A DNA stretch of 64,000 bases from Naasia aerilata. GTDB taxonomy: Bacteria > Actinomycetota > Actinomycetes > Actinomycetales > Microbacteriaceae. Below, one piece after another: positions 1-64,000 of the stretch. A program made the translations under genes and the position numbers. The stretch lies in assembly GCF_030296595.1 (NCBI RefSeq), contig NZ_AP027731.1, forward strand, positions 1,426,001 through 1,490,000. Reading direction: 5' to 3'. The notes under the pieces were generated by a model. The model saw only the letters and a list, made by a program, of their open reading frames with translations, was not told where the DNA came from and searched no databases. Every line of letters begins with the position of its first letter. Within the stretch, counting starts at the first letter, position 1.

Positions 1-1179
1 GAGCGACCTCGACGCCCTGATCGGCCGGCTGGGAGCCGCGGAGGTGTTCGCCGCGACCGGCGTGCCCGCGCTGCCCAAGGCGCCCCTTGCGCAGTGGGCC
101 CGCCTGCGCCGCCTGGATCCCGTGGGCTGGCAGCAGATGCGCCGGTGGGCCGGTGTGGCGGACCTCCTCGCCCTCGCCCTGACCGGCGAGCTCGCCACCG
201 ACCAGACCCTGGCCGCCCGCACCATGGCCTACCGCACCGCAGTGGCCCCCGATCGGTTCGATGAGACCCTCCTCGCCGCTGTCGGGCTGCGCTCGGACCA
301 GCTCCCGGAGGTCCGTGCCGCCGGCCTGCCCGCCGGAAGCGTCACCTCGGACGCCGCCTCGCTCACCGGCCTCCCTGCCGGGATTCCCGTGCACGTGGCC
401 GGTCACGATCATGCGGTCGGCGCGTGGGCCGCCGGCGCCCGGGGTCCGGGGAGACGGCGGACTCGATCGGCACAGCGGAGGCTCTCGTGCGCGTGCTCGG
501 GGACGCACCCGACCCCGCGATCGTGCGACCGACCGGGATGAGCATCACGCGGACCGTCACGGGTGCGCCTTCGCTGCTGGCGGGGTCTGCCAACGCGGGC
601 GCCTTCGTCCGCTGGTGGTTCGCCCACCGGATCGGAGCCCGGGACACCGCGGACGTCCTCGCCGAGATCGCCGAGCTCGGACCGGAGCCGAGCGGCCTGA
701 CCGTCCTGCCCTACCTGGCCGGGCGGCAGACGCCTCGCCCGGATCGCAGGGTCGACGTCCGCCTTCTCGACGAGGACGGCCGCGAGGTCGATGCGAAGGC
801 GCGGGCGATCCCGCTGCTGGCCCGGGCCATGCTGGAGGGCACCGCGCTGCACGCACGGTGGATGCTCGATGAGCAGTCGCGGATCGCGGGACCTCCGGCC
901 GGTCCGCTGCGCATCCTGGGTGGGCCGGGTGGCGGCAACCGCCCATGGATGGACATCAAGGCGCAGGTGTATCCCATGAACGCGCGCCTGACGACGGCGT
1001 CAGAGCCTGTCGCCTCCGGAGCCGCTCTGCTCGCAGCGTCGCGAGCAGGGCGTCTGCCCGGCGAGGCGCCCGTCCTCGCCGGCGTGACCCTGTCCCGGGA
1101 ACCCGGGGATCCCTATCGGAAGATGTACGAGCGATTCGTGGCAGCCGCAGCCGGCTCGCCCGACGGAGAAGGAGAATGA
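1..1179 (+). CDS. FGGY-family carbohydrate kinase, C-terminal part (cut by window edge, one frame break)
   Basis: The reading frame is open from base 2 and runs into the window, so the N-terminal ATP-binding part lies outside. A GHDH motif followed by AVGAWAAGA, and after the break DSIGTAEA, are typical of FGGY sugar kinases, which phosphorylate ketoses or alditols with ATP. The frame breaks at the G run at 448-451; adding one G joins GARGPG to ETADSIGTAEA and restores a single protein of about 392 visible residues. The stop overlaps the start of the aldolase gene by ATGA, so the two are translationally coupled. The substrate cannot be told from the sequence; the downstream aldolase suggests a ketose that becomes an aldolase substrate after phosphorylation. 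Confidence 0.85.
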
Positions 1180-2078
1180 TGACCCGGACGATGCTCACCC
1201 TCGACGCGATCGCGAGGCCCGGCGGAGGCTTCGCCATGGTCGCGATGGACCAGCGCGAGAGCCTGCGGGCTATGTTCGACGCGGCCGGCGTCGGCCGACC
1301 GGCCGACGACGTGCTCGTGCAGTTCAAGATGGACGTCGCCCGGGAGCTCGGGCCGCTCGCCTCCGGCTTCCTGATCGACCGGCACTACGGGTTCGAGCGC
1401 GTGCGCGATGAGGGCATCCTGCCCGAGAGCGATGGCCTCATCCTCGCCGCAGACGCCCTGCAGCAGGAGGACGGCGGACCGGTCGAGGAGACCGAGCTGG
1501 ACGAGACGGTCGTCGGCGGCGCGACGGAGCTGGAGGGCGTCAGCGCCCTCAAGCTGCTCATCATCTGGCGCCGCGACGAGCGACGCGAGCACCGCGTCGA
1601 GCTGGCCGACCGGTTCGTCCGCCGCTCGGCGGAGCTCGGCCTGCTGTCGGTGCTCGAGCCCGTCGTCCGCGCGACCCCTGCGGAGCTCGATGCCGGCACC
1701 TGGAACATGGACGACGCCATCGTCGAAGCCGCACGCGAGCTGTCGCCCCTCGGCCCGAGCCTCTACAAGGCGCAGGTCCCCATGGCGGGAAAGGGCGACT
1801 TCGAGGATCAGCGCCGAGCGAGTGAGCGCCTCGGCACCGCGATCGGCGCCCCCTGGGTCGTCCTTTCGCAGGGCGTCGACCGGGAGCACTTCCTTCCGGC
1901 GGTCGAGGCGGCGTGCCAGGCGGGCGCGAGCGGCTTCCTCGCCGGGCGCGCGCTCTGGAGCGACGTCGTGGGCGCGCCCGACGTGCCCGCTCGGCTCCGC
2001 GAGCTGTCCCGGCCCCGGCTCGAGGCGCTCATCGACGTCGTGGACCGCACCGCCCGCCCGTGGAGCGACGCGCGATGA
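1176..2078 (+). CDS. Class I aldolase of the LacD/YihT type
   Basis: The protein of 300 residues starts with GGGFAMVAMDQRESLR and contains KLLIIWR, LEPVVR, LYKAQVPM and AGASGFLAGRALW. This is the pattern of the tagatose-1,6-bisphosphate / 6-deoxy-6-sulfofructose-1-phosphate aldolase family, in which the Lys of the LYK motif forms the Schiff base. It probably splits a phosphorylated ketohexose into dihydroxyacetone phosphate and an aldehyde. The ATG at 1176 overlaps the kinase stop, with a second ATG three bases on; a GGAGAAGGAGA stretch lies just upstream. Its stop overlaps the next start (ATGA). Family assignment is firm, while tagatose, sulfofructose or another substrate remains open because no isomerase or sulfonate-specific gene is visible here. 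Confidence 0.85.
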   Translation: MMTRTMLTLDAIARPGGGFAMVAMDQRESLRAMFDAAGVGRPADDVLVQFKMDVARELGPLASGFLIDRHYGFERVRDEGILPESDGLILAADALQQEDGGPVEETELDETVVGGATELEGVSALKLLIIWRRDERREHRVELADRFVRRSAELGLLSVLEPVVRATPAELDAGTWNMDDAIVEAARELSPLGPSLYKAQVPMAGKGDFEDQRRASERLGTAIGAPWVVLSQGVDREHFLPAVEAACQAGASGFLAGRALWSDVVGAPDVPARLRELSRPRLEALIDVVDRTARPWSDAR

Positions 2079-2764
2079 GCGGCGCGCGGCTGGGCCTCCT
2101 GCACACGGTGCCTGCGCTCGCCGTCACATTCGACGACCTGCTGAAGCGCACCGGCCATGACGGCGACATCGTGCACGTGGTCGACGCGGGCCTCCTGAGC
2201 GGCGCGATCGCGCACGGCGTGGACGACGAGATCCGGGCCGAGGTGCTGCGCCACGTCCAGCACCTCGCCGACGACGGCGCCGACGCGATCCTCGTGACGT
2301 GCTCCTCGATCGGGGAGGCCGTCGAGGAGGCCGCCGGCCGGGTGGACGTTCCCGTCCTCCGGGTGGACGCCACCATGGCGGACGAGGCCGTCGCGCTCGC
2401 CGTCGAGCGGGCGCCGGCGGATCGGGCTGCCCGCGTCGCGGTGCTCGCGACCCTCGCGGCGACGCTCGGTCCGACGGGCCGCCTGCTGGAGAGCCGCGTG
2501 GCCGGGGCGGACCGGCCGGTCGAAGTCGCCTCCCGCGTCGTGGACGGCGCCGCCGCGGCCCGCTCCGGCGGCGATCAGGCCACCCATGACCGGCTGGTCG
2601 GCGAGGCCATCACGGCCGCCGCTGCCGATGCGGACGTGATCGTGCTCGCGCAGGCCTCGATGGCCGCGGCCGCGGCGGGCCTCGACCTCGACGTCCCGGT
2701 GCTCACCTCGCCCGAGGGCGGCGCGGCCGCTCTGCTGGCGGCCGTGCGAAAGCTCCCCGCATGA
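2075..2764 (+). CDS. Aspartate/glutamate racemase superfamily protein
   Basis: The 229-residue product has the two-domain layout of the Asp/Glu/hydantoin racemase superfamily. The first half carries ILVTCSSIGEA, where the Cys occupies the usual position of the first catalytic cysteine; the second half has VIVLAQASMAAAA and VLTSPEGG, where a second Cys would normally be found but is replaced. Loss of that Cys suggests a decarboxylase, isomerase or non-racemase activity. It overlaps the aldolase stop and the next start by ATGA on both sides, so it belongs to the same sugar operon and may be an unrecognised isomerase or epimerase of the pathway. The function is not established. Confidence 0.7.
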   Translation: MSGARLGLLHTVPALAVTFDDLLKRTGHDGDIVHVVDAGLLSGAIAHGVDDEIRAEVLRHVQHLADDGADAILVTCSSIGEAVEEAAGRVDVPVLRVDATMADEAVALAVERAPADRAARVAVLATLAATLGPTGRLLESRVAGADRPVEVASRVVDGAAAARSGGDQATHDRLVGEAITAAAADADVIVLAQASMAAAAAGLDLDVPVLTSPEGGAAALLAAVRKLPA

Positions 2765-4235
2765 CCGCCCGCGAGGTTCAGCTGCTGGCCTACGCCGACC
2801 GGCTGGGCGGCGGCATCGACGGCACGCGCCGGCTGCTGGAGGGACCGCTTTCGGCGTTCTCGGGGGTGCACCTGCTGCCCTTCTTCGTGCCCTTCGACGG
2901 GGACGACGCCGGGTTCGACCCCGTCGACCACACGAGCGTCGATCCCCGGCTCGGGACCTGGGACGATGTCCGGGCGATCGCGGCCGAGCGCGAGGTGACT
3001 GCCGACCTGATCGTCAACCACGTGTCCGCGGACTCGGCGGAGTTCCAGGACTGGCTCGCGAAGCAGGACCTCTCCGAGTTCGACGGGATGTTCCTCACCT
3101 TCGACGCGGTGTTCCCGGACGGCGGCACCGAGGATCAGATCACCGCCTTCTACCGCCCGCGGCCCGGCCTGCCGTTCACGGCGTACCGGACGGCCGACGG
3201 CCGGCGCCGGCTGGTATGGACGACCTTCATGCCGAGTCAGGTGGACCTCGACGTGCGCCATCCCGCCGGCGTCCGCTACCTCGAGCGCCTCCTCCAGGCA
3301 CTCAAGGCGGGCGGGGTCACGACGGTGCGGCTCGACGCCGTGGGCTACGCGATCAAGACCCCGGGAAGCGACAGCTTCATGACGGAGCACACGCTCGACT
3401 TCGTCCGCGAGATCACCGCGATGGCGCATGCGCACGGGCTCCACGTGCTGGTCGAGGTGCACGCGCACTACACGCAGCAGCTCGCGATCGCGCCCCTGGT
3501 CGACCTCGTCTACGACTTCGCGCTGCCGCCCCTGCTGCTGCACTCCTCGGCACAGGCTCGGTGGAGCGGCTGGCGAGGTGGCTCGAGATCCGCCCGGTCA
3601 ACGCCATCACGGTGCTCGACACGCACGACGGCATCGGCGTCATCGACGCCGGGCCGTCGGCGCACCGCGAGGGCCTCATCTCCTTCGAGGAGATGCGCGA
3701 CATCTTCGAGCGGGCCGCCGTAGCCACCCGCGGGCACTCGGCGCTCGCCTCCGTGCTGCCCGCCTGGACGGCGCTGCCGCATCAGATCAACGCGACGTTC
3801 TTCAGCACGCTCGGCGCGGACCCCACCGCGTATCTGCTGTGCCGGGCGGTGCAGCTCTTCGTGCCCGGGACGCCGCAGATCTACTACGTCGGCCTGCTCG
3901 CCGGACTCGACGACACCGACCTCTACGCCCGGACCGCCAACGGACGCGACGTGAACAGGCACTTCTACTCGCCGGACGAGATCGCCGAGGCGCTCGCCGC
4001 CGAGGTGCCGCGCGCCATCCTCGCGCTCGTCCGCCTGCGCGCGACGCATGCGGCCTTCGACGGCGACTTCTCCTGGGAGGCCGGCGGCGACTCGCTCCGG
4101 CTCGCGTGGAGGACAGCCGGGGCGTCCGCCGTCCTCGAGGCACGGGTCACGCGCGGCGACGTCGGCTTCGTGCTCGAGGTGAGCGGCCCGGACGGCCCCG
4201 TGCGCTTCGACGGAGTCACGGCGCTGGCCGGCTGA
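2761..4235 (+). CDS. GH13_18 glycoside phosphorylase, sucrose-phosphorylase type (one frame break)
   Basis: The restored 491-residue protein matches the sucrose phosphorylase family through its length: LLAYADRLGGG, HLLPFFVPFDG, DAGFDPVDHT, IVNHVS, then RLDAVGY with the catalytic Asp nucleophile, LVEVHAHY with the acid/base Glu, and VLDTHDGIGVID with the stabilising Asp. Such enzymes split sucrose or a related glucoside with phosphate to alpha-glucose 1-phosphate, in the cytoplasm. The frame breaks at about 3545; adding one C gives LLLHSLGTGSVERL. Relatives in the subfamily use sucrose 6'-phosphate, glucosylglycerol or glucosylglycerate, so the acceptor is uncertain. Coupling to a kinase and an aldolase suggests the released ketose is metabolised by the same operon. 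Confidence 0.88.
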
Positions 4236-4237
4236 GT

Positions 4238-4292
4238 CGTCGCTCTCCTCCAAGGCGGTTCCCGTTCGCCGGGTATCCGCCTGGGGAAGAGC
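4238..4292 (+). terminator. Operon-end hairpin
   Basis: A long imperfect inverted repeat, GTCGCTCTCCTCCAAGGCGG against CCGCCTGGGGAAGAGCGAC, starts directly after the GH13_18 stop. It has no T run, as is common for actinobacterial terminators. It fits the end of the coupled four-gene operon. Confidence 0.55.
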
Positions 4293-4338
4293 GACAACCG
4301 GCGTGGGAGCGGCAGGAGCGCTGTCCTAGTCTTCGGCG

Positions 4339-4899
4339 GTGGACATCCTCCGCCGCTCCCTCCGCCTCGCCCAGCTCACTCTCACCGCCCCGCGCCGACC
4401 CCGGATCGGCCTGCATGACGTCGCCCGGATGTCCGGCCGCGTCTGGCCCACCGACCTCGACGAGCTGCGGCACGTCAACAACGGCGTCTACCTGTCCCTC
4501 ATGGACCTGCCGCGCCTCGACCTGCTGATGCGGTCCGGCGTCTGGGCGCGCTTCCAGAAGGCCGGCGTGTATCCGGTGGTGGCCTCGCAGACCATCACCT
4601 ACCGGAAGTCGCTGCGGCTCTGGCAGCGGTTCGAGATCGAGACGAGGATCCTCGGCTACGACGAGCGCGCGGTCTATCTCGAGCAGCGCTTCGTCGCGGG
4701 CGGCGAGCTGTACGCGCGCGCCTACGTCAAGGGTCGCTTCCTGCGCAGGACCGGGGGAGTGGCCCCCATCGCGGAGGTCGGCGAGCTCGCGGGCGTCAAC
4801 CCGACGGCGCACCCCATCCCCGAGTGGCTTGCGGACTGGTCTCGCCACGTCGCGATGCCGTCGACCTCGGCGCCCGCCCCCAGCGAGTGGGACGCCTGA
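4339..4899 (+). CDS. Acyl-CoA thioesterase-like hotdog protein (THEM6 type)
   Basis: The 186-residue protein has a short N-terminal hydrophobic/basic stretch and then one hotdog domain with VWPTDLDELRHVNNGVYL, MDLPRLDLLMRSG and ITYRKSL, typical of the acyl-ACP/acyl-CoA thioesterase superfamily (THEM6-like). It presumably hydrolyses a thioester, but the substrate is unknown. The GTG start lies exactly six bases after a TAGTCT -10 box (4327-4332), which fits a leaderless transcript and argues for this start. It stands alone between the sugar operon and the convergent GH38 gene. Confidence 0.7.
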   Translation: MDILRRSLRLAQLTLTAPRRPRIGLHDVARMSGRVWPTDLDELRHVNNGVYLSLMDLPRLDLLMRSGVWARFQKAGVYPVVASQTITYRKSLRLWQRFEIETRILGYDERAVYLEQRFVAGGELYARAYVKGRFLRRTGGVAPIAEVGELAGVNPTAHPIPEWLADWSRHVAMPSTSAPAPSEWDA

Positions 4900-4932
4900 C
4901 CCCGCAGTGCGCTGCCGTCTTGCGCGGGTGCG

Positions 4933-7401
4933 TCAGGTCGCGGTCCGCCCCGCCCGCACCTCCGCCAGGCCGTACGGAGGCACGGACACCGTGCCGGGCT
5001 CGATCTCGACGCCGTCGCCATCCCAGGCCACCGTCGCCTCGACGGGCTCTCCCGAGACGTTCCGCAGGCGGATGCGCACTCCGTCCCCCTGCGGGCGCAG
5101 CTCGGCGAGCAGCGCCTCGGCGGGCTCGACGCGGAGGCCGGCGCTTCCCTCCAGCGCGACGGGACCCGCGTACTGCCGAGCCTGGAGCGGCACGAGCAGG
5201 TCGCGCCCGAAGCGCTGCACGTCGGCGGGCTCCGGCGCGGCCGGGCGGAAGCGGTACCGGTAGTGCCACGTGCCGTCCTGCCGGGCCTGGAAGTTCGTGA
5301 AGTGCAGGTTGTTCATGAGCCAGCTGTTGATGTGGCCGGCGGGAGCGTCGAGCTCGCGAGCCCACTGGCCGGTATGGAAGCCGCCCACCTGCACGAGCGG
5401 GGCGTCGAGGGAGCCCCACAGCACGCCGCCCTCGTTGCCCCGGACGCCGACGGCGGACTGGATCGAGTACCAGTCCTTGCTGGTGTCCGGCAACTGCTCG
5501 CGGTCCGCCTCGTACACGGCGCCCGCCGTCTCGAGGAGGAAGCGCGGCTCGCTGAGGGCGAAGGGGAAGGCGACGAAGATGCTCTCCGGCGCGAACACCT
5601 CGGGCTTGACCAGGTCGACATCGAGGTCGATCAGGTCGCTGTCCCGGTAGAGCCGAAGGGTGCCGACGACCGACGGCACGGTCGGCGCCGAGCCGGTCCA
5701 GCGGATCTCGACGGCGTCGTCCGTCTCGGTGACGACCGGCTCGCCGCTCCCGGCTGAGGCCACGCGCACGAAGTCGGGGCCGGGGAAGTCGGGATGGAAG
5801 TCCTTCGGGCTGTGCGTCACCATCGGGTGGCCGCTGTCCGCGGGGACCTGCTCGAGCACCACAGCGCCGAGCCCGGAGTCGGCACCGCGATCGACGAGCT
5901 CGCGTCCGGTCGCGAGGTCCACCAGGGACACCACGCCGCCCCGCGCCGGATCCACGACGGCCTCGTAGCGGTCCGTGCGGATCGTGCGGCCGGGTCCCGA
6001 TGCCGGCACGGGCTCGGGAACGGGGAGCACGGCGACGCCGAAGGCCGGGACATCGCGGGCGAGCAGCGTCACGCTGCGGGCTCCGTCGATCTCCACGGTC
6101 ACGGGCTCGGTGCGCGCACTCTCGGTGGGGTTCACCACGACGATGGCCCGCGCGGCCTCCGCCGCGGATCCCGGCGGGCTCGCGACGAGGCGGAAGAGGC
6201 CCTCGACGGCGAGGTCGCGGGCCCAGTCGTAGGCGCCGTACGCGAAGCCGGCCTTGGCGTTCCAGTGCGAGTGGCTGAACGCGGAATGCGGCTTCGAGTA
6301 GGTCTCCCACGAGCCCCAGGTGTGCTCGTTGAAGAGGAGCAGCTCGTCGTCCACTGCGGTCAGGTCTCGCTCGATCTCGACGCCGCTCCGCAGCCGGACA
6401 GGACCGCGGCGGTAGCCGAGCACGGTCGCGAGGGCAGGGGATCCGTCGCCGCGGAGCGCGGTGAGGGCGAGGGTCGCCTGGGCGGTGAGCGCCAGGGAGC
6501 GCGCCTCGCGGTAGACGGCCACTTCACGCGCGGTCGAGCCGTGGCCGTGCGACCACCAGTCCGACCACTCGCCCCGAACCGTCGGGATCTCGGCGTCTCG
6601 TGCCTGCGCCTCGAGCGCGTCGAGCGCCTTGTCGATGGTCGCCGTCTCCATCAGGATGTCCGGGTGCCGCTCGTTCCAGTGCCGCAGCACCTCGAGGTAC
6701 AGGGCGGTCGGCCACCGGTTGTCGTTGCCCGCGTGCACGATCACCGAGTCGTAGGGGTAGTCGTCCCGCCGCGCCAGGCCGTCGAGGAATTCGAGGATGC
6801 GGGTCTCCGCGAGCTCGACGTCCGCGTCGACGATGCCCCACTCCTCGCCGAAGCCGTAGTGCGTCGACAGCCACACGAAGATCCGCTCGCCATCCGGTCC
6901 CTCCCACCAGAATCCTGAAGGCTGGGCGAACGGCGGACGGCCGTGATCCGGATTGAGCGCCATGACGAGTCGCTCGATGCCGGCGCGGCGCATCGCCGGG
7001 ACGGCGCCCCAGGAGAGCCCGTTGACGTCTCCGTGCTGCTCCGTCCGCACCGGGATGCCCGCAGCCGCGAAAGCGGCCAACCGGTCGTAGGCGGTGTCCA
7101 GCTCGGGCTGGGAGGCGAGCTGCGTGTTGTTCAGGTAGCCGGCCGTGACGGCGAGCGTCCCATCGGCCACGCGTGCCCGCAGACGCTCCACCTCCTCGGG
7201 GGAGGCGTGCTCCAGGAAGCGGAGCACCGGACGGGCCACCTCGAACGTCCAGCGGAAGCCCTCCGCCGCGTGGGCATCGCTCAGATCGAGGACCTGGCGG
7301 ACAATGGACTCGTGCATCCGGTCGATGATGCGCGGGCTGTTCGTGTAGCCCACATCGTGGTGCGTGTGACCGACGAGAAAAACCCTCTTGATGGCGCCCA
7401 C
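4933..7401 (-). CDS. GH38 alpha-mannosidase-like glycoside hydrolase
   Basis: The 822-residue protein opens with VGHTHHDVGYT, the GH38 metal-binding motif (normally HxDxGW), has a GDVNGLSWGA stretch at the place of the catalytic Asp, and LLFNEHTWGSW where the later metal-binding His is expected. C-terminal beta domains follow. GH38 enzymes remove alpha-mannosyl residues; this clade is divergent (Tyr for Trp in the first motif), so the true substrate may differ. There is no signal peptide, so it acts in the cytoplasm on imported oligosaccharides or glycosides. The GTG start has a GAAGGGG ribosome site. A LacI-type operator lies 25 bases upstream, and the divergent gene encodes a sugar-binding lipoprotein. 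Confidence 0.82.
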   Translation of the reverse strand: MGAIKRVFLVGHTHHDVGYTNSPRIIDRMHESIVRQVLDLSDAHAAEGFRWTFEVARPVLRFLEHASPEEVERLRARVADGTLAVTAGYLNNTQLASQPELDTAYDRLAAFAAAGIPVRTEQHGDVNGLSWGAVPAMRRAGIERLVMALNPDHGRPPFAQPSGFWWEGPDGERIFVWLSTHYGFGEEWGIVDADVELAETRILEFLDGLARRDDYPYDSVIVHAGNDNRWPTALYLEVLRHWNERHPDILMETATIDKALDALEAQARDAEIPTVRGEWSDWWSHGHGSTAREVAVYREARSLALTAQATLALTALRGDGSPALATVLGYRRGPVRLRSGVEIERDLTAVDDELLLFNEHTWGSWETYSKPHSAFSHSHWNAKAGFAYGAYDWARDLAVEGLFRLVASPPGSAAEAARAIVVVNPTESARTEPVTVEIDGARSVTLLARDVPAFGVAVLPVPEPVPASGPGRTIRTDRYEAVVDPARGGVVSLVDLATGRELVDRGADSGLGAVVLEQVPADSGHPMVTHSPKDFHPDFPGPDFVRVASAGSGEPVVTETDDAVEIRWTGSAPTVPSVVGTLRLYRDSDLIDLDVDLVKPEVFAPESIFVAFPFALSEPRFLLETAGAVYEADREQLPDTSKDWYSIQSAVGVRGNEGGVLWGSLDAPLVQVGGFHTGQWARELDAPAGHINSWLMNNLHFTNFQARQDGTWHYRYRFRPAAPEPADVQRFGRDLLVPLQARQYAGPVALEGSAGLRVEPAEALLAELRPQGDGVRIRLRNVSGEPVEATVAWDGDGVEIEPGTVSVPPYGLAEVRAGRTAT

Positions 7402-7425
7402 GGAGCCCCTTCGCTCGTCTCTGTA

Positions 7426-7439
7426 TGAGATCGTTCCCA
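7426..7439 (-). promoter_or_regulatory. LacI-type operator 1 (GH38 promoter)
   Basis: TGAGATCGTTCCCA on the plus strand is an imperfect palindrome with a central CG. It matches 12343-12356 and 14681-14694 at most positions (shared TG..ATCGTT.CCA), which marks one regulon. The cognate regulator is probably not in this window because both LacI genes here have different operator sequences next to them. Confidence 0.6.
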
Positions 7440-7523
7440 GACGAGCCTAGCCACGTTGGAAGCGCCCAAACAAGCGGCCCGGCCCGCGTTTCTCACGTTT
7501 TCGTCTCATCGCGCCGTGGCATC

Positions 7524-7552
7524 TTGTGGCGAATCGGCGTGTCAGCCATACT
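7524..7552 (+). promoter_or_regulatory. Promoter of the sugar-binding protein gene
   Basis: TTGTGG (7524-7529) and CATACT (7547-7552) are 17 bases apart. This would give a leader of about 85 bases before the ATG at 7645. The rest of the 243-base divergent gap holds the operator at 7426 and nothing else that could be recognised. Confidence 0.45.
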
Positions 7553-7644
7553 CCAACCTGGGAAGGATTCCAGATACAGCCCAGGAGTCCGCCCACCGCG
7601 CGGGAGCGAAGATGCCCCGGCGGATCTCTTGCGAAGGGAAACCA

Positions 7645-9024
7645 ATGAAGAAGAGGCAGAGGATCCTCCTCGCCGTCACCGCCGTGGTATCCGTCGCGGC
7701 GCTGACCGCGTGTGGGTCGGGCAGCGGCGGCAAGGCAGGCGGCGGCAGCAACGCGGACTTCTCCGCGAAGCCGAGCGGCACGCTCAACGCGTGGGGCTTC
7801 GAGAACGCCGACGACGTCGGCCAGGCGCGGCTCGACTACGCGGCCGACCAGCTCAAGGGCGTGAAGATCAAGATCGAGCAGACCGCGTTCGACGCACAGA
7901 AGTTCACCGCGGCGACCGCCAGCGGCCAGGTGCCCGACGTCGTCCAGATGAGCTCCCAGTACGTCGGCACCTACGCCGCCAAGGGCCTCATCCAGCCGCT
8001 CGACAAGTGCCTCTCGGCCAACGACGTCACGGCGGACCACTGGTACGACTCCGTCATCGGCGACGTCACCTACGACAACACGATGTACGCGGTGCCGCAG
8101 TTCTATCAGCCCCCGGCGATCATCGTGAACACGCGCCTCCTCGAGGCGGCCGGTCTCACGAACGACGACATCGACACGTCCGACCACGAGCGCCTCCTCT
8201 CCGCCGTCACCAAGCTGTACAAGGAGAGCGGCGGCAACCCGTCCACCCTCGGCCTCGACCCGCAGGTGCCCGGCACCGCCGGCCTCTGGTTCCTGGGCAA
8301 CGGCGGTCAGATCATGGACGAGGACGGCAAGCCGACCCTCGACGATGCGGCCAACGTCGAGGCGCTCACGTTCCTCAAGCAGCTGATGGACGCGCAGGGC
8401 GGCTTCGCCAAGGTGAAGAGCTTCATCGACACCTTCGACATGTTCGGCGCGGAGAACCAGTACGTGAAGGACCAGGTCGCGGCGGAGATCAACGCGCAGT
8501 GGTACCCCAACGTGCTCGCCGCCACGCAGGCGAACATCACCATCAACGCGGTTCCGTTCAAGGACAAGGACGGCAACCCGTTCACCGTCGCCAGCGGCAC
8601 GGCCTTCGTCATCCCCAAGGGTGCGAAGAACCCGGCTGCCGCTTGCGCCTGGGCCCTCAACCTCACCTCGGACGAGGCGTGGCAGGCCGCCGGTGACGCT
8701 CGCGCCACCACCATCAAGAACGACCCCGACCCCAACCGCATGAACACCGGTCTCTTCACGGGCTCGCCCTCCGCCGACCAGGCGATCCGCGACGCGTTCG
8801 TCAAGCCGACCGGCAACGCGGGCTTCGACCAGGTCATCGCCACGTACTACGACGTGGTGGGCACGGGCAAGTCGTTCGGATCGTCCGCTGCCGGTCAGGA
8901 GATCCAGACCGAGCTCGCGACCGCCGTCACCGCGGCGCTGAACGGCGAGAAGACGCCGGAAGAAGCGCTCAAGGACGGGCAGGAAGCCGCTCAGCGGGCG
9001 TACGACCAGACGACTGGGAAGTAA
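7645..9024 (+). CDS. CUT1-type sugar-binding lipoprotein
   Basis: The 459-residue protein has a lipoprotein signal peptide with basic MKKRQR, a hydrophobic core and the lipobox LTAC (Cys 23), then a Gly/Ser linker and an extracellular solute-binding domain of family 1 (NAWGFEN, YAVPQFYQPPAIIVNTRLL). It binds an oligosaccharide or glycoside outside the membrane and hands it to the permeases encoded at 10311-12357. The ATG was chosen because GAAGGGAA lies at proper distance and the signal peptide starts there. An intrinsic terminator follows at 9045. It is unusual that the binding protein and its permeases face each other across a repeat-rich 1.3-kb gap. Confidence 0.9.
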   Translation: MKKRQRILLAVTAVVSVAALTACGSGSGGKAGGGSNADFSAKPSGTLNAWGFENADDVGQARLDYAADQLKGVKIKIEQTAFDAQKFTAATASGQVPDVVQMSSQYVGTYAAKGLIQPLDKCLSANDVTADHWYDSVIGDVTYDNTMYAVPQFYQPPAIIVNTRLLEAAGLTNDDIDTSDHERLLSAVTKLYKESGGNPSTLGLDPQVPGTAGLWFLGNGGQIMDEDGKPTLDDAANVEALTFLKQLMDAQGGFAKVKSFIDTFDMFGAENQYVKDQVAAEINAQWYPNVLAATQANITINAVPFKDKDGNPFTVASGTAFVIPKGAKNPAAACAWALNLTSDEAWQAAGDARATTIKNDPDPNRMNTGLFTGSPSADQAIRDAFVKPTGNAGFDQVIATYYDVVGTGKSFGSSAAGQEIQTELATAVTAALNGEKTPEEALKDGQEAAQRAYDQTTGK

Positions 9025-9044
9025 CCTTCTCTGTCTGAACCTTG

Positions 9045-9075
9045 GGGCGGTCCTTCTTCGGGAGGGCCGCCCTTT
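9045..9075 (+). terminator. Rho-independent terminator
   Basis: GGGCGGTCCT and AGGGCCGCCC form a ten-base stem with one G-T pair, followed by TTT, 20 bases after the stop of the binding protein gene. Confidence 0.75.
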
Positions 9076-9120
9076 GGCGTTCGTGGGGCGGGTCGGGGGT
9101 GCTTGTCGGTGGCTGGGATC

Positions 9121-9209
9121 GCGGGGTGGGGTGCGCCATTCTCAGCTCAGACATTGGCGGCCAAGCATGGCCGCCAAAACTCGCAAGAGAATGGCGCACC
9201 CCACCCCGC
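9121..9209. repeat. Nested perfect inverted repeat
   Basis: Bases 9121-9143 and 9187-9209 are perfect 23-base inverted copies. Inside them 9154-9162 and 9169-9177 form a second perfect nine-base hairpin (TTGGCGGCC / GGCCGCCAA). There is no coding potential and no T run, so this is a structural intergenic element rather than a simple terminator. Confidence 0.85.
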
Positions 9210-9469
9210 TCCTGAGGTGCGTCGCGTTGTTGAGCGGGTATGGGGCGGCTTCATCGGCCGCTGAAGCGGCCTCGAAGTCGCCGCTTCGCGCTTTCCGTGC
9301 GGTTTCGAGGTGGCCGGCCTTGGCTGGTGCTGGTGGAAGGGCGGGAGCCTCGACGCTGCGCGTCGAGCGCGGCTGGGCTAGCGCCCAGCGCGCGGCCGCG
9401 GCTGGGCTGTCGCCCAGCGCGGGGACCGGCCGTCGGTGATGGAGCGTGGAGTCGGTTTGCGTCGAGCGC

Positions 9470-9935
9470 GGGGTGAGGCGCCGGGCGCGCGCCGAGCGCG
9501 GGGTGAGGCGACGAGCGCGGGGTGTAGACGTGGCGCGCTCGTCGTTACGGGGCGCGCTCGGTGGGCGGAGGCGCGCTCGGTAAGGGGGCTCGGTGTGCCG
9601 CTGGACCTGCCGCACACGAGGCGGTCGCGTGTCGAGCGCGGGCTGAGGCGCCGGGCACGCGTCGAGCGCGGGGTGAGGCGACGAGCGCGGGGTGTAGACG
9701 GGGCGCGCTCGTCGTTACGGGGCGCGCTCGGTGGGGAGGGGCGCGCTCGGTAGGGCGGCGGCGTGCGGCTGGACGGGCCGGACAGGAGGCGGTCGGCGTC
9801 GAGCGCGGGGTGAGACGCCGGGCGCGCGTCGAGCGCGGCGTGAGGCGACGAGCGCGGGGTGTAGACCGGGCGCGCTCGTCGTCACGGGGAGCGCTCGGCG
9901 GAAGGAGGCGCGCTCGGTGCACGGCTCAGCGCAGC
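9470..9935. repeat. Three degenerate tandem copies of a GAGCGCG-rich unit of about 170 bases
   Basis: The core ACGAGCGCGGGGTGTAGAC occurs at 9511, 9681 and 9848, each followed by CGCGCTCGTCGT and more CGCGCTCGG arms, so every unit can fold into hairpins around the loop GTGTAGAC. The spacing is 170 and 167 bases. Related copies occur at 43430-43870. The overlapping open frames are low-complexity Arg/Ala/Gly translations, so I see no gene here. Confidence 0.75.
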
Positions 9936-10082
9936 CACAAGGTGACGTGCGCGGGGAGCCGGCCACCTCACATCGTCTTAAGCCCTGGCATGTGGCTCCT
10001 CGAGTGTGCGGACGGCCGGCCGCACGGCCCCACGGCCTCTGGTCCACCACCCTCGAGGCATCGAGCGGCGACGCGGACCCCG

Positions 10083-10231
10083 CGAGGTGGCACTAAGTGC
10101 TGCCACCTCGCCGGGGAAAGGACATCTGGTGCCACCTCGAGGCCGCTCCTGGCGCGCGTCGCGCGCGGACTCCGCGAGGTGGCACTAGGTGCTGCCACCT
10201 CGCCGCGGAAGGGACATTTAGTGCCACCTCG
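10083..10231. repeat. Two copies of a 57-base triple-arm palindromic unit
   Basis: Units at 10083-10139 and 10175-10231 each contain CGAGGTGGCACTA, its inverse TGCTGCCACCTCG, and a third arm GTGCCACCTCG after a GGACAT spacer. They differ at about five of 57 positions. With the repeats before them they fill the whole 9076-10262 gap, in which no gene is visible. Confidence 0.8.
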
Positions 10232-10262
10232 ACGCGGAGGGGGTTCCGCCTCGCGGAACGCA

Positions 10263-10296
10263 GAACGCCCCGGCCGCCAAAGCGGCCGGGGCGTTC
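10263..10296 (-). terminator. Terminator of the permease operon
   Basis: GAACGCCCCGGCCGC and its perfect inverse flank a four-base CAAA loop, 15 bases after the stop of the second permease gene. There is no T run. Confidence 0.65.
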
Positions 10297-10310
10297 CTCG
10301 TGGTGCGGGA

Positions 10311-11264
10311 TCAGCCCTTGCGGCCCTGGGTCGCGATTCCCTCGATGAAGAAGCGCTGGCCGAAGGCGAACAGGATGAGCATCGGGAGCGTCACGACGAG
10401 CGCCGCGACCATGACCCACTGGTAGTCGCCCTGACCGCCGTTGCCGGGGCTGAAGGCGGTCATCGCGTACGAGATCCCCAGCGGCACCGTGAAGTTCTCG
10501 ATCGACCCGAAGTTCAGGTAGATGAGCGGTGCCTGCAGGTTGTTCCAGCTCGCCTGGAACTCGAAGATGAACACGATGATGAACGACGGCACCGCGAGCG
10601 GAGCCGCGATCCGCCAGAACAGACCCCAGTAGCTGGCGCCGTCCATGCGCGCCGCCTCGAACAGCTCCCGCGGCAGGCCCAGGAAGAACTGCCGCTGCAG
10701 GAAGATGTAGAACGCGGAGCCGAACAGGTTGGCCGCCCACAGCGGGACGTTCGTGCCGACGAAGCCGAGGTGGTTCCAGATCAGGTACGTCGGGATCAGC
10801 GTGACAGCGCCCGGCATCATCATCGTGGCGAGGATGAGGCCGAAGAGCAGGTTGCGACCCGGGAACTTGAAGTAGGCGAACCCGAAGGCGACGATCGAGC
10901 TCGACAGCGTCACCAGGCCGGCGGCCAGGATGGCGATGAGGAGGCTGTTGCCCATCCAGTTGAGGAGGGGCAGCTTGTCGAACGCCTGCACGTAGTTGAT
11001 CGGGTTGAACGTGTTGGGAATCAGCCGGTTGTCGAAGACCTCGCCACGCGGCTTGAGGCTCGCAGCCAGCAGCCAGAGGAACGGGTAGAGGAACGCCCCG
11101 GCGAACAGGACGAGGACGATCCAGAGGACGATCTTCCCGATGACGCTGCTGATCGGGCGACCGGGAGCATCGGGGTTGCCACCGGTCTCCTCGACGCCGA
11201 TCGCCTGCAGACGAGGGTCGACCGTGCCGCTGGCCGTGCCGATGTTGGTCGTGTTGGAGCTCAT
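10311..11264 (-). CDS. CUT1 sugar ABC importer permease (MalG type)
   Basis: The 317-residue membrane protein has six predicted transmembrane segments and the permease loop FEAARMDGASYWGLFWRIAAP, the EAA motif that docks the ATPase. It forms the channel together with the product of 11264-12357. The ATG shares one base with the corrected stop of that gene (TGATG). No ATP-binding gene is nearby, so a shared MsiK-type ATPase is probably used, as is usual in Actinobacteria. Confidence 0.9.
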   Translation of the reverse strand: MSSNTTNIGTASGTVDPRLQAIGVEETGGNPDAPGRPISSVIGKIVLWIVLVLFAGAFLYPFLWLLAASLKPRGEVFDNRLIPNTFNPINYVQAFDKLPLLNWMGNSLLIAILAAGLVTLSSSIVAFGFAYFKFPGRNLLFGLILATMMMPGAVTLIPTYLIWNHLGFVGTNVPLWAANLFGSAFYIFLQRQFFLGLPRELFEAARMDGASYWGLFWRIAAPLAVPSFIIVFIFEFQASWNNLQAPLIYLNFGSIENFTVPLGISYAMTAFSPGNGGQGDYQWVMVAALVVTLPMLILFAFGQRFFIEGIATQGRKG

Positions 11265-12357
11265 CAGTCCCGATCTCCTCGTAGTAGACGAACCGGTTGC
11301 CGAACTTCACCTGGATGAGGGTGATGATCATGATGATCACGAAGATCAGCCACGCCATGGCGGCCGCGAAGCCGAAGTTGAAGTTGCGGAACGCCTGCTG
11401 GAACAGGTACACCGCGTAGAACAGCGACGCGTCGGGGGAGGCGTTCGTCTGGTTGCGCCAGAAGAGAAGGAACGCCTGGTCGAACACCTGCAGGGCGGCG
11501 ATGGTGAGGACGAGGACGTTGAAGAAGATCGTCCCCGAGATCATCGGCACCGTGATGTTGAAGAACTGGCGCACCTTGCCCGCTCCGTCGAGCGAGGCCA
11601 CCTCGTAGAGGTCGCGGGGCACGTTCTTCAGGGCCGCGAGGAAGATGATCATCGTGCCGCTCACGCCCCAGAGGGTCATGATCACGATGGACGGCTTGAC
11701 CCAGTTGGGATCGGTCAGCCACTGCGGGCCCTGGATGCCGATCGCGGCGAGGCCCTTGTTGATGGCGCCGTAGTTGCCGTTCAGCAGCAGCAGGAAGACC
11801 GACGCGGTCGCGACCGACGGGGTCATCTTGGGCAGGTAGTAGAGGGTGCGGAACAGTCCGGCGCCCTTGCCGACCCGGTTGAGCAGCATCGCGAGGAACA
11901 GCGCGAAGATGATCTCGAGCGGCACCGCCATCACGGCGTAGAAGAGGGTGTTGCCGAGAGCCATGAAGACGCGCGGGTCCTCGAACAGCTCCGCGTAGTT
12001 GGCGCCGCTGTTCGGATACGCGGTGTCGGTCGCGAGGTCGTAGTCGCTGAACGAGATCACGAGGCTGTAGATCATCGCCCCGAGGGTGAAGATGAGGAAC
12101 CCGACGATCCAGGGGGCGACGAACAGGTAGCCCGCGAGGGATTCGCGCCGGTTGAACTTGTCCTTGACCTTCGGTGCCTTGGCCTTCTTGCCAGGCGGAG
12201 CGGCGACGGCTGCTGCCTCGGCAGTGGCGGCCCGGTCCTCGACGGCGGTCACGGCCGGCGCTCCAGGCGCTCGCACCGAATCGTCCGCTGTGGCTTCATC
12301 GTCATCCCTTCCAGAGACGCCTGTGGCTCCGGCTATCCGGTGTGGCATCGTTACCAC
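11264..12357 (-). CDS. CUT1 sugar ABC importer permease (MalF type; frame break at the 3' end)
   Basis: The protein has a long charged cytoplasmic N-terminus with a Lys-rich stretch before the first transmembrane segment (LAGYLFVAPWIVGF), six membrane segments, and the EAA loop YEVASLDGAGKVRQFF. As given, the frame reads on into the next gene. One G missing at 11269-11271 hides the natural stop; with it the protein ends EEIGD and the stop overlaps the next ATG (364 residues). The GTG at 12357 lies eight bases after the -10 box TATAGT, which fits a leaderless transcript; ATG at 12348 is the alternative. The LacI-type operator at 12343-12356 covers this start. Confidence 0.85.
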
Positions 12358-12394
12358 ACAGGGCGACTATAAGTGCCGACCTCTCCACCCGCAA
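12343..12394 (-). promoter_or_regulatory. Promoter and LacI-type operator 2 (permease operon)
   Basis: On the minus strand TTGCGG (12394-12389) and TATAGT (12371-12366) are 17 bases apart. The plus-strand sequence TGGCATCGTTACCA at 12343-12356 has a central CG, sits at the expected transcription start and is part of a longer palindrome GTGTGGYAWCG. A bound repressor would block initiation and also mask the start codon region. Confidence 0.65.
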
Positions 12395-12498
12395 CTGTGC
12401 AGAGGGAGTCGGAGCCGTTCCGCTGATGATAGAGCCGGATGGGGTCACTCGCGCCCAGGAACTCGGGCTTGACTTCGGCGGATTCGGGGGACAGAAAC

Positions 12499-12537
12499 GC
12501 CGTCGTCCCCGGCGCTCCGGGCACCGGGGACGACGGC
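12499..12537 (-). terminator. Terminator of the Gfo/Idh pair
   Basis: GCCGTCGTCCCCGG and its perfect inverse lie 22 bases beyond the stop of the Gfo/Idh gene. In the minus direction the stem is followed by GTTTCTGT. Confidence 0.65.
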
Positions 12538-12559
12538 AGGGGTACGGCGTGCCGGTGGG

Positions 12560-13588
12560 TCAGCCGACGGGCACGCTGGAGGCGCTGCGGACCGGCGCGT
12601 AGGCCCGGGTGGACGCCGACTCGTAGGCGGCGAGGATGATCCCGAGGACCTCGATCCCCTCCTTCTCCGTGTGCAGGGGACGCGTGCCGTCGAGGATCGA
12701 CCGGGCGAAGTGCGCGATCTCCGCCGCGAACTCGTTGACCGAGGGGAATTCGAGGGTCGCCTGCTCGCCGGTGCGGAGCCGGTAGGAGAGGTTCTTGCCG
12801 TCGCTGAAGAGGGATCCCTTCTCGCCGACCACGGAGAAGCGCTCGGTGTTGGCGGACGGGTTGTAGGCCCAGCTCGTCGTGAGACTGCCGAGCACGCCGT
12901 TGTCGAAGCGCACGAGCACCTGCGCGGAGTCCTCGCCCTCCATGAACTTGAGCCGGTGCGTGCTGAGCATGGCGGTCACGTCGACCGGCTCGCCCCCGGC
13001 CAGCTGCAGCATCAGGTAGGTGGGGTGGTAGCCCGTGTCGATGAGCTCACCGCCGCCGCTGGTCGCGGCGGAGGCCCGCCAGCCCATGCTCTCCGGGTTG
13101 AAGTCGTTGAAGAAGCTGTCCGTCGTGCGCACCTCGTAGACCTGGCCGAGGAGCCCCTCGTGGATCAGCTCGACCGCCTTGGCGACCGGGGGCGAGAACA
13201 GCTGGTTGTGGGCGCACATCAGCGTCACACCGTTCGCCTCAACGGCGGCCTGGACCTCGGCGGCCTCCTCCGGGCTGAGGCAGAGCGGCTTCTCGCACAG
13301 GATGTGCTTGCCCGCCTGGGCGGCCGCGACGATGGCGTCCTTGTGCAGGTGGTGGGGGAGGCAGATGTCGACGGCGTCGATCTCCGCGTTCCGAAGCATC
13401 TCCAGGTAGCTCCCGTAGGTGGCGGCGCCGGCGGGTTCAGCCCGCCGCTGCGCGTTCGCCTCGACCGGGTCGGCCACGGCGACGAGCACGGTGGTGTCCG
13501 GGTTCTCCAGATACCCCTTCACGTGTGCGCCGGCGATGCCGCCTGCTCCGATGAGTCCGACGCGGATCTTTCCGTTCGTGTTGGTCAT
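12560..13588 (-). CDS. Gfo/Idh/MocA-family NAD(P)-dependent oxidoreductase
   Basis: The 342-residue protein has an N-terminal Rossmann fold (VGLIGAGGIAGAH) with the EKP motif (ILCEKPLCLS) that carries the catalytic Lys, and a C-terminal alpha/beta substrate domain (GGGELIDTGYHPTY) with the usual His. The family oxidises or reduces sugar carbons, and some members cleave glycosides through a 3-keto intermediate. It follows the second Gfo/Idh gene by 39 bases in one operon that shares an operator with the GH38 and permease genes, so both probably act on the imported sugar. The exact substrate is unknown. Confidence 0.85.
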   Translation of the reverse strand: MTNTNGKIRVGLIGAGGIAGAHVKGYLENPDTTVLVAVADPVEANAQRRAEPAGAATYGSYLEMLRNAEIDAVDICLPHHLHKDAIVAAAQAGKHILCEKPLCLSPEEAAEVQAAVEANGVTLMCAHNQLFSPPVAKAVELIHEGLLGQVYEVRTTDSFFNDFNPESMGWRASAATSGGGELIDTGYHPTYLMLQLAGGEPVDVTAMLSTHRLKFMEGEDSAQVLVRFDNGVLGSLTTSWAYNPSANTERFSVVGEKGSLFSDGKNLSYRLRTGEQATLEFPSVNEFAAEIAHFARSILDGTRPLHTEKEGIEVLGIILAAYESASTRAYAPVRSASSVPVG

Positions 13589-13627
13589 AGCCTTTCGCTT
13601 CTTCTGCTCTGAGGTCGGGAGGGGGAA

Positions 13628-14638
13628 CTAGCGGGTGATCGCGGGAACGCGGTAGTCGAGGGTGCGCCCGGCGACCGCCGAGGCGTTGGCCGCCTGGACG
13701 AGCCGGGTGAGCTCGATGGCGGCGGCCGTGTTGGCGTCGGTATCCGACCCGGAGCGGATGGCGGACAGCCACTGCGCCATCGGCATGGGCGGGGCGGGCT
13801 GCGCCTCGGGCTCGATCCACTTCTCCGGGTCATAGGCGTCGCCCTTGCCGAGCAGGCCGAGGCCCGCGAAGCCGAACACGAGCGTGCCCTTCGTGCCCCG
13901 GACCTCGATGGTGGAGGCGCCGGGCGTCGTGACGTTGCTCGCCTCGATCACCGCGATCGCGCCGCCCGGGTAGCGGAGCGTGACCACGGCGTTGTCCTCG
14001 AGGGCCTCGCCGGTGACCGAGGAGTAGACCGCCGAGACGGTCTCGGGCGCCGTGCCCAGGAAGCGCTGCGTGAGGTACACGGCGTGGCAGCCGAGGTCGG
14101 TGAGCGCTCCGCCGATGGCGTCCGCCGGGTCGTAGAAGCGGGACGGCAGCCAGCCGGCCACCGAGCCGTCGTGCGCGAGCCGCACGCGGGTGTAGGTGAC
14201 GTCGCCGAGCGAGCCGTCTCGGATGGCTGCGGCGATCGTCTCGGTCACGCTCTCCGAGAGCCGGGGCAGGGAGACGACGAGGCGCACACCCGCGGCGCGC
14301 GCGGCGTCGACGAGCTGCTCGCACTCCGCGACGGTGGGGGCGAGCAGCTTCTCGGTGAAGACGTGCTTCCCGGCGGCGATCGCCCGCCCGATCACGTCGG
14401 TGTGGGCGGCCGTGGACGTGGTGACAACGATCCCATCGACATCGGGTCGACTCAGCACCTCGTCCAGGTCCGTCGCGAAGGGGATTCCGAGCTTCTGGGC
14501 GGCGGGGCGGCCGCGATCAAACTGATCGTCCCACGCGACGACGAGCTCAGCGCCCTCGCTCTCCACGACCTGAGCCGCGTAATCCGTGGCGTGTACGTGC
14601 CAGAAGCCGATCAGGGCCAGCGACAGCGGTGTCGACAA
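13628..14638 (-). CDS. Gfo/Idh/MocA-family oxidoreductase, second copy
   Basis: The 336-residue protein begins SLALIGFWHVHATDYA, a Rossmann motif with a Trp-His in place of the usual Gly stretch. It has TEKLLAPT instead of a strict EKP, so Pro is replaced while Glu-Lys stay, and GGALTDLGCHAVYLTQRF with the conserved Asp and His. I chose the TTG start at 14638 because GGAGA (14649-14645) lies seven bases before it; longer upstream frames encode a low-complexity Arg/Ser/Pro stretch. It is the first gene of a two-gene operon and is preceded by operator 3. The altered cofactor-binding motifs mean the two oxidoreductases are probably not redundant. Confidence 0.8.
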   Translation of the reverse strand: MSTPLSLALIGFWHVHATDYAAQVVESEGAELVVAWDDQFDRGRPAAQKLGIPFATDLDEVLSRPDVDGIVVTTSTAAHTDVIGRAIAAGKHVFTEKLLAPTVAECEQLVDAARAAGVRLVVSLPRLSESVTETIAAAIRDGSLGDVTYTRVRLAHDGSVAGWLPSRFYDPADAIGGALTDLGCHAVYLTQRFLGTAPETVSAVYSSVTGEALEDNAVVTLRYPGGAIAVIEASNVTTPGASTIEVRGTKGTLVFGFAGLGLLGKGDAYDPEKWIEPEAQPAPPMPMAQWLSAIRSGSDTDANTAAAIELTRLVQAANASAVAGRTLDYRVPAITR

Positions 14639-14680
14639 GGTGAATCTCCAATGTGCGCTTCGTCCGATGTGGACGCGGTG

Positions 14681-14694
14681 TGGGAACGATGCCA
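14681..14694 (-). promoter_or_regulatory. LacI-type operator 3 (Gfo/Idh operon)
   Basis: TGGCATCGTTCCCA on the minus strand, with central CG, lies 43 bases upstream of the TTG start. It differs from operator 2 at one base and from operator 1 at two. Confidence 0.6.
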
Positions 14695-14889
14695 GAACGG
14701 CGTCTGCCGGAAGCGTAACTTCTGCTCGGGAGAAGCCGCTAGGGGAAGCGGGGAACCGGTCGGATGTGCGTGGAGAGCCGGGTGGGAGGGCGCCAAGAGA
14801 AGGGGGCGAGCGGCTGTCGAGCGCTGCCGCCTCGTCCGCCATCCGCTGAACCGGCCGGCCGTGTCGGGCCGCGGACGTAGGCTCCTGGG

Positions 14890-16740
14890 GTGAGCATGGG
14901 ACACGGCAGACCCGGAGCGCGGGGTGTCGCGTCTCGCGACTCGGACGCCCAGCGGGCCGCCAATGCCGAGGCTCCCAAGATCGAGCACCTCCTCCGCCGG
15001 ATCGCCCGCCTCTTCGCGCCGCACCGGTGGATCCTCACCCTCACCATCGCGCTCGTCCTCATCGACGCCGGGCTCACCGTGCTGCCGCCGCTCCTCACGC
15101 GGCAGGCATTCGACCGCGGGCTCTTCCCCCGCGGCGGACCGGACCTTCCTGTGCTGACCGAGATCGTGGTCCTCATGGTCCTGGTCTGGGTGCTCTCCGC
15201 CGGCCTCGGGATCTGGCAGACCTACCTCACCTCTACGGTCGGCAACAAGGTCATGGGCGCCATGCGGGTCGACCTGTTCCGGCACCTCCAGTCGATGGAG
15301 CTGGGCTTCTTCACCCGGACGAAGACGGGCATCATCCAGTCCCGGCTCGCCAACGACGTCGGCGGCGTGGCCGGCGTGCTCAGCAACACCGTGTCGAGCG
15401 TCATCGGCAACGTGGTGACCGTGCTCGCCGCGTTCACCGCGATGCTGCTGCTCAGCTGGCAGCTCACCGTGATCGCCGTGATCCTGCTGCCGGCGCTGGC
15501 GTTCGCCCAGCGGCGCGTCGGGCGGCTGCGCGCGCGGATCGCGACCAAGACGCAGGAGTCGCTGTCCGAGATGACGGCGATCACGCAGGAGACGCTGAGC
15601 GTCTCGGGCGTCCTGCTCGCGAAGAGCTTCGGGCAGGCGGAGGCCGAGAACGCCCGCTATGCGGCCGAGAACCAGAACCAGATCCGGCTCCAGGTGCGCC
15701 AGTCGATGAGCGGCCAGGGCTTCTTCGCGTTCGTGCAGATCTTCCTGTCGGTCGTTCCCGCGCTCGTCTACCTGCTCTCGGCCTTCCTGATCCAGGGCGG
15801 GGCCGACATCACGCCCGGCACGATCGTCGCCTTCACGACGGTGCAGGCGCGCCTCATGTGGCCGCTGCTCGGCCTCATGCGAGTCGCCCTCGACCTGCAG
15901 ACCTCGGGCGCGCTGTTCGCCCGCATCTTCGAGTACTTCGACCTGGTGCCGGCGATCAAGGACAAGCCGAACGCCGCGACCCTCTCGCCCGACGACCCGC
16001 TGGGGGCGATCGAGTTCCGGTCCGTCGAGTTCCGCTATCCCGGAGCGCCCGAGACGAGCCGGCCGACGCTCGACGACGTGTCGTTCCGCATCGAGCCCGG
16101 CCAGTTCGTCGCCTTCGTGGGGCCGTCGGGCGCGGGCAAGACGACCATCTCCTACCTCATCCCGCGCCTCTACGACGTGACGGGCGGCTCGGTGCTGTTC
16201 GCGGGCCGCGACGTGCGCGACCTGCGCCAGGAGTCCCTGCTCGAGCAGATCGGCATCGTCAGCCAGGAGACCTACCTCTTCCACGCGACCATCCGCGAGA
16301 ACCTGCGCTACGCACGCCCGGACGCGACCGATGAGGAGATCGCGCACGCCGCCGAGCTCGCTAACATCGCCGAGACGATCGAGTCGTTCCCGGACGGCTA
16401 CGACACGGTGGTCGGTGAGCGCGGCTACCGCCTCTCGGGCGGCGAGAAGCAGCGCGTCGCGATCGCGCGCGTCATCCTCAAGAATCCGGCGGTGCTCGTG
16501 CTGGACGAGGCGACGAGCGCCCTCGACTCCGTGTCCGAGCGCGCGGTGCAGGCGGCCCTCGACACGGCCTCGCGCGGCCGGACGACCATCGCGATCGCCC
16601 ACCGGCTCTCCACCGTCGCCGAGGCCGACGTCATCCACGTCGTCGAGCACGGCCGGATTGCGGAGAGCGGCACCGCCGCCGAGCTCTTCCAGCAGGGCGG
16701 CCTCTATGCGCGCCTCGCCGCCCAGCAGTCCGCGGCCTGA
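14890..16740 (+). CDS. ABC exporter half-transporter (membrane plus ATPase domains)
   Basis: The 616-residue protein has about 70 charged leading residues, six transmembrane segments to about residue 340, and an ATPase domain with Walker A GPSGAGKTT (about residue 411), signature LSGGEKQR (about 515), Walker B VLVLDEATS (about 536) and the switch His in AHRLST. It probably works as a homodimer exporting lipid, peptide or drug; the cargo is unknown. GTG at 14890 lies six bases after TAGGCT (14878-14883), which suggests a leaderless transcript and decides the start. It does not appear to be part of the neighbouring operons. Confidence 0.88.
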   Translation: MSMGHGRPGARGVASRDSDAQRAANAEAPKIEHLLRRIARLFAPHRWILTLTIALVLIDAGLTVLPPLLTRQAFDRGLFPRGGPDLPVLTEIVVLMVLVWVLSAGLGIWQTYLTSTVGNKVMGAMRVDLFRHLQSMELGFFTRTKTGIIQSRLANDVGGVAGVLSNTVSSVIGNVVTVLAAFTAMLLLSWQLTVIAVILLPALAFAQRRVGRLRARIATKTQESLSEMTAITQETLSVSGVLLAKSFGQAEAENARYAAENQNQIRLQVRQSMSGQGFFAFVQIFLSVVPALVYLLSAFLIQGGADITPGTIVAFTTVQARLMWPLLGLMRVALDLQTSGALFARIFEYFDLVPAIKDKPNAATLSPDDPLGAIEFRSVEFRYPGAPETSRPTLDDVSFRIEPGQFVAFVGPSGAGKTTISYLIPRLYDVTGGSVLFAGRDVRDLRQESLLEQIGIVSQETYLFHATIRENLRYARPDATDEEIAHAAELANIAETIESFPDGYDTVVGERGYRLSGGEKQRVAIARVILKNPAVLVLDEATSALDSVSERAVQAALDTASRGRTTIAIAHRLSTVAEADVIHVVEHGRIAESGTAAELFQQGGLYARLAAQQSAA

Positions 16741-16761
16741 TCTCCGGACCTCGATGCCCGC

Positions 16762-16767
16762 TAGACT
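16762..16767 (+). promoter_or_regulatory. -10 box of the Cys leader / CBS transcript
   Basis: TAGACT ends seven bases before the GTG of the leader ORF at 16775, so the transcript would begin at or next to that start codon. Confidence 0.55.
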
Positions 16768-16774
16768 CCCAAGC

Positions 16775-16810
16775 GTGATCTCCCCGACGCGCTGCTGTCG
16801 CCGCCGCTAG
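16775..16810 (+). CDS. Leaderless Cys-Cys leader peptide (putative cysteine attenuator)
   Basis: GTG ATC TCC ... TAG encodes MISPTRCCRRR. Two adjacent Cys codons followed by three Arg codons sit in a leaderless mini-ORF 68 bases before the cystathionine beta-synthase gene. Leaderless polycysteine ORFs that attenuate downstream sulfur genes according to charged tRNA-Cys are known from mycobacteria. A short hairpin (GCCTC / GAGGC, 16836-16854) follows the stop. Function is inferred from position and content; a chance ORF of 11 codons is possible but unlikely to have Cys-Cys here. Confidence 0.6.
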   Translation: MISPTRCCRRR

Positions 16811-16878
16811 GCGCCGACACCCGTCCCGCCCGTGAGCCTCGCTGTCGCTGAGGCCGGGCCGAATCCGAGAGCTCTGAC

Positions 16879-18243
16879 ATGAAGTACGCGAACACCGTCC
16901 TCGACCTGATCGGCTCGACCCCGCTGGTCCGCCTGAACCGGGTGACGGAAGGCATCGCCGCCACCGTCCTCGCCAAGGTCGAGTACCTCAACCCGGGCGG
17001 CTCCAGCAAGGACCGGATCGCGGTGAAGATCATCGACGCCGCCGAGGCGAGCGGACAGCTCCGCCCGGGCGGCACCATCGTCGAGCCGACGTCCGGCAAC
17101 ACCGGAGTCGGCCTGGCGCTCGTGGCGCAGCAGCGCGGCTACCGATGCGTCTTCGTCGTGCCGGACAAGGTGGGTGAGGACAAGCGCAACGTCCTCCGCG
17201 CCTACGGGGCCGAGGTCGTCGTCACGCCGACCGCCGTGACGCCGGAGGACCCGCGCTCCTACTACAGCGTCTCCGACCGCCTGGCTCGCGAGATCCCGGG
17301 CGCCTTCAAGCCGGACCAGTACTCCAACCCGAACGGTCCCCGCTCGCACTACGAGAGCACCGGCCCGGAGATCTGGGCGGACACCGAGGGCCGGATCACC
17401 CACTTCGTGGCGGGCGTCGGCACGGGCGGCACCATCACGGGCGTCGGCCGCTACCTCAAGGAGGTGTCCGGCGGCCGGGTCCAGGTGATCGGCGCGGATC
17501 CGGAGGGCTCGGTGTACTCCGGCGGGACCGGCAGGCCCTACCTCGTCGAGGGCGTCGGCGAGGACTTCTGGCCGAGTGCCTACGACCCGTCCGTCGTGGA
17601 CCAGGTCATCGCCTCCTCCGACGCCGAGTCCTTCGCCCTCACCCTCCGTCTCGCCCGAGAAGAGGGGCTGCTGGTCGGCGGCTCCAGCGGCCTCGCCGTG
17701 GCCGGCGCCGTCAAGGCGGCACGCGACCTGCCCGCGGACGCCGTCGTCGTCGTGCTGCTGCCGGACGGCGGCCGCGGGTACCTCGGGAAGATCTTCAACG
17801 ACGAGTGGATGCGCTCCTACGGGTTCGCGCCCGGCGCGCAGGAGACCACGGTCGCCGACGTGCTCGCCGCCAAGGCGGGCGGTATCCCCGACCTCGTCTA
17901 CGCCCTGCCCGACACCCCCGTGCGGGAGGCGATCGCCACCATGCAGCAGTACGGGGTGTCCCAGCTGCTTGTCCTCGCTACCCAACCGCCCGTGGTGATG
18001 GGCGAGGTGCTCGGCGCGCTCGACGAGCGCGAGCTGCTCGATCTCGTCTTCAGCGGCAAGGCCCAGCTCGGCGACCCCGTCGGTCACGTCGTCGGCACGC
18101 CGCTCGCGCTCCTGGGCGCCGGAGACACGGTGTCCGCCGCGCGCGCTGCGCTCGGCGCCGCGGACGCGGTGCTCGTGACCGAGGGCGGCAAGCCGGTCGC
18201 GGTGCTCACCCGCTCGGACCTGCTCTCCTATCTCTCCGCCTGA
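16879..18243 (+). CDS. cbs: Cystathionine beta-synthase (PLP) with C-terminal CBS domains
   Basis: The 454-residue protein has the PLP lysine in NPGGSSKDR (Lys 44), the phosphate/amide loop TSGNTG (about residue 74) and the glycine loop GVGTGGTITG that holds the PLP phosphate. A C-terminal pair of CBS domains (about 330-454) is expected to regulate it. It condenses homocysteine and serine to cystathionine (or makes cysteine from acetylserine). It is followed after 46 bases by the cystathionine gamma-synthase gene, giving a transsulfuration operon. Regulation by the upstream leader peptide is likely. Confidence 0.92.
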   Translation: MKYANTVLDLIGSTPLVRLNRVTEGIAATVLAKVEYLNPGGSSKDRIAVKIIDAAEASGQLRPGGTIVEPTSGNTGVGLALVAQQRGYRCVFVVPDKVGEDKRNVLRAYGAEVVVTPTAVTPEDPRSYYSVSDRLAREIPGAFKPDQYSNPNGPRSHYESTGPEIWADTEGRITHFVAGVGTGGTITGVGRYLKEVSGGRVQVIGADPEGSVYSGGTGRPYLVEGVGEDFWPSAYDPSVVDQVIASSDAESFALTLRLAREEGLLVGGSSGLAVAGAVKAARDLPADAVVVVLLPDGGRGYLGKIFNDEWMRSYGFAPGAQETTVADVLAAKAGGIPDLVYALPDTPVREAIATMQQYGVSQLLVLATQPPVVMGEVLGALDERELLDLVFSGKAQLGDPVGHVVGTPLALLGAGDTVSAARAALGAADAVLVTEGGKPVAVLTRSDLLSYLSA

Positions 18244-18289
18244 TTCCCCACCCGGCCCTCTTCTCCGGCCCGCTTCCAAAAGGACTGAC

Positions 18290-19435
18290 ATGTCTTCCGG
18301 CTTCAACACCCGTGCCATCCACGCGGGCCAGGACTTCGACCCGACCACCGGCGCCGTCACGCCGCCGATCTACCAGACCTCCACGTTCGTCCAGGACGGC
18401 ATCGGCGGCCTGCGGGGCGGCTACGAGTACGGCCGCAGCGGCAACCCCACGCGGGATTCCCTGCAGACCCTCCTCGCGTCCCTCGAGGGCGGCGCCCATG
18501 GCATCTCCTTCTCGTCGGGCCTCGCAGCGGAGGATGCGCTGCTCCGGTCGATCCTGCGGCCGGGCGACCACGTCGTGCTCGGCAACGACGTGTACGGCGG
18601 CACCTACCGGCTGATCACGCGCATCCTCGGGTCCTGGGGCATCGAGGTGGACGCCGTCGAGATGAACGACCTTGACGCCGTACGTGCGGCGCTCCGCCCC
18701 GGCTCCAGCCGGGTGCTCTGGGTCGAGACGCCGTCCAACCCGCTCATGAAGATCACCGACATCGCGGCGCTGGCCGAGGTGGGCAGGGCCTCCGGGGCGC
18801 TCGTGGTCGTGGACAACACCTTCGCCTCGCCCGCGCTCCAGCGACCGCTCGAGCTCGGGGCCGACGTGGTCGTGCACTCGACGACGAAGTACCTGGGCGG
18901 CCACTCCGACGTGCTCGGCGGAGCGGTCATCACGAACGACGACCAGCTGGCCGAGCAGGTGCGCTTCCTGCAGTTCGCGGCGGGCGCGATCCTGGCGCCG
19001 TTCGAGGCCTGGCTCACCACGCGCGGGATCAAGACTCTCGGCGTCCGGATGGAGCGGCACTCCGCCAACGCCCAGGCGGTGGCCGAGCACTTCGTCGGGC
19101 ATCCCGGCGTGGAGCGGGTCTACTACCCGGGCCTGCCGACCCATCCCGGGCACGAGCTCGCCGCGCGGCAGATGAAGGGCTTCGGCGGCATGCTGTCCGT
19201 CGCCCTGCGCGGCGGGGAGGAGGCGGCGCGGAAGCTCGCGGAGTCCACCAAGCTCTTCCAGCTCGCCGAGTCGCTCGGCGGTGTGGAGTCGCTCATCGGG
19301 TATCCGTCCGAGATGACGCACGCCTCCGTGCGCGGGACTCCGCTGGAGATCGCGCCCAACATCGTGCGGCTGTCCGTCGGCATCGAGGACGTGGACGACC
19401 TCATCGCCGACCTCGAGGAGGCGCTCCCGCGCTGA
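18290..19435 (+). CDS. metB: Cystathionine gamma-synthase / gamma-lyase
   Basis: The 381-residue protein is a Cys/Met-metabolism PLP enzyme: YEYGRSGNPTRD, the cofactor Lys 200 in HSTTKYLGGHSD, GRSGNPT and ETPSNPLMKITD. These enzymes make cystathionine from activated homoserine and cysteine, or split it to cysteine; the two are hard to tell apart by sequence. AAAGGA lies seven bases before the ATG. It forms an operon with the preceding cystathionine beta-synthase gene, so the pair can move sulfur between homocysteine and cysteine in both directions. Confidence 0.9.
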   Translation: MSSGFNTRAIHAGQDFDPTTGAVTPPIYQTSTFVQDGIGGLRGGYEYGRSGNPTRDSLQTLLASLEGGAHGISFSSGLAAEDALLRSILRPGDHVVLGNDVYGGTYRLITRILGSWGIEVDAVEMNDLDAVRAALRPGSSRVLWVETPSNPLMKITDIAALAEVGRASGALVVVDNTFASPALQRPLELGADVVVHSTTKYLGGHSDVLGGAVITNDDQLAEQVRFLQFAAGAILAPFEAWLTTRGIKTLGVRMERHSANAQAVAEHFVGHPGVERVYYPGLPTHPGHELAARQMKGFGGMLSVALRGGEEAARKLAESTKLFQLAESLGGVESLIGYPSEMTHASVRGTPLEIAPNIVRLSVGIEDVDDLIADLEEALPR

Positions 19436-19528
19436 CGCGCCGCCTGCCGGCGGGAGGATCTGGCGTGAGCAGTCCGAGTCGCCGCTCTGGGGACCGCTGG
19501 TTGCAGCCCGTCCTGCTCGGTGCGGCTG

Positions 19529-20345
19529 TCAGCCGGCTCGGCTGAAGGCGGTCGCCCGCTCGATGGCGTCGGGCGTCGGCCGCACGCCGGTGTAGAGCTC
19601 GAACTGCTCGGCCGCCTGCAGGGCCGTGACCGCGACGCCCGTCATGGTGCGCTTGCCGTGGCGCGCTGCCAGGGCGAGCAGGGGCGTCGTCGCCGGGACG
19701 GCCACGACCTCGAAGACCGTCGACGCCGCCGCGACGACCTCGTCGGGGAAGCTCGCCTCGTCGGCGGCCGGGCCGCCCGCCATGCCGATCGGCGTCGCGT
19801 TGATGAGGAGCTCCGCTCCGGGTTCGGGCTCGGCGCCGGTCCACCGGGCACCGTACTGCTCGGCGAGGGCCCGCCCCCTCCTCACTGCGCGCGAGCACGG
19901 TGACATCCCGGAAGCCCAAGTCCGTCACCGCTGCCAGGACCGCCTTCGCCATTCCGCCGCTGCCGCGCAGGAGCACGGACGAGCTCGGAGCGAGGGCCGC
20001 GGTCTGAAGCATCGCGCGCACGGCGACGTAGTCGGTGTTGTGCGCGACGAGCCGGCCGCCCTCGTTCACGATCGTGTTGACCGACCGGATCCGCGCCGCG
20101 CTCTCGGTGAGCTCGTCGACCAGGGGGATGACCGCCTCCTTGAACGGCATCGAGACGGAGCAGCCCCGGATGGGCAGGCCGCGGACGCCCGCGATCGCCT
20201 GCTCGATGTCGGCCGGCGCGAACGCCTTGTAGACGAACGGCAGCCGGAGCTCGTCGTAGAGGAAGTTGTGGAATCGCGTGCCCAGGTTGCTGGGGCGGGC
20301 GGCCACCGAGATGCAGAGGGTCATGTCCTTGTCGAGGATCGGCAC
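19529..20345 (-). CDS. Shikimate-dehydrogenase-like protein (HI0607/SdhL type; one frame break)
   Basis: LCISVAARPSNLGTRFHN, GCSVSMPFKEAVIP with the catalytic Lys, NTIVNEGG, HNTDYVAV with the catalytic Asp, then GSGGMAKAVLAA and GVRPTPDAIERA identify the shikimate-dehydrogenase-like clade, which uses NAD(P) but reacts poorly with shikimate. The frame breaks in the C run at 19874-19878; two missing bases (or one extra) would join LARSEE to GRALAEQYG (272 residues if two are added). I prefer the GTG at 20345 (MPILDKDMTLC) because it matches the family start; further upstream starts would overlap the perfect LacI operator. It is divergent from the arabinose regulator and may be controlled by it. 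Its role is unclear. Confidence 0.75.
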
Positions 20346-20406
20346 CGTCCCATCCTGGCCCGGATCGTGCAGGATCGCCCGCCGCAGGACAGGTCGTTCG
20401 ACGGGC

Positions 20407-20434
20407 ATGTGACGCGTCACATCCGCGCCATACT
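20407..20434. promoter_or_regulatory. Perfect LacI operator and -10 box in the araR/SDH-like intergenic region
   Basis: ATGTGACGCGTCACAT (20407-20422) is a perfect 16-base palindrome with a central CG. CATACT (20429-20434) ends six bases before the GTG at 20441, so the operator overlaps the -35 region of the regulator. Autoregulation, and control of the divergent SDH-like gene, are inferred. A near-copy lies at 21556-21571. Confidence 0.7.
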
Positions 20435-20440
20435 GTGCAT

Positions 20441-21462
20441 GTGACGAGCGATGTGACAGCAGGGCGGGCGCCCAGCATCCGCGATGTCGCCCGGCTCGCG
20501 GGGGTCTCGCACCAGACGGTGTCCCGCGTGCTCAACGCCTCGCCGAGCATCAGGGACGAGACCCGGGCGCGCGTGCTCGACGCGATGGAGAGCCTCCAGT
20601 ACCGCCCGAACCGCGCCGCTCGCATGTTGGTCACGAGTCGCTCGCGGGCGATCGGCATCCTCACGTCCAATCGGGTGCACTACGGCCCCTCGAGCAGCGT
20701 GATGGCCATCGAGGAGGCGGCCCGGGCGGCCGGCTACGCGGTCGTGACCGCGAGCCTGCCCTCGTCCGAGCCCGAGGCGATCATCGCCGCGCTCGACCAC
20801 CTCCTCGATCAGGCGGTCGAGGGCCTCGTGGTCATCGCCCCGCAGACTCGCGTGTTCGATGCGCTCGCGTCCCTGTCGATCCGAGTGCCCTACGTGACCA
20901 TGCAGAGCACCGAGAGGGACGAGTGGCACGCGCTCTCGGTGGACCAGATCACCGGCGCGCGGATCGCGACTCGGCACCTGCTCGAGCTCGGACATCGCTC
21001 GATCTACCACCTGACCGGCCCGCAGGACTGGATCGAGGCCGAGGCCCGCATGCGGGGCTTCCTGGCCGAGATGAGCGACTGGGACGTCCCCACGACCGCA
21101 CCGATCCTGGGGGACTGGACAGCGGACTTCGGCTACCGGGCCGGCAAGGAGCTGCTGAGGTTCCGCGACTTCACCGCCGTGTTCTCCTCCAACGACCAGA
21201 TGGCCCTCGGCTTCCTGCACGCCGTCCGGGATGCCGGGCTCGACTGCCCCGGCGACATCAGCATCGTCGGGTTCGACGACATCCCCGAAGCGGCACATTT
21301 CGCTCCGCCCCTCACCACCGTCCGGCAGGACTTCCCCGAGCTGGGCCGCCGCTGCGTCGCCCTGCTCCTCGGTCAGCTCGAAGGGGAGCCGGGTACTCGA
21401 ACACCATCGTGCCGGAGCTCGTGGTACGGGCGTCGACGGCGCCACCGCCTCGCTTCCGCTAG
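20441..21462 (+). CDS. araR: LacI-family regulator of the arabinose genes (one frame break near the 3' end)
   Basis: The N-terminal helix-turn-helix PSIRDVARLAGVSHQTVSRVLN and hinge RPNRAARMLVT are followed by a periplasmic-binding-like sugar domain with GFDDIPEAAHF. One G missing at 21391-21393 shifts the last 23 residues; restored, it ends YSNTIVPELVVRAS and stops at 21462 (340 residues). The GTG at 20441 is six bases after a CATACT box and gives a leaderless transcript. It stands just before araD and its presumed operator occurs both in its own promoter and in the araD promoter, so it most likely represses araDBA in the absence of arabinose. The gene symbol is by context only. Confidence 0.82.
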
Positions 21463-21514
21463 GGCATCCGCGCCCCGCTCGCGACAGCCGTTACCAACCC
21501 GAGACGGCGTGGAG

Positions 21515-21571
21515 TTGACAGCCTCGCGGGGCCGGGTCCTACACTGACCAGGGCCATGTGACCGTTCACAT
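21515..21571 (+). promoter_or_regulatory. araD promoter with LacI operator
   Basis: TTGACA (21515-21520) and TACACT (21540-21545) are 19 bases apart, one to two more than usual, in a region with G runs where bases may be missing. ATGTGACCGTTCACAT (21556-21571) is a palindrome with one mismatch, placed just after the transcription start. It matches the perfect site upstream of the regulator. Confidence 0.7.
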
Positions 21572-21605
21572 TGGTTATCGAGATCGAACGAAGAGGTTCT
21601 AGCGC

Positions 21606-21683
21606 GTGAATGCGATGACGCAGCAGCCCGGCACGAACGGCGCTGCGGTGCGTCCTGCCCGCCCGGAGCAGGTGACCGCGTGA
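21606..21683 (+). CDS. Possible 25-residue upstream ORF coupled to araD
   Basis: GTG at 21606 is preceded by GAAGAGG and opens a frame that ends in TGA overlapping the araD start (GTGA). The peptide MNAMTQQPGTNGAAVRPARP... resembles no family I know. It may be a coupling leader that sets araD translation, or chance. It has no run of rare or pathway-related codons. Confidence 0.3.
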   Translation: MNAMTQQPGTNGAAVRPARPEQVTA

Positions 21684-22425
21684 GCAACTTCTCTCCCGAG
21701 ATCGAGGTCGCCATCGCCCGGCAGCGCGAGGAGGTCTCCCGGCTGCACGGCGAGCTGATCCGCTGGGGTCTCGTCATCTGGACGGGCGGCAACGTGTCCG
21801 GCCGCGTCCCCGGCGCCGACCTGTTCGTCATCAAGCCGTCCGGCGTCAGCTACGACGACCTGGCGCCCGAGAACATGATCGTCTGCGACCTGGACGGGAA
21901 CGTCGTCCCCGGCACTCCCGGCAGCGAGAACTCGCCGTCGAGCGACACGGCCGCCCATGCGTACGTCTACCGGAATATGCCCGAGGTGGGCGGCGTCGTG
22001 CACACCCACTCGACCTATGCCGTCGCCTGGGCTGCGCGCGCCGAGCCCATCCCGTGCGTGATCACGGCCATGGCCGACGAGTTCGGCGGCGAGATCCCGG
22101 TCGGTCCCTTCGCGATCATCGGCGATGACTCGATCGGCCGGGGGATCGTCGACACCCTGCGCGGCCACCGCTCGCGCGCGGTGCTGATGCAGAACCACGG
22201 GCCGTTCACCATCGGCTCGAGCGCCAAGGATGCGGTCAAGGCCGCCGTGATGGTCGAGGACGTTGCACGCAGCGTGCACATCTCGCGCCAGCTCGGGGAC
22301 CCGGTGGCCCTGCCCCAGGAGGCGATCGACTCCCTCTTCGACCGCTACCAGAACGTGTACGGCCAGCCCTCGACCGAGGTGGCGGTCGGCGGCGCGGCCG
22401 GCCCGCGAGGGGACTGCGCCGATGA
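21680..22425 (+). CDS. araD: L-ribulose-5-phosphate 4-epimerase (frame break at the 3' end)
   Basis: The protein has the class II aldolase/AraD fold: [33 protein letters not shown], and the metal-binding HTHS, plus HGPFTIG with a further His. It converts L-ribulose 5-phosphate to D-xylulose 5-phosphate, the last step of arabinose entry into the pentose phosphate pathway. As given the frame runs on out of phase; one G missing at 22409-22412 restores a TGA at 22423 that overlaps the araB ATG (248 residues). GTG at 21680 has GGAG upstream and matches the family N-terminus. Confidence 0.9.
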
Positions 22426-24037
22426 CCTCCGCCACCGCGACCGCCGGCGACGATGCCGCCCGCGACGCGCTCCGCTCGGGCCGGGCGACGCTCGGCATCG
22501 AGCTCGGGTCCACCCGCATCAAGGCCGTGCTCCTCGGCGACGCCCCCGACACCGTCCTGGCCTCCGGCACGTGGGAGTGGGAGAACCGCTTCGTCGACCG
22601 GATGTGGACCTACTCGGTGGAGGACATCTGGGCGGGCCTGCAGGGCGTCTACGCGGACCTCCTGGCCGACACCGAGCGCCGCTTCGGTGTCCGGCCCGAG
22701 ACGTACCGTGCGATCGGGGTCTCGGCGATGATGCACGGCTACCTCGCCTTCGGCGCGGACGGCGAACTCCTGGTCCCCTTCCGCACCTGGCGGAACACCA
22801 CGACCGGGGCCGCGGCGGCTGAGCTCACCGAGCGGTTCCAGACCAACATCCCGCTGCGCTGGTCGGTCGCCCACCTCTACCAGGCGGTTCTCGACCGGGA
22901 GCCGCACGTCCCGGAGATCCGCTTCCTCACCACCCTGGCGGGGTACGTGCACTGGCGGCTCACCGGGCGGCAGGTGCTGGGCATCGGCGACGCCTCGGGC
23001 ATGTTCCCGATCGATGTCGCGACCGGTGACTACGACACCCGGCTGCTCGCCGACTTCGACGAGCTCGTCGCCGACGCCGCTCCTGCGCTGAGGCTCCGGG
23101 AGCTGCTCCCCGAGGTCCTCGTCGCCGGGCAGCCCGCAGGAGCCCTCACCGCGGAGGGGCGGCGCTGCTCGACCCGACGGGCCGGCTGCGTGCCGGCGCG
23201 GCCTTCTGCCCGCCCGAGGGCGACGCCGGCACGGGCATGGTGGCCACGAGCGCCGTCGCGCCTCGCACGGGTAACGTCAGCGCGGGCACGAGCATCTTCG
23301 CGATGGTCGTCCTGGAGCGGCCGCTCGAGGGCATCCACACCGAGCTCGATGTCGTCACGACGCCCGCAGGCGCCGCCGTGGCCATGGTCCACTGCAACAA
23401 CGGGGCGAGCGAGCTCGGCGCGTGGGCCGGCGTCTTCGGCCGGTTCGCGGATGCGCTGGGCGCATCGGCAGACGCGGACGCGGTGTACGAGGTGCTCTTC
23501 CGGGAGGCCCTCGGCGGCGACCCGGATGCCGGTGGCCTCCTGGCGTACAACTTCCTCTCCGGCGAGCCTCTCGTGGGCTTGGACGAGGGGCGGCCCCTGG
23601 TGATCCGGACCCCCGACAGCTCGCTGACCCTCGCGAACTTCATGCGTGCTCAGCTCTACAGCGTCTTCGGCGCCCTGAGTCTCGGCATGCGCGTCCTGCG
23701 CGCCCAGGGCGTGCAGCTCGACCGCATGATGGCGCACGGCGGCCTCTTCCGCACCGCGGGCGTCGCGCAGCGCTTCCTGGCCGGGGCCCTCGACGCACCC
23801 GTCGCCGTCGCGCGCACGGCCGCCGAGGGCGGAGCGTGGGGCATCGCGGTGCTCGCGTCCTACCTGGCGGTCGCCGAGAGCACCGACCTGGACGGCTACC
23901 TGCGCGGGACCGTCTTCGCCGGCGCGGAGATCGACACCGTGGACCCGGATGCCGGCGACGTGGCCGGCTTCAGCACATTCCTCACCCGTTACGAGACCGG
24001 CCTGCCGGTCGAGCGCACCGCGGCCGACGCGCTGTGA
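22422..24037 (+). CDS. araB: FGGY-family L-ribulokinase (one frame break)
   Basis: [17 protein letters not shown] is the FGGY phosphate-binding start, then [11 protein letters not shown]-type and [14 protein letters not shown]-type regions and [14 protein letters not shown] near the C-terminus mark a sugar kinase. Its place between araD and araA argues for phosphorylation of L-ribulose. One G missing at 23156-23159 breaks the frame; restored, [14 protein letters not shown] joins the halves (538 residues). The stop is 31 bases before araA. The protein resembles xylulokinases in length and motifs more than the E. coli-type AraB, which is common for actinobacterial arabinose operons. Confidence 0.85.
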
Positions 24038-24068
24038 CTGCACCCGAGACGACAGCAGAAGGACGAGC

Positions 24069-25580
24069 ATGAGCAGCACCACCCCGGATCTCTCCGCGCA
24101 CCAGGTCTGGTTCCTCACCGGAAGTCAGGGCCTGTACGGCGAGGAGACCCTCCGCCAGGTCGCCGAGCAGTCGACCCGGATCGCGGAGGAGCTGGGAGCC
24201 GGTCTGCCGGTCGAGCTGGTCTGGAAGAGCGTCCTCACCGACTCGGAAGCCATCCGCCGCGCGGCGCTCGACGCCAACGCCGACGACCGGGTCATCGGCG
24301 TGATCGCGTGGATGCACACCTTCTCGCCGGCGAAGATGTGGATCACGGGGCTCGACATCCTGCGCAAGCCGCTGCTCCACCTGCACACCCAGGCGAACGT
24401 CGAGCTGCCCTGGTCGAGCATCGACTTCGACTTCATGAACCTCAACCAGGCCGCGCACGGCGACCGGGAGTTCGGCTACATCCAGGCGCGTCTGGGCATC
24501 CCGCGCAAGACAGTCGTCGGTCACGTGTCCGACCCGCGCGTGATCGGCGACGTCGACACGTGGGCGCGCGCGGCGGCCGGTTTCGCGGCCTCACGCTCCC
24601 TCAAGCTCGCCCGCTTCGGCGACAACATGCGCTACGTCGCCGTCACCGAGGGTGACAAGACCGAGGCCGAGCTGCGCTTCGGCGTGCAGGTCAACACGTG
24701 GGGTGTGAACGAGCTCGCCGAGGCCGTCGCCTCGTCCGCAGACTCGGAGGTGGACTCGCTGGTCGCGGAGTACGAGGACCTCTACGACGTCGCGCCGGAG
24801 CTGCGCCGCGGGGGAGACCGGCACGAGTCGCTCCGCGACGGCGCGCGCATCGAGGTCGGCCTGCGTGCCTTCCTCGAGGAGGGCGGGTTCGGCGCGTTCA
24901 CGACGAGCTTCGAGGACCTCGGCTCGCTCAAGCAGCTGCCCGGCCTCGCCGTGCAGCGGCTCATGGCCGAGGGGTACGGGTTCGGAGCGGAAGGCGACTG
25001 GAAGACCGCGATCCTCGTCCGCGTGGCCAATGTCATGGGTGCGGGGCTGCCAGGCGGGGCGAGCCTGATGGAGGACTACACCTACCACCTGGAGCCCGGC
25101 AACGAGCTCATCCTCGGCGCCCACATGCTCGAGGTGAGCCCATCGCTGACCACCTCGCGGCCGCGCCTGGAGGTGCATCCGCTGGGCATCGGCGGCAAGG
25201 AGGACCCGGTGCGCCTGGTCTTCACCGCCGACCCGGGGCCCGCGGTGGTGGTCGCCATGAGCGATCTGCGCGACCGGTTCCGCCTCGTCGCCAACGTGGT
25301 GGAGAACGTGGCGCTGCCCGAGCCGATGCCGAAGCTGCCCGTCGGCCACGCCGTGTGGAAGCCCGCCCCGGACTTCGCGACGAGCGCGGCCGCGTGGCTG
25401 ACCGCGGGAGCCGCGCACCACACCGTCATGTCGACCGCGGTCGGCGTCGATGCGTTCCGCGACTTCGCCGAGATGGCCGAGACCGAGCTTCTCGTGATCG
25501 ACGAGGACACCACCCTGAACGGATTCCGCGACACCGTGCGCTGGAACTCGGCCTACCACCGGCTGGCCAGAGGCATCTGA
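24069..25580 (+). CDS. araA: L-arabinose isomerase
   Basis: The 503-residue protein has the diagnostic [81 protein letters not shown] and EVSPSL...[19 protein letters not shown] regions, with active-site Glu residues and metal-binding His in them. It turns L-arabinose into L-ribulose in the cytoplasm. ACGAGC precedes the ATG at 24069. It closes the araD-araB-araA operon. A 41-codon frame fills the 120 bases to the next gene (25580-25705), but it has no ribosome site and I do not call it. Confidence 0.95.
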
Positions 25581-25701
25581 TGCCGGCCTCCGCAACGACT
25601 TCCCGCCTCCGGGCCGGGAGCAAGAACCTCGGGCCTCAGGTCCGGGCACCACAGGGAATGCTGACAACGGCGTCCTTTGCAACCACAGGAAAGGAAACAC
25701 A

Positions 25702-26841
25702 GTGAAGAAGAGAGCAATGATCGCCCTCCTCGCTGGTAGCGCGATCGTCGCATCGCTGGCGGGCTGCGCAAGCGGCGGCAACGGCGGCGGCGGCGGCGAC
25801 AACGGCGGCTCGGGCGAGGGCGGCGGCGACCTCATCGGCGTCGCGATGCCCACCAAGTCGTCCGAGCGCTGGATCGACGACGGGAACAACCTCAAGAAGC
25901 AGCTCGAGGACGCCGGCTACACCGTCGACCTCGAGTACGCCGAGGACGACATCCCGACCCAGGTCAGCCAGATCGAGAACATGGTCACGCAGGGCGCCAC
26001 CGCGCTCATCGTCGCCGCGATCGACGGCACGACGCTCACGAGCGTGCTCGAGGACGCCGCCAGCCAGGACATCGCAGTCATCGCGTATGACCGCCTCCTC
26101 CGCGACACCGACGCGGTGAGCTACTACGCGACCTTCGACAACGAGCTCGTCGGCAACATGCAGGCGTGGACGGTGCTGAACGGCCTCGGCCTCACCGACC
26201 TCGAGGGCAAGCCCACCGATGGCGCTCCCGCCGGTCCGTTCAACATCGAGCTGTTCGCCGGCTCGCTCGACGACAACAACGCGTTTTTCTTCTTCAACGG
26301 AGCGATGGACGTGCTGCAGCCCTTCATCGACAAGGGCACGCTGGTCGTCAAGTCGGGTCAGACCGACATCGAGCAGGTCGCGACGCTCCGCTGGGACGGC
26401 GAGACCGCGCAGAGCCGCATGGAGGACATCCTGACCTCCAGCTACTCCGACGGCAGCCAGGTCGACGCGGTCCTGTCCCCCTATGACGGCATCAGCCGCG
26501 GCATCATCTCCGCGCTGACCGACGCCGGCTACAAGGTGGGCGCGGACTTCCCGATCATCTCCGGCCAGGACGCCGAGCTCGACTCGGTCAAGGCCATCAT
26601 CGCGGGCGAGCAGTACGGGACCATCTTCAAGGACACCCGTGAGCTCGCCACCCAGGCCGTCAAGATGACGACCGCGGTGCTGAACGGCGACAAGCCCGAG
26701 ACCAACAACACCGAGGACTACGACAACGGCGTGAAGGTCGTCCCGTCGTACCTGCTCCAGCCGGTGATCGTGGTCAAGGACAACATCAACGACGCGCTCG
26801 TGAAGTCCGGCTACTACACCGACGCCGAGATCAACGGCTAG
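25702..26841 (+). CDS. chvE: ChvE-type multiple-monosaccharide-binding lipoprotein
   Basis: The 379-residue protein has a lipoprotein signal (basic MKKR, lipobox LAGC, Cys 22), a Gly-rich linker, and a type I periplasmic-binding-protein fold ([53 protein letters not shown]). This is the ChvE/GguA-B system binding protein, which takes up arabinose, galactose, glucose or xylose. A strong AGGAAAGGAA site precedes the GTG start. It is first in a binding protein - ATPase - permease operon. The position after araA makes L-arabinose or a pentose mixture the likely substrate. Confidence 0.9.
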
Positions 26842-26853
26842 TCACTCCCCAAG

Positions 26854-26894
26854 AGGTGCCGGTGGCGGGGATAATCTCCCTCCCACCGGCACCT
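26854..26894 (+). other. Intercistronic hairpin after the binding-protein gene
   Basis: AGGTGCCGGTGG (26854-26865) and CCACCGGCACCT (26883-26894) are perfect inverse copies with a 17-base loop between the chvE stop and the ATPase start. Such stems commonly protect the upstream binding-protein mRNA and lower downstream expression. Confidence 0.65.
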
Positions 26895-26923
26895 TCGACG
26901 ACGAAGTAGGAAGCGAGCTCCCA

Positions 26924-28465
26924 GTGGCGGACAACATCCTGGAGATGCGTTCGATCACCAAGACGTTCCCCGGCGTGAAGGCGCTGCAGGACGTCACCCT
27001 CGAGGTCGAGCGGGGTGAGATCCGGGCCATCTGCGGCGAGAACGGTGCAGGCAAGTCGACGCTGATGAAGGTGCTGTCCGGGGTCTACCCGCACGGCACG
27101 TACGACGGCGACATCGTGTTCGAGGGCGAGGTCCTCGAGCTGCACAGCATCCGCGACAGCGAGGCCAAGGGCATCGTCATCATCCACCAGGAGCTCGCGC
27201 TCAGCCCGCACCTGTCGATCGCCGAGAACATCTTCCTCAACAACGAGATCAAGGGCCGCTTCGGCCTCATCGACTGGCAGAGGGCGAACTCGGAGGCGCA
27301 GAAGCTCCTCGATCGGGTGGGCCTCCGCGAGAAGGCCACGACCAAGATCATGGACATCGGCGTCGGCAAGCAGCAGCTCGTCGAGATCGCGAAGGCGCTG
27401 TCCAAGGAGGTCAAGCTCCTCATCCTCGACGAGCCGACCGCCGCGCTCAACGACGCGGACTCGGATCACCTGCTCGAGCTGATCCTCCAGCTGAAGCAGC
27501 AGGGGATCACGTCGATCATCATCTCCCACAAGCTCAACGAGATCGAGAAGATCGCCGACTCGGTCACCGTCATCCGCGACGGCAAGACGATCGAGACGAT
27601 GGCGAAGGCGGAGATCACCGAGGACCGCATCATCAAGGACATGGTGGGCAGGGACCTCGAGCACCGCTATCCGGACCACACGCCGTCGATCGGCGAGGAG
27701 GTCCTCCGCGTGGAGGACTGGACCGCGCACCACCCGCAGGACCCGACGCGCGTCATGGTCGACAACGTCAACATCACGGTGCGCCGGGGCGAAATCGTCG
27801 GCATCGCCGGACTGATGGGCGCGGGTCGAACCGAGTTCGCGATGAGCCTGTTCGGCCGCTCGTACGGGAGCCGGATCAGCGGTCGCGCGTTCATCAACGG
27901 CAAGGAGGTGAAGCTGCACTCGGTCGCGGAGGCCATCGAGAACGGCCTCGCCTACGCGACGGAGGACCGCAAGGTCTACGGCCTCAACCTCATCGACGAC
28001 ATCAAGCGGAACATCTCGATGGCGTCGCTGCGCAAGCTCGAGAAGCGCGGGCTCGTCAACGACGGCGAGGAGTTCACCGTCGCCAACGAGTACCGCAAGA
28101 GCATGAACATCAAGGCGCCGACGGTGCTGAGCAAGACCGGCAAGCTCTCGGGCGGCAACCAGCAGAAGGTCGTGCTGTCCAAGTGGCTCTACTCGGATCC
28201 CGAGGTGCTGATCCTCGACGAGCCCACCCGCGGCATCGACGTCGGGGCGAAGTACGAGATCTACACGATCATCAATCGGCTCGCGGCACAGGGGAAGGGC
28301 ATCCTCGTGATCTCCTCCGAGCTGCCTGAGCTGCTCGGCATCTGCGACCGCATCTACGCCCTCTCCGAGGGCCGGATCACGGGCGAGCTCCCCATCGCGG
28401 AGGCGACGCCCGAGGCGCTGATCAAGTACATGACCATGGAAGCCCCCGCTGAGGGACGCAGCTAG
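26924..28465 (+). CDS. gguA: Sugar ABC importer ATPase with two nucleotide-binding domains
   Basis: The 513-residue protein contains two ABC ATPase domains. The first has Walker [11 protein letters not shown]-loop [21 protein letters not shown] as the signature region and [10 protein letters not shown]. The second has a degenerate Walker A (GLMGAGRTE) but an intact signature LSGGNQQK and [11 protein letters not shown], as is normal in CUT2 ATPases. It powers the importer with the ChvE-type binding protein and the permease downstream. The start is GTG at 26924. The permease gene begins 21 bases after its stop. Confidence 0.95.
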
Positions 28466-28486
28466 AGAACAAGGAGTCTTGACGAC

Positions 28487-29755
28487 ATGACGAACACGGA
28501 ACTCCGGCCCGGCGGCGGTCCCACCGGCAGCGAGGAGATCGGTCCTCCGCAGAACAAGGTGACGTCGGCGATCTCGCACGTCCTCGCCGACCTCGGCAAG
28601 AACGGCATCTTCGTCGCGCTCGTCCTGGTGGTCGCGCTCTTCGCGGTGCTGACCATCTCGGCGCGAGGCGACTCGATCCTGCTCCGGCCGCAGAACATCT
28701 CGAACCTGATCGTGCAGAACGGGTACATCCTGATCCTCGCGATCGGCATGGTCCTCGTCATCGTGGCCGGCCACATCGACCTGTCCGTCGGGTCGGTCGC
28801 GGCGTTCATCGGCGCGATCTCGGGCGTCTTCGCCGTGAAGATGGACCTCCCGTGGTGGATCGCGATCATCCTGTCGCTCGCGATCGGCGCACTGGTGGGC
28901 GCGTGGCAGGGCTTCTGGATCGCCTATGTGGGCATCCCGGCGTTCATCGTGACCTTGGCGGGCATGCTGATCTTCCGCGGCCTCGCCCTCGTCGTGCTCG
29001 GCAACTCGAACATCGGCTCCTTCCCCGCCGAGTACCGGGCCATCGGCAACGGGTTCCTCGAGTTCCTGCCGATCGACCTCGGGCCGCGCAGCTCGATCGA
29101 CCTGGTGACCCTCGGCATCGGCCTCATCGCGATCGTCGCCCTCGTCGTGCAGCAGATCCGCACCCGCGTCGGGCGCCAGAAGTACGGCCAGGACGTGGAG
29201 CCGTTCGGCTGGTTCATCGCCAAGCTGGTGCTGATCGCCGCCGCGATCGCGTTCTTCGCCTACGCGCTGTCCGCGGCGAAGGGCATCCCGGTGACGCTCA
29301 TCATCCTCGCGGTGCTCGTGCTCATCTACTCGACGGTCGCGAACCGCAGCGTCTTCGGCCGCCACATCTACGCGATCGGCGGCAACCGCCACGCCGCGGA
29401 GCTGTCGGGCATCAAGACGCGGTCGGTGGACTTCTGGCTGTTCGTCAACATGGGCGTCCTCGCGGCGCTCGCGGGCCTCGTGTTCACGGCTCGGCTCAAC
29501 CTGGCGGGCCCGAAGGCCGGTGACGGCTTCGAGCTCGAGGCCATCTCGGCCGCCTTCATCGGCGGCGCGGCGGTCCAGGGCGGCGTCGGCACCGTGAGCG
29601 GGGCCATCATCGGTGGCCTCATCATCGGCGTGCTGAACAACGGCATGTCCATCATGGGCATCGGCATCGAGTGGCAGCAGGCCGTGAAGGGGCTCGTGCT
29701 GCTGCTCGCCGTCGCGTTCGACGTGTTCAACAAGCGCCGCTCCGGCGGTCGCTGA
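28487..29755 (+). CDS. gguB: CUT2 monosaccharide ABC importer permease
   Basis: The 422-residue membrane protein has about ten hydrophobic segments, including GMVLVIVAGHIDLSVGSVAAF and a C-terminal GGAAVQGGVGTVSGA...GGLIIGVLNNGMS pattern, typical of CUT2 permeases of the RbsC/GguB type. It forms a homodimeric channel for the ChvE-GguA system. AAGGAG lies upstream of the ATG, 21 bases after the ATPase stop. A terminator follows at 29776. Confidence 0.95.
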   Translation: MTNTELRPGGGPTGSEEIGPPQNKVTSAISHVLADLGKNGIFVALVLVVALFAVLTISARGDSILLRPQNISNLIVQNGYILILAIGMVLVIVAGHIDLSVGSVAAFIGAISGVFAVKMDLPWWIAIILSLAIGALVGAWQGFWIAYVGIPAFIVTLAGMLIFRGLALVVLGNSNIGSFPAEYRAIGNGFLEFLPIDLGPRSSIDLVTLGIGLIAIVALVVQQIRTRVGRQKYGQDVEPFGWFIAKLVLIAAAIAFFAYALSAAKGIPVTLIILAVLVLIYSTVANRSVFGRHIYAIGGNRHAAELSGIKTRSVDFWLFVNMGVLAALAGLVFTARLNLAGPKAGDGFELEAISAAFIGGAAVQGGVGTVSGAIIGGLIIGVLNNGMSIMGIGIEWQQAVKGLVLLLAVAFDVFNKRRSGGR

Positions 29756-29775
29756 ACCCCGCACACGAGGGGAGA

Positions 29776-29809
29776 GGGGAGTCCGGGCCGGGTGCCCGGG
29801 CTCCCCTTT
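29776..29809 (+). terminator. Rho-independent terminator of the ggu operon
   Basis: GGGGAGTCCGGG and CCCGGGCTCCCC form a 12-base stem with one mismatch, followed by TTT, 20 bases after the permease stop. Confidence 0.8.
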
Positions 29810-29850
29810 CGCTGTCCGGGACGCCCGAGCTTCTCGATAGCGTGATGCGC

Positions 29851-31942
29851 ATGGACACGCTGCCCGCGATGCTCTCCGGGGTGGAGGCCGCTCTGGACTG
29901 GAGCGACGACGCTCCCGTCCGGCTGGCCGTTGGGCTGCCCGATGCCTCCTCGCCGTGGACCGCGCGTCCACTGGTCGAGCTCTTCACAGCCGACGAGCAG
30001 CGTGCCCGGACCAGCGAGGGCTACCTGCGCTCCCAGATCGGCGAGCGGCTGCGGCACCGCGACATCCGCCGGAGCGAATCGGACCGGTCCGCTGTCCTCG
30101 AGGTGGACCAGGAGGACCCGCTGACCGGGCTCCGCGTGACCACTCGAGTGGAGGCGCCGGCCGGCCTGCCCGCGCTCCGGGTGTCCTCGACCGTCACGAA
30201 CGGCGGCGAGGAGGGCGTCATCCTGACCGGCGCCACGACCCTCAGCGTCGGCATCCCGACGGGACCGGGGATGCGGCTCCTCTCCGCCCGCAGCGAGTGG
30301 CTCGGCGAGGCGCGCTGGGCCGAGCAGGAGCTCGACGCAGTGCTGCCGGATCTGAGCCTGTCCGCGCACGGGCAGGACGCGCGGGGGAAGTACGCGCAGG
30401 CGAGCCGGGGGACCTGGTCGACGGGCGGAGCCGTCCCGAGCGGGACGATCTTCGACCGGGACACCGGAGCAGCGCTCGGATGGCAGATCGAGAGCGCGGG
30501 CGGGTGGCTCTGGGAGCTCAGCCGACTGCGCGACGGCGCACGGCTGACCCTCGCGGGGCCTCAGGATCTCGAGCACCAGTTCGCGCTGCGGCTCGAGCCC
30601 GGGGCGTCGTGGACGACGGTGCCCGCCGCCGTCGTGCTCTCCCCCGACGGCAGCGATGGGGCCTTCGCCGAGCTGACCCGGTACCGCCGGTGGCTGCGGG
30701 CCCCGCGGGCCGCCGGGCGAGCCCTTCCCCTGGTCTACAACGACTTCATGAACACGCTCATGGGCAACCCGACCACCGATCGTGTCGCGCCCCTGATCGA
30801 GCACGCTGCCGCGGCGGGGGCGGACATCTTCTGCATCGACGCCGGCTGGTACGCGGACGAGCCCGGTTGGTGGGACTCGGTCGGGGAATGGCTGCCCTCG
30901 GAGCGGCGCTTCCCCCGTGGACTCGCCGAGGTGACCGATGCGATCCGTGCGGCGGGCATGCGGGTCGGGCTTTGGCTCGAGCCCGAGGCCGTCGGCGTGC
31001 GCAGCCCCTAGCCGCCCGCCTGCCCGATGACGCGTTCTTCCGCCGCTTCGGGCGCCGCGTGACCGAGAACGGCCGATACCAGCTCGACCTTCGCTCGCCG
31101 GCCGCTCGGGCCCATCTCGACGGCGTCGTCGACCGCCTCGTGCAGGAATTCGGCGTGAGCTTCCTGAAGCTGGACTACAACATCAATCCCGGTCCGGGCA
31201 CGGAGCGGGAGGGCGAGGGGCGGGCGCGGGCCTGCTCGGCCATGCGCGCGCGTTCGCCGAGTGGATGCGCGGAGTCCAGGAGCGACACCCCGAGCTCGAC
31301 CTCGAGAACTGCGGGTCCGGCGGCATGCGGATGGACTACCAGCTGCTCGAGGTGGCCGACCTGCAGTCCATGACGGACCAGCAGGACTTCCTGCGGGAGG
31401 CCGTCATCGCCGCCGCGGGTCCGTCGCTCGTCCTGCCCGAGCAGTGCGGCAACTGGGCCTACCCGAGCGTCGCCATGTCCGAGGAGGAGACCGCCTACAG
31501 CCTCGTGGGCGGGGTGCTGGGCCGCCTGTACCTGTCGGGGTTCCTCGGGGAGCTCCGTGCGGAGCAGCGCGAGCTCGTGCACGCCGCGACCGCCCTGCAC
31601 CGCGAGTGGCGCGGGGCGATCGCGCGGTCGGTGCCGTCCTGGCCGCTGGGCCTGCCCGGCTGGGAGGACGAGGTGTTCGCTCTCGCGCTGACCGCGGCCG
31701 ACTCGTGCCTCCTGGGCGTCTGGTCCCGCGGCGACGGGGGACCGGTCGCGGTGCCGGGCTACGACGGCTGGCGCGCGGTCCAGGTGTTCCCGCCGGCTGC
31801 CGGGGACGCGGCGGCAGCCGCCCCGGTCGACGGCACCCTGGCGGTGACGCTGCCCGCGGGGCCGTCCGCGCGCATCGTGCTGCTGACGCGCCCGTCCCCC
31901 GAGGCCGACTTGCCAGAAAATCCCGCTTCGGCGGCCGAATAG
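29851..31942 (+). CDS. GH36 alpha-galactosidase (two frame breaks)
   Basis: PLVYNDFMNTLMGNPT, FCIDAGWYADEPGWW, LWLEPEAVG, FLKLDYN with the nucleophile Asp (about residue 440), ENCGSGGMRMDYQLL and SMTDQQD with the acid/base Asp define a GH36 alpha-galactosidase. It removes alpha-galactose from imported galacto-oligosaccharides or hemicellulose side chains; no signal peptide is seen. Frame breaks at the C run 31005-31008 and the G run 31217-31220 are each mended by one base (697 residues). ATG at 29851 lies seven bases after TAGCGT (29838-29843), fitting a leaderless transcript. The last codons lie inside a long inverted repeat (31907-31961). Confidence 0.88.
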
Positions 31943-31961
31943 CGGGATTTTCTGGCAAGTC
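31907..31961. repeat. Perfect 21-base inverted repeat across the GH36 stop
   Basis: Bases 31907-31927 and 31941-31961 are perfect inverse copies with a 13-base loop. The left arm is coding (it contributes the C-terminal DLPENPA), the right arm begins at the stop codon. There is no T run in either direction. Confidence 0.85.
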
Positions 31962-31993
31962 GCCTCCGTCGGGAGCTCAGGAAGGGGAGTGGC

Positions 31994-33109
31994 ATGGGCC
32001 GGATCGTCGTGGCGCCCGACTCGTTCAAGGGGACGGCGTCGGCCCGGGATGCCGCCGCAGCGATCGCCCGCGGGTGGCGCTCGGCCCGGCCGTACGACGG
32101 AGTGGACGAGGTGCCGATGGCGGACGGCGGCGAGGGCACGATGGACGCCCTGGCCGCCGCCGTTCCGGGTGCCCGGCGCATCCTCGCCCGCGTCGAGGGA
32201 CCGGCCGGCGGGCGGGACACCGGGCACCTCGATGCGGAGTGGCTGCTGCTCCCGGCCGGGGACGGCGGGGGACCGGTGGCGCTGGTGGAACTCGCCGCAG
32301 CATCCGGCATCACGCTGCTCGACCGCCTCGCTCCCCTCGACGCCCACACCTACGGCTTCGGCCAGCTGATCGCCGCTGCGCTCGACGCCGGCGTCGAGCG
32401 GCTGCTGCTCGCGATCGGCGGCAGCGCCTCCACCGACGGCGGCAAGGGCGCGCTCGCGGCCCTCGGCGCGCGCCTCCGCACCGGGGACGGCCGTCCTGTG
32501 GCGCCCGGCGGCCGGGGGCTGGCCGAGGTCGCGACGGCGGACCTCTCCGCGCTTCGGGCGCTGCCGCCAGGCGGCGTGCTCGTCCTCAGCGACGTCACCA
32601 ACCCGCTGCTCGGGCCCTCCGGTGCCGCCGCCGTCTTCGCACCCCAGAAGGGTGCGAGTCCGGAGGAGGTGGCGCTTCTCGAGAGCGGCCTCACCCGGCT
32701 CGCCGCCCTTCTGCCCGCCGACCCCGCGACGCCGGGAGCGGGAGCGGCGGGAGGGGCCGGCTTCGGGCTCCTCGCGTGGGGCGCGACCCTCACCTCCGGC
32801 GCGGCGGTGGTCGCCGACACAGTGGGGCTGGATGCCCGCATCGCCGGCGCCGACCTCGTGATCACCGGGGAGGGGGCATTCGACGCGCAGACCGCGGCGG
32901 GGAAGGCCGCCGCCGAGGTCGCCGCCAGGGCCGGCCGGGCCGGGGTGCCGGTCGCGCTCGCCGCGGGCCGCATCGAGGCGCCTCCTGTCGGGTTCACGAG
33001 CGCCGTATCCCTGACCGCGCTGGCCGGCGGCCCCGACGCCGCGATGGGGGACCCGGTCCGCTGGCTGGAGCGTGCCGGTGCCGAGCTGGCCGCTCGCTTC
33101 GACGCCTGA
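31994..33109 (+). CDS. glxK: Glycerate kinase
   Basis: The 371-residue protein shows the GlxK/GckA type-1 glycerate kinase pattern: VVAPDSFKGTASA, PMADGGEGTMDAL, GIGGSASTDGG-type LLAIGGSASTDGGKGALAALG, PQKGA, and DLVITGEGAFDAQTAAGKA. It phosphorylates glycerate, giving 2-phosphoglycerate. AAGGGGAG lies nine bases before the ATG. It follows GH36 by 51 bases but separated by a long hairpin, and converges on xylB. Its link to the sugar genes is not clear; glucosylglycerate phosphorolysis by the GH13_18 enzyme would produce glycerate, but this is only a thought. Confidence 0.93.
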   Translation: MGRIVVAPDSFKGTASARDAAAAIARGWRSARPYDGVDEVPMADGGEGTMDALAAAVPGARRILARVEGPAGGRDTGHLDAEWLLLPAGDGGGPVALVELAAASGITLLDRLAPLDAHTYGFGQLIAAALDAGVERLLLAIGGSASTDGGKGALAALGARLRTGDGRPVAPGGRGLAEVATADLSALRALPPGGVLVLSDVTNPLLGPSGAAAVFAPQKGASPEEVALLESGLTRLAALLPADPATPGAGAAGGAGFGLLAWGATLTSGAAVVADTVGLDARIAGADLVITGEGAFDAQTAAGKAAAEVAARAGRAGVPVALAAGRIEAPPVGFTSAVSLTALAGGPDAAMGDPVRWLERAGAELAARFDA

Positions 33110-33115
33110 GCTCTG

Positions 33116-33177
33116 TCCGCATCAGTTCGGACTATCCGCAACGGCAGACCGATGCGGATAGTCCGAACTGATGCGGA
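33116..33177. repeat. Perfect 25-base inverted repeat between glxK and xylB
   Basis: Bases 33116-33140 and 33153-33177 are perfect inverse copies with a 12-base loop. They lie between two convergent genes, so a two-way terminator is likely although no T run is present. Confidence 0.85.
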
Positions 33178-33185
33178 TACGCGGG

Positions 33186-34607
33186 TCAGGCCGTCGCGGT
33201 CGCCGCCCGGTACTGCGCGCGGATCTCCGGGCGCGTGTCGACGGAGGGCTGCGCGGTGACCTCGAGCGGCCAGCCGGGGCGGGATCCGGAGAGCGCCCAC
33301 GCGGCCTGAACCGCGGCCCCGCCCGCCACGTACTCTCCGGGCGCGGGCACCGCGATCGGCGCGTCGAACACCTGGGCGGCGATGGCGGCGACCGCCGGGT
33401 TCTGCGCTGCGCCGCCGATCAGCAGCACGCGCTTCTCGGCGACCCCGTTGGCCCGGAGGGCATCGAGCCCGTCGGCGAGACCGCAGAGCAGCCCCTCAAC
33501 GGATGCCCGGGCCAGGTTCTCGCGGCTCGTCGAGCGCAGCGTCATCCCGTGCAGGGACGCGGTGGCGTCCGGCAGGTTAGGGGTGCGCTCGCCCTCGAAG
33601 TACGGCACGAGGACGAGACCATCCGCGCCCGGCGTCGCCGCGAGGGCGAGCCTGCCCAGCTCGTCGTGGTCGACCGCGAGGAGCCGAGCGGTCGCGTCGA
33701 GGACCCGCGCCGCGTTGAGGGTCGCGACGAGCGGGAGGAACTCGCCGCTCGCACTCGCGAATCCGGCGACCGTGCCCGACGCGTCGCGGGCCGGCGCATC
33801 GGTGACCGCGAAGACGGTGCCGCTGGTGCCGATGGACACGACGGCGTCGCCCGCCGTGGCCCCGAGCCCGAGGGCGGCGCCCGCGTTGTCGCCGGCTCCC
33901 GCGCCCACCACCAGTCCGGCAGGGATCCCGGGCTGTGCCACGGTGCGTCCCGCCTCTGCGGAGGGAGCGAGGACTCGGGGGAGCACCGCGTCGTGGCCGA
34001 GGGCGAGCGTGAGCAGCTCCCGGTCGTACGCCTCGTCGGCGGGGGACCAGTAGCTCGTGCCGCTCGCGTCCGACCGGTCGGTGACGAGCGCGTCCAGCAC
34101 CGGTCCGAGCGGCGACCCCTCGGCCGAGCCGTAGCCCAGCAGGCGCCAGGTCAGCCAGTCGTGGGGAAGCGCCACCGCGGCCACGCGGGCGGCGTTCTCG
34201 GGCTCGGCGTCGCGCAGCCAGCGGAGCTTCGTGGCGGTGAAGGAGGCGACGGGCACCGATCCGGTGCGCCGGGCGTACTCCTCGGCGCCGACCTCGGCGA
34301 TCAGGTCGCGGGCGGCCGGCGCGGAGCGGGTGTCGTTCCAGAGCAGGGCGTCGCGGATCACCCTCCCGTCCGCGTCGAGCACGACCATTCCGTGCTGCTG
34401 GCCGGCGACCGCGATCGCAGCGACGTCCTCGAGACCGCCGGCGTCCTGGATCGCGGCGAGCAGGGCGGTCCACCAGGCGGCGGGATCCACCTCGGTGCCC
34501 TCCGGGTGTGCAGCGCGCCCGGTGCGGATGATTGCTCCGGTCTCGGCGTCGCGAACGACCACCTTGCAGCTCTGGGTCGACGAGTCGACTCCGGCGACGA
34601 GCGTCAT
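33186..34607 (-). CDS. xylB: Xylulokinase
   Basis: The 473-residue FGGY kinase starts [16 protein letters not shown] and has [51 protein letters not shown] and [11 protein letters not shown], the classical xylulokinase set. It phosphorylates D-xylulose to xylulose 5-phosphate. GAGAGGAAA lies before the ATG. It follows xylA on the same strand after 139 bases that contain a 16-base hairpin and a family-wide intergenic repeat, so expression may be uncoupled from xylA. Confidence 0.95.
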
Positions 34608-34636
34608 CGCGTTTCCTCTCTCGCGCGAACTGCCCA

Positions 34637-34672
34637 GTGAGTCCCTGGCCGATGCCTCGGCCAGGGACTCAC
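34637..34672. repeat. Perfect 16-base inverted repeat in the xylA-xylB gap
   Basis: GTGAGTCCCTGGCCGA (34637-34652) and its exact inverse (34657-34672) surround a four-base loop. It may reduce read-through from xylA into xylB. Confidence 0.8.
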
Positions 34673-34680
34673 GCTCGTGA

Positions 34681-34719
34681 TCTTCGAGACGCTCGCTTCG
34701 CGAGGTCCTCGATCAGCGG
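34681..34719. repeat. Intergenic repeat, TTCGAGACGCTCGC type, copy 1
   Basis: TTCGAGACGCTCGCTTCGCG followed by AGGTCCTCGATCAGCGG has a short hairpin GCTCGCTTCGCGAGG. A second copy is at 59349-59386. The sequence type is familiar from gaps in Microbacteriaceae genomes (recalled, not searched). Confidence 0.6.
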
Positions 34720-34746
34720 CGCTGGAGTGGGCAGGTCAGGGGTGGG

Positions 34747-35943
34747 TCAGCCGCGGGCGCCGAGCAGGTGCTCGGTGGCCAGCTGCTGGAGACGGACGAA
34801 GCCGAAGCCCTTGCCGCCGAGGTAGGCGGAGGCGTCGAAGTCCTCGAACGCGGAGCGGTCCGCGAGGAGGTCGTCATAGCTCTCGCCCTCGTTGAGGGTC
34901 GGCTTTCCGAGCTCGGTCACCTTGGCCGCCTCGAGCGCCTCCTGCACCTCGGGGTCGGCCCGGAACGCCGCGGCCCGCTCCTTGAGGATCAGGTAGTTCG
35001 CCATGTTCGCCTTGGCCGACTCCCACACGCCGGTCTCGTCCTCGGTGCGGCTCGGCTTGTAGTCGAAGTGGCGCGGGCCGTCATAGGTGGGTCCGCCGGC
35101 CGGGCTGCCGTTCTCCAGCAGGTCGACGAGCGCGAACGCGTTGTAGAGGTCACCGTGGGCGAAGACGAGGTCCTGGTCGTACTTGATGCCGCGCTGCCCG
35201 TTGAGGTCGATGTGGAACAGCTTGCCCTGGTACAGCGCCTGGGCGATGCCCGCGGCGAAGTTGAGGCCCGCCATCTGCTCGTGGCCGACCTCGGGGTTGA
35301 TGCCGACCAGCTCGGGACGCTCCAGCGTCTCGATGAACGCGAGGGCGTGGCCGAGGGTCGGCAGGAGGATGTCTCCGCGGGGCTCGTTGGGCTTCGGCTC
35401 GATCGCGAACCGGAGGTCGTAGCCCTTGTCGGTCACGTAGTCGCCGAGCAGGTTGACGGCCTCGCGGTAGCGCTCGAGCGCGGCGCGGATGTCCTTCGCG
35501 GCGTCGTACTCGGCGCCCTCGCGGCCGCCCCACATCACGAAGGTCTTGGCGCCGAGCTCGGCGGCGAGGTCGATGTTGCGGAGCACCTTGCGCAGCGCGA
35601 AGCGGCGGACGGCGCGATCGTTGGAGGTGAACCCGCCGTCCTTGAAGACCGGGGCGCTGAACAGGTTGGTGGTGACCATCGGGATGATGAGCCCGGTGTC
35701 GGCGAGCGCCTGCTTCAGGCGCTCGATCTCGGTCTGGCGGACCTCATCGGTGGAGCCGAAGGGGAACAGGTCGTCGTCGTGGAAGGTGAGGCCATAGGCG
35801 CCCAGCTCCGCGAGCTTCTCGACCACGTGCACGGTGTCGAGGTGCTCGCGCGTGGGGCCGCCGAAGGGGTCGGTGCCGTTATAGCCGACGGTCCAGAGAC
35901 CGAAGGAGAACTTGTCGTCGCGAGTGGGGGTGGGTCCGGTCAC
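34747..35943 (-). CDS. xylA: Xylose isomerase
   Basis: The 398-residue protein matches actinobacterial class I xylose isomerases: [28 protein letters not shown] with the catalytic His, [28 protein letters not shown] with metal-binding Glu, [10 protein letters not shown] and [15 protein letters not shown] with metal-binding Asp residues. It interconverts D-xylose and D-xylulose (and glucose/fructose). GTG at 35943 was chosen because AAGGA lies eight bases before it; longer in-frame starts add 13 residues without a ribosome site. It is divergent from the ROK regulator with 68 bases between the start codons. Confidence 0.96.
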
Positions 35944-36011
35944 AGTGACGTCCTTGTCTGTCGAATTGTTGCGTGTGTGCACATATTACCCGCTCTCGCT
36001 ATCGTTGCGAC
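35944..36011. promoter_or_regulatory. Divergent xylA / xylR promoter region
   Basis: TATCGT (36000-36005) ends six bases before the xylR ATG and fits a leaderless start. TAATAT on the minus strand (35988-35983) is a candidate -10 for xylA. GTTGCG occurs twice (35968, 36004) and may be part of ROK regulator sites, but I could not define an operator. Confidence 0.45.
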
Positions 36012-37187
36012 ATGTCCAATACGGGCAGCAACCTGGATCGGCTCCGGCGCGGCAATCTGGCCGCGGTGCTGCGCATCGTGCACCGAGCACAGCAGGTCTC
36101 GCGCGCCCAGATCACCGCGTCCACCGGGCTCTACCGGTCGACCGTCGGGGCGCTGGTGACCGAGCTCGAGTCGCTCGGCCTCGTGATCGAGGGGGAGCCG
36201 GAGGCCACCAACCGGGTGGGCCGGCCGTCTCCCGTCGTGCGCCCGGCTCCGGAGGTGGTCGCACTCGCCGTGAATCCCGAGGTCGACGCGATCACCGTCG
36301 GCGTGGTGGGGCTGGGAGCACGGGTCGAGCACCGCGTGCGGCTCCCCGTGTCGAGCCCCGCAACGGTCGAGCGCACCGTGGGACTCGTCGCGGAGCTCAT
36401 GTCGGCGGGCGACTCCGGACCGCTCGAGGGCCGCCGAGTCGTCGGCGTGGGAGTGGCCGTGCCCGGCCTGGTCCGCGCGGCGGACGGACTCGTGCGGTGG
36501 GCGCCGCACCTCGGATGGCGCGACGTGCCCATCGCGGCGCTGCTCGAGGAGGCCGTCGGGGTGCCCGCGGCTGCGGACAACGACGCAAGCCTCGGCGCGC
36601 TGGCCGAGCACCTGTTCGGCGTGGGCCAGGGCGTCGACGATCTCGTCTACGTCAACGGCGGCCCCAGCGGCATCGGCGGCGGAGTCATCGCGGGCGGGCG
36701 TCCCCTCCGCGGGGCGGGCGGCTACGCGGGCGAGATCGGGCACAACCGCCCCGGAGTGCGGGGCTCCGAGGACCGGCTGAGCGACAGCGGCGCCCTGGAG
36801 GACGAGGTCAGTCGTGCGCGCCTGCTCGCCGTTCTGGGACTGACGGAGGCCGACGAGCCCACGCTCGCGCGGGCGCTCCTGTCCTCCCGCGACGACGCGG
36901 TCCGCGGCGAGCTCGACCGCCAGCGCGCCATCCTCGGCACCGCGCTCAGCAACGCCGCCAACGTGCTGAATCCCTCGCTCATCGTGCTGGGCGGGTTCCT
37001 CGCCACGATCCTCGCGTCCGATCCGGAGCGGCTCGCCGCCCTCGTCGCCTCGCAGACGCTTCCGCCGGCCGCGGAGGACCTCCGGCTCGATGCCGCCGCG
37101 CTCGCGGAGGACCGCCTGCTCATCGGGGCCGCCGAGCTCGTGTTCGCGCCGCTGCTCGCCGACCCCGCGGCCGGTCCCCGCCGCTGA
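36012..37187 (+). CDS. xylR: ROK-family transcriptional regulator (XylR type)
   Basis: The 391-residue protein has an N-terminal winged helix ([24 protein letters not shown], residues about 30-55) and a ROK sugar-kinase-like domain ([34 protein letters not shown]). It most likely represses xylA/xylB without xylose. Unlike most ROK proteins the zinc motif CxCGxxGC after GEIGH is absent; the region reads [16 protein letters not shown] with no Cys. ATG at 36012 follows TATCGT by six bases (leaderless). The GH1 gene follows after 86 bases on the same strand. Confidence 0.88.
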
Positions 37188-37273
37188 GGGGGCGCCCCCG
37201 GGGACGCTCCGGGGATGCGTGCCAGACTTCCCCAGGACGTGCGCCTCCTCGCGGCGCGGATGGAGCTGCACCT

Positions 37274-38683
37274 GTGACCACCGGATCTGCCGACTACCGC
37301 GACTCCGGGCTCCGCTTCCCGGAGGGCTTCCTCTTCGGCTCCGCGACCGCCTCCTACCAGATCGAGGGAGCGGCTCAGGAGGACGGCCGCAGGCCCAGCA
37401 TCTGGGACACCTTCGCGCGCACCCCGGGCAAGGTGCTGGGCGGCGACACGGGCGACATCGCGGACGACCACTACCACCGCTGGGCCGAGGACCTCGACAT
37501 CGTGCGCGACCTCGGGCTGGATGCGTACCGCTTCTCGATCGCGTGGCCGCGCATCCAGCCGACCGGATCGGGCGAAGCCAACCAGGCGGGCCTCGACTTC
37601 TACTCCCGCCTCGTCGACGGGATGCTCGAGCGCGGCATCACCCCGATCGCCACGCTCTACCACTGGGACCTCCCGCAGCCGCTCGAGGACGCCGGCGGCT
37701 GGCCGGAGCGGGAGACCGCGCACCGCTTCGCCGAGTACGCGGCCCTCGTCGGCGCCGCGCTCGGCGACCGCGTGCGCACCTGGACGACGCTCAACGAGCC
37801 CTGGTGCTCCGCGTTCCTCGGCTACGGGGCGGGAGTGCACGCCCCGGGGCGCACGGAGCCGCTCGCCGCGCTGCGCGCCGCCCACCACCTCAACCTCGCG
37901 CACGGCCTGGGGATCCAGGCGCTGCGCGGCGTCGTCCCCGGCGACCCCGACTACTCGGTCACCCTCAACTTCGCGGTGCTGCGGGGCGAGGAGGAGGCAG
38001 TCCGCCAGATCGACGCCGTCGCCAACCGCGTCTTCACCGGCCCTCTGCTGAAGGGCGCCTACCCCGAGGACCTGCTCGCCGACACCGCCTCCGTCGCGGA
38101 CTGGTCGTTCGTGCAAGACGGCGACCTTGTCGACATCGCACAGCGGATCGACCTGCTCGGCGTCAACTACTACAACACCGCCCTCGTCGCACTGTGGGAC
38201 GGGACCGGTGTGAAGGAGTCGGCGGACAACCATGGCGACACCGCGGCGTCCCCCTACCCCGGCGCGGATCGGGTGCAGTTCCTGCCGCAGCCCGGCCCGT
38301 ACACCGAGATGGGGTGGAACATCGCTCCGGACGGGCTGGAGGAGCTGCTCCTCTCGCTCAGGCGCCAGTTCCCGGATCAGCCGCTCATGATCACCGAGAA
38401 CGGCGCCGCCTTCGACGACGTCCTCGAGGACGGCCACGTGCACGACGCCGAGCGGCTCGACTACTTGCGCCGCCACTTCACGGCCGCACACCGCGCTCTG
38501 GAGCAGGGCGTGGACCTGCGCGGCTACCAGGTGTGGTCGCTCCTCGACAACTTCGAGTGGGCCTACGGCTACTCGAAGCGGTTCGGAATCGTCCACGTGG
38601 ACTACGAGACGCTCGCGCGGACGCCGAAGGACAGCGCCCTCTGGTACTCCGAGCTGGCGCGGACACACGTCCTGCCGGAGTGA
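37274..38683 (+). CDS. GH1 beta-glucosidase
   Basis: The 469-residue protein has the N-terminal [15 protein letters not shown], the acid/base Glu in TLNEPW (about residue 175) and the nucleophile Glu in MITENGAAF (about residue 375), all typical of GH1. It hydrolyses beta-glucosides such as cellobiose in the cytoplasm; no signal peptide is present. GTG at 37274 is preceded by GGAG. It lies just after xylR, and is possibly co-transcribed. GH1 enzymes with xylosidase or galactosidase side activity are known, so the precise glycoside is open. Confidence 0.93.
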
Positions 38684-38800
38684 GAACGAGCGGCTCGAAG
38701 GACGCAAGCCCTCCGCAGAACTGATTGCCGTCGGTAAACTGTTTTTCTCCGGGTGCCGCCGCCGTCACCTTCCGCCCCGCAATCCTCCGGTGCCTCTTAC

Positions 38801-40029
38801 GTGACTGCAGCAATCCACCCCGGCGACGCCCTGTCGCGGGCTCAACTCGTCCTGTTCGTGATCGTCCTCGGCGCCCTGGTGGGCCTCGGCCCGTTCACGA
38901 TCGACATGTATCTCCCGGCGTTCCCGGTCCTCACGAAGGACTTCGGCGTCTCCGACGCCGCCGTCCAGCTCACCCTCACCGGCACGACCATCGGCTTCGG
39001 CCTGGGTCAGCTCGTGGTCGGCCCGCTCAGCGACCGCTTCGGCCGCCGGATACCGCTCCTCGCCGCGACGACCCTGCACGTGCTGGCCTGCGTCGGCGCG
39101 GCCCTGGCTCAGGACGTCACCGTCCTCGGGCTCTTCCGCGTGCTGCAGGGCATCGGCGCCGCGGGCGGCGGCGTGGTCGCGATGGCCATGATGCGGGATC
39201 TCTTCGGGGGTCGGGCGCTGGTCCGGATGCTGTCCCGGCTCGCGCTCGTCACCTCGCTCGCCCCGGTCGTCGCGCCGGTGATCGGGAGCCAGCTGCTGAG
39301 AGCGGTCGACTGGCGCGGACTCTTCCTCACCCTCGCGGGATACGGCCTCGTGATGGTCATCATCGCCGCCCTCTGCCTGCGTGAGACGATGCAGCGCGCG
39401 GAGGTCACGGAGAGCCCCGCAGCACCGCGCGCGAAAGGTACCGGGCGCTCTTCTCCGACCGGGTGTTCGTGGGGCTCCTCATCGTGGGCGGGATGCAGGT
39501 CTCCGGCCTCTTCGCCTACCTGTCGGCGTCGTCGTTCCTCTTCCAGAACGTGTACGGGCTCTCGGCGCAGCAGTTCGGGCTGCTGTTCGGCATGAACTCG
39601 ATCGGCATCATCCTCGGCAACCAGACGAGCGCCCGCCTCACGCGGGTGATCGGGCCGCAGTGGATCCTCGCCGGCACGACGCTGGTGCAGCTGCTGTCGG
39701 CGGCGTTCATCGTCTTCGCGGTCCTGAACGGGCTCGGTCTGCCGGGCGTCGTCGTGCCGCTGTTCCTCTTCATCCTGGCCTGCGGCTTCGCCTTCCCCTG
39801 CGTACAGGTGCTGGCCCTCGCGAACCACGGCAGGGAGGCGGGAACCGCCGCATCGCTGCTCGGCGCGGTGAACTTCGGCGTCGCCGGGATCCTGTCGCCG
39901 ATCGTCGGGCTGCTCGGCATCGCGAATGCGCTCCCGATGGGCGCGGTCATGGGCACCACGGCCGCGGTCGGCATGGCCAGCCTGTGGCTGATCGTGCGGC
40001 CGCGAACGGTCCCTGGGCTCGCCGACTGA
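38801..40029 (+). CDS. MFS transporter, Bcr/CflA drug-resistance type (one frame break)
   Basis: The protein has 12 predicted transmembrane segments, beginning LGPFTIDMYLPAFP, with the motif GPLSDRFGRRIPLL between segments 2 and 3 and LQGIGAAGGGVVAMAMMRD in segment 5, typical of the Bcr/CflA (DHA1) subfamily. It is probably a proton-driven exporter of drugs or metabolites. The frame breaks near 39425 (AAPRA to ERYRALFSDR); one missing C or GC step repairs it (409 residues). GTG at 38801 and GTG at 38753 are both possible starts. Convergent with the antiporter gene, with four bases between the stops. Confidence 0.85.
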
Positions 40030-40032
40030 GCC

Positions 40033-41226
40033 TCAGCCGCTCGCCGCGGCCCGCTGGGCGTCCCCGCGCCGGCGCACCGCCGTGCGGAACCATGCGGTGT
40101 CCGGGATCCGCGAGAGGAGCGGCCCCGCGACGACCGTGATGAGGACGTAGGCGGTCGCGAGCGGGGCGAGCTGGGGCTCGACGCCCGAGCCGACCGCGAG
40201 GCCCGCGATCACGATCGAGAACTCACCGCGGGGCGTGAGGGCGAAGCCGGCGCGCCAGCGACCCGGCACTCCCATGCCCGCCCGCCGCGCGGCCAGGTAG
40301 CCGGTGACGACCTTGGTCGCCATCGTCGCGATTCCGAGCAGAGCGGCCGGCAGCAGCACCGGCAGCATGTCGACCGGGTCGGTGGCGAGTCCGAAGAAGA
40401 CGAAGAAGATCGCGGCGAAGAGGTCGCGCAGTGGGGAGAGGAGCTCCTCAGCGCTGTGGGCGACCTGGCCGGACAGTGCGATGCCCACGAGGAAGGCGCC
40501 GACGGCGGCCGACACGTTGACCTGCTGAGCGACCCCCGCGACGAGGATGGTGAGCCCCAGCACTCCGAGCAGGAGCGACTCCGGGTGGGTCGCGGTGAAG
40601 AGCCGGGACACCTGCCGGCCGTGGCGCAGGGCGAGGTAGAGGATGGCGCACACGGCGGCGACCGCGATCACGAGCGTCGTCGCCCCCTCGAGGAGGCCAG
40701 CCCCGATGACGACGGCCGCCAGGATCGGCAGATAGAACGCCATGGCCAGGTCCTCGATCACGAGCACGGAGAGGATCGTCGGCGTCTCGCGGTTTCCCAG
40801 ACGCCCGAGGTCACGCAGCACGCCGGCGATGACGCCGGAGGAGGAGACCCAGGTGACGCCCGCCAGGGCGATCGCGGCGACGGGACCCCAGCCGAGCAGC
40901 AGGGCGAAGAGCGCGCCCGGCGTTGCGTTGAGCGCGGCATCCAGGAGTCCTGCGGCGCGGGAGCGGGAGAGGCTCTCGACGAGCTCGCCCGCGGTGTACT
41001 CGAGCCCCAGCATGAGCAGCAGGAGGATGACGCCGATCTCGCTGCCGGTCTCGAAGAACCCCTCGCTGGCCGAGAGCGGGAGTGCGCCGCCGTGGCCGAA
41101 GGCGAGTCCTGCGAGCAGGAACAGGGGGATCGCCGAGATGCCGACCCGGTTGGCGAACCGGGAAAGCAGCCCGAGCGCGAGCAGGAGAGCGCCCACCTCG
41201 ATGAGAAGAAGGGTGGACTCGCTCAC
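40033..41226 (-). CDS. CPA2-family cation:proton antiporter
   Basis: The 397-residue membrane protein has about 12 hydrophobic segments, with LLLLMLGLEYTAGEL, LVIEDLAMAFYLP containing the ion-binding Asp in the position of the KefC/KhtU family, and FFVFFGLATDP. It probably exchanges K+ or Na+ for H+. Its partner is the TrkA-C protein encoded just upstream at 41287-41781. The start is GTG at 41226. A 17-residue mini-ORF lies between the two genes. Confidence 0.9.
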   Translation of the reverse strand: MSESTLLLIEVGALLLALGLLSRFANRVGISAIPLFLLAGLAFGHGGALPLSASEGFFETGSEIGVILLLLMLGLEYTAGELVESLSRSRAAGLLDAALNATPGALFALLLGWGPVAAIALAGVTWVSSSGVIAGVLRDLGRLGNRETPTILSVLVIEDLAMAFYLPILAAVVIGAGLLEGATTLVIAVAAVCAILYLALRHGRQVSRLFTATHPESLLLGVLGLTILVAGVAQQVNVSAAVGAFLVGIALSGQVAHSAEELLSPLRDLFAAIFFVFFGLATDPVDMLPVLLPAALLGIATMATKVVTGYLAARRAGMGVPGRWRAGFALTPRGEFSIVIAGLAVGSGVEPQLAPLATAYVLITVVAGPLLSRIPDTAWFRTAVRRRGDAQRAAASG

Positions 41227-41229
41227 GGC

Positions 41230-41283
41230 TCAGGCGCCGCTGCTCGTCAGCAGTTCACTGCGCAGAGGGAGAAGCTCGCTCAC
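41230..41283 (-). other. Mini-ORF between antiporter genes, part of a short duplication
   Basis: GTG AGC GAG ... TGA encodes MSELLPLRSELLTSSGA. The bases around its start repeat those around the start of the antiporter gene (CTCGCTCACGG and GGCGCC occur twice, about 56 bases apart). It looks like a small duplication that inserted a mini-ORF, not a known gene. Confidence 0.4.
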
Positions 41284-41286
41284 GGA

Positions 41287-41781
41287 TCAGCCGGCGCCGT
41301 GCGTCAGCAGCTTCGCGAGGGCGTCGAGTCCCGGGCGGGTTCCCACGGCCACCACCGTGTCGCCCGCGTCGAGCGGGGTCTGCGGGGTGGGGGAGGGGAT
41401 GACCTCGGTGCCGCGCACGATGGCGACGATCGAGGTCAGCGTGCGGGTGCGCGCCTTGGTGTCGCCCAGGACGCCGCCCACGTAGGGCGAGCCCGCCGGC
41501 AGCACCAGCTGCTCGGTGAAGAGGCCGGCGGCCTGCTCCCGGATGCCGGTGAGCTGCCCCATCATGACGGAGGCGCCGAGCACGTTCGCGAGCGCGGCCG
41601 CCTCGTCGTCGGTGAGGGCGACCGAGTCGCTCGCGGCATCCGGATCGTCGATGTCGAAGAGCGCGAGGTCCCGCTCGCCGGTGCGGTGGGCGACGATGCC
41701 CACGCGCCGCCCGCTCTCGGTGAGCACGTCGTGGCGTGTGCCGATCCCGGGGAGATCCACCCGTTCGATGCGCACGCTCAT
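41287..41781 (-). CDS. TrkA-C domain regulatory subunit (KhtT-like)
   Basis: The 164-residue protein has an N-terminal KhtT-like half (IERVDLPGIGTRHDVLTESGRRVGIVAHR) and a C-terminal TrkA-C domain (RTLTSIVAIVRGTEVIPSPTPQTPLDAGDTVVAVGT), which binds nucleotides or other ligands and gates the antiporter. ATG at 41781 lies seven bases after TACCGT on the minus strand (41794-41789), a leaderless layout. It precedes the antiporter gene on the same strand. Together they fit a KhtTU-type potassium/proton antiporter. Confidence 0.88.
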   Translation of the reverse strand: MSVRIERVDLPGIGTRHDVLTESGRRVGIVAHRTGERDLALFDIDDPDAASDSVALTDDEAAALANVLGASVMMGQLTGIREQAAGLFTEQLVLPAGSPYVGGVLGDTKARTRTLTSIVAIVRGTEVIPSPTPQTPLDAGDTVVAVGTRPGLDALAKLLTHGAG

Positions 41782-41836
41782 GCCCTCGACGGTATCAGCC
41801 GGCCGCCGCCCGGCCCGGCTCGGCCGGCGCCCGCCA

Positions 41837-41876
41837 CGGGCCGAATCGGTCCGTCCGGGCCGCCGATTCGGCCCGG
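41837..41876. repeat. GGGCCGAATCGG palindromic element
   Basis: GGGCCGAATCGG (41838-41849) and CCGATTCGGCCC (41862-41873) are perfect inverse copies. A related element of similar length lies within the dnaX coding sequence at 57791-57829. Confidence 0.6.
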
Positions 41877-41915
41877 AATGCCCGGACAGGCCCGGTCCGC
41901 TGCCGCCGACGACGC

Positions 41916-41958
41916 GGTTTCGAAACCCCTCGGCACGTCCGAGACCGCGATCTACACT
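41916..41958 (+). promoter_or_regulatory. GH10 promoter with LacI-type operator
   Basis: GGTTTCGAAACC (41916-41927) is a perfect 12-base palindrome with a central CG. TACACT (41953-41958) is a candidate -10 box. A sister palindrome, GTTTTCGAAAAC, is at 45941-45952 in the LacI/xylan-importer gap, so the LacI protein encoded at 44911-45912 probably controls both. Confidence 0.6.
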
Positions 41959-42005
41959 CCCGGAGCGGACCCGGCCGGAGTCCGGAACTCGACGAGGAGA
42001 TCGAC

Positions 42006-43287
42006 GTGGCAGCCCCCGTTCCCCCGCACGACCCCACCTTTCGCGATCGGATCGGGGATGCCGTCGTCACGGTCCTAGGACGGGACGGGCGCCCGCTCGG
42101 CGACACCGAGGTCGTCGTGGAGCAGCGCCGGCACGCGTTCGCCTTCGGCAACATCGGCTTCGACTTCCTGCCGCTGGCCAACGGCGAGACGGGACTCGAC
42201 CCGGCCGAGGTGGAGACGTTCGGCGGCGCGGCCGTCGAGCAGCTCGAGCACCTTGCGGACCTGTGGCTCGACGTGTTCAACACCGCGACCCTGCCGTTCT
42301 ACTGGGGGCGCTTCGAGCCGCGGCGTGGGCAGCCCGACACCGAGCGATTCCTGAGGACGGCCGAGTGGTTCCGAGAGCGCGGGGTCGCGCTCAAGGGGCA
42401 TCCGCTGGTGTGGCACACCGTGACGGCGCCCTGGCTGCTCGGGCTGCCCCTCGACGAGGTCGAGCGCGTGCAGCGGGAGCGCATCCGGCGCGATGTCGGG
42501 GCCTTCGCCGGTCTGGTCGACACCTGGGACGCCATCAACGAGGTCGTGATCATGCCCGTCTTCGACAAGGAGGACAACGGCATCACGCGCCTGGCGTACG
42601 ACCGCGGGCGCATCGCGATGATCCGGCTGGCCTTCGAGGAGGCCAGGGCGGCGAACTCCAACGCGACGCTGCTTCTCAACGACTTCGACCTGTCGTCCGC
42701 GTACGAGTGCCTGATCGAGGGCGTGCTCGAGGCGGGCATCCGCATCGACGCGATCGGCCTGCAGACGCACATGCATCAGGGGTATTGGGGGAGGACCGGA
42801 TGCTGGCGATGGTGGACCGCTTCGCCCGCTACGGCCTGCCCCTGCACCTGACCGAGACCACGCTGCTCTCCGGCGAGCTCATGCCGGCCCACATCGAGGA
42901 CCTCAACGACAGCCCCTTCACCGACTGGCCCTCGACGCCGGAGGGCGAGGCGAGGCAGGCCGATGAGGTGGAGCGGCACTACCGCTCGCTGCTCTCGCAT
43001 CCGTCCGTGCAGGCGATCACCTACTGGGGGCTCACCGACGACGGCATGTGGCTCGGCGCGCCCGGTGGCTTCGTCAGAGCGGACGGGACGCCGAAGCCCT
43101 CCTATGACGTCCTCCGGGGGCTGGTGAAGGGCGAATGGTGGCTGCCGCCGACCCCGATGCGCACGGATGCGGACGGCCGGGTGAGGGTCAGCGGGTTCCT
43201 GGGGGAGTACGCGGTCACCACCGGCGGGGATGCGGCGGTGTTCTCGGTGGAGGGGAGGCACGCGACGTCGAGGTGCGGCTCGGGTGA
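42006..43287 (+). CDS. GH10 endo-1,4-beta-xylanase, no signal peptide (two frame breaks)
   Basis: HPLVWHT, DTWDAINEVV with the acid/base Glu (residue 179), LLLNDFDLSS, LQTHMHQGYWG and LHLTETTLL with the nucleophile Glu (about residue 284) define GH10. Frame breaks at the G runs 42787-42791 and 43252-43255 are each solved by one base; the protein then ends EARDVEVRLG at 43287 (427 residues). GTG at 42006 has GAGGAG seven bases before it. The N-terminus (MAAPVPPHDPTF) is not a signal peptide, so it most likely cuts imported xylo-oligosaccharides in the cytoplasm. The catalytic domain is preceded by a short beta-type region (VVTVLGRDGRPLGDTEVVV). Confidence 0.9.
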
Positions 43288-43869
43288 GGGGCGGGGCGCC
43301 CGCTGCGGTGCCGGGGGATCCCTTCGACGTGGCTCGGCTGTGGCTTAAGAGGTGGCAAGAGGCGGTTCGAGGAGGCTCGTCGCGTTCTTCGAATGGCCGG
43401 GCTCCGCACTGCGGGATGGGCGGTAGGTCGAGCGCGCCCCGAGAAACCGAGCGCGGGTCGAGCGCCGAGCGCGCCCCGTGACGACGAGCGCGGTGCGTAG
43501 ACAGCCCGCGCTCGTCGTCACGCCCCGCGCTCGGTAGCGGAAGGACCGCGCCGCCGCCGCGCACCGCGCTACGTACCCCAAGGGCCCCCGCATGGCGTCT
43601 CGAACCGCGCTCGGCGCCTCGAACCGCGCTCGCCGAGCGATCGGCGTCGGCTAGCAGCGACCGCGCTGGGATTCAACGGGTGCTCGCAGCCCGACCGCCT
43701 GCCCCTCGTCTTAAGCCTCGACCGGCCGCCCTACGACCAGCACCGACGCACAGGGGAGGGCCGCCCCGCCTCTCTCAGCGAGCGCGGCCCGCAGCGACGA
43801 ACGCGGTGCGGATACGGCCCGCGCTCGGCCGCACGCCCCGCGCTCGTCCGCACGCACCGCGCTCGGCGA
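43288..43869. repeat. Gene-free repeat region, GAGCGCG hairpin family
   Basis: No gene is visible in these 582 bases. ACGACGAGCGCGG (43481-43493) and CCGCGCTCGTCGT (43506-43518) form a perfect 13-base hairpin with the loop TGCGTAGACAGC. More GAGCGCG, CGCGCTCGG and ACGAACGCGG copies follow up to the esterase stop. This is the same repeat family as at 9470-9935. Confidence 0.7.
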
Positions 43870-44831
43870 TCAGCCCAGGGTGCGCTGGAGGAACGCGACC
43901 GCGGCGAGCTCGTCTTCGATCGCGCCGCCCTCGTGGCCGTTGAAGGGCCACACCGTGATCGACTTCGGCCCGGCGTACTCGTGGAAGGCGCCGAACACGG
44001 TCGACGGCGGGCAGATGACGTCCGCCAGGGCTGCCGAGAGCTGCGCGGGGGCGGTGGCGCGCCGGGCGAAGTTGACGCCGTCGAAGTAGCGCAGGGTCGC
44101 CATCACCTGCTCCACCTCGGTGCGGTGGATGCGGAGGTAGGCGGCGACCTCGCCGTACGGGTTGGCGTCGGTGGTGGCGAGCGCCCGAGGAAGTCGCAGA
44201 GGAACGGCACGAATGCGACGACGCCGGCGATGTCGTCGCGCAGGCCGGCGACGGCGAGGGCGATCCCGCCGCCTTGGCTGCCGCCCTGAACGGCGATCCG
44301 GTCCGCATCCACCACGTCGAGGCCGCGCGCGGCGTCCACGGCACGGACCGCGTCGGCGAAGAGCCGCCGGTAGTAGTAGTCGTGCGGGGAACGGATGCCG
44401 CGGGTCATGACGCCGGGAACCTGTGGGCCCCCGGCGCCGGAGTCCGGCGTCTCGCCGAGGCTCCAGCTCGCTCCCTGGCCGCGAGTGTCCATCTGGAGGT
44501 GCGCGAACCCGGCGGAGGCGAGCAGGAGGTTCTCGCCCGCGCTCCCGCGTCCGCCGCCGTAGCCGATGTACTGGACCACGGTCGGCAGCGGCCCGGTGGC
44601 GCCCCGCGGAACGCGGAGCCACGCCCGCACGGGCTCCCCGCGGAAGCCCGGGAAGGTGACGTCGTACACGTCTAGAGTGCGGAGCCCCACATCGACCGGC
44701 TCGAGCGTGACCGGACCGTCGAAGGCCCGGGATTCGGAGAGGGTCGCCGACCAGAACTCGTCGAAGTCGTCGGGCGCCGTCTGCGTGCTGCGGTACTCCC
44801 AGAGGGCGGACTCGGGCAGGTCGATGATCAC
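43870..44831 (-). CDS. axe: CE7 acetyl-xylan esterase / cephalosporin-C deacetylase (one frame break)
   Basis: The alpha/beta-hydrolase has the CE7 signatures MDTRGQGASW, the nucleophile Ser in VQGGSQGGGIAL, and the C-terminal HEGG with the catalytic His; Asp lies in ADVICPPSTVF-type sequence. It removes acetyl groups from xylo-oligosaccharides. One C missing at about 44189 (in the coding sense) breaks the frame; restored, CDFPRALATTDANPYGE joins the parts (320 residues, the usual CE7 length). GTG at 44831 is preceded by AAGGGG. It is downstream of the LacI gene on the same strand and so probably shares its transcript. Confidence 0.9.
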
Positions 44832-44910
44832 GGGATCCCCTTCGATCGGGTGCGGAGGCGCGGGCGGGCAGGGCGGGAGGCGGCCCGGCCGGGACGTTCC
44901 AACGTACCCG

Positions 44911-45912
44911 TCAGGCGGACGGGGGCGCGGTCGTGGCTCGGCGCACCAGGCGGGTGGGCAGGCGGAGGTGGGTCTCCTCGGGCTGCTCCCCGTCCAGCAG
45001 GGACACGAGGAGACGCACGGCGGTTGCGCCGATGGTCTGCATGGGCTGCCGGATGGTCGTGAGCGGCGGGTTCATCCGGGAGGCCTCCGGCACATCGTCG
45101 AAGCCGATCACGGAGAGGTCGTCGGGCACGCTGAGGCCCATCGATGTGGCCACCTCGATGATGGCGATGGCCGAGACGTCGTTCGCCGCGAAGATCGCGG
45201 TGGGGCGGTCGCGGAGTGACAGCAGAGCCATCGCCGGCTCCCGTGCGGTCTCCTGCTGGTAGCGGCCGATGCCGATCAGCGACGGGTCGAACCGGATTCC
45301 CGCGTCGAGCAGCGCCCGGCGGTAGCCGTCCTGGCGCCGGATGGAGGAGCGCAGGTCGGGGCGTCCGGCGAGGAACCCGATCCGCCGGTGTCCGAGCTCG
45401 ATGAGGTGGTTGGTCGCCTGCAGGGCGCCCGCGAAGTTGTCCGACTCCACGGTCGGCACGTCGGCGGGACCGGTGTGCGGGTCCACGGCCACGATCGGCA
45501 TCTCGGCGGGCACGGTGACGACGGTCGGGGTCACGAGGATGGCGCCGTCGATGAGGGTGCCGCTCAGCCGGCTGATCGACTTCCGCTCCCACCCGTCGTT
45601 CTCGCCCTGATGTGCCCCGCTGTAGGCGAGCAGGTCGTAGGAGGAGTCGCGGAGCGCGGCGCCGACTCCCTTGAGGATCTCGGCACTGAACGGCTCGAAA
45701 TCGGCCACCAGGACACCGATCACCCCCGTCCGCCGGGAGCGCATGCTGCTCGCGACGATGCTCGACTCGTACCCCAATTCCTGCACGACTTGCAGGACAC
45801 GCTGGGACGTGACGTCCGCGACGCCGTACCGTCCGTTCACGGCTTTGGACACTGTGGCGACCGAGACGCCGGCGGCTGCGGCCACATCGTGGATGGTCGG
45901 ACGGCGATTCAC
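44911..45912 (-). CDS. LacI-family regulator of the xylan genes
   Basis: The 333-residue protein has the helix-turn-helix PTIHDVAAAAGVSVATVSKAVNG and a sugar-sensing domain ending GFDDVPEASRMNPPLTTIRQPM. It most likely represses the divergent importer/GH3 operon, and perhaps GH10, in the absence of xylo-oligosaccharides. GTG at 45912 lies seven bases after TACGCT on the minus strand (45925-45920), which supports a leaderless start there; ATG at 45933 would add seven residues but precede the transcription start. The esterase gene follows after 79 bases. Confidence 0.88.
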   Translation of the reverse strand: MNRRPTIHDVAAAAGVSVATVSKAVNGRYGVADVTSQRVLQVVQELGYESSIVASSMRSRRTGVIGVLVADFEPFSAEILKGVGAALRDSSYDLLAYSGAHQGENDGWERKSISRLSGTLIDGAILVTPTVVTVPAEMPIVAVDPHTGPADVPTVESDNFAGALQATNHLIELGHRRIGFLAGRPDLRSSIRRQDGYRRALLDAGIRFDPSLIGIGRYQQETAREPAMALLSLRDRPTAIFAANDVSAIAIIEVATSMGLSVPDDLSVIGFDDVPEASRMNPPLTTIRQPMQTIGATAVRLLVSLLDGEQPEETHLRLPTRLVRRATTAPPSA

Positions 45913-45940
45913 GAGGGTCAGCGTAGCGGTCATGGAAAAT

Positions 45941-45983
45941 GTTTTCGAAAACGTTTGACGACGTTTCCACCAATTGTGAGACT
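45941..45983 (+). promoter_or_regulatory. Xylan importer promoter with LacI operator
   Basis: GTTTTCGAAAAC (45941-45952) is a perfect palindrome with central CG. It is directly followed by TTGACG (45955-45960), and GAGACT (45978-45983) lies 17 bases on. The remaining 240-base leader to the ATG at 46225 contains short G/C hairpins but no known riboswitch that I could recognise. Confidence 0.65.
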
Positions 45984-46224
45984 GAAAGAACCGGGAGCCT
46001 GAGCGGCCCACACGGACCACGATCACGAGCAACGACGCCGTCGATGTCTCGCGAGCGCGGACGAGCGGCTGATCGGGTCCGGCGCGTAGGGAGTGGCGAG
46101 GCTCGCTCCCGACGGAAGGCGGGTCCTGCAGACCCGCTCGGTGCGCGGCCGTTTCGGCCGATCGCACGTCCCCGGCACCTTCGACCCGTCGGTGCCACTC
46201 AACGAAGAGAACAGGTTGAACCCC

Positions 46225-47520
46225 ATGAAGGCTAGATTCCTTGCCGGTTCCACAGCCCTGGTCCTCGGTGCCGCAGCCCTGGCTGGCTGTAGCGCGGGTG
46301 GCTCCGGAGGCTCCGGCGATTCGGGCGACGGCAACGTCACCATGACCCTCTGGCAGAACTCCACGACCGGAGAGGGTCAGCAGTTCTGGAAGAACGCGGC
46401 CGCCGACTTCACGAAGGCGAACCCCAAGGTCACCATCAAGGTGCAGTCGATCCAGAACGAGGACCTCGACGGCAAGCTCCAGACCGCACTCAACTCGGGC
46501 GACGCGCCGGACATCTTCCTCCAGCGCGGCGGCGGCAAGATGGCGGCCATGGTCGCGGCCGGCCAGCTGATGGACCTCACCGGCAAGGTCGACTCGACCG
46601 TGCAGAAGGAGCTCGGTGAGGCGGCCCTCGGGGCCGACTCCCTCGACGACAAGCTCTACGCGATGCCGCTGACGATCCAGCCCGGCGGCTTCTTCTACAG
46701 CCAGGATCTGTTCAAGCAGGCGGGCATCACCGAGACGCCCGCCTCGATCGACGACCTCTCCGCTGCTGTCGACAAGCTGAAGGGCATCGGCGTCGCGCCG
46801 ATCGCGCTCGGCGCCAAGGCGGCCTGGCCCGCGGCTCACTGGTACTACTTCTTCGCGCTCCGCGAGTGCGACTCGAAGGTCCTCGAGAAGGCGACCACCG
46901 ACAAGGACTTCAGCGACAAGTGCTGGATCAAGGCCGGCGAGGACCTGCAGAAGTTCTCCGACACGAAGCCCTACAACGAGGGCTTCCTCACGACCGAGCC
47001 GCAGCAGGGCGCCGGCAGCTCCGCGGGTCTCGTGGCCAACCACAAGGCAGCGATGGAGCTCATGGGTGCCTGGGATGCCGGCGTGATCGCCGATCTCACC
47101 CCGGACAAGAAGCCGCTCCCGGACCTCGGCTGGTTCCCCTTCCCGGAGATCTCCGGCGGCAAGGGCGAGCCCGGCTCGATCCTCGGCGGCGTCGACGGAT
47201 ACTCCTGCTCGGTCAACGCCCCCAAGGAGTGCGTGGACTTCCTCAACTTCGTCGCCACTGCTGAGCAGCAGACGAAGTACTACCAGGCCTTCCACACGCT
47301 GCCGGCGAACTCCACCGCCCAGGAGAGTGTGACGGAGCCCTTCCTGCAGTCGATCCGTGACGCCGTCAACAGCGCCCCGTTCGTCTCGCAGTGGCTGGAC
47401 ACCCTCTACGGGCAGAACGTCGGCAATGCGCTCAACGTGGGCGTGGTCGACATGCTGGCCGGCAAGGGCGACCCGGACTCGATCGTCCAGTCGGTCGCGG
47501 ACGCCGCCAAGAAGGCCTGA
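46225..47520 (+). CDS. CUT1-type oligosaccharide-binding lipoprotein
   Basis: The 431-residue protein has a lipoprotein signal with the lipobox LAGC (Cys 22), then a Gly/Ser/Asp linker, and a family 1 solute-binding domain (MTLWQNSTTGEGQQFW, APDIFLQRGGGKM, KLYAMPLTIQPGGFFYSQDLFKQAGI). It captures a sugar for the two permeases behind it. The neighbouring xylanase, esterase and GH3 genes suggest xylo-oligosaccharides or beta-glucosides. GAAGAGAACAGG lies upstream of the ATG. It is first in a four-gene operon. Confidence 0.92.
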   Translation: MKARFLAGSTALVLGAAALAGCSAGGSGGSGDSGDGNVTMTLWQNSTTGEGQQFWKNAAADFTKANPKVTIKVQSIQNEDLDGKLQTALNSGDAPDIFLQRGGGKMAAMVAAGQLMDLTGKVDSTVQKELGEAALGADSLDDKLYAMPLTIQPGGFFYSQDLFKQAGITETPASIDDLSAAVDKLKGIGVAPIALGAKAAWPAAHWYYFFALRECDSKVLEKATTDKDFSDKCWIKAGEDLQKFSDTKPYNEGFLTTEPQQGAGSSAGLVANHKAAMELMGAWDAGVIADLTPDKKPLPDLGWFPFPEISGGKGEPGSILGGVDGYSCSVNAPKECVDFLNFVATAEQQTKYYQAFHTLPANSTAQESVTEPFLQSIRDAVNSAPFVSQWLDTLYGQNVGNALNVGVVDMLAGKGDPDSIVQSVADAAKKA

Positions 47521-47546
47521 CGGACCAAGGAACCAGGTAACTAGAG

Positions 47547-48557
47547 ATGTCAGTACGCGAGAGCGCCGTTCCCGCCGCCTCGCAGACTGGTCTCGCCGCG
47601 AACGAGGGCAGCGCCGCAACGACGCTGCCCTCGTCACCGCGTCGCGGCCGCGCCGACTGGCGCGGCCGCCTGGAGATCGCTCTGCTCGTGGGACCGGCGC
47701 TGGCGATGTTCCTCGCCTTCGTCATCCTGCCGGTCGTCATGGCCGCCTACTACGGCTTCTTCAGCTGGCAGGGCTTCGGGCCCGCGACCCAGTTCGTCGG
47801 CTTCAAGAACTACATCACGATCATCCAGGACCCGACCTTTCAGCAGGCCCTGGCCCACAACGGCCTGATCGTGGTGCTCTCCCTGGTGCTTCAGGGGCCG
47901 GCCGCGATCCTGCTCGCGCTCCTGCTCAACCGGAAGCTGCGCGGTCAGTCCCTGATCCGCGTCCTCATCTTCGTCCCCTACGTCATCTCCGAGGTCGTCG
48001 TCGGCACCGGGTGGAGCCTCATCCTCCAGACGCAGGGAGCCCTGAACGGCGCGCTCGACAAGCTCGGGTTGGGCACGCTCACGCAGGACTGGCTGTCGAA
48101 CCCGGACATCGCGCTGTGGACGCTGATGTTCATCATCACGTGGAAGTACATCGGCTTCGCGGTGATCCTCTTCCTCGCGGGCCTGCAGGGCATCCCCGAG
48201 GAGCTCTCGGAAGCGGCCGCGATCGACGGCGCCTCCTATTGGCAGGTCCAGCGCCGGATCACGCTTCCGCTCCTCGCCCCCACGCTGCGCATCTGGGCGT
48301 TCCTCTCGATCATCGGAGCGCTCCAGCTCTTCGACCTCGTCTACATCATCTGGGGTCAGTACATCTCCTCAACCGCCGGCACCTCGACCATGGCGACCTA
48401 CATGGTCACCAACGGCCGGAACGCCGGGAACTACGGCTACGGCAACGCCGTCGCGGTCGTGCTGTTCCTGATCTCGCTCGTCGTGGCCCTCGTCTACCAG
48501 CGGTGGGTGCTCCGCCGCGACACCGAGGGCGCCATCACTGGAGGAAAGCGCCGATGA
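47547..48557 (+). CDS. CUT1 sugar ABC importer permease (MalF type)
   Basis: The 336-residue protein has a polar leader, six transmembrane segments from about residue 45 and the EAA loop LSEAAAIDGASYWQVQRRITLP. It starts 26 bases after the binding-protein stop, and its stop overlaps the next start (ATGA). No ATPase gene is in the operon. Confidence 0.93.
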   Translation: MSVRESAVPAASQTGLAANEGSAATTLPSSPRRGRADWRGRLEIALLVGPALAMFLAFVILPVVMAAYYGFFSWQGFGPATQFVGFKNYITIIQDPTFQQALAHNGLIVVLSLVLQGPAAILLALLLNRKLRGQSLIRVLIFVPYVISEVVVGTGWSLILQTQGALNGALDKLGLGTLTQDWLSNPDIALWTLMFIITWKYIGFAVILFLAGLQGIPEELSEAAAIDGASYWQVQRRITLPLLAPTLRIWAFLSIIGALQLFDLVYIIWGQYISSTAGTSTMATYMVTNGRNAGNYGYGNAVAVVLFLISLVVALVYQRWVLRRDTEGAITGGKRR

Positions 48558-49426
48558 CCGCCATGACCGCGGGCACGCCCGCCCGCACGATCACCAAGGT
48601 CCGTCGCCCGATCCGCTGGGGCACCGCCGCCGCCTACGTCGTCGCGGTGGTCGTGATCGCGCTGATGCTCGCGCCCGTCGCGTACATCATCCTCGGCGGG
48701 TTCCGCACCAACTCGCAGATCACGGCCGACCCCGCCGCGCTGCCCGGTCCATGGGAGCTGGGCAACTACCTGGCCGTGCTGACCGGCGGGATCTTCTGGC
48801 AGGAGGTCCTCAACTCCACCATCGCGGCCGTCGCCACGACGGCGGGCGTGGTCCTCCTCGGCCTGATGGCGAGCTACGTCCTGGCCCGGTACCGCTTCCG
48901 AGGCCGCGGCGTGCTCTACGCGACCTTCGCGGCGGGCCTGATGTTCCCGATGACCGTGGCGATCACCCCGCTCTACATCGTGATCAAGAACCTGGGCCTC
49001 ATGAACTCGCTCGGCGGCATCATCCTGCCGCAGATCGCGTTCGCCCTCCCGACGACGATCATCATCATGGTGCCGTTCCTCAAGGCGATCCCCGACGAGA
49101 TCCAGGAGGCCGCCTTCATCGACGGCTGCAGCCGCCTCGGGTTCTTCTTCCGGATGGTCATCCCGCTCGCGATGCCAGGAGTCGTCACGGTCGGCATCCT
49201 GGCGTTCATCGCGAGCTGGAACAGCTACCTGCTGCCCCTGTTCATCCTTAACGACGACTCGACCTTCACCCTCCCTCTCGGCGTGCAGGCGTTCTCGTCC
49301 CAGTACTCGGTCGACACGGCTCGCGTACTGGCGTTCACGTCGCTCTCCATGATCCCCGCGCTCATCTTCTTCAGCGTCTTCGAGCGCCGCATCGTCGGTG
49401 GCCTCACGGGCGCGGTCAAGGGTTAG
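48554..49426 (+). CDS. CUT1 sugar ABC importer permease (MalG type)
   Basis: The 290-residue protein has six transmembrane segments and the EAA loop IQEAAFIDGCSRLGFFFRMVIP. It is translationally coupled to the MalF-type gene and is followed after seven bases by the GH3 gene. It pairs with that permease to form the channel for the binding protein encoded at 46225. Confidence 0.93.
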   Translation: MTAMTAGTPARTITKVRRPIRWGTAAAYVVAVVVIALMLAPVAYIILGGFRTNSQITADPAALPGPWELGNYLAVLTGGIFWQEVLNSTIAAVATTAGVVLLGLMASYVLARYRFRGRGVLYATFAAGLMFPMTVAITPLYIVIKNLGLMNSLGGIILPQIAFALPTTIIIMVPFLKAIPDEIQEAAFIDGCSRLGFFFRMVIPLAMPGVVTVGILAFIASWNSYLLPLFILNDDSTFTLPLGVQAFSSQYSVDTARVLAFTSLSMIPALIFFSVFERRIVGGLTGAVKG

Positions 49427-49433
49427 GTCCCGC

Positions 49434-51788
49434 ATGAATCCCGAAGTCTCCGCTCCGCAGCTCTGGCAGGACACGACCACCCCTCTCGCCGACCGCGTGG
49501 AGGCGCTCGTCGCCGCCATGAGCCTCGAGGAGAAGATCGCCCAGCTCTACGGCGTCTGGGTCGGTGCATCCAACGAGGGCGCCGAGGTGGCGCCGCACCA
49601 GCACGACATGGAGAACGTCGTCGATCTGGACGAGCTGCTGCCCTCCGGGCTCGGCCAGCTGACGCGGTCCTTCGGGACGGCTCCGGTCGACCCGGCCGTG
49701 GGTGCGCTGTCGCTGATGCGAACGCAGGAGCGGATCGTCGGAAGCAACCGGTGGGGCATCCCGGCGGTCGCGCACGAGGAGTGCCTCGCGGGCTTCGCCG
49801 CCTGGGGAGCCACCGCGTATCCCGTGCCGGTCTCGTGGGGAGCCACCTTCAACCCGGACCTCATCGAGCGCATGGCGAGCCGGATCGGCGCCGACATGCG
49901 GTCGGTCGGCGTGCATCAGGGGCTCGCCCCGGTGCTCGATGTCGTGCGGGATGCGCGATGGGGCAGGGTCGAGGAGACCATCGGCGAGGACCCTTACCTC
50001 GTGGGCTCGGTGGCGTCCGCGTATGTGCGCGGGCTCGAGTCCGCGGGCATCGTGGCCACGCTCAAGCACTTCGTGGGGTACTCCGCGTCGAAGGGCGGCC
50101 GGAACCTGGCCCCCGTCTCGCTCGGCGTGCGGGAGCGCAACGACGTGCTGCTGCTGCCTTTCGAGATGGCCCTCCGTGAGGGCGGTGCCCGGAGCGTCAT
50201 GAACGCGTACACCGACATCGACGGTGTGCCGACCGCGGCCGACGCCGAGCTACTCACGGGCCTGCTCCGGGACGTGTGGGGATTCGAGGGGACGGTCGTC
50301 GCGGACTACTTCTCGGTGGCCTTCCTCGCGACCCTGCACGGCACGGCGGCGGATCTCGCTGATGCGGCGGGCTCCGCGCTCGCGGCGGGGATCGACGTCG
50401 AGCTGCCGACAGTGCACGCGTTCGGCGCCCCGCTGCGCGAGGCGGTCGAGGGCGGCCGCGTCGACGAGGCGCTCGTCGACCGTGCGCTGCGGCGGGTGCT
50501 CACTCAGAAGGTCGAGCTCGGACTCCTCGATCCGGACTGGTCCGCGCGACCCGCGGCGCTGTCGAACGGCGACGACCCGGACTCCGTCCGCGGCAGCATC
50601 GACCTCGACTCCGCGGAGAACCGGGCGGTGGCGCGCGAGATCGCGGAGCAGGCGGTCGTGCTGCTCACGAACGACGGCACCCTGCCGCTGGCCGAGCCCT
50701 CCCGCATCGCCGTGGTCGGCCCGAACGCGCACAATCCTTTCGGCGTGCTCGGCTGCTACTCCTTCCCCGCCCACATCGGCGTGCACCACCCTGAGATCCC
50801 GATCGGCATGGAGCTGCCGACGCTTCTCGAGGCCGTGCGCGAGCGGTTCCCGGACGCCGAGGTCGAGTTCGCGGAGGGCACGACCGTGGACGGCGGCGAG
50901 ACCGAGGGGATCGCCGAGGCGGTGGAGCTCGCTCGCACCGCCGACGTGGTGCTCGTCGTCCTCGGCGACCGTGCCGGGCTCTTCGGTCGCGGCACGAGCG
51001 GCGAGGGCTGCGACGCGGAGTCCCTCGCCCTTCCCGGTGCCCAGCAGGCGCTGCTCGACGCCGTCATCGGGTCGGGCACCCCCACGGTGGTCACGATGCT
51101 GTCCGGCCGGCCCTACGCGCTCGGCGCGGCGGTCACCGAGGCGGCCGCCATCGTGCAGACCTTCTTCCCCGGTGAGGAGGGAACGCGGGCCATCGCCGCC
51201 GTGCTCGCGGGCGACGTGAACCCGAGCGGCCGGCTGCCGGTCAGCGTGCCGGCGACCGCGGGCTCGCAGCCGACCACCTACCTCGCCTCCACCCTCGCGC
51301 GCGCCAGCTCGGTGTCGAACATCGACCCCACCGCCGCGTTCCCCTTCGGCCACGGCCTGGGATACAGCACCTTCTCGTGGACAGCCGGGCCGGTACCCGA
51401 GGCCGAGGTGGCGGTCGACGGCGAGGTGCGGCTGTCGCTGCGCGTCCGCAACACGGGCGAGCGGGCCGGCGCCGACGTCGTCCAGCTCTATCTGCACGAC
51501 CCGGTGGCCTCCGTCGTGCGGCCGGTGCAGCGGCTGATCGGCTTCGCCCGCGTGGAGCTCGAGCCGGGGGCCGAGGCGGAGGTGGCAGTCACGGTGCCGA
51601 CCGACCTGGCCGCGTTCACCGGCATCGCGGGCGACCGGATCGTCGAGCCCGGCGAGCTCGTGCTCTCCTTCGGGCGGTCGAGCGCGGACCTGGTGCTCCC
51701 CAACTCGGTGACGCTCACGGGCTCCACTCGGACGGTCGACCACACACGGGCCCTGCACGCCGACTTCACGGTGACCGCCCTCGCCTGA
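49434..51788 (+). CDS. GH3 beta-glucosidase / beta-xylosidase
   Basis: The 784-residue protein has an N-terminal GH3 barrel (GVHQGLAPVLDVVRDARWGRVEE, ATLKHFVGY, VMNAYTDIDGVP, with the nucleophile Asp in VVADYFSVAF at about residue 290), the second alpha/beta domain (VVLVVLGDRAGLFGRGTSGEG), and a C-terminal fibronectin-III-like domain (LRVRNTGERAGADVVQLYLHD). It cleaves terminal beta-glucosyl or xylosyl residues from imported oligosaccharides. No signal peptide is present. The start 7 bases after the permease stop puts it in the importer operon. Xylosidase is preferred from context, but family members often do both. Confidence 0.9.
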   Translation: MNPEVSAPQLWQDTTTPLADRVEALVAAMSLEEKIAQLYGVWVGASNEGAEVAPHQHDMENVVDLDELLPSGLGQLTRSFGTAPVDPAVGALSLMRTQERIVGSNRWGIPAVAHEECLAGFAAWGATAYPVPVSWGATFNPDLIERMASRIGADMRSVGVHQGLAPVLDVVRDARWGRVEETIGEDPYLVGSVASAYVRGLESAGIVATLKHFVGYSASKGGRNLAPVSLGVRERNDVLLLPFEMALREGGARSVMNAYTDIDGVPTAADAELLTGLLRDVWGFEGTVVADYFSVAFLATLHGTAADLADAAGSALAAGIDVELPTVHAFGAPLREAVEGGRVDEALVDRALRRVLTQKVELGLLDPDWSARPAALSNGDDPDSVRGSIDLDSAENRAVAREIAEQAVVLLTNDGTLPLAEPSRIAVVGPNAHNPFGVLGCYSFPAHIGVHHPEIPIGMELPTLLEAVRERFPDAEVEFAEGTTVDGGETEGIAEAVELARTADVVLVVLGDRAGLFGRGTSGEGCDAESLALPGAQQALLDAVIGSGTPTVVTMLSGRPYALGAAVTEAAAIVQTFFPGEEGTRAIAAVLAGDVNPSGRLPVSVPATAGSQPTTYLASTLARASSVSNIDPTAAFPFGHGLGYSTFSWTAGPVPEAEVAVDGEVRLSLRVRNTGERAGADVVQLYLHDPVASVVRPVQRLIGFARVELEPGAEAEVAVTVPTDLAAFTGIAGDRIVEPGELVLSFGRSSADLVLPNSVTLTGSTRTVDHTRALHADFTVTALA

Positions 51789-51796
51789 CGCCCGAC

Positions 51797-51854
51797 TGGC
51801 ACGTTCCGGCTCGGATGGCGCGGTGCGACGCGCGATCCGGGCCGGAACGTGCCA
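51797..51854. repeat. 20-base inverted repeat after the GH3 gene
   Basis: Bases 51797-51816 and 51835-51854 are inverse copies with one mismatch and an 18-base loop. It probably ends the importer operon, although there is no T run. Confidence 0.75.
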
Positions 51855-51902
51855 ACCCGGCCCGGTGGCGGCGGCGGGCGCGGCCCCGATAGCGTCGGCC
51901 GC

Positions 51903-53192
51903 ATGAGGATCCTCCTGGTCGGCGCCGGAGGCGTCGGCAACGCCATCGCCAAGATCGCCGCCCGCCGCACGTTCTTCGACGCGATGGTGGTGAGCGACTA
52001 CGACCTCGGGCGGGCCGAGGCGGTGCTCGCGTGGATCACGGATCGCCACGGCGCCGAGGTGGCCGGCCGCTTCTCGGCCGCGCGCATCGACGCGTCGGAC
52101 GCCGATTCGGTCGCGGAGCTCGCGCGCGCCTCGCGCGCGACGCACGTGATGAACGCCGTGGAGCCGAAGTTCGTGCCGTCGGTCTTCGCCGGAGCCCAGG
52201 CCGCGGGCGCCGACTACCTCGACATGGCGATGAGCCTCTCCGAGCCTCACCCGGATGCCCCGCACTCGAAGGCCGGGGTCAAGCTGGGCGACCTGCAGTT
52301 CGCTGCGGCCCACGAGTGGGAGGCATCCGGTCGGCTCGCGCTCGTCGGCATGGGCGTCGAGCCCGGGCTCAGCGACGTGTTCGCGCGGTACGCCGCCGAC
52401 CACCTCTTCGACGAGATCGACGAGCTGGGCACCCGGGACGGCGCGAACCTCGTCGTGCGCGACGAGGACGGAAACGAGATCTTCGCGCCGTCGTTCAGCA
52501 TCTGGACGACCATCGAGGAGTGCCTCAATCCGCCCGTCGTGTGGGAGGAGGGGCGCGGCTGGTTCACGACCGAGCCCTTCAGCGAGCCCGAGATCTTCGA
52601 CTTCCCGGCAGGGATCGGGCCCGTCGAATGCGTGAACGTGGAGCACGAAGAGGTCCTCCTCATGCCCCGCTGGCTGTCCGCCAAGCGCGTCACCTTCAAA
52701 TACGGGCTGGGCGAGGAGTTCATCTCGGTCCTGAAGACCCTGCACCGGCTGCACCTCGACGCGGTCGCGCCGATCCGGGTCCGTTCGGCCGGCGGCCCGG
52801 TGGAGGTCGCGCCTCGCGACGTCGTGGCCGCTGCGCTGCCGGATCCGGCCACGATCGGTCCGCGCATGACGGGGAAGACCTGCGCGGGCCTCTGGGCCAC
52901 CGGCACGGGAAAGGATGGCGCCCGCCGCGAGGTGTACCTGTACCACGTGAGCGACAACGAGGAGACGATGCGGGACTACGACAGCCAGTGCGTCGTCTGG
53001 CAGACCGCCCTCAACCCGGTCATCGCACTCGAGCTGCTCGCGACCGGGGTGTGGCAGGGGAGCGGCGTCCGCGGACCGGAGTCGTTCGACGCCGCGCCCT
53101 ACCTCGAGCTGATGGCGCGGGCGGAGGCCGACGGCGGCTACGGCCAGGCGTGGGGCCTCGAGGACCGGACGCGAGCTACAGCAGCGAGTTGA
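51903..53192 (+). CDS. Saccharopine-dehydrogenase-family protein
   Basis: The 429-residue protein begins MRILLVGAGGVGNAIAK, a Rossmann fold with the saccharopine/carboxynorspermidine dehydrogenase pattern (THVMNAVEPKFVPSVFAGA, GADYLDMAMSL), and has the C-terminal catalytic-like domain of the family. It probably reduces or oxidises an amino-acid or polyamine imine with NAD(P). ATG at 51903 lies seven bases after TAGCGT (51890-51895), a leaderless layout. The 3' end overlaps the convergent gene by 17 bases. The substrate is not known. Confidence 0.8.
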   Translation: MRILLVGAGGVGNAIAKIAARRTFFDAMVVSDYDLGRAEAVLAWITDRHGAEVAGRFSAARIDASDADSVAELARASRATHVMNAVEPKFVPSVFAGAQAAGADYLDMAMSLSEPHPDAPHSKAGVKLGDLQFAAAHEWEASGRLALVGMGVEPGLSDVFARYAADHLFDEIDELGTRDGANLVVRDEDGNEIFAPSFSIWTTIEECLNPPVVWEEGRGWFTTEPFSEPEIFDFPAGIGPVECVNVEHEEVLLMPRWLSAKRVTFKYGLGEEFISVLKTLHRLHLDAVAPIRVRSAGGPVEVAPRDVVAAALPDPATIGPRMTGKTCAGLWATGTGKDGARREVYLYHVSDNEETMRDYDSQCVVWQTALNPVIALELLATGVWQGSGVRGPESFDAAPYLELMARAEADGGYGQAWGLEDRTRATAAS

Positions 53193-53790
53193 TCTCGGCC
53201 AGCACGGGGGTCGCGACGAGCACGCCGGCCACTCCGAGCGCTGTCGAGGTGAGTGCAGGATGCCGCTCCGTGAAGCCGAGGTTGCGCCAGAAGCCGAGCC
53301 GGAACTCCCGCCTCCCGATCGGCGCCGGAAGGTGCTGCACGGGCACCTCGAGTGCGGTCTCGACCGCCGTCAGCGCATCCCGGGACCAGAGGCTGCCGAG
53401 CATCCGGAGGACGGCGCGGCCGGACGCGTCGAGCACGAAGAGCTGCGGGGTGGCTCCCTTGGAGCTGGTCGACAGCACCCGCACGACGATGGCCGAGTGG
53501 ACGTCGGACGACGGGACGGAGCGGGTGCGGCCCAGCAGGTTCCGCCGGCGGATGCCGGCCTCGTCGACGGTGACCGAGATCCGGCGCACCTGCCGCGACA
53601 CGAGCCCGACCATGGCCAGGATCACGACGTGGACGGTGAGGACGTAGGGCCAGCCGCCGGTCGACGAGGTGAGCCAGTAGAGGGAGAGGAACGGCGGGAG
53701 GGTCACGAGTGCGATCGTGAGGGTGCCCCGTGGCTGGAAGATGCGGCGGGACGGCCGGACGACGACTGCGGAGCGTTGCGCTGTTCCCAT
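53176..53790 (-). CDS. PH-like-domain membrane protein
   Basis: The 204-residue protein has two adjoining hydrophobic segments near the N-terminus (LTIALVTLPPFLSLYWL and VLTVHVVILAMVGLV), then a soluble domain (VTVDEAGIRRRNLLGRTRSVPSSDV) resembling bacterial PH-like domains, and a hydrophobic tail (ALGVAGVLVATPVLAE). I chose the ATG at 53790 because GGAGAGG lies upstream. Function is unknown. It overlaps the convergent dehydrogenase gene by 17 bases. Confidence 0.65.
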   Translation of the reverse strand: MGTAQRSAVVVRPSRRIFQPRGTLTIALVTLPPFLSLYWLTSSTGGWPYVLTVHVVILAMVGLVSRQVRRISVTVDEAGIRRRNLLGRTRSVPSSDVHSAIVVRVLSTSSKGATPQLFVLDASGRAVLRMLGSLWSRDALTAVETALEVPVQHLPAPIGRREFRLGFWRNLGFTERHPALTSTALGVAGVLVATPVLAEINSLL

Positions 53791-53971
53791 CCACAGTCCT
53801 CTCCGGGGCCCGCCGAGCGAGTCTTCTCCCGGAATAACGGCAGAGTACCGATGGCGACACGCCGGGAAGTATCCCCAGTAGGAGGGCAGGCGGGGGCGCG
53901 TATACCCGCGTAACGTGCCCTCGCGTAAGCCCCCTGAGGGGCGCCTGCGCGGGAGAGAGGATGACGAGGTG

Positions 53972-54631
53972 ATGCGCTTCTTCCGGGAGCACGGCCTGTT
54001 CTGGGCCAACGCCCTGCTCTTCGTCGTGTTCTTCGTCGGCATGGTCCTGACCGGGAACGCCACCTACAACAGCGACCAGGAGGAGCACGGCCAGGCGGGG
54101 GTGGGCCTGGTCCAGTACCTCGGCACCGGCGACTTCCTCGAGGCGACGTTCGAGAATTGGGAGAGCGAGTTCCTGCAGATGGGCTCGTACATCGTGCTCA
54201 CGGTGTTCCTCTTCCAGCGCGGCTCGTCGGAGTCGAAGACGCCCGGGGAGCACGCGCCGCAGGACGACGACCCGCGCAACGTGAAGGTGAAGGCGGACAC
54301 CCCGTGGCCGGTGAAGCGCGGCGGGCTGGTGCTCGTGCTCTACGAGAACTCGCTGCTCATCCTGTTCACGCTCCTGTTCCTCGCCTCGGTCGCACTGCAC
54401 GCGGTGGGCGGATCGGAGGCGTACAGCGCCGACCAGGTGGAGCACGGCGAGGCCGCGGTCACTCCGCTGCAGTACCTCGGCACCTCGCAGTTCTGGTTCG
54501 AGTCGTTCCAGAACTGGCAGAGCGAGTTCATGGTCGTGGCGCTCATCGTGCTGGCCTCCGTCTACCTGCGCCAGCGCGGCTCCAGCCAGTCGAAGCCGGT
54601 GGCGATGGCGCATCAGAAGACCGACGGCTGA
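53972..54631 (+). CDS. DUF6766-like membrane protein with an internal duplication
   Basis: The 219-residue protein has four hydrophobic segments in two similar halves. Each half has NSDQEEHGQAGVGLVQYLGT or SADQVEHGEAAVTPLQYLGT, then FENWESEFLQMG or FQNWQSEFMVVA, and a QRGSSxSK motif after the second segment. That pattern matches the DUF6766 family as I remember it. Function is unknown. GTG at 53969 and ATG at 53972 are adjacent possible starts; a GAGAGAGG site is upstream. It is convergent with the LysE gene with two bases between stops. Confidence 0.7.
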   Translation: MRFFREHGLFWANALLFVVFFVGMVLTGNATYNSDQEEHGQAGVGLVQYLGTGDFLEATFENWESEFLQMGSYIVLTVFLFQRGSSESKTPGEHAPQDDDPRNVKVKADTPWPVKRGGLVLVLYENSLLILFTLLFLASVALHAVGGSEAYSADQVEHGEAAVTPLQYLGTSQFWFESFQNWQSEFMVVALIVLASVYLRQRGSSQSKPVAMAHQKTDG

Positions 54632-54633
54632 GG

Positions 54634-55233
54634 TCAGCGCGTCTGGAAGGCGAGCCGGGTGGCTATCAGCACGTAGGAGGCGGCGAAGACCCGGCGGGTC
54701 CAGTCCGCGCCGCGCGGGTGTGCCAGCAGGCGACGGCGGAAGAGCGCCGCGAGGAGCCCGTAGGCGACATAGACCACGAGGACAACCAGCAGGAAGGCGA
54801 AGCTGAGCGCCGTCGCGTCCCCTCCTTCCGGCCCGAGGAACCGGGGCAGGAATGCCGAGAAGAAGATCGGGATCTTCGGGTTGAGCAGGCTCACGAGCGC
54901 TCCGTAGCCGACCAGCTGCACCACAGTTCGCGGCCGCGGGTCGTCGTGCAGCTCGAACCTGCTCGTGTCTCGCCAGGTGCGGACGCCCATGAAGAGCAGG
55001 TACGCGACGCCCGCCCACTTGACGACCTCGAAGAGCACGGCGCTCGCCGCGAGCTGCACTCCGAGCCCGACCGCCGAGGCGACCGCATAGGGCAGGGCGC
55101 CGAGAACGCATCCGACAGCTGCGAGCACCGCGGATCCTGGCCCGTGCGACATGCCGGTGGAGAGCGTGTAGATCACGCCGGGCCCGGGAAGCGCGGCAAG
55201 GACGAGGGCCGTCGCCAGGAACTCGATGGTCAT
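54634..55233 (-). CDS. LysE-family translocator
   Basis: The 199-residue protein has about six hydrophobic segments with the family start LATALVLAALPGPGVIYTLS and the central LLNPKIPIFFSAFLPRF. It exports amino acids or related small molecules. The substrate is not known, and no LysG-type regulator is next to it. A ribosome site is not clear; GAGACT lies nine bases before the ATG. Confidence 0.88.
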   Translation of the reverse strand: MTIEFLATALVLAALPGPGVIYTLSTGMSHGPGSAVLAAVGCVLGALPYAVASAVGLGVQLAASAVLFEVVKWAGVAYLLFMGVRTWRDTSRFELHDDPRPRTVVQLVGYGALVSLLNPKIPIFFSAFLPRFLGPEGGDATALSFAFLLVVLVVYVAYGLLAALFRRRLLAHPRGADWTRRVFAASYVLIATRLAFQTR

Positions 55234-55350
55234 CGTCCGTCCAGTCTCCCCGGCAGGGCGCCGCGATCGACCAGCGGGGGCGCGAATGGGGCGGCCCGCT
55301 GTGAGTCATCCGGCAGCGCGCGCCCGGCGGTGCGCTCCTAGGCTGGTCGG

Positions 55351-55940
55351 ATGCTGCGGAGCCTCCGACGCGCAGTGCTCGTCGTGGCACTGCTCAACCT
55401 CGCGTACTTCGGCGTCGAGTTCCTCGTCGCGCGCCTGATCGGGTCGGTGTCCCTCTTCGCCGACAGCGTCGACTTCCTCGAGGACGCCAGCATCAACCTG
55501 CTCATCTTCTTCGCCTCGGCGTGGTCGGCCGCTGCCCGAGCGCGCGTCGGCCGGCTCCTGGCGCTGATCATCCTCGTTCCGGCCGCCGCCGCCGTGGTGA
55601 CCGCCATCCTGAAGGTGCTCGATCCCGAGCCGCCCTCGTTCGCCCCCTCACCGGAGCGGCGCTCGGGGCGCTGGTGGTCAACCTGCTGGCGGCCTTCATC
55701 CTGGTCCGGCACCGCGACCATGCGAGCGGACTGGCGCGTGCCGCGTGGCTCTCCGCGCGCAATGACTCGCTCGCGAACGTCGCGATCCTCGCGGCTGCAG
55801 TCGTCGGGTTGTGGCTGTCGTCCGGGTGGCCGGACATCGTCGTGGGGCTCGGGATCGGTGTGCTCAACGCGGATGCGGCCCGCTCGGTGTGGCGGGCGGC
55901 GAGCGCGGAGCGACTGGGGGAGCGCTCGGCAGAGGCCTGA
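55351..55940 (+). CDS. Cation diffusion facilitator-like transporter (one frame break)
   Basis: The short protein (196 residues after repair) has the CDF-like GSVSLFADSVDFLEDASINLL in the second segment and SARNDSLANVAIL in the fifth, with acidic residues in the metal site positions. It lacks a large cytoplasmic C-terminal domain. The frame breaks in the C run 55643-55647; one C restores SFAPLTGAALGALVV. ATG at 55351 lies six bases after TAGGCT (55339-55344), a leaderless start. It may export Zn2+ or another divalent metal. Confidence 0.78.
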
Positions 55941-55973
55941 CCGCGGGAGCTCGAGAGTCGCGCAGACCAAAAA

Positions 55974-56061
55974 GGGACCCCCGCGCACCCGCCAGAGCCC
56001 GGTTACCCTTGCTGCGTTTCCGTCCTGGGGGAGTTGGCCTGGATGGCGCCACGCGGGGAGC
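55974..56061 (-). ncRNA. ffs: Small SRP RNA (4.5S)
   Basis: In the minus sense the region reads CCCCGCGUGGCG ... CCCCCAGGACGGAAACGCAG ... GGUAACCGGGCUCUGGCGGG, which contains the conserved GGA/GNAR loop element bound by Ffh and matches the actinobacterial form. The ends pair (CCCCGCG with CGCGGGG) and a run of five T follows the last stem at 55973-55969. TACACT (56074-56069) lies seven bases before the presumed start. Confidence 0.9.
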
Positions 56062-56123
56062 CGCATCCAGTGTACCGGTAGGATGCTCTAGTGGTTCTCG
56101 GGCTCCACCCTGAGGACCACGCT

Positions 56124-56208
56124 GGAGGATTCGCCTAGTGGCCTATGGCGCACGCTTGGAAAGCGTGTTGGGTGAAAGCCCTCGGGGGTTCGAATCCCCC
56201 ATCCTCCG
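56124..56208 (+). tRNA. tRNA-Ser(GGA)
   Basis: The acceptor stem GGAGGAT/ATCCTCC closes the cloverleaf, the anticodon stem CACGC/GCGTG holds the loop TTGGAAA with anticodon GGA, and a long variable arm and GGTTCGAATCC T arm are present. It is 85 bases long and reads UCC/UCU serine codons. CCA is not encoded. The last 12 bases belong to a tandem repeat (56197-56431). Confidence 0.93.
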
Positions 56209-56431
56209 CAGATGACGAACGCGCTCGCCCGTAGGGCGGGCGCGTTTGTCATCTATTGCAGTGCGTGGATTCGGGGAGGAGGAATGGCGTAGCCATTCCG
56301 ACGGAGTCCCCATCCTCCGCAGATGACGAACGCGCTCGCCCGTAGGGCGGGCGCGTTTGTCATCTATTGCAGTGCGTGGATTCGGGGAGGAGGAATGGCG
56401 TAGCCATTCCGACGGAGTCCCCATCCTCCGC
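56197..56431 (+). repeat. 111-base tandem duplication that starts in the tRNA-Ser 3' end
   Basis: Bases 56197-56307 and 56308-56418 are identical, followed by a third partial copy (13 bases, to 56431). Each copy begins with CCCCATCCTCCG, the tRNA 3' end, and contains a terminator hairpin (GATGACGAACGCGCTCGCCC / GGGCGGGCGCGTTTGTCATC) and a small GGAATGGC hairpin. The rest of the 376-base gap to dnaX holds nothing else recognisable apart from the -10 box next to dnaX. Confidence 0.85.
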
Positions 56432-56584
56432 GAGTCCGCAGCCGCGTTGCGCAGGAAGCTGACCCCGGCCGGCTGATCGGGCTCCTGATCGCAGGCAAGG
56501 GCGTTCGTCCACAGCGTCGCCGCGCCGTCCGCCGGTTTCCGCTGTCGGGGTCTCGGTGTCACCCCCGGCGGTTACCCTGGTTCG

Positions 56585-58648
56585 GTGGTCACCGCCCTCT
56601 ACCGTCGCTACCGTCCGGAGACGTTCGCGGAGCTGATCGGGCAGAGCCAGGTCACCGATCCGCTGCGCACCGCGCTGCGCACCGACCGGGTCAACCACGC
56701 CTACCTCTTCAGCGGTCCGCGTGGCTGCGGCAAGACCACGTCGGCGCGCATCCTCGCCCGCTGCCTCAACTGCGCGAAGGGCCCCACCGACACCCCGTGC
56801 GGCGAGTGCCCCAGCTGCGTGGAGCTCGGCCGCGACGGCGGCGGGTCGCTCGACGTGGTCGAGATCGACGCGGCCAGTCACAACGGGGTGGACGACGCCC
56901 GCGACCTGCGTGAGCGGGCGATCTTCGCGCCGGCCCGCGACCGCTTCAAGATCTTCATCCTGGACGAGGCGCACATGGTGACGCCGCAGGGCTTCAACGC
57001 GCTCCTCAAGATCGTCGAGGAGCCGCCGGAGCACGTGAAGTTCATCTTCGCGACGACGGAGCCCGAGAAGGTCATCGGCACCATCCGCTCGCGCACCCAC
57101 CACTACCCGTTCCGGCTGGTGCCCCCGGCGCAGATGCTCGAGTACCTCCAGCAGCTGTGCGAGTCCGAGGGTGTCACCGTCGCGGCGGGCGTGCTGCCCC
57201 TCGTGGTCCGCGCGGGAGGCGGCTCGGTGCGCGACACCCTCTCCCTCCTCGACCAGCTCATCGCGGGATCGGAGGGCGACACCGTCGACTACGAGCGCGC
57301 GGTCTCCTCCTCGGCTACACGCACGGAGCGCTGCTCGACGATGTGGTGCTGGCTCTCGGCGCCCGCAACGCGTCGGAGGCGTTCGGCGCCATCGACCGTG
57401 TCATCCAGACGGGCCAGGATCCCCGCCGTTTCGTCGAGGACCTCCTCGAGCGCCTTCGTGACCTCATCGTCGTCGCGGCGACGGGGAGAGCGCGGGCAGC
57501 GTCCTCCGCGGCGTCCCCGCCGAGCAGCTGGAGTCCTACCGCGTGCAGGCCGCCCACTTCGGCGCAGCGGAGCTCTCCCGCGCCGCGGATGTGGTCAACG
57601 CCGCACTCACGGAGATGACCGGCGCGACGTCCCCCCGGCTGCACCTCGAGCTCATGATCGCGCGCGTGCTCGTCCCCTCGAGCGACGCCTCTGAACGGGG
57701 CGCCCTGGCCCGCGTGGAGCGCCTCGAGCGCCGCGTGGGCGTCGAGGGAGCTGAGGCCCCGGCCGGCTCGGCGGGCCGGATCGGGCAGACCGGGCCGCCG
57801 CTTCGGCCCGGAAGCGCCGAATCGGCCCGTCCTGCGGTGGCTGCTCCGGCACCGGGCCCCACGCCGCCCGAGGTTCCTGCGGTGCGCGCCGAGCCGGCGC
57901 GTCCCGCGCCCGTCCGCCAGGAGCCCGCCCCCGCTGCACGCGTGGACCGCACGGCCGCCGAGCCATCCCGTGGTGCCGCCGCCGCGCCGATCAGCGAGCC
58001 CGGCTGGGAGGTGCGGGTCCCCGGATCGGGCGTCCCCGGCACCGCCGCGCCGGCCCCGGAGGCCACGCGGACGCCGGCGTCCCGCCCCGGAGAGCAGCCC
58101 CGCCCGGCCGCCGGGCCGCCGTCGCGCGGCACCGACGTCCCTCCGCCTCCCGTGGAGGACCGCGAGGCGCCCGTCGACGAGTACGGGCCCGCAGACGTCT
58201 CTCCCGGGGCGTCGTCCGCCGTGCAGCTGGACCTGCAGCGCGTGCGCGACTCGTGGCCCGAGATCCTCGAGGCGGTCAAGCGCATTAAGCTGGCCGCCTG
58301 GACCGTCGTCTACACCGCGCAACCGCTCGCGCTGCGGCAGGACATCCTCACCCTGGGCTTCATCAGCGAGAACGACGTCGCCGGCTTCCGCCAGCAGCAG
58401 AACGCGGGGAGGGCGTCAGCGAGATCCTCCGCCAGGCGATCCTCGACGTGCTCGGCACGCGCGTGAAGTTCCTCGCGAGAGTGGACGTGCCGGAGGGCGC
58501 ACCGAGCGCAGTCGCGGCGCGCACCGGATCCACCACCTCGTCGACCGTCCGCAACGAGCCGCAGCGCTACGGCGAGGCGGTGGTGCGGGAGATCCTCGGG
58601 GCGAGCTTCATCGAGGAGACCGCGATCCCGCCCCGCGGTCGGGAGTAG
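56585..58648 (+). CDS. dnaX: DNA polymerase III subunit gamma/tau (three frame breaks)
   Basis: The clamp-loader ATPase has Walker [12 protein letters not shown], a zinc module (CLNC, CGECPSC), Walker B FILDEAHM and sensor region FATTEPEKV. After an Ala/Pro-rich linker the tau-type C-terminal part ([20 protein letters not shown]) binds the polymerase core. Frame breaks at about 57306, 57483-57486 and 58406-58409 are each repaired by one C or G, giving [23 protein letters not shown] and [12 protein letters not shown] (688 residues). Because dnaX is essential, these cannot be real lesions. GTG at 56585 lies six bases after TACCCT (56573-56578), a leaderless start. recR follows after three bases. 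Confidence 0.92.
57791..57829. repeat. Palindromic element inside the dnaX linker
   Basis: CGGGCCGCCGCTTCGGCCCG and CGCCGAATCGGCCCG resemble the inverse of the palindrome at 41837-41876. It codes for part of the disordered linker ([14 protein letters not shown]), where such an insertion would be tolerated. Confidence 0.4.
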
Positions 58649-58651
58649 TCC

Positions 58652-59250
58652 GTGTACGAGGGGATCGTCCAGGAGCTCATCGACGAGCTGGGCCGGCTGC
58701 CGGGCATCGGGCCGAAGTCGGCGCAGCGCATCGCGTTCCACATCGTGCAGACGCAGTCCTTCGACGTGCGCCGGCTGGGGAGATCCTGCTGGAGGTCCGC
58801 GAGAAGGTCCGCTTCTGCGTGGACTGCGGCAACGTCTCCGACCAGGAGCGGTGCAACATCTGCCGCGACCCGCGCCGCAACCGTTCGCTGCTCTGCGTGG
58901 TCGAGGAGGCGAAGGACGTCGTGGCGATCGAGCGGACCCGGGAGTTCCGCGGCCTGTACCACGTGCTCGGCGGCGCGATCAGCCCCATCGACGGCATCGG
59001 CCCCGAGGACCTGCGGGTGCGGGAGCTGCTGCAGCGGCTCGCCGACGGCACCGTCGACGAGGTCATCATCGCCACGGACCCGAACCTCGAGGGCGAGGCG
59101 ACAGCCACCTACCTCTCCCGCCTCATGCGCACGCTCGAAGTGCGGGTGAGCCGCCTGGCGTCGGGCCTCCCGGTCGGCGGCGACCTCGAGTACGCCGACG
59201 AGGTCACGCTGGGCCGCGCCTTCGAGGGCCGCCGCCTCGTCGAACACTGA
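58652..59250 (+). CDS. recR: Recombination protein RecR (one frame break)
   Basis: [20 protein letters not shown] is the RecR helix-hairpin-helix, followed by the C4 zinc finger ([18 protein letters not shown]) and the Toprim domain ([26 protein letters not shown]). It works with RecF/RecO in gap repair. One G missing at 58777-58780 breaks the frame; restored, [14 protein letters not shown] joins the halves (199 residues, the usual length). The GTG start is three bases after the dnaX stop, so both genes are one transcript. Confidence 0.93.
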
Positions 59251-59348
59251 CCGGCCGCTGACTGAGGAGGCGCCGGAGGCGCCGTCCCGAAATCCCGGAA
59301 CGTGCGTTGGGACCCCGGCACCCGCGTGAACCCGCGTAACAGCGTGGA

Positions 59349-59386
59349 TTTCGAGACGCTCCCTCCGCGAGCTCCTCAATCAGCGG
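59349..59386. repeat. Intergenic repeat, TTCGAGACGCTC type, copy 2
   Basis: TTTCGAGACGCTCCCTCCGC then GAGCTCCTCAATCAGCGG is the second copy of the element at 34681-34719. It lies in the 269-base recR-lysC gap, which also has a TAGAAT box (59472-59477) that may serve lysC. Confidence 0.6.
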
Positions 59387-59519
59387 AGAGGGGAAGGCGG
59401 CGTATCGCACGAGCGGGAGCAGGCGGGGTCCCGGCGCCGTCACACCGGCGGGGGCCGTTTTCCCCAGCAAGTAGAATCGTCGCGGCCTCCGAGGGGCGGC
59501 CGGATCACAGGAGTCGCGC

Positions 59520-61885
<2,366 letters not shown>

Positions 61886-61962
61886 CAGTCGCAGCATCCC
61901 GCGGATCCGCGCAGGGCGGGCCCGCGGTCAGAACCGCCTCGCCCCCGACATAGGATGGAACA

Positions 61963-63438
61963 ATGGCATCGGCTGAGCCCGTCGACGTCGTGCTCATCGG
62001 CGGGGGAATCATGAGCGCAACGCTCGGCACCCTCCTCCAGCAGCTCGAACCCACCTGGAAGATCGCCCTCTACGAGCGGCTCGGCGCGGTCGCGGAGGAG
62101 AGCAGCAACCCGTGGAACAACGCGGGCACGGGCCACGCGGCGTTCTGCGAGCTGAACTACACGCCGGAGCGCCCCGACGGGCGGCTCGACATCCGCAGCG
62201 CCATCAAGGTGAACGAGCAGTTCCAGATCTCGCGCCAGTTCTGGTCGCACCTGGTCTCCTCTTCGCGCCTCCCCGACGGGGCCGCCTTCATCAACTCGAC
62301 GCCGCACATGACCTTCGTGCGGGGCGCCGAGAACGTCCGCTTCCTGCGCCAGCGCTACCTGGCGCTCAAGGACGAGCCGCTGTTCGAGGGTCTCGAGTAC
62401 TCCGACGACCCGTACGTGATCCACGAGTGGGCGCCGCTGCTGATGGAGGGCCGCCGCAAGGACGAGCCCGTCGCGGCCACGCGCATCGAGGCGGGCACGG
62501 ATGTCGACTTCGGCGCTCTCACGCGCGAGCTCGTGGACCGGCTGACCGCAGGCGGCGCCGACCTGCACCTCAACGCCGAGGTCCGCGGTCTGCGCCAGGA
62601 CGCGGACGGCCTCTGGCGCGTCTCGGTCCGGGAGCGCGGGGCCGGCACCACGGAGGTGCGCGCGCGCTTCGTCTTCGTCGGCGCCGGCGGCTGGGCTCTC
62701 AAGCTGCTGCAGAAGTCGCGGATCCCGGAGGCCCGCGGCTACGGCGTCTTCCCCATCAGCGGCCAGTTCCTGCGCACGGACGACCCCGAGGTCGTCCGCA
62801 GGCACAACGCGAAGGTGTACGGCAAGGCGTCTGTCGGCGCTCCCCCGATGTCGGTGCCGCACCTCGACACCCGCATCATCGAGGGCCAGGCGTCGCTGAT
62901 GTTCGGCCCCTACGCCGGCTTCAGCCCGAAGTTCCTCAAGAAGGGCTCGCTCCTCGACCTCTTCGGGTCGGTCAAGCCGCACAACCTCATCCCGCTCCTC
63001 GCGGTGGCGAAGGACAACCTGGGCCTCCTCAAGTACCTGATCGGCGAGCTGCTCGCCACGCGGGGGAAGAAGTTCGCGAGCCTGCGCGAGTTCTATCCGG
63101 AGGCGAAGGAGGGCGACTGGAGGCTCATCGTGGCCGGCCAGCGGGCGCAGGTCATCAAGCCGGACAAGCGCAAGGGCGGCGTCCTCCAGTTCGGCACTGA
63201 GGTCATCGCGGCGGCCGACGGCTCGATCGCCGGCCTGCTCGGCGCGTCGCCGGGCGCCTCCACGGCGGCGCCGATCATGTTCGACCTCCTGCGGCGATGC
63301 TTCCCCACGCGCTACGGCGGCTGGCAGCCGCAGCTCAAGGAGATGGTCCCCACCTACGGCACCCTCCTCTCGAAGTCGCCCGAGCGGGCGGAAGAGGTCG
63401 CCGAGGTGACGGCGAAGGCGCTCCGGCTCACCGCGTAG
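61963..63438 (+). CDS. mqo: Malate:quinone oxidoreductase
   Basis: The 491-residue flavoprotein starts [19 protein letters not shown] (FAD-binding), then [17 protein letters not shown], and [19 protein letters not shown], and ends with [16 protein letters not shown]; all are diagnostic for Mqo. It oxidises malate to oxaloacetate with electrons to menaquinone at the membrane. ATG at 61963 lies six bases after TAGGAT (61951-61956), a leaderless start. It stands alone. Confidence 0.95.
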
Positions 63439-63459
63439 CCCTCCAGCCGTCGCGCCTGC

Positions 63460-63488
63460 TTGACGTTCGTTCGAACGTATGTTCGAAT
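63460..63488 (+). promoter_or_regulatory. Promoter with a perfect LexA (SOS) box
   Basis: TTGACG (63460-63465) and TCGAAT (63483-63488) are 17 bases apart. TCGAACGTATGTTCGA (63471-63486) is a perfect palindromic actinobacterial SOS box (TCGAAC-N4-GTTCGA) between and over the -10 element. The GTG at 63495 comes six bases after the -10, so the transcript is probably leaderless and LexA-repressed. Confidence 0.8.
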
Positions 63489-63494
63489 GAGCAG

Positions 63495-64000
63495 GTGCGA
63501 TGGAGTGGCCAGGAGCTCGGAGTCGAGCAGACCGACGCCCTGCCGGGCCTTGCACGCCTGAACAACCTGGTGCGGTCGGTGCGGACGCCGGAGTTCGCCG
63601 GCATGACGTTCCATGAGGTGCTCGCGAGGAGTGCGCTCAACAAGGTGCCGGGACCGGAGCGGTGGGGCTGGGGCTGGACCATCAACCCCTACCGCGGCTG
63701 CAGCCACGCCTGCACCTACTGCTTCGCCCGGCCCACCCACAAATACCTGGACCTCGACGAGGGCGCCGACTTCGACAGCCAGATCATCGTGAAGATCAAC
63801 GTGGCCGAGGTGCTCCGCAAGGAGCTCGCGTCGCCGAAGTGGGAGGGTCGCCCGGTCGCGCTCGGCACCAACACTGATCCCTATCAGCGTGCCGAGGGCC
63901 GGTATCGCCTCATGCCGGAGATCCTCACCGCCCTCGCCGATTCGGGCACGCCCATCTCGATCCTCACCAAGGGCACCCTGCTCCGGCGCGACCTCGACCT
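63495..64000 (+). CDS. Radical SAM protein of the Rv2578c type (cut by window end)
   Basis: The first 168 residues are visible. MRWSGQELGVEQTDALPGLA is the family start, then GMTFHEVLARSALNKVP, NPYRGCSHACTYCFARP with the three Cys of the CX3CX2C iron-sulfur motif (69, 73, 76), and ALGTNTDPYQRAEGRYRL. Such proteins bind [4Fe-4S] and SAM and are distantly like spore photoproduct lyase; the reaction is not known. The GTG at 63495 follows a LexA-box promoter by six bases, which suggests induction by DNA damage and a repair role. The C-terminal part is outside the window. Confidence 0.85.
   Translation, partial: MRWSGQELGVEQTDALPGLARLNNLVRSVRTPEFAGMTFHEVLARSALNKVPGPERWGWGWTINPYRGCSHACTYCFARPTHKYLDLDEGADFDSQIIVKINVAEVLRKELASPKWEGRPVALGTNTDPYQRAEGRYRLMPEILTALADSGTPISILTKGTLLRRDLD

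Follow-up and report, generated by a model that had tools for sequence, protein, structure and literature searches.

A candidate cysteine-sensing leader peptide upstream of cbs–metB in Naasia aerilata recurs across the Microbacteriaceae

Leader peptides rich in cysteine codons are already known from Actinobacteria. Seliverstov et al. (2005; PMC1262725, available in part, as are the other sources cited here by PMC number) predicted leaders with Cys runs before the cys operons of Mycobacterium and P. acnes and before Bifidobacterium longum cbs. In the accessible text these leaders come without terminators, and Rho is suggested, with tnaC named as its model, on evidence that the authors call weak. 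Ribosomes were seen on one Cys leader in M. smegmatis (Shell et al. 2015, PMC4633059), and a review (PMC9031893) credits Canestrari et al. 2020 with cysteine-dependent attenuation by the leaderless polycysteine ORFs of mycobacteria, short ORFs that are also treated in PMC9094748. A 2026 report (PMC13236596) describes the control of M. smegmatis cysteine genes as translation attenuation. The kind of element described here was thus predicted in 2005 and shown in mycobacteria in 2020, and how cysteine leaders work without a terminator is a question left from 2005. Our literature search combining Microbacteriaceae, leader peptide and attenuation found no paper, and none of the matches listed for Cys leaders concerns this family. 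New here are the family-wide spread of such leaders before one gene, their UGU bias and a rut-like tract behind them.

We analyzed a 64,000-nucleotide stretch of Naasia aerilata DNA (contig NZ_AP027731.1, forward-strand positions 1,426,001 to 1,490,000), hereafter the window, in which positions are counted from the first letter. It contains a sulfur/cysteine operon, cbs–metB, whose first ORF is the putative leader. The features of the locus are as follows.

16762–16767, forward strand: −10 element TAGACT, leader start 7 nt downstream; the gap is 6–7 nt in 31 of 34 family leaders
16775–16810, forward strand: predicted leaderless mini-ORF encoding MISPTRCCRRR, with a GTG start (16775–16777) and a TAG stop; each of the 9 sampled genus genomes has a Cys-rich counterpart
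16793–16798, forward strand: adjacent Cys codons TGC TGT, the putative sensing codons
16799–16807, forward strand: Arg codons CGC CGC CGC, directly upstream of the stop; 30 of 36 leaders have Arg immediately after their last Cys
16796–16819, forward strand: possible stem over the last Cys codon, the Arg codons and the stop (TGTCG.CGCC / GGCG.CGACA), tentative
16811–16850, forward strand: C-rich, G-poor tract (19 C, 12 G) from the leader stop, candidate Rho-entry region
16836–16854, forward strand: small hairpin GCCTC/GAGGC, in a stretch no more stable than shuffles (z +0.6)
16879–18243, forward strand: cbs, cystathionine beta-synthase (TIGR01137)
18290–19435, forward strand: metB, cystathionine gamma-synthase/lyase family (NF005871), which comes after cbs in all 23 inspected leader loci that extend far enough downstream

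The first-pass annotation, made from the sequence alone, had described a −10 box seven bases before a GTG, a mini-ORF ending 68 bases before cystathionine beta-synthase, and metB behind it. All of this is borne out by the coordinates, by the codons (GTG ATC TCC CCG ACG CGC TGC TGT CGC CGC CGC TAG), by the 68 nt that separate the leader stop from the cbs ATG at 16879, and by profile scores of 602 bits for the CBS protein (cut-off 510) and 655 bits for the metB product, assigned by its profile to cystathionine gamma-synthase (cut-off 513). The small hairpin that it had placed after the leader does exist, but its stretch folds no better than shuffled sequence. The gene upstream of the leader encodes an ABC transporter and ends at 16740. 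A sigma-70 scan of 16500–17100 found no −35/−10 pair, so that the −10 box is the only element marking the predicted promoter in the window. An Rfam covariance search of window positions 16500–18400 and of 10 leader loci found no cis-regulator such as a riboswitch or T-box; its five matches, all below the gathering score, belong to unrelated families.

To describe such leaders generally we used a rule comprising a TANNNT box, a gap of 4–9 nt, an ATG or GTG start, 6–20 codons and at least two Cys codons within the last seven. The rule was formulated after the first upstream regions had been read, and its weight therefore rests on the controls. It was applied to the 250 nt upstream of 111 cbs loci, which combine the full-length cbs genes of a genus search (9 of 9 genomes) with the cbs matches of a family sample (105 of 150 genomes). 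The rule matches 34 of these 111 regions on the coding strand and none of the 111 on the reverse strand, and dinucleotide shuffles yield a mean of 0.07 matches with a maximum of 1 in 100 rounds. Across both strands of the 64-kb window the only match is the leader before cbs, and in 200,854 strand-bases of leader loci all 34 matches are the leaders themselves. Two irregular leaders were added by eye to give a set of 36: L005, in which AAGACT replaces TANNNT, and L111, whose tail after the Cys run is too long for the rule. We also counted as a leader locus L120, in which the cbs match starts at residue 56, the start was set by extension and the frame is broken at codon 114. Three further irregular loci (L095, L098, L117) were excluded from the count; they carry leader-like ORFs with a misplaced start or a single Cys and are possibly decaying leaders.

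Among the 34 rule matches, the gap between the −10 box and the start codon is 6 or 7 nt in 31, 8 nt in one and 9 nt in two. Six to seven nucleotides is the spacing expected if the transcript starts at the start codon, hence our reading of the leaders as leaderless, and this spacing is strongly constrained across the family.

All 9 sampled genomes of the genus, one of them only 68% complete, have a leader before cbs. The encoded peptides (MISPTRCCRRR, MGISTCRCRRR, MLPVTCPCRCR, MRSPTCRCPRR, MTFSLPCSCR, MFRLTCRCR, MFVTCCCRCR, MFVTCCCRRP and MSVTCCCQLCA) vary in their N-terminal part and keep Cys codons near the stop. In the family, 36 of the 111 cbs genes have a leader, the two irregular ones included, and 75 lack one, so the leader is not obligatory. 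Close to the stop, the 9 of 9 genus loci and the 36 of 111 family loci each have two or more Cys codons that lie near one another but are not in every case adjacent. The presence of Cys codons in orthologous leaders, on which the first-pass annotation had made its reading depend, is hence observed in the genus, in the family and in four Promicromonospora loci. These data also dispose of a reading in which the mini-ORF is a chance product of an out-of-frame open stretch overlapping the 3′ end of the ABC transporter gene. Although the frame is indeed open from 16331 to 16810, the presence of counterparts in all 9 genus genomes and the excess of matches far above shuffles and the reverse strand refute this explanation, which we regard as extremely improbable.

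A quick tree built from 110 cbs proteins, without L120, places the nine CBS proteins of the genus on one branch. To account for the distribution of leaders over the family, no fewer than 14 gains or losses are needed, of which well-supported branches force 7; none of 500 shuffles gave so few. Among named relatives, considering the best 80 of 588, the rule matches 13 loci, several of which duplicate records of the family sample and four of which (L211, L221, L229, L231) belong to Promicromonospora of the family Promicromonosporaceae. The scans beyond the family and at other genes used a looser rule (up to 30 codons, Cys within the last 8), and the 13 named matches satisfy the strict rule as well; four named loci with merely a relaxed −10 match were left uncounted. 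With these scans no leader was found at 20 further cbs loci outside the family, at 22 out-of-family cbs loci of the named-relatives set (including L282 and L286), at 13 family loci for sulfite reductase or at 9 cysK-like loci of the genus. One named record, L204 (JABBOD010000002.1), is titled Acidobacteria bacterium and encodes a cbs product 73% identical to the window protein; its name is probably wrong.

We also tried short motifs as finders of Cys leaders. The motif TGYTGYCGYCGYTRR gave 57 matches with at most one mismatch in the own genome, against 121 for a control pattern, and TGTTGTCGYCGYTRR matched in 64 of 150 family genomes. Among 33 loci inspected from these scans (3 of 30 plus all 30), only 3 were leaders, all of them upstream of cbs, and the motif alone is useless for this purpose. 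Many of the non-leader loci share one recurring sequence that looks antisense to a conserved gene; our guess is that this gene is dxs.

Since every sampled relative of the genus retains the ORF, which also recurs across the family and precedes genes able to form cysteine from homocysteine, this tiny two-Cys ORF very probably works as a switch that turns up cysteine production under cysteine shortage. Control of cbs–metB through the Cys codons is, in our judgment, highly likely. We hold it likely too that the mini-ORF encodes a leader peptide, translated from the start of a leaderless transcript, through which charged Cys-tRNA is sensed and the cbs–metB operon attenuated.

A competing proposal would make the mini-ORF simply load or re-initiate ribosomes on cbs, with no sensing of cysteine. 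Re-initiation has been proposed in PMC4833913, in the portion available, for leaders lying 10–11 bp from the gene; the distance from leader stop to cbs is instead 60–192 nt across our 36 leaders and the conserved part is the Cys codons, so that such a loading device seems very improbable.

The Cys codons of the leaders are themselves unusual. TGT outnumbers TGC by 85 to 12 in the 36 leaders, compared with 1 to 32 in the cbs genes of the same loci and 0 to 10 in six window genes, and eleven further leaders, not among the 36, give 22 to 5. These counts point to a strong preference for UGU in the leaders, unlike their cbs genes. In the window, the leader has just two, a UGC and a UGU. Arg directly follows the last Cys in 30 of the 36 peptides; the first-pass annotation had suggested that the Arg triplet could assist stalling or mRNA folding.

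The RNA behind the leader stop is skewed in composition. Over the 40 nt following the stop, C minus G averages +0.194 in the 36 leaders. The sequence before the promoter of these loci gives +0.006 (p 3e-7), and matched windows in the 75 leader-free loci give −0.001. The shift begins at the stop itself, reaching +0.33 in the first 10 nt, and C exceeds G in 33 of the 36 leaders and in all 11 of the new ones. When the non-leader loci are split by type, the post-stop tract differs from them in each of six comparisons with p of at most 6e-7, p-values that ignore relatedness. The C-rich, G-poor RNA sought in a Rho-dependent, tnaC-like attenuator was therefore found, and a rho gene is present. Such RNA suits Rho, and we designate the tract a candidate Rho-entry, or rut-like, region.

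A Rho-dependent mechanism would operate as follows. With ample cysteine, the ribosome would complete the leader ORF and depart, leaving the C-rich RNA bare; Rho would load there and transcription would end before cbs. With cysteine short, the ribosome would dwell at the Cys codons beside the stop and cover the start of the C-rich tract, allowing transcription to proceed into cbs–metB, whose expression would convert homocysteine through cystathionine to cysteine. We put Rho as the effector at somewhat under an even chance, and as the better of two options only. The fuller proposal is more tentative still, possible rather than probable: a Rho-dependent cysteine attenuator on a leaderless mRNA, in which rare UGU codons would hold the starved ribosome so that it shields the rut-like tract, and which would alternate within the family with a GTAAC-N17-TANNNT promoter, cbs moving in both directions between the sensing of codons and another type of control.

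Classical attenuation through an intrinsic terminator would likewise account for regulatory codons near the stop of the leader ORF and for small hairpins downstream of it. No terminator-like site was found, however, in 16500–17100 of the window, and the RNA from the stop to cbs barely exceeds shuffles in structure (mean z −0.38 over the 36 leaders, +0.6 in the window, −0.13 in the 75 control loci), which leaves this mechanism very unlikely. Folding of the whole leader gives a mean z of −1.66 over the 36, a value that we discount because shuffling the leader as one piece blends its G/U-rich ORF and its C-rich tract and because the stop-to-cbs part alone gives −0.38. The hairpin over the Cys and Arg codons at the stop is tentative: its z is −0.7 in the window (16796–16819) and averages −0.77 over the 36, with 7 of 36 below −2, and it can also be drawn in L002–L004.

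The other option for the effector is translational attenuation, in which the Cys/Arg codons of a finished leader would pair with the ribosome-binding region of cbs and block initiation, a stalled ribosome keeping that region open. The M. smegmatis cysteine genes are so described in the available part of PMC13236596, and the C-richness behind the leader stop may serve pairing with the G/U-rich Cys codons rather than Rho. In the four Promicromonospora leaders (L211, L221, L229 and L231), the region of the first Cys codons shows complementarity to the Shine-Dalgarno stretch of cbs (p values 0.007, 0.030, 0.037 and 0.063), and the Cys codons of L003, one of the nine genus members, are able to pair with the ribosome site of cbs (p 0.023). 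Such pairing favours translational control in these loci, and the complementarity hints at translational masking of cbs by the Promicromonospora leaders. Over 47 leaders, the duplex between the Cys codons and the last 32 nt before cbs reaches p < 0.05 in 8 (about 2 expected), but its mean z is just −0.56, and with the last 45 nt as target the mean z over the 36 is −0.18. Downstream k-mers complementary to the Cys codons are at most weakly enriched. The window leader shows no pairing with the cbs ribosome site (z +1.0, p 0.86). A simulated stall opens the ribosome site no more than in shuffles (0.084 versus 0.074, p 0.41); comparing simulated stall with termination gives p 0.12 for the opening. 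The window thus shows no masking of the ribosome site of cbs, and elsewhere such masking turns up in some leaders but not in others. Translational attenuation is a candidate that we rate below an even chance and below Rho, and the effector may differ between lineages.

CBS and cystathionine lyase together convert homocysteine into cysteine; the metB product, a synthase by its profile, might fill the lyase role here. A sulfite reductase domain had no match in 8 of the 9 genus genomes; the ninth has one in an 878-aa frame, which we took for a nitrite reductase. The absence of the domain from 8 of 9 makes transsulfuration a plausible route to cysteine in the genus. PAPS-reductase had no match in the three genus members of the family sample. 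With matches to both enzymes mostly missing, gating cbs–metB by cysteine supply would be sensible. The idea that the leader is tied to a lack of sulfate assimilation was tried over the 111 cbs genomes and found no support, leaders being present in 4 of 11 genomes with a strong sulfite reductase match (G071, G085, G133 and G148) and in 32 of 100 others (p 0.75).

Upstream regions of cbs that lack the leader have architectures of their own. In 48 of the 111 loci, none of which has a leader (e.g. L031, L057 and L099), a TANNNT box lies 3–9 nt before the cbs start, so that cbs itself looks leaderless there. A GTAAC/T element 16–18 nt upstream of the −10 box accompanies 24 of these 48 genes, 14 of 27 others and 1 of the 36 leader loci. 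A third architecture, recognized by eye in six loci (L066, L105, L112, L116, L126 and L127), has a long 5′ UTR that begins, just past the −10 box, with a G/C-rich stem closed by an A/C-rich loop, and had no Rfam match up to E 0.5. Judging from these promoter regions, the single gene cbs looks to be under alternative types of control within the family.

With 47 leaders of one gene (many from related species), a repeated C-rich tract, a UGU bias and lineages that lose or gain the module, the set forms a natural comparison in which Rho control and ribosome-site masking become directly testable against each other.

In E. coli tnaC, the stop of the leader ORF adjoins the Rho-entry stretch and free tryptophan is sensed through nascent-peptide arrest. 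The leaders described here share the position of the stop next to a Rho-entry stretch, a candidate one in our case, and differ in that they would respond to codon hunger. The Streptomyces lividans leader peptides (PMC8079986) lie mostly on leaderless transcripts, as is predicted for the present ones, several of them without a clear terminator, whereas none of the eight is called cysteine-dependent in the part of that paper available. The metL leader among them, which precedes metNIQ and was published there as methionine-dependent, has three Cys near its stop and might sense cysteine instead.

As far as the available sources on mycobacterial polycysteine ORFs go, the resemblance extends to contiguous Cys codons and a position before cysteine-related genes, and probably to a leaderless start and attenuation by cysteine supply, both of them predicted for the present leaders from their sequences. 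The present leaders differ in belonging to another family of Actinobacteria, in targeting cbs–metB and in encoding very short peptides, most of them with Arg codons at the end, and it is for them that the UGU bias and the C-rich tract were measured. The first-pass annotation had seen the mycobacterial cysteine-attenuator logic transferred to cbs–metB in a different family; the comparison supports this view, but cbs is not a first as a target, B. longum cbs having been predicted in 2005 (PMC1262725). Those earlier leaders are alike in their Cys runs near the stop, in lacking a terminator and in the proposal of Rho. The candidate Rho sites of Mycobacterium are called not conserved in the accessible text of that study, whereas C exceeds G behind the stop in 33 of our 36 leaders and in all 11 further ones.
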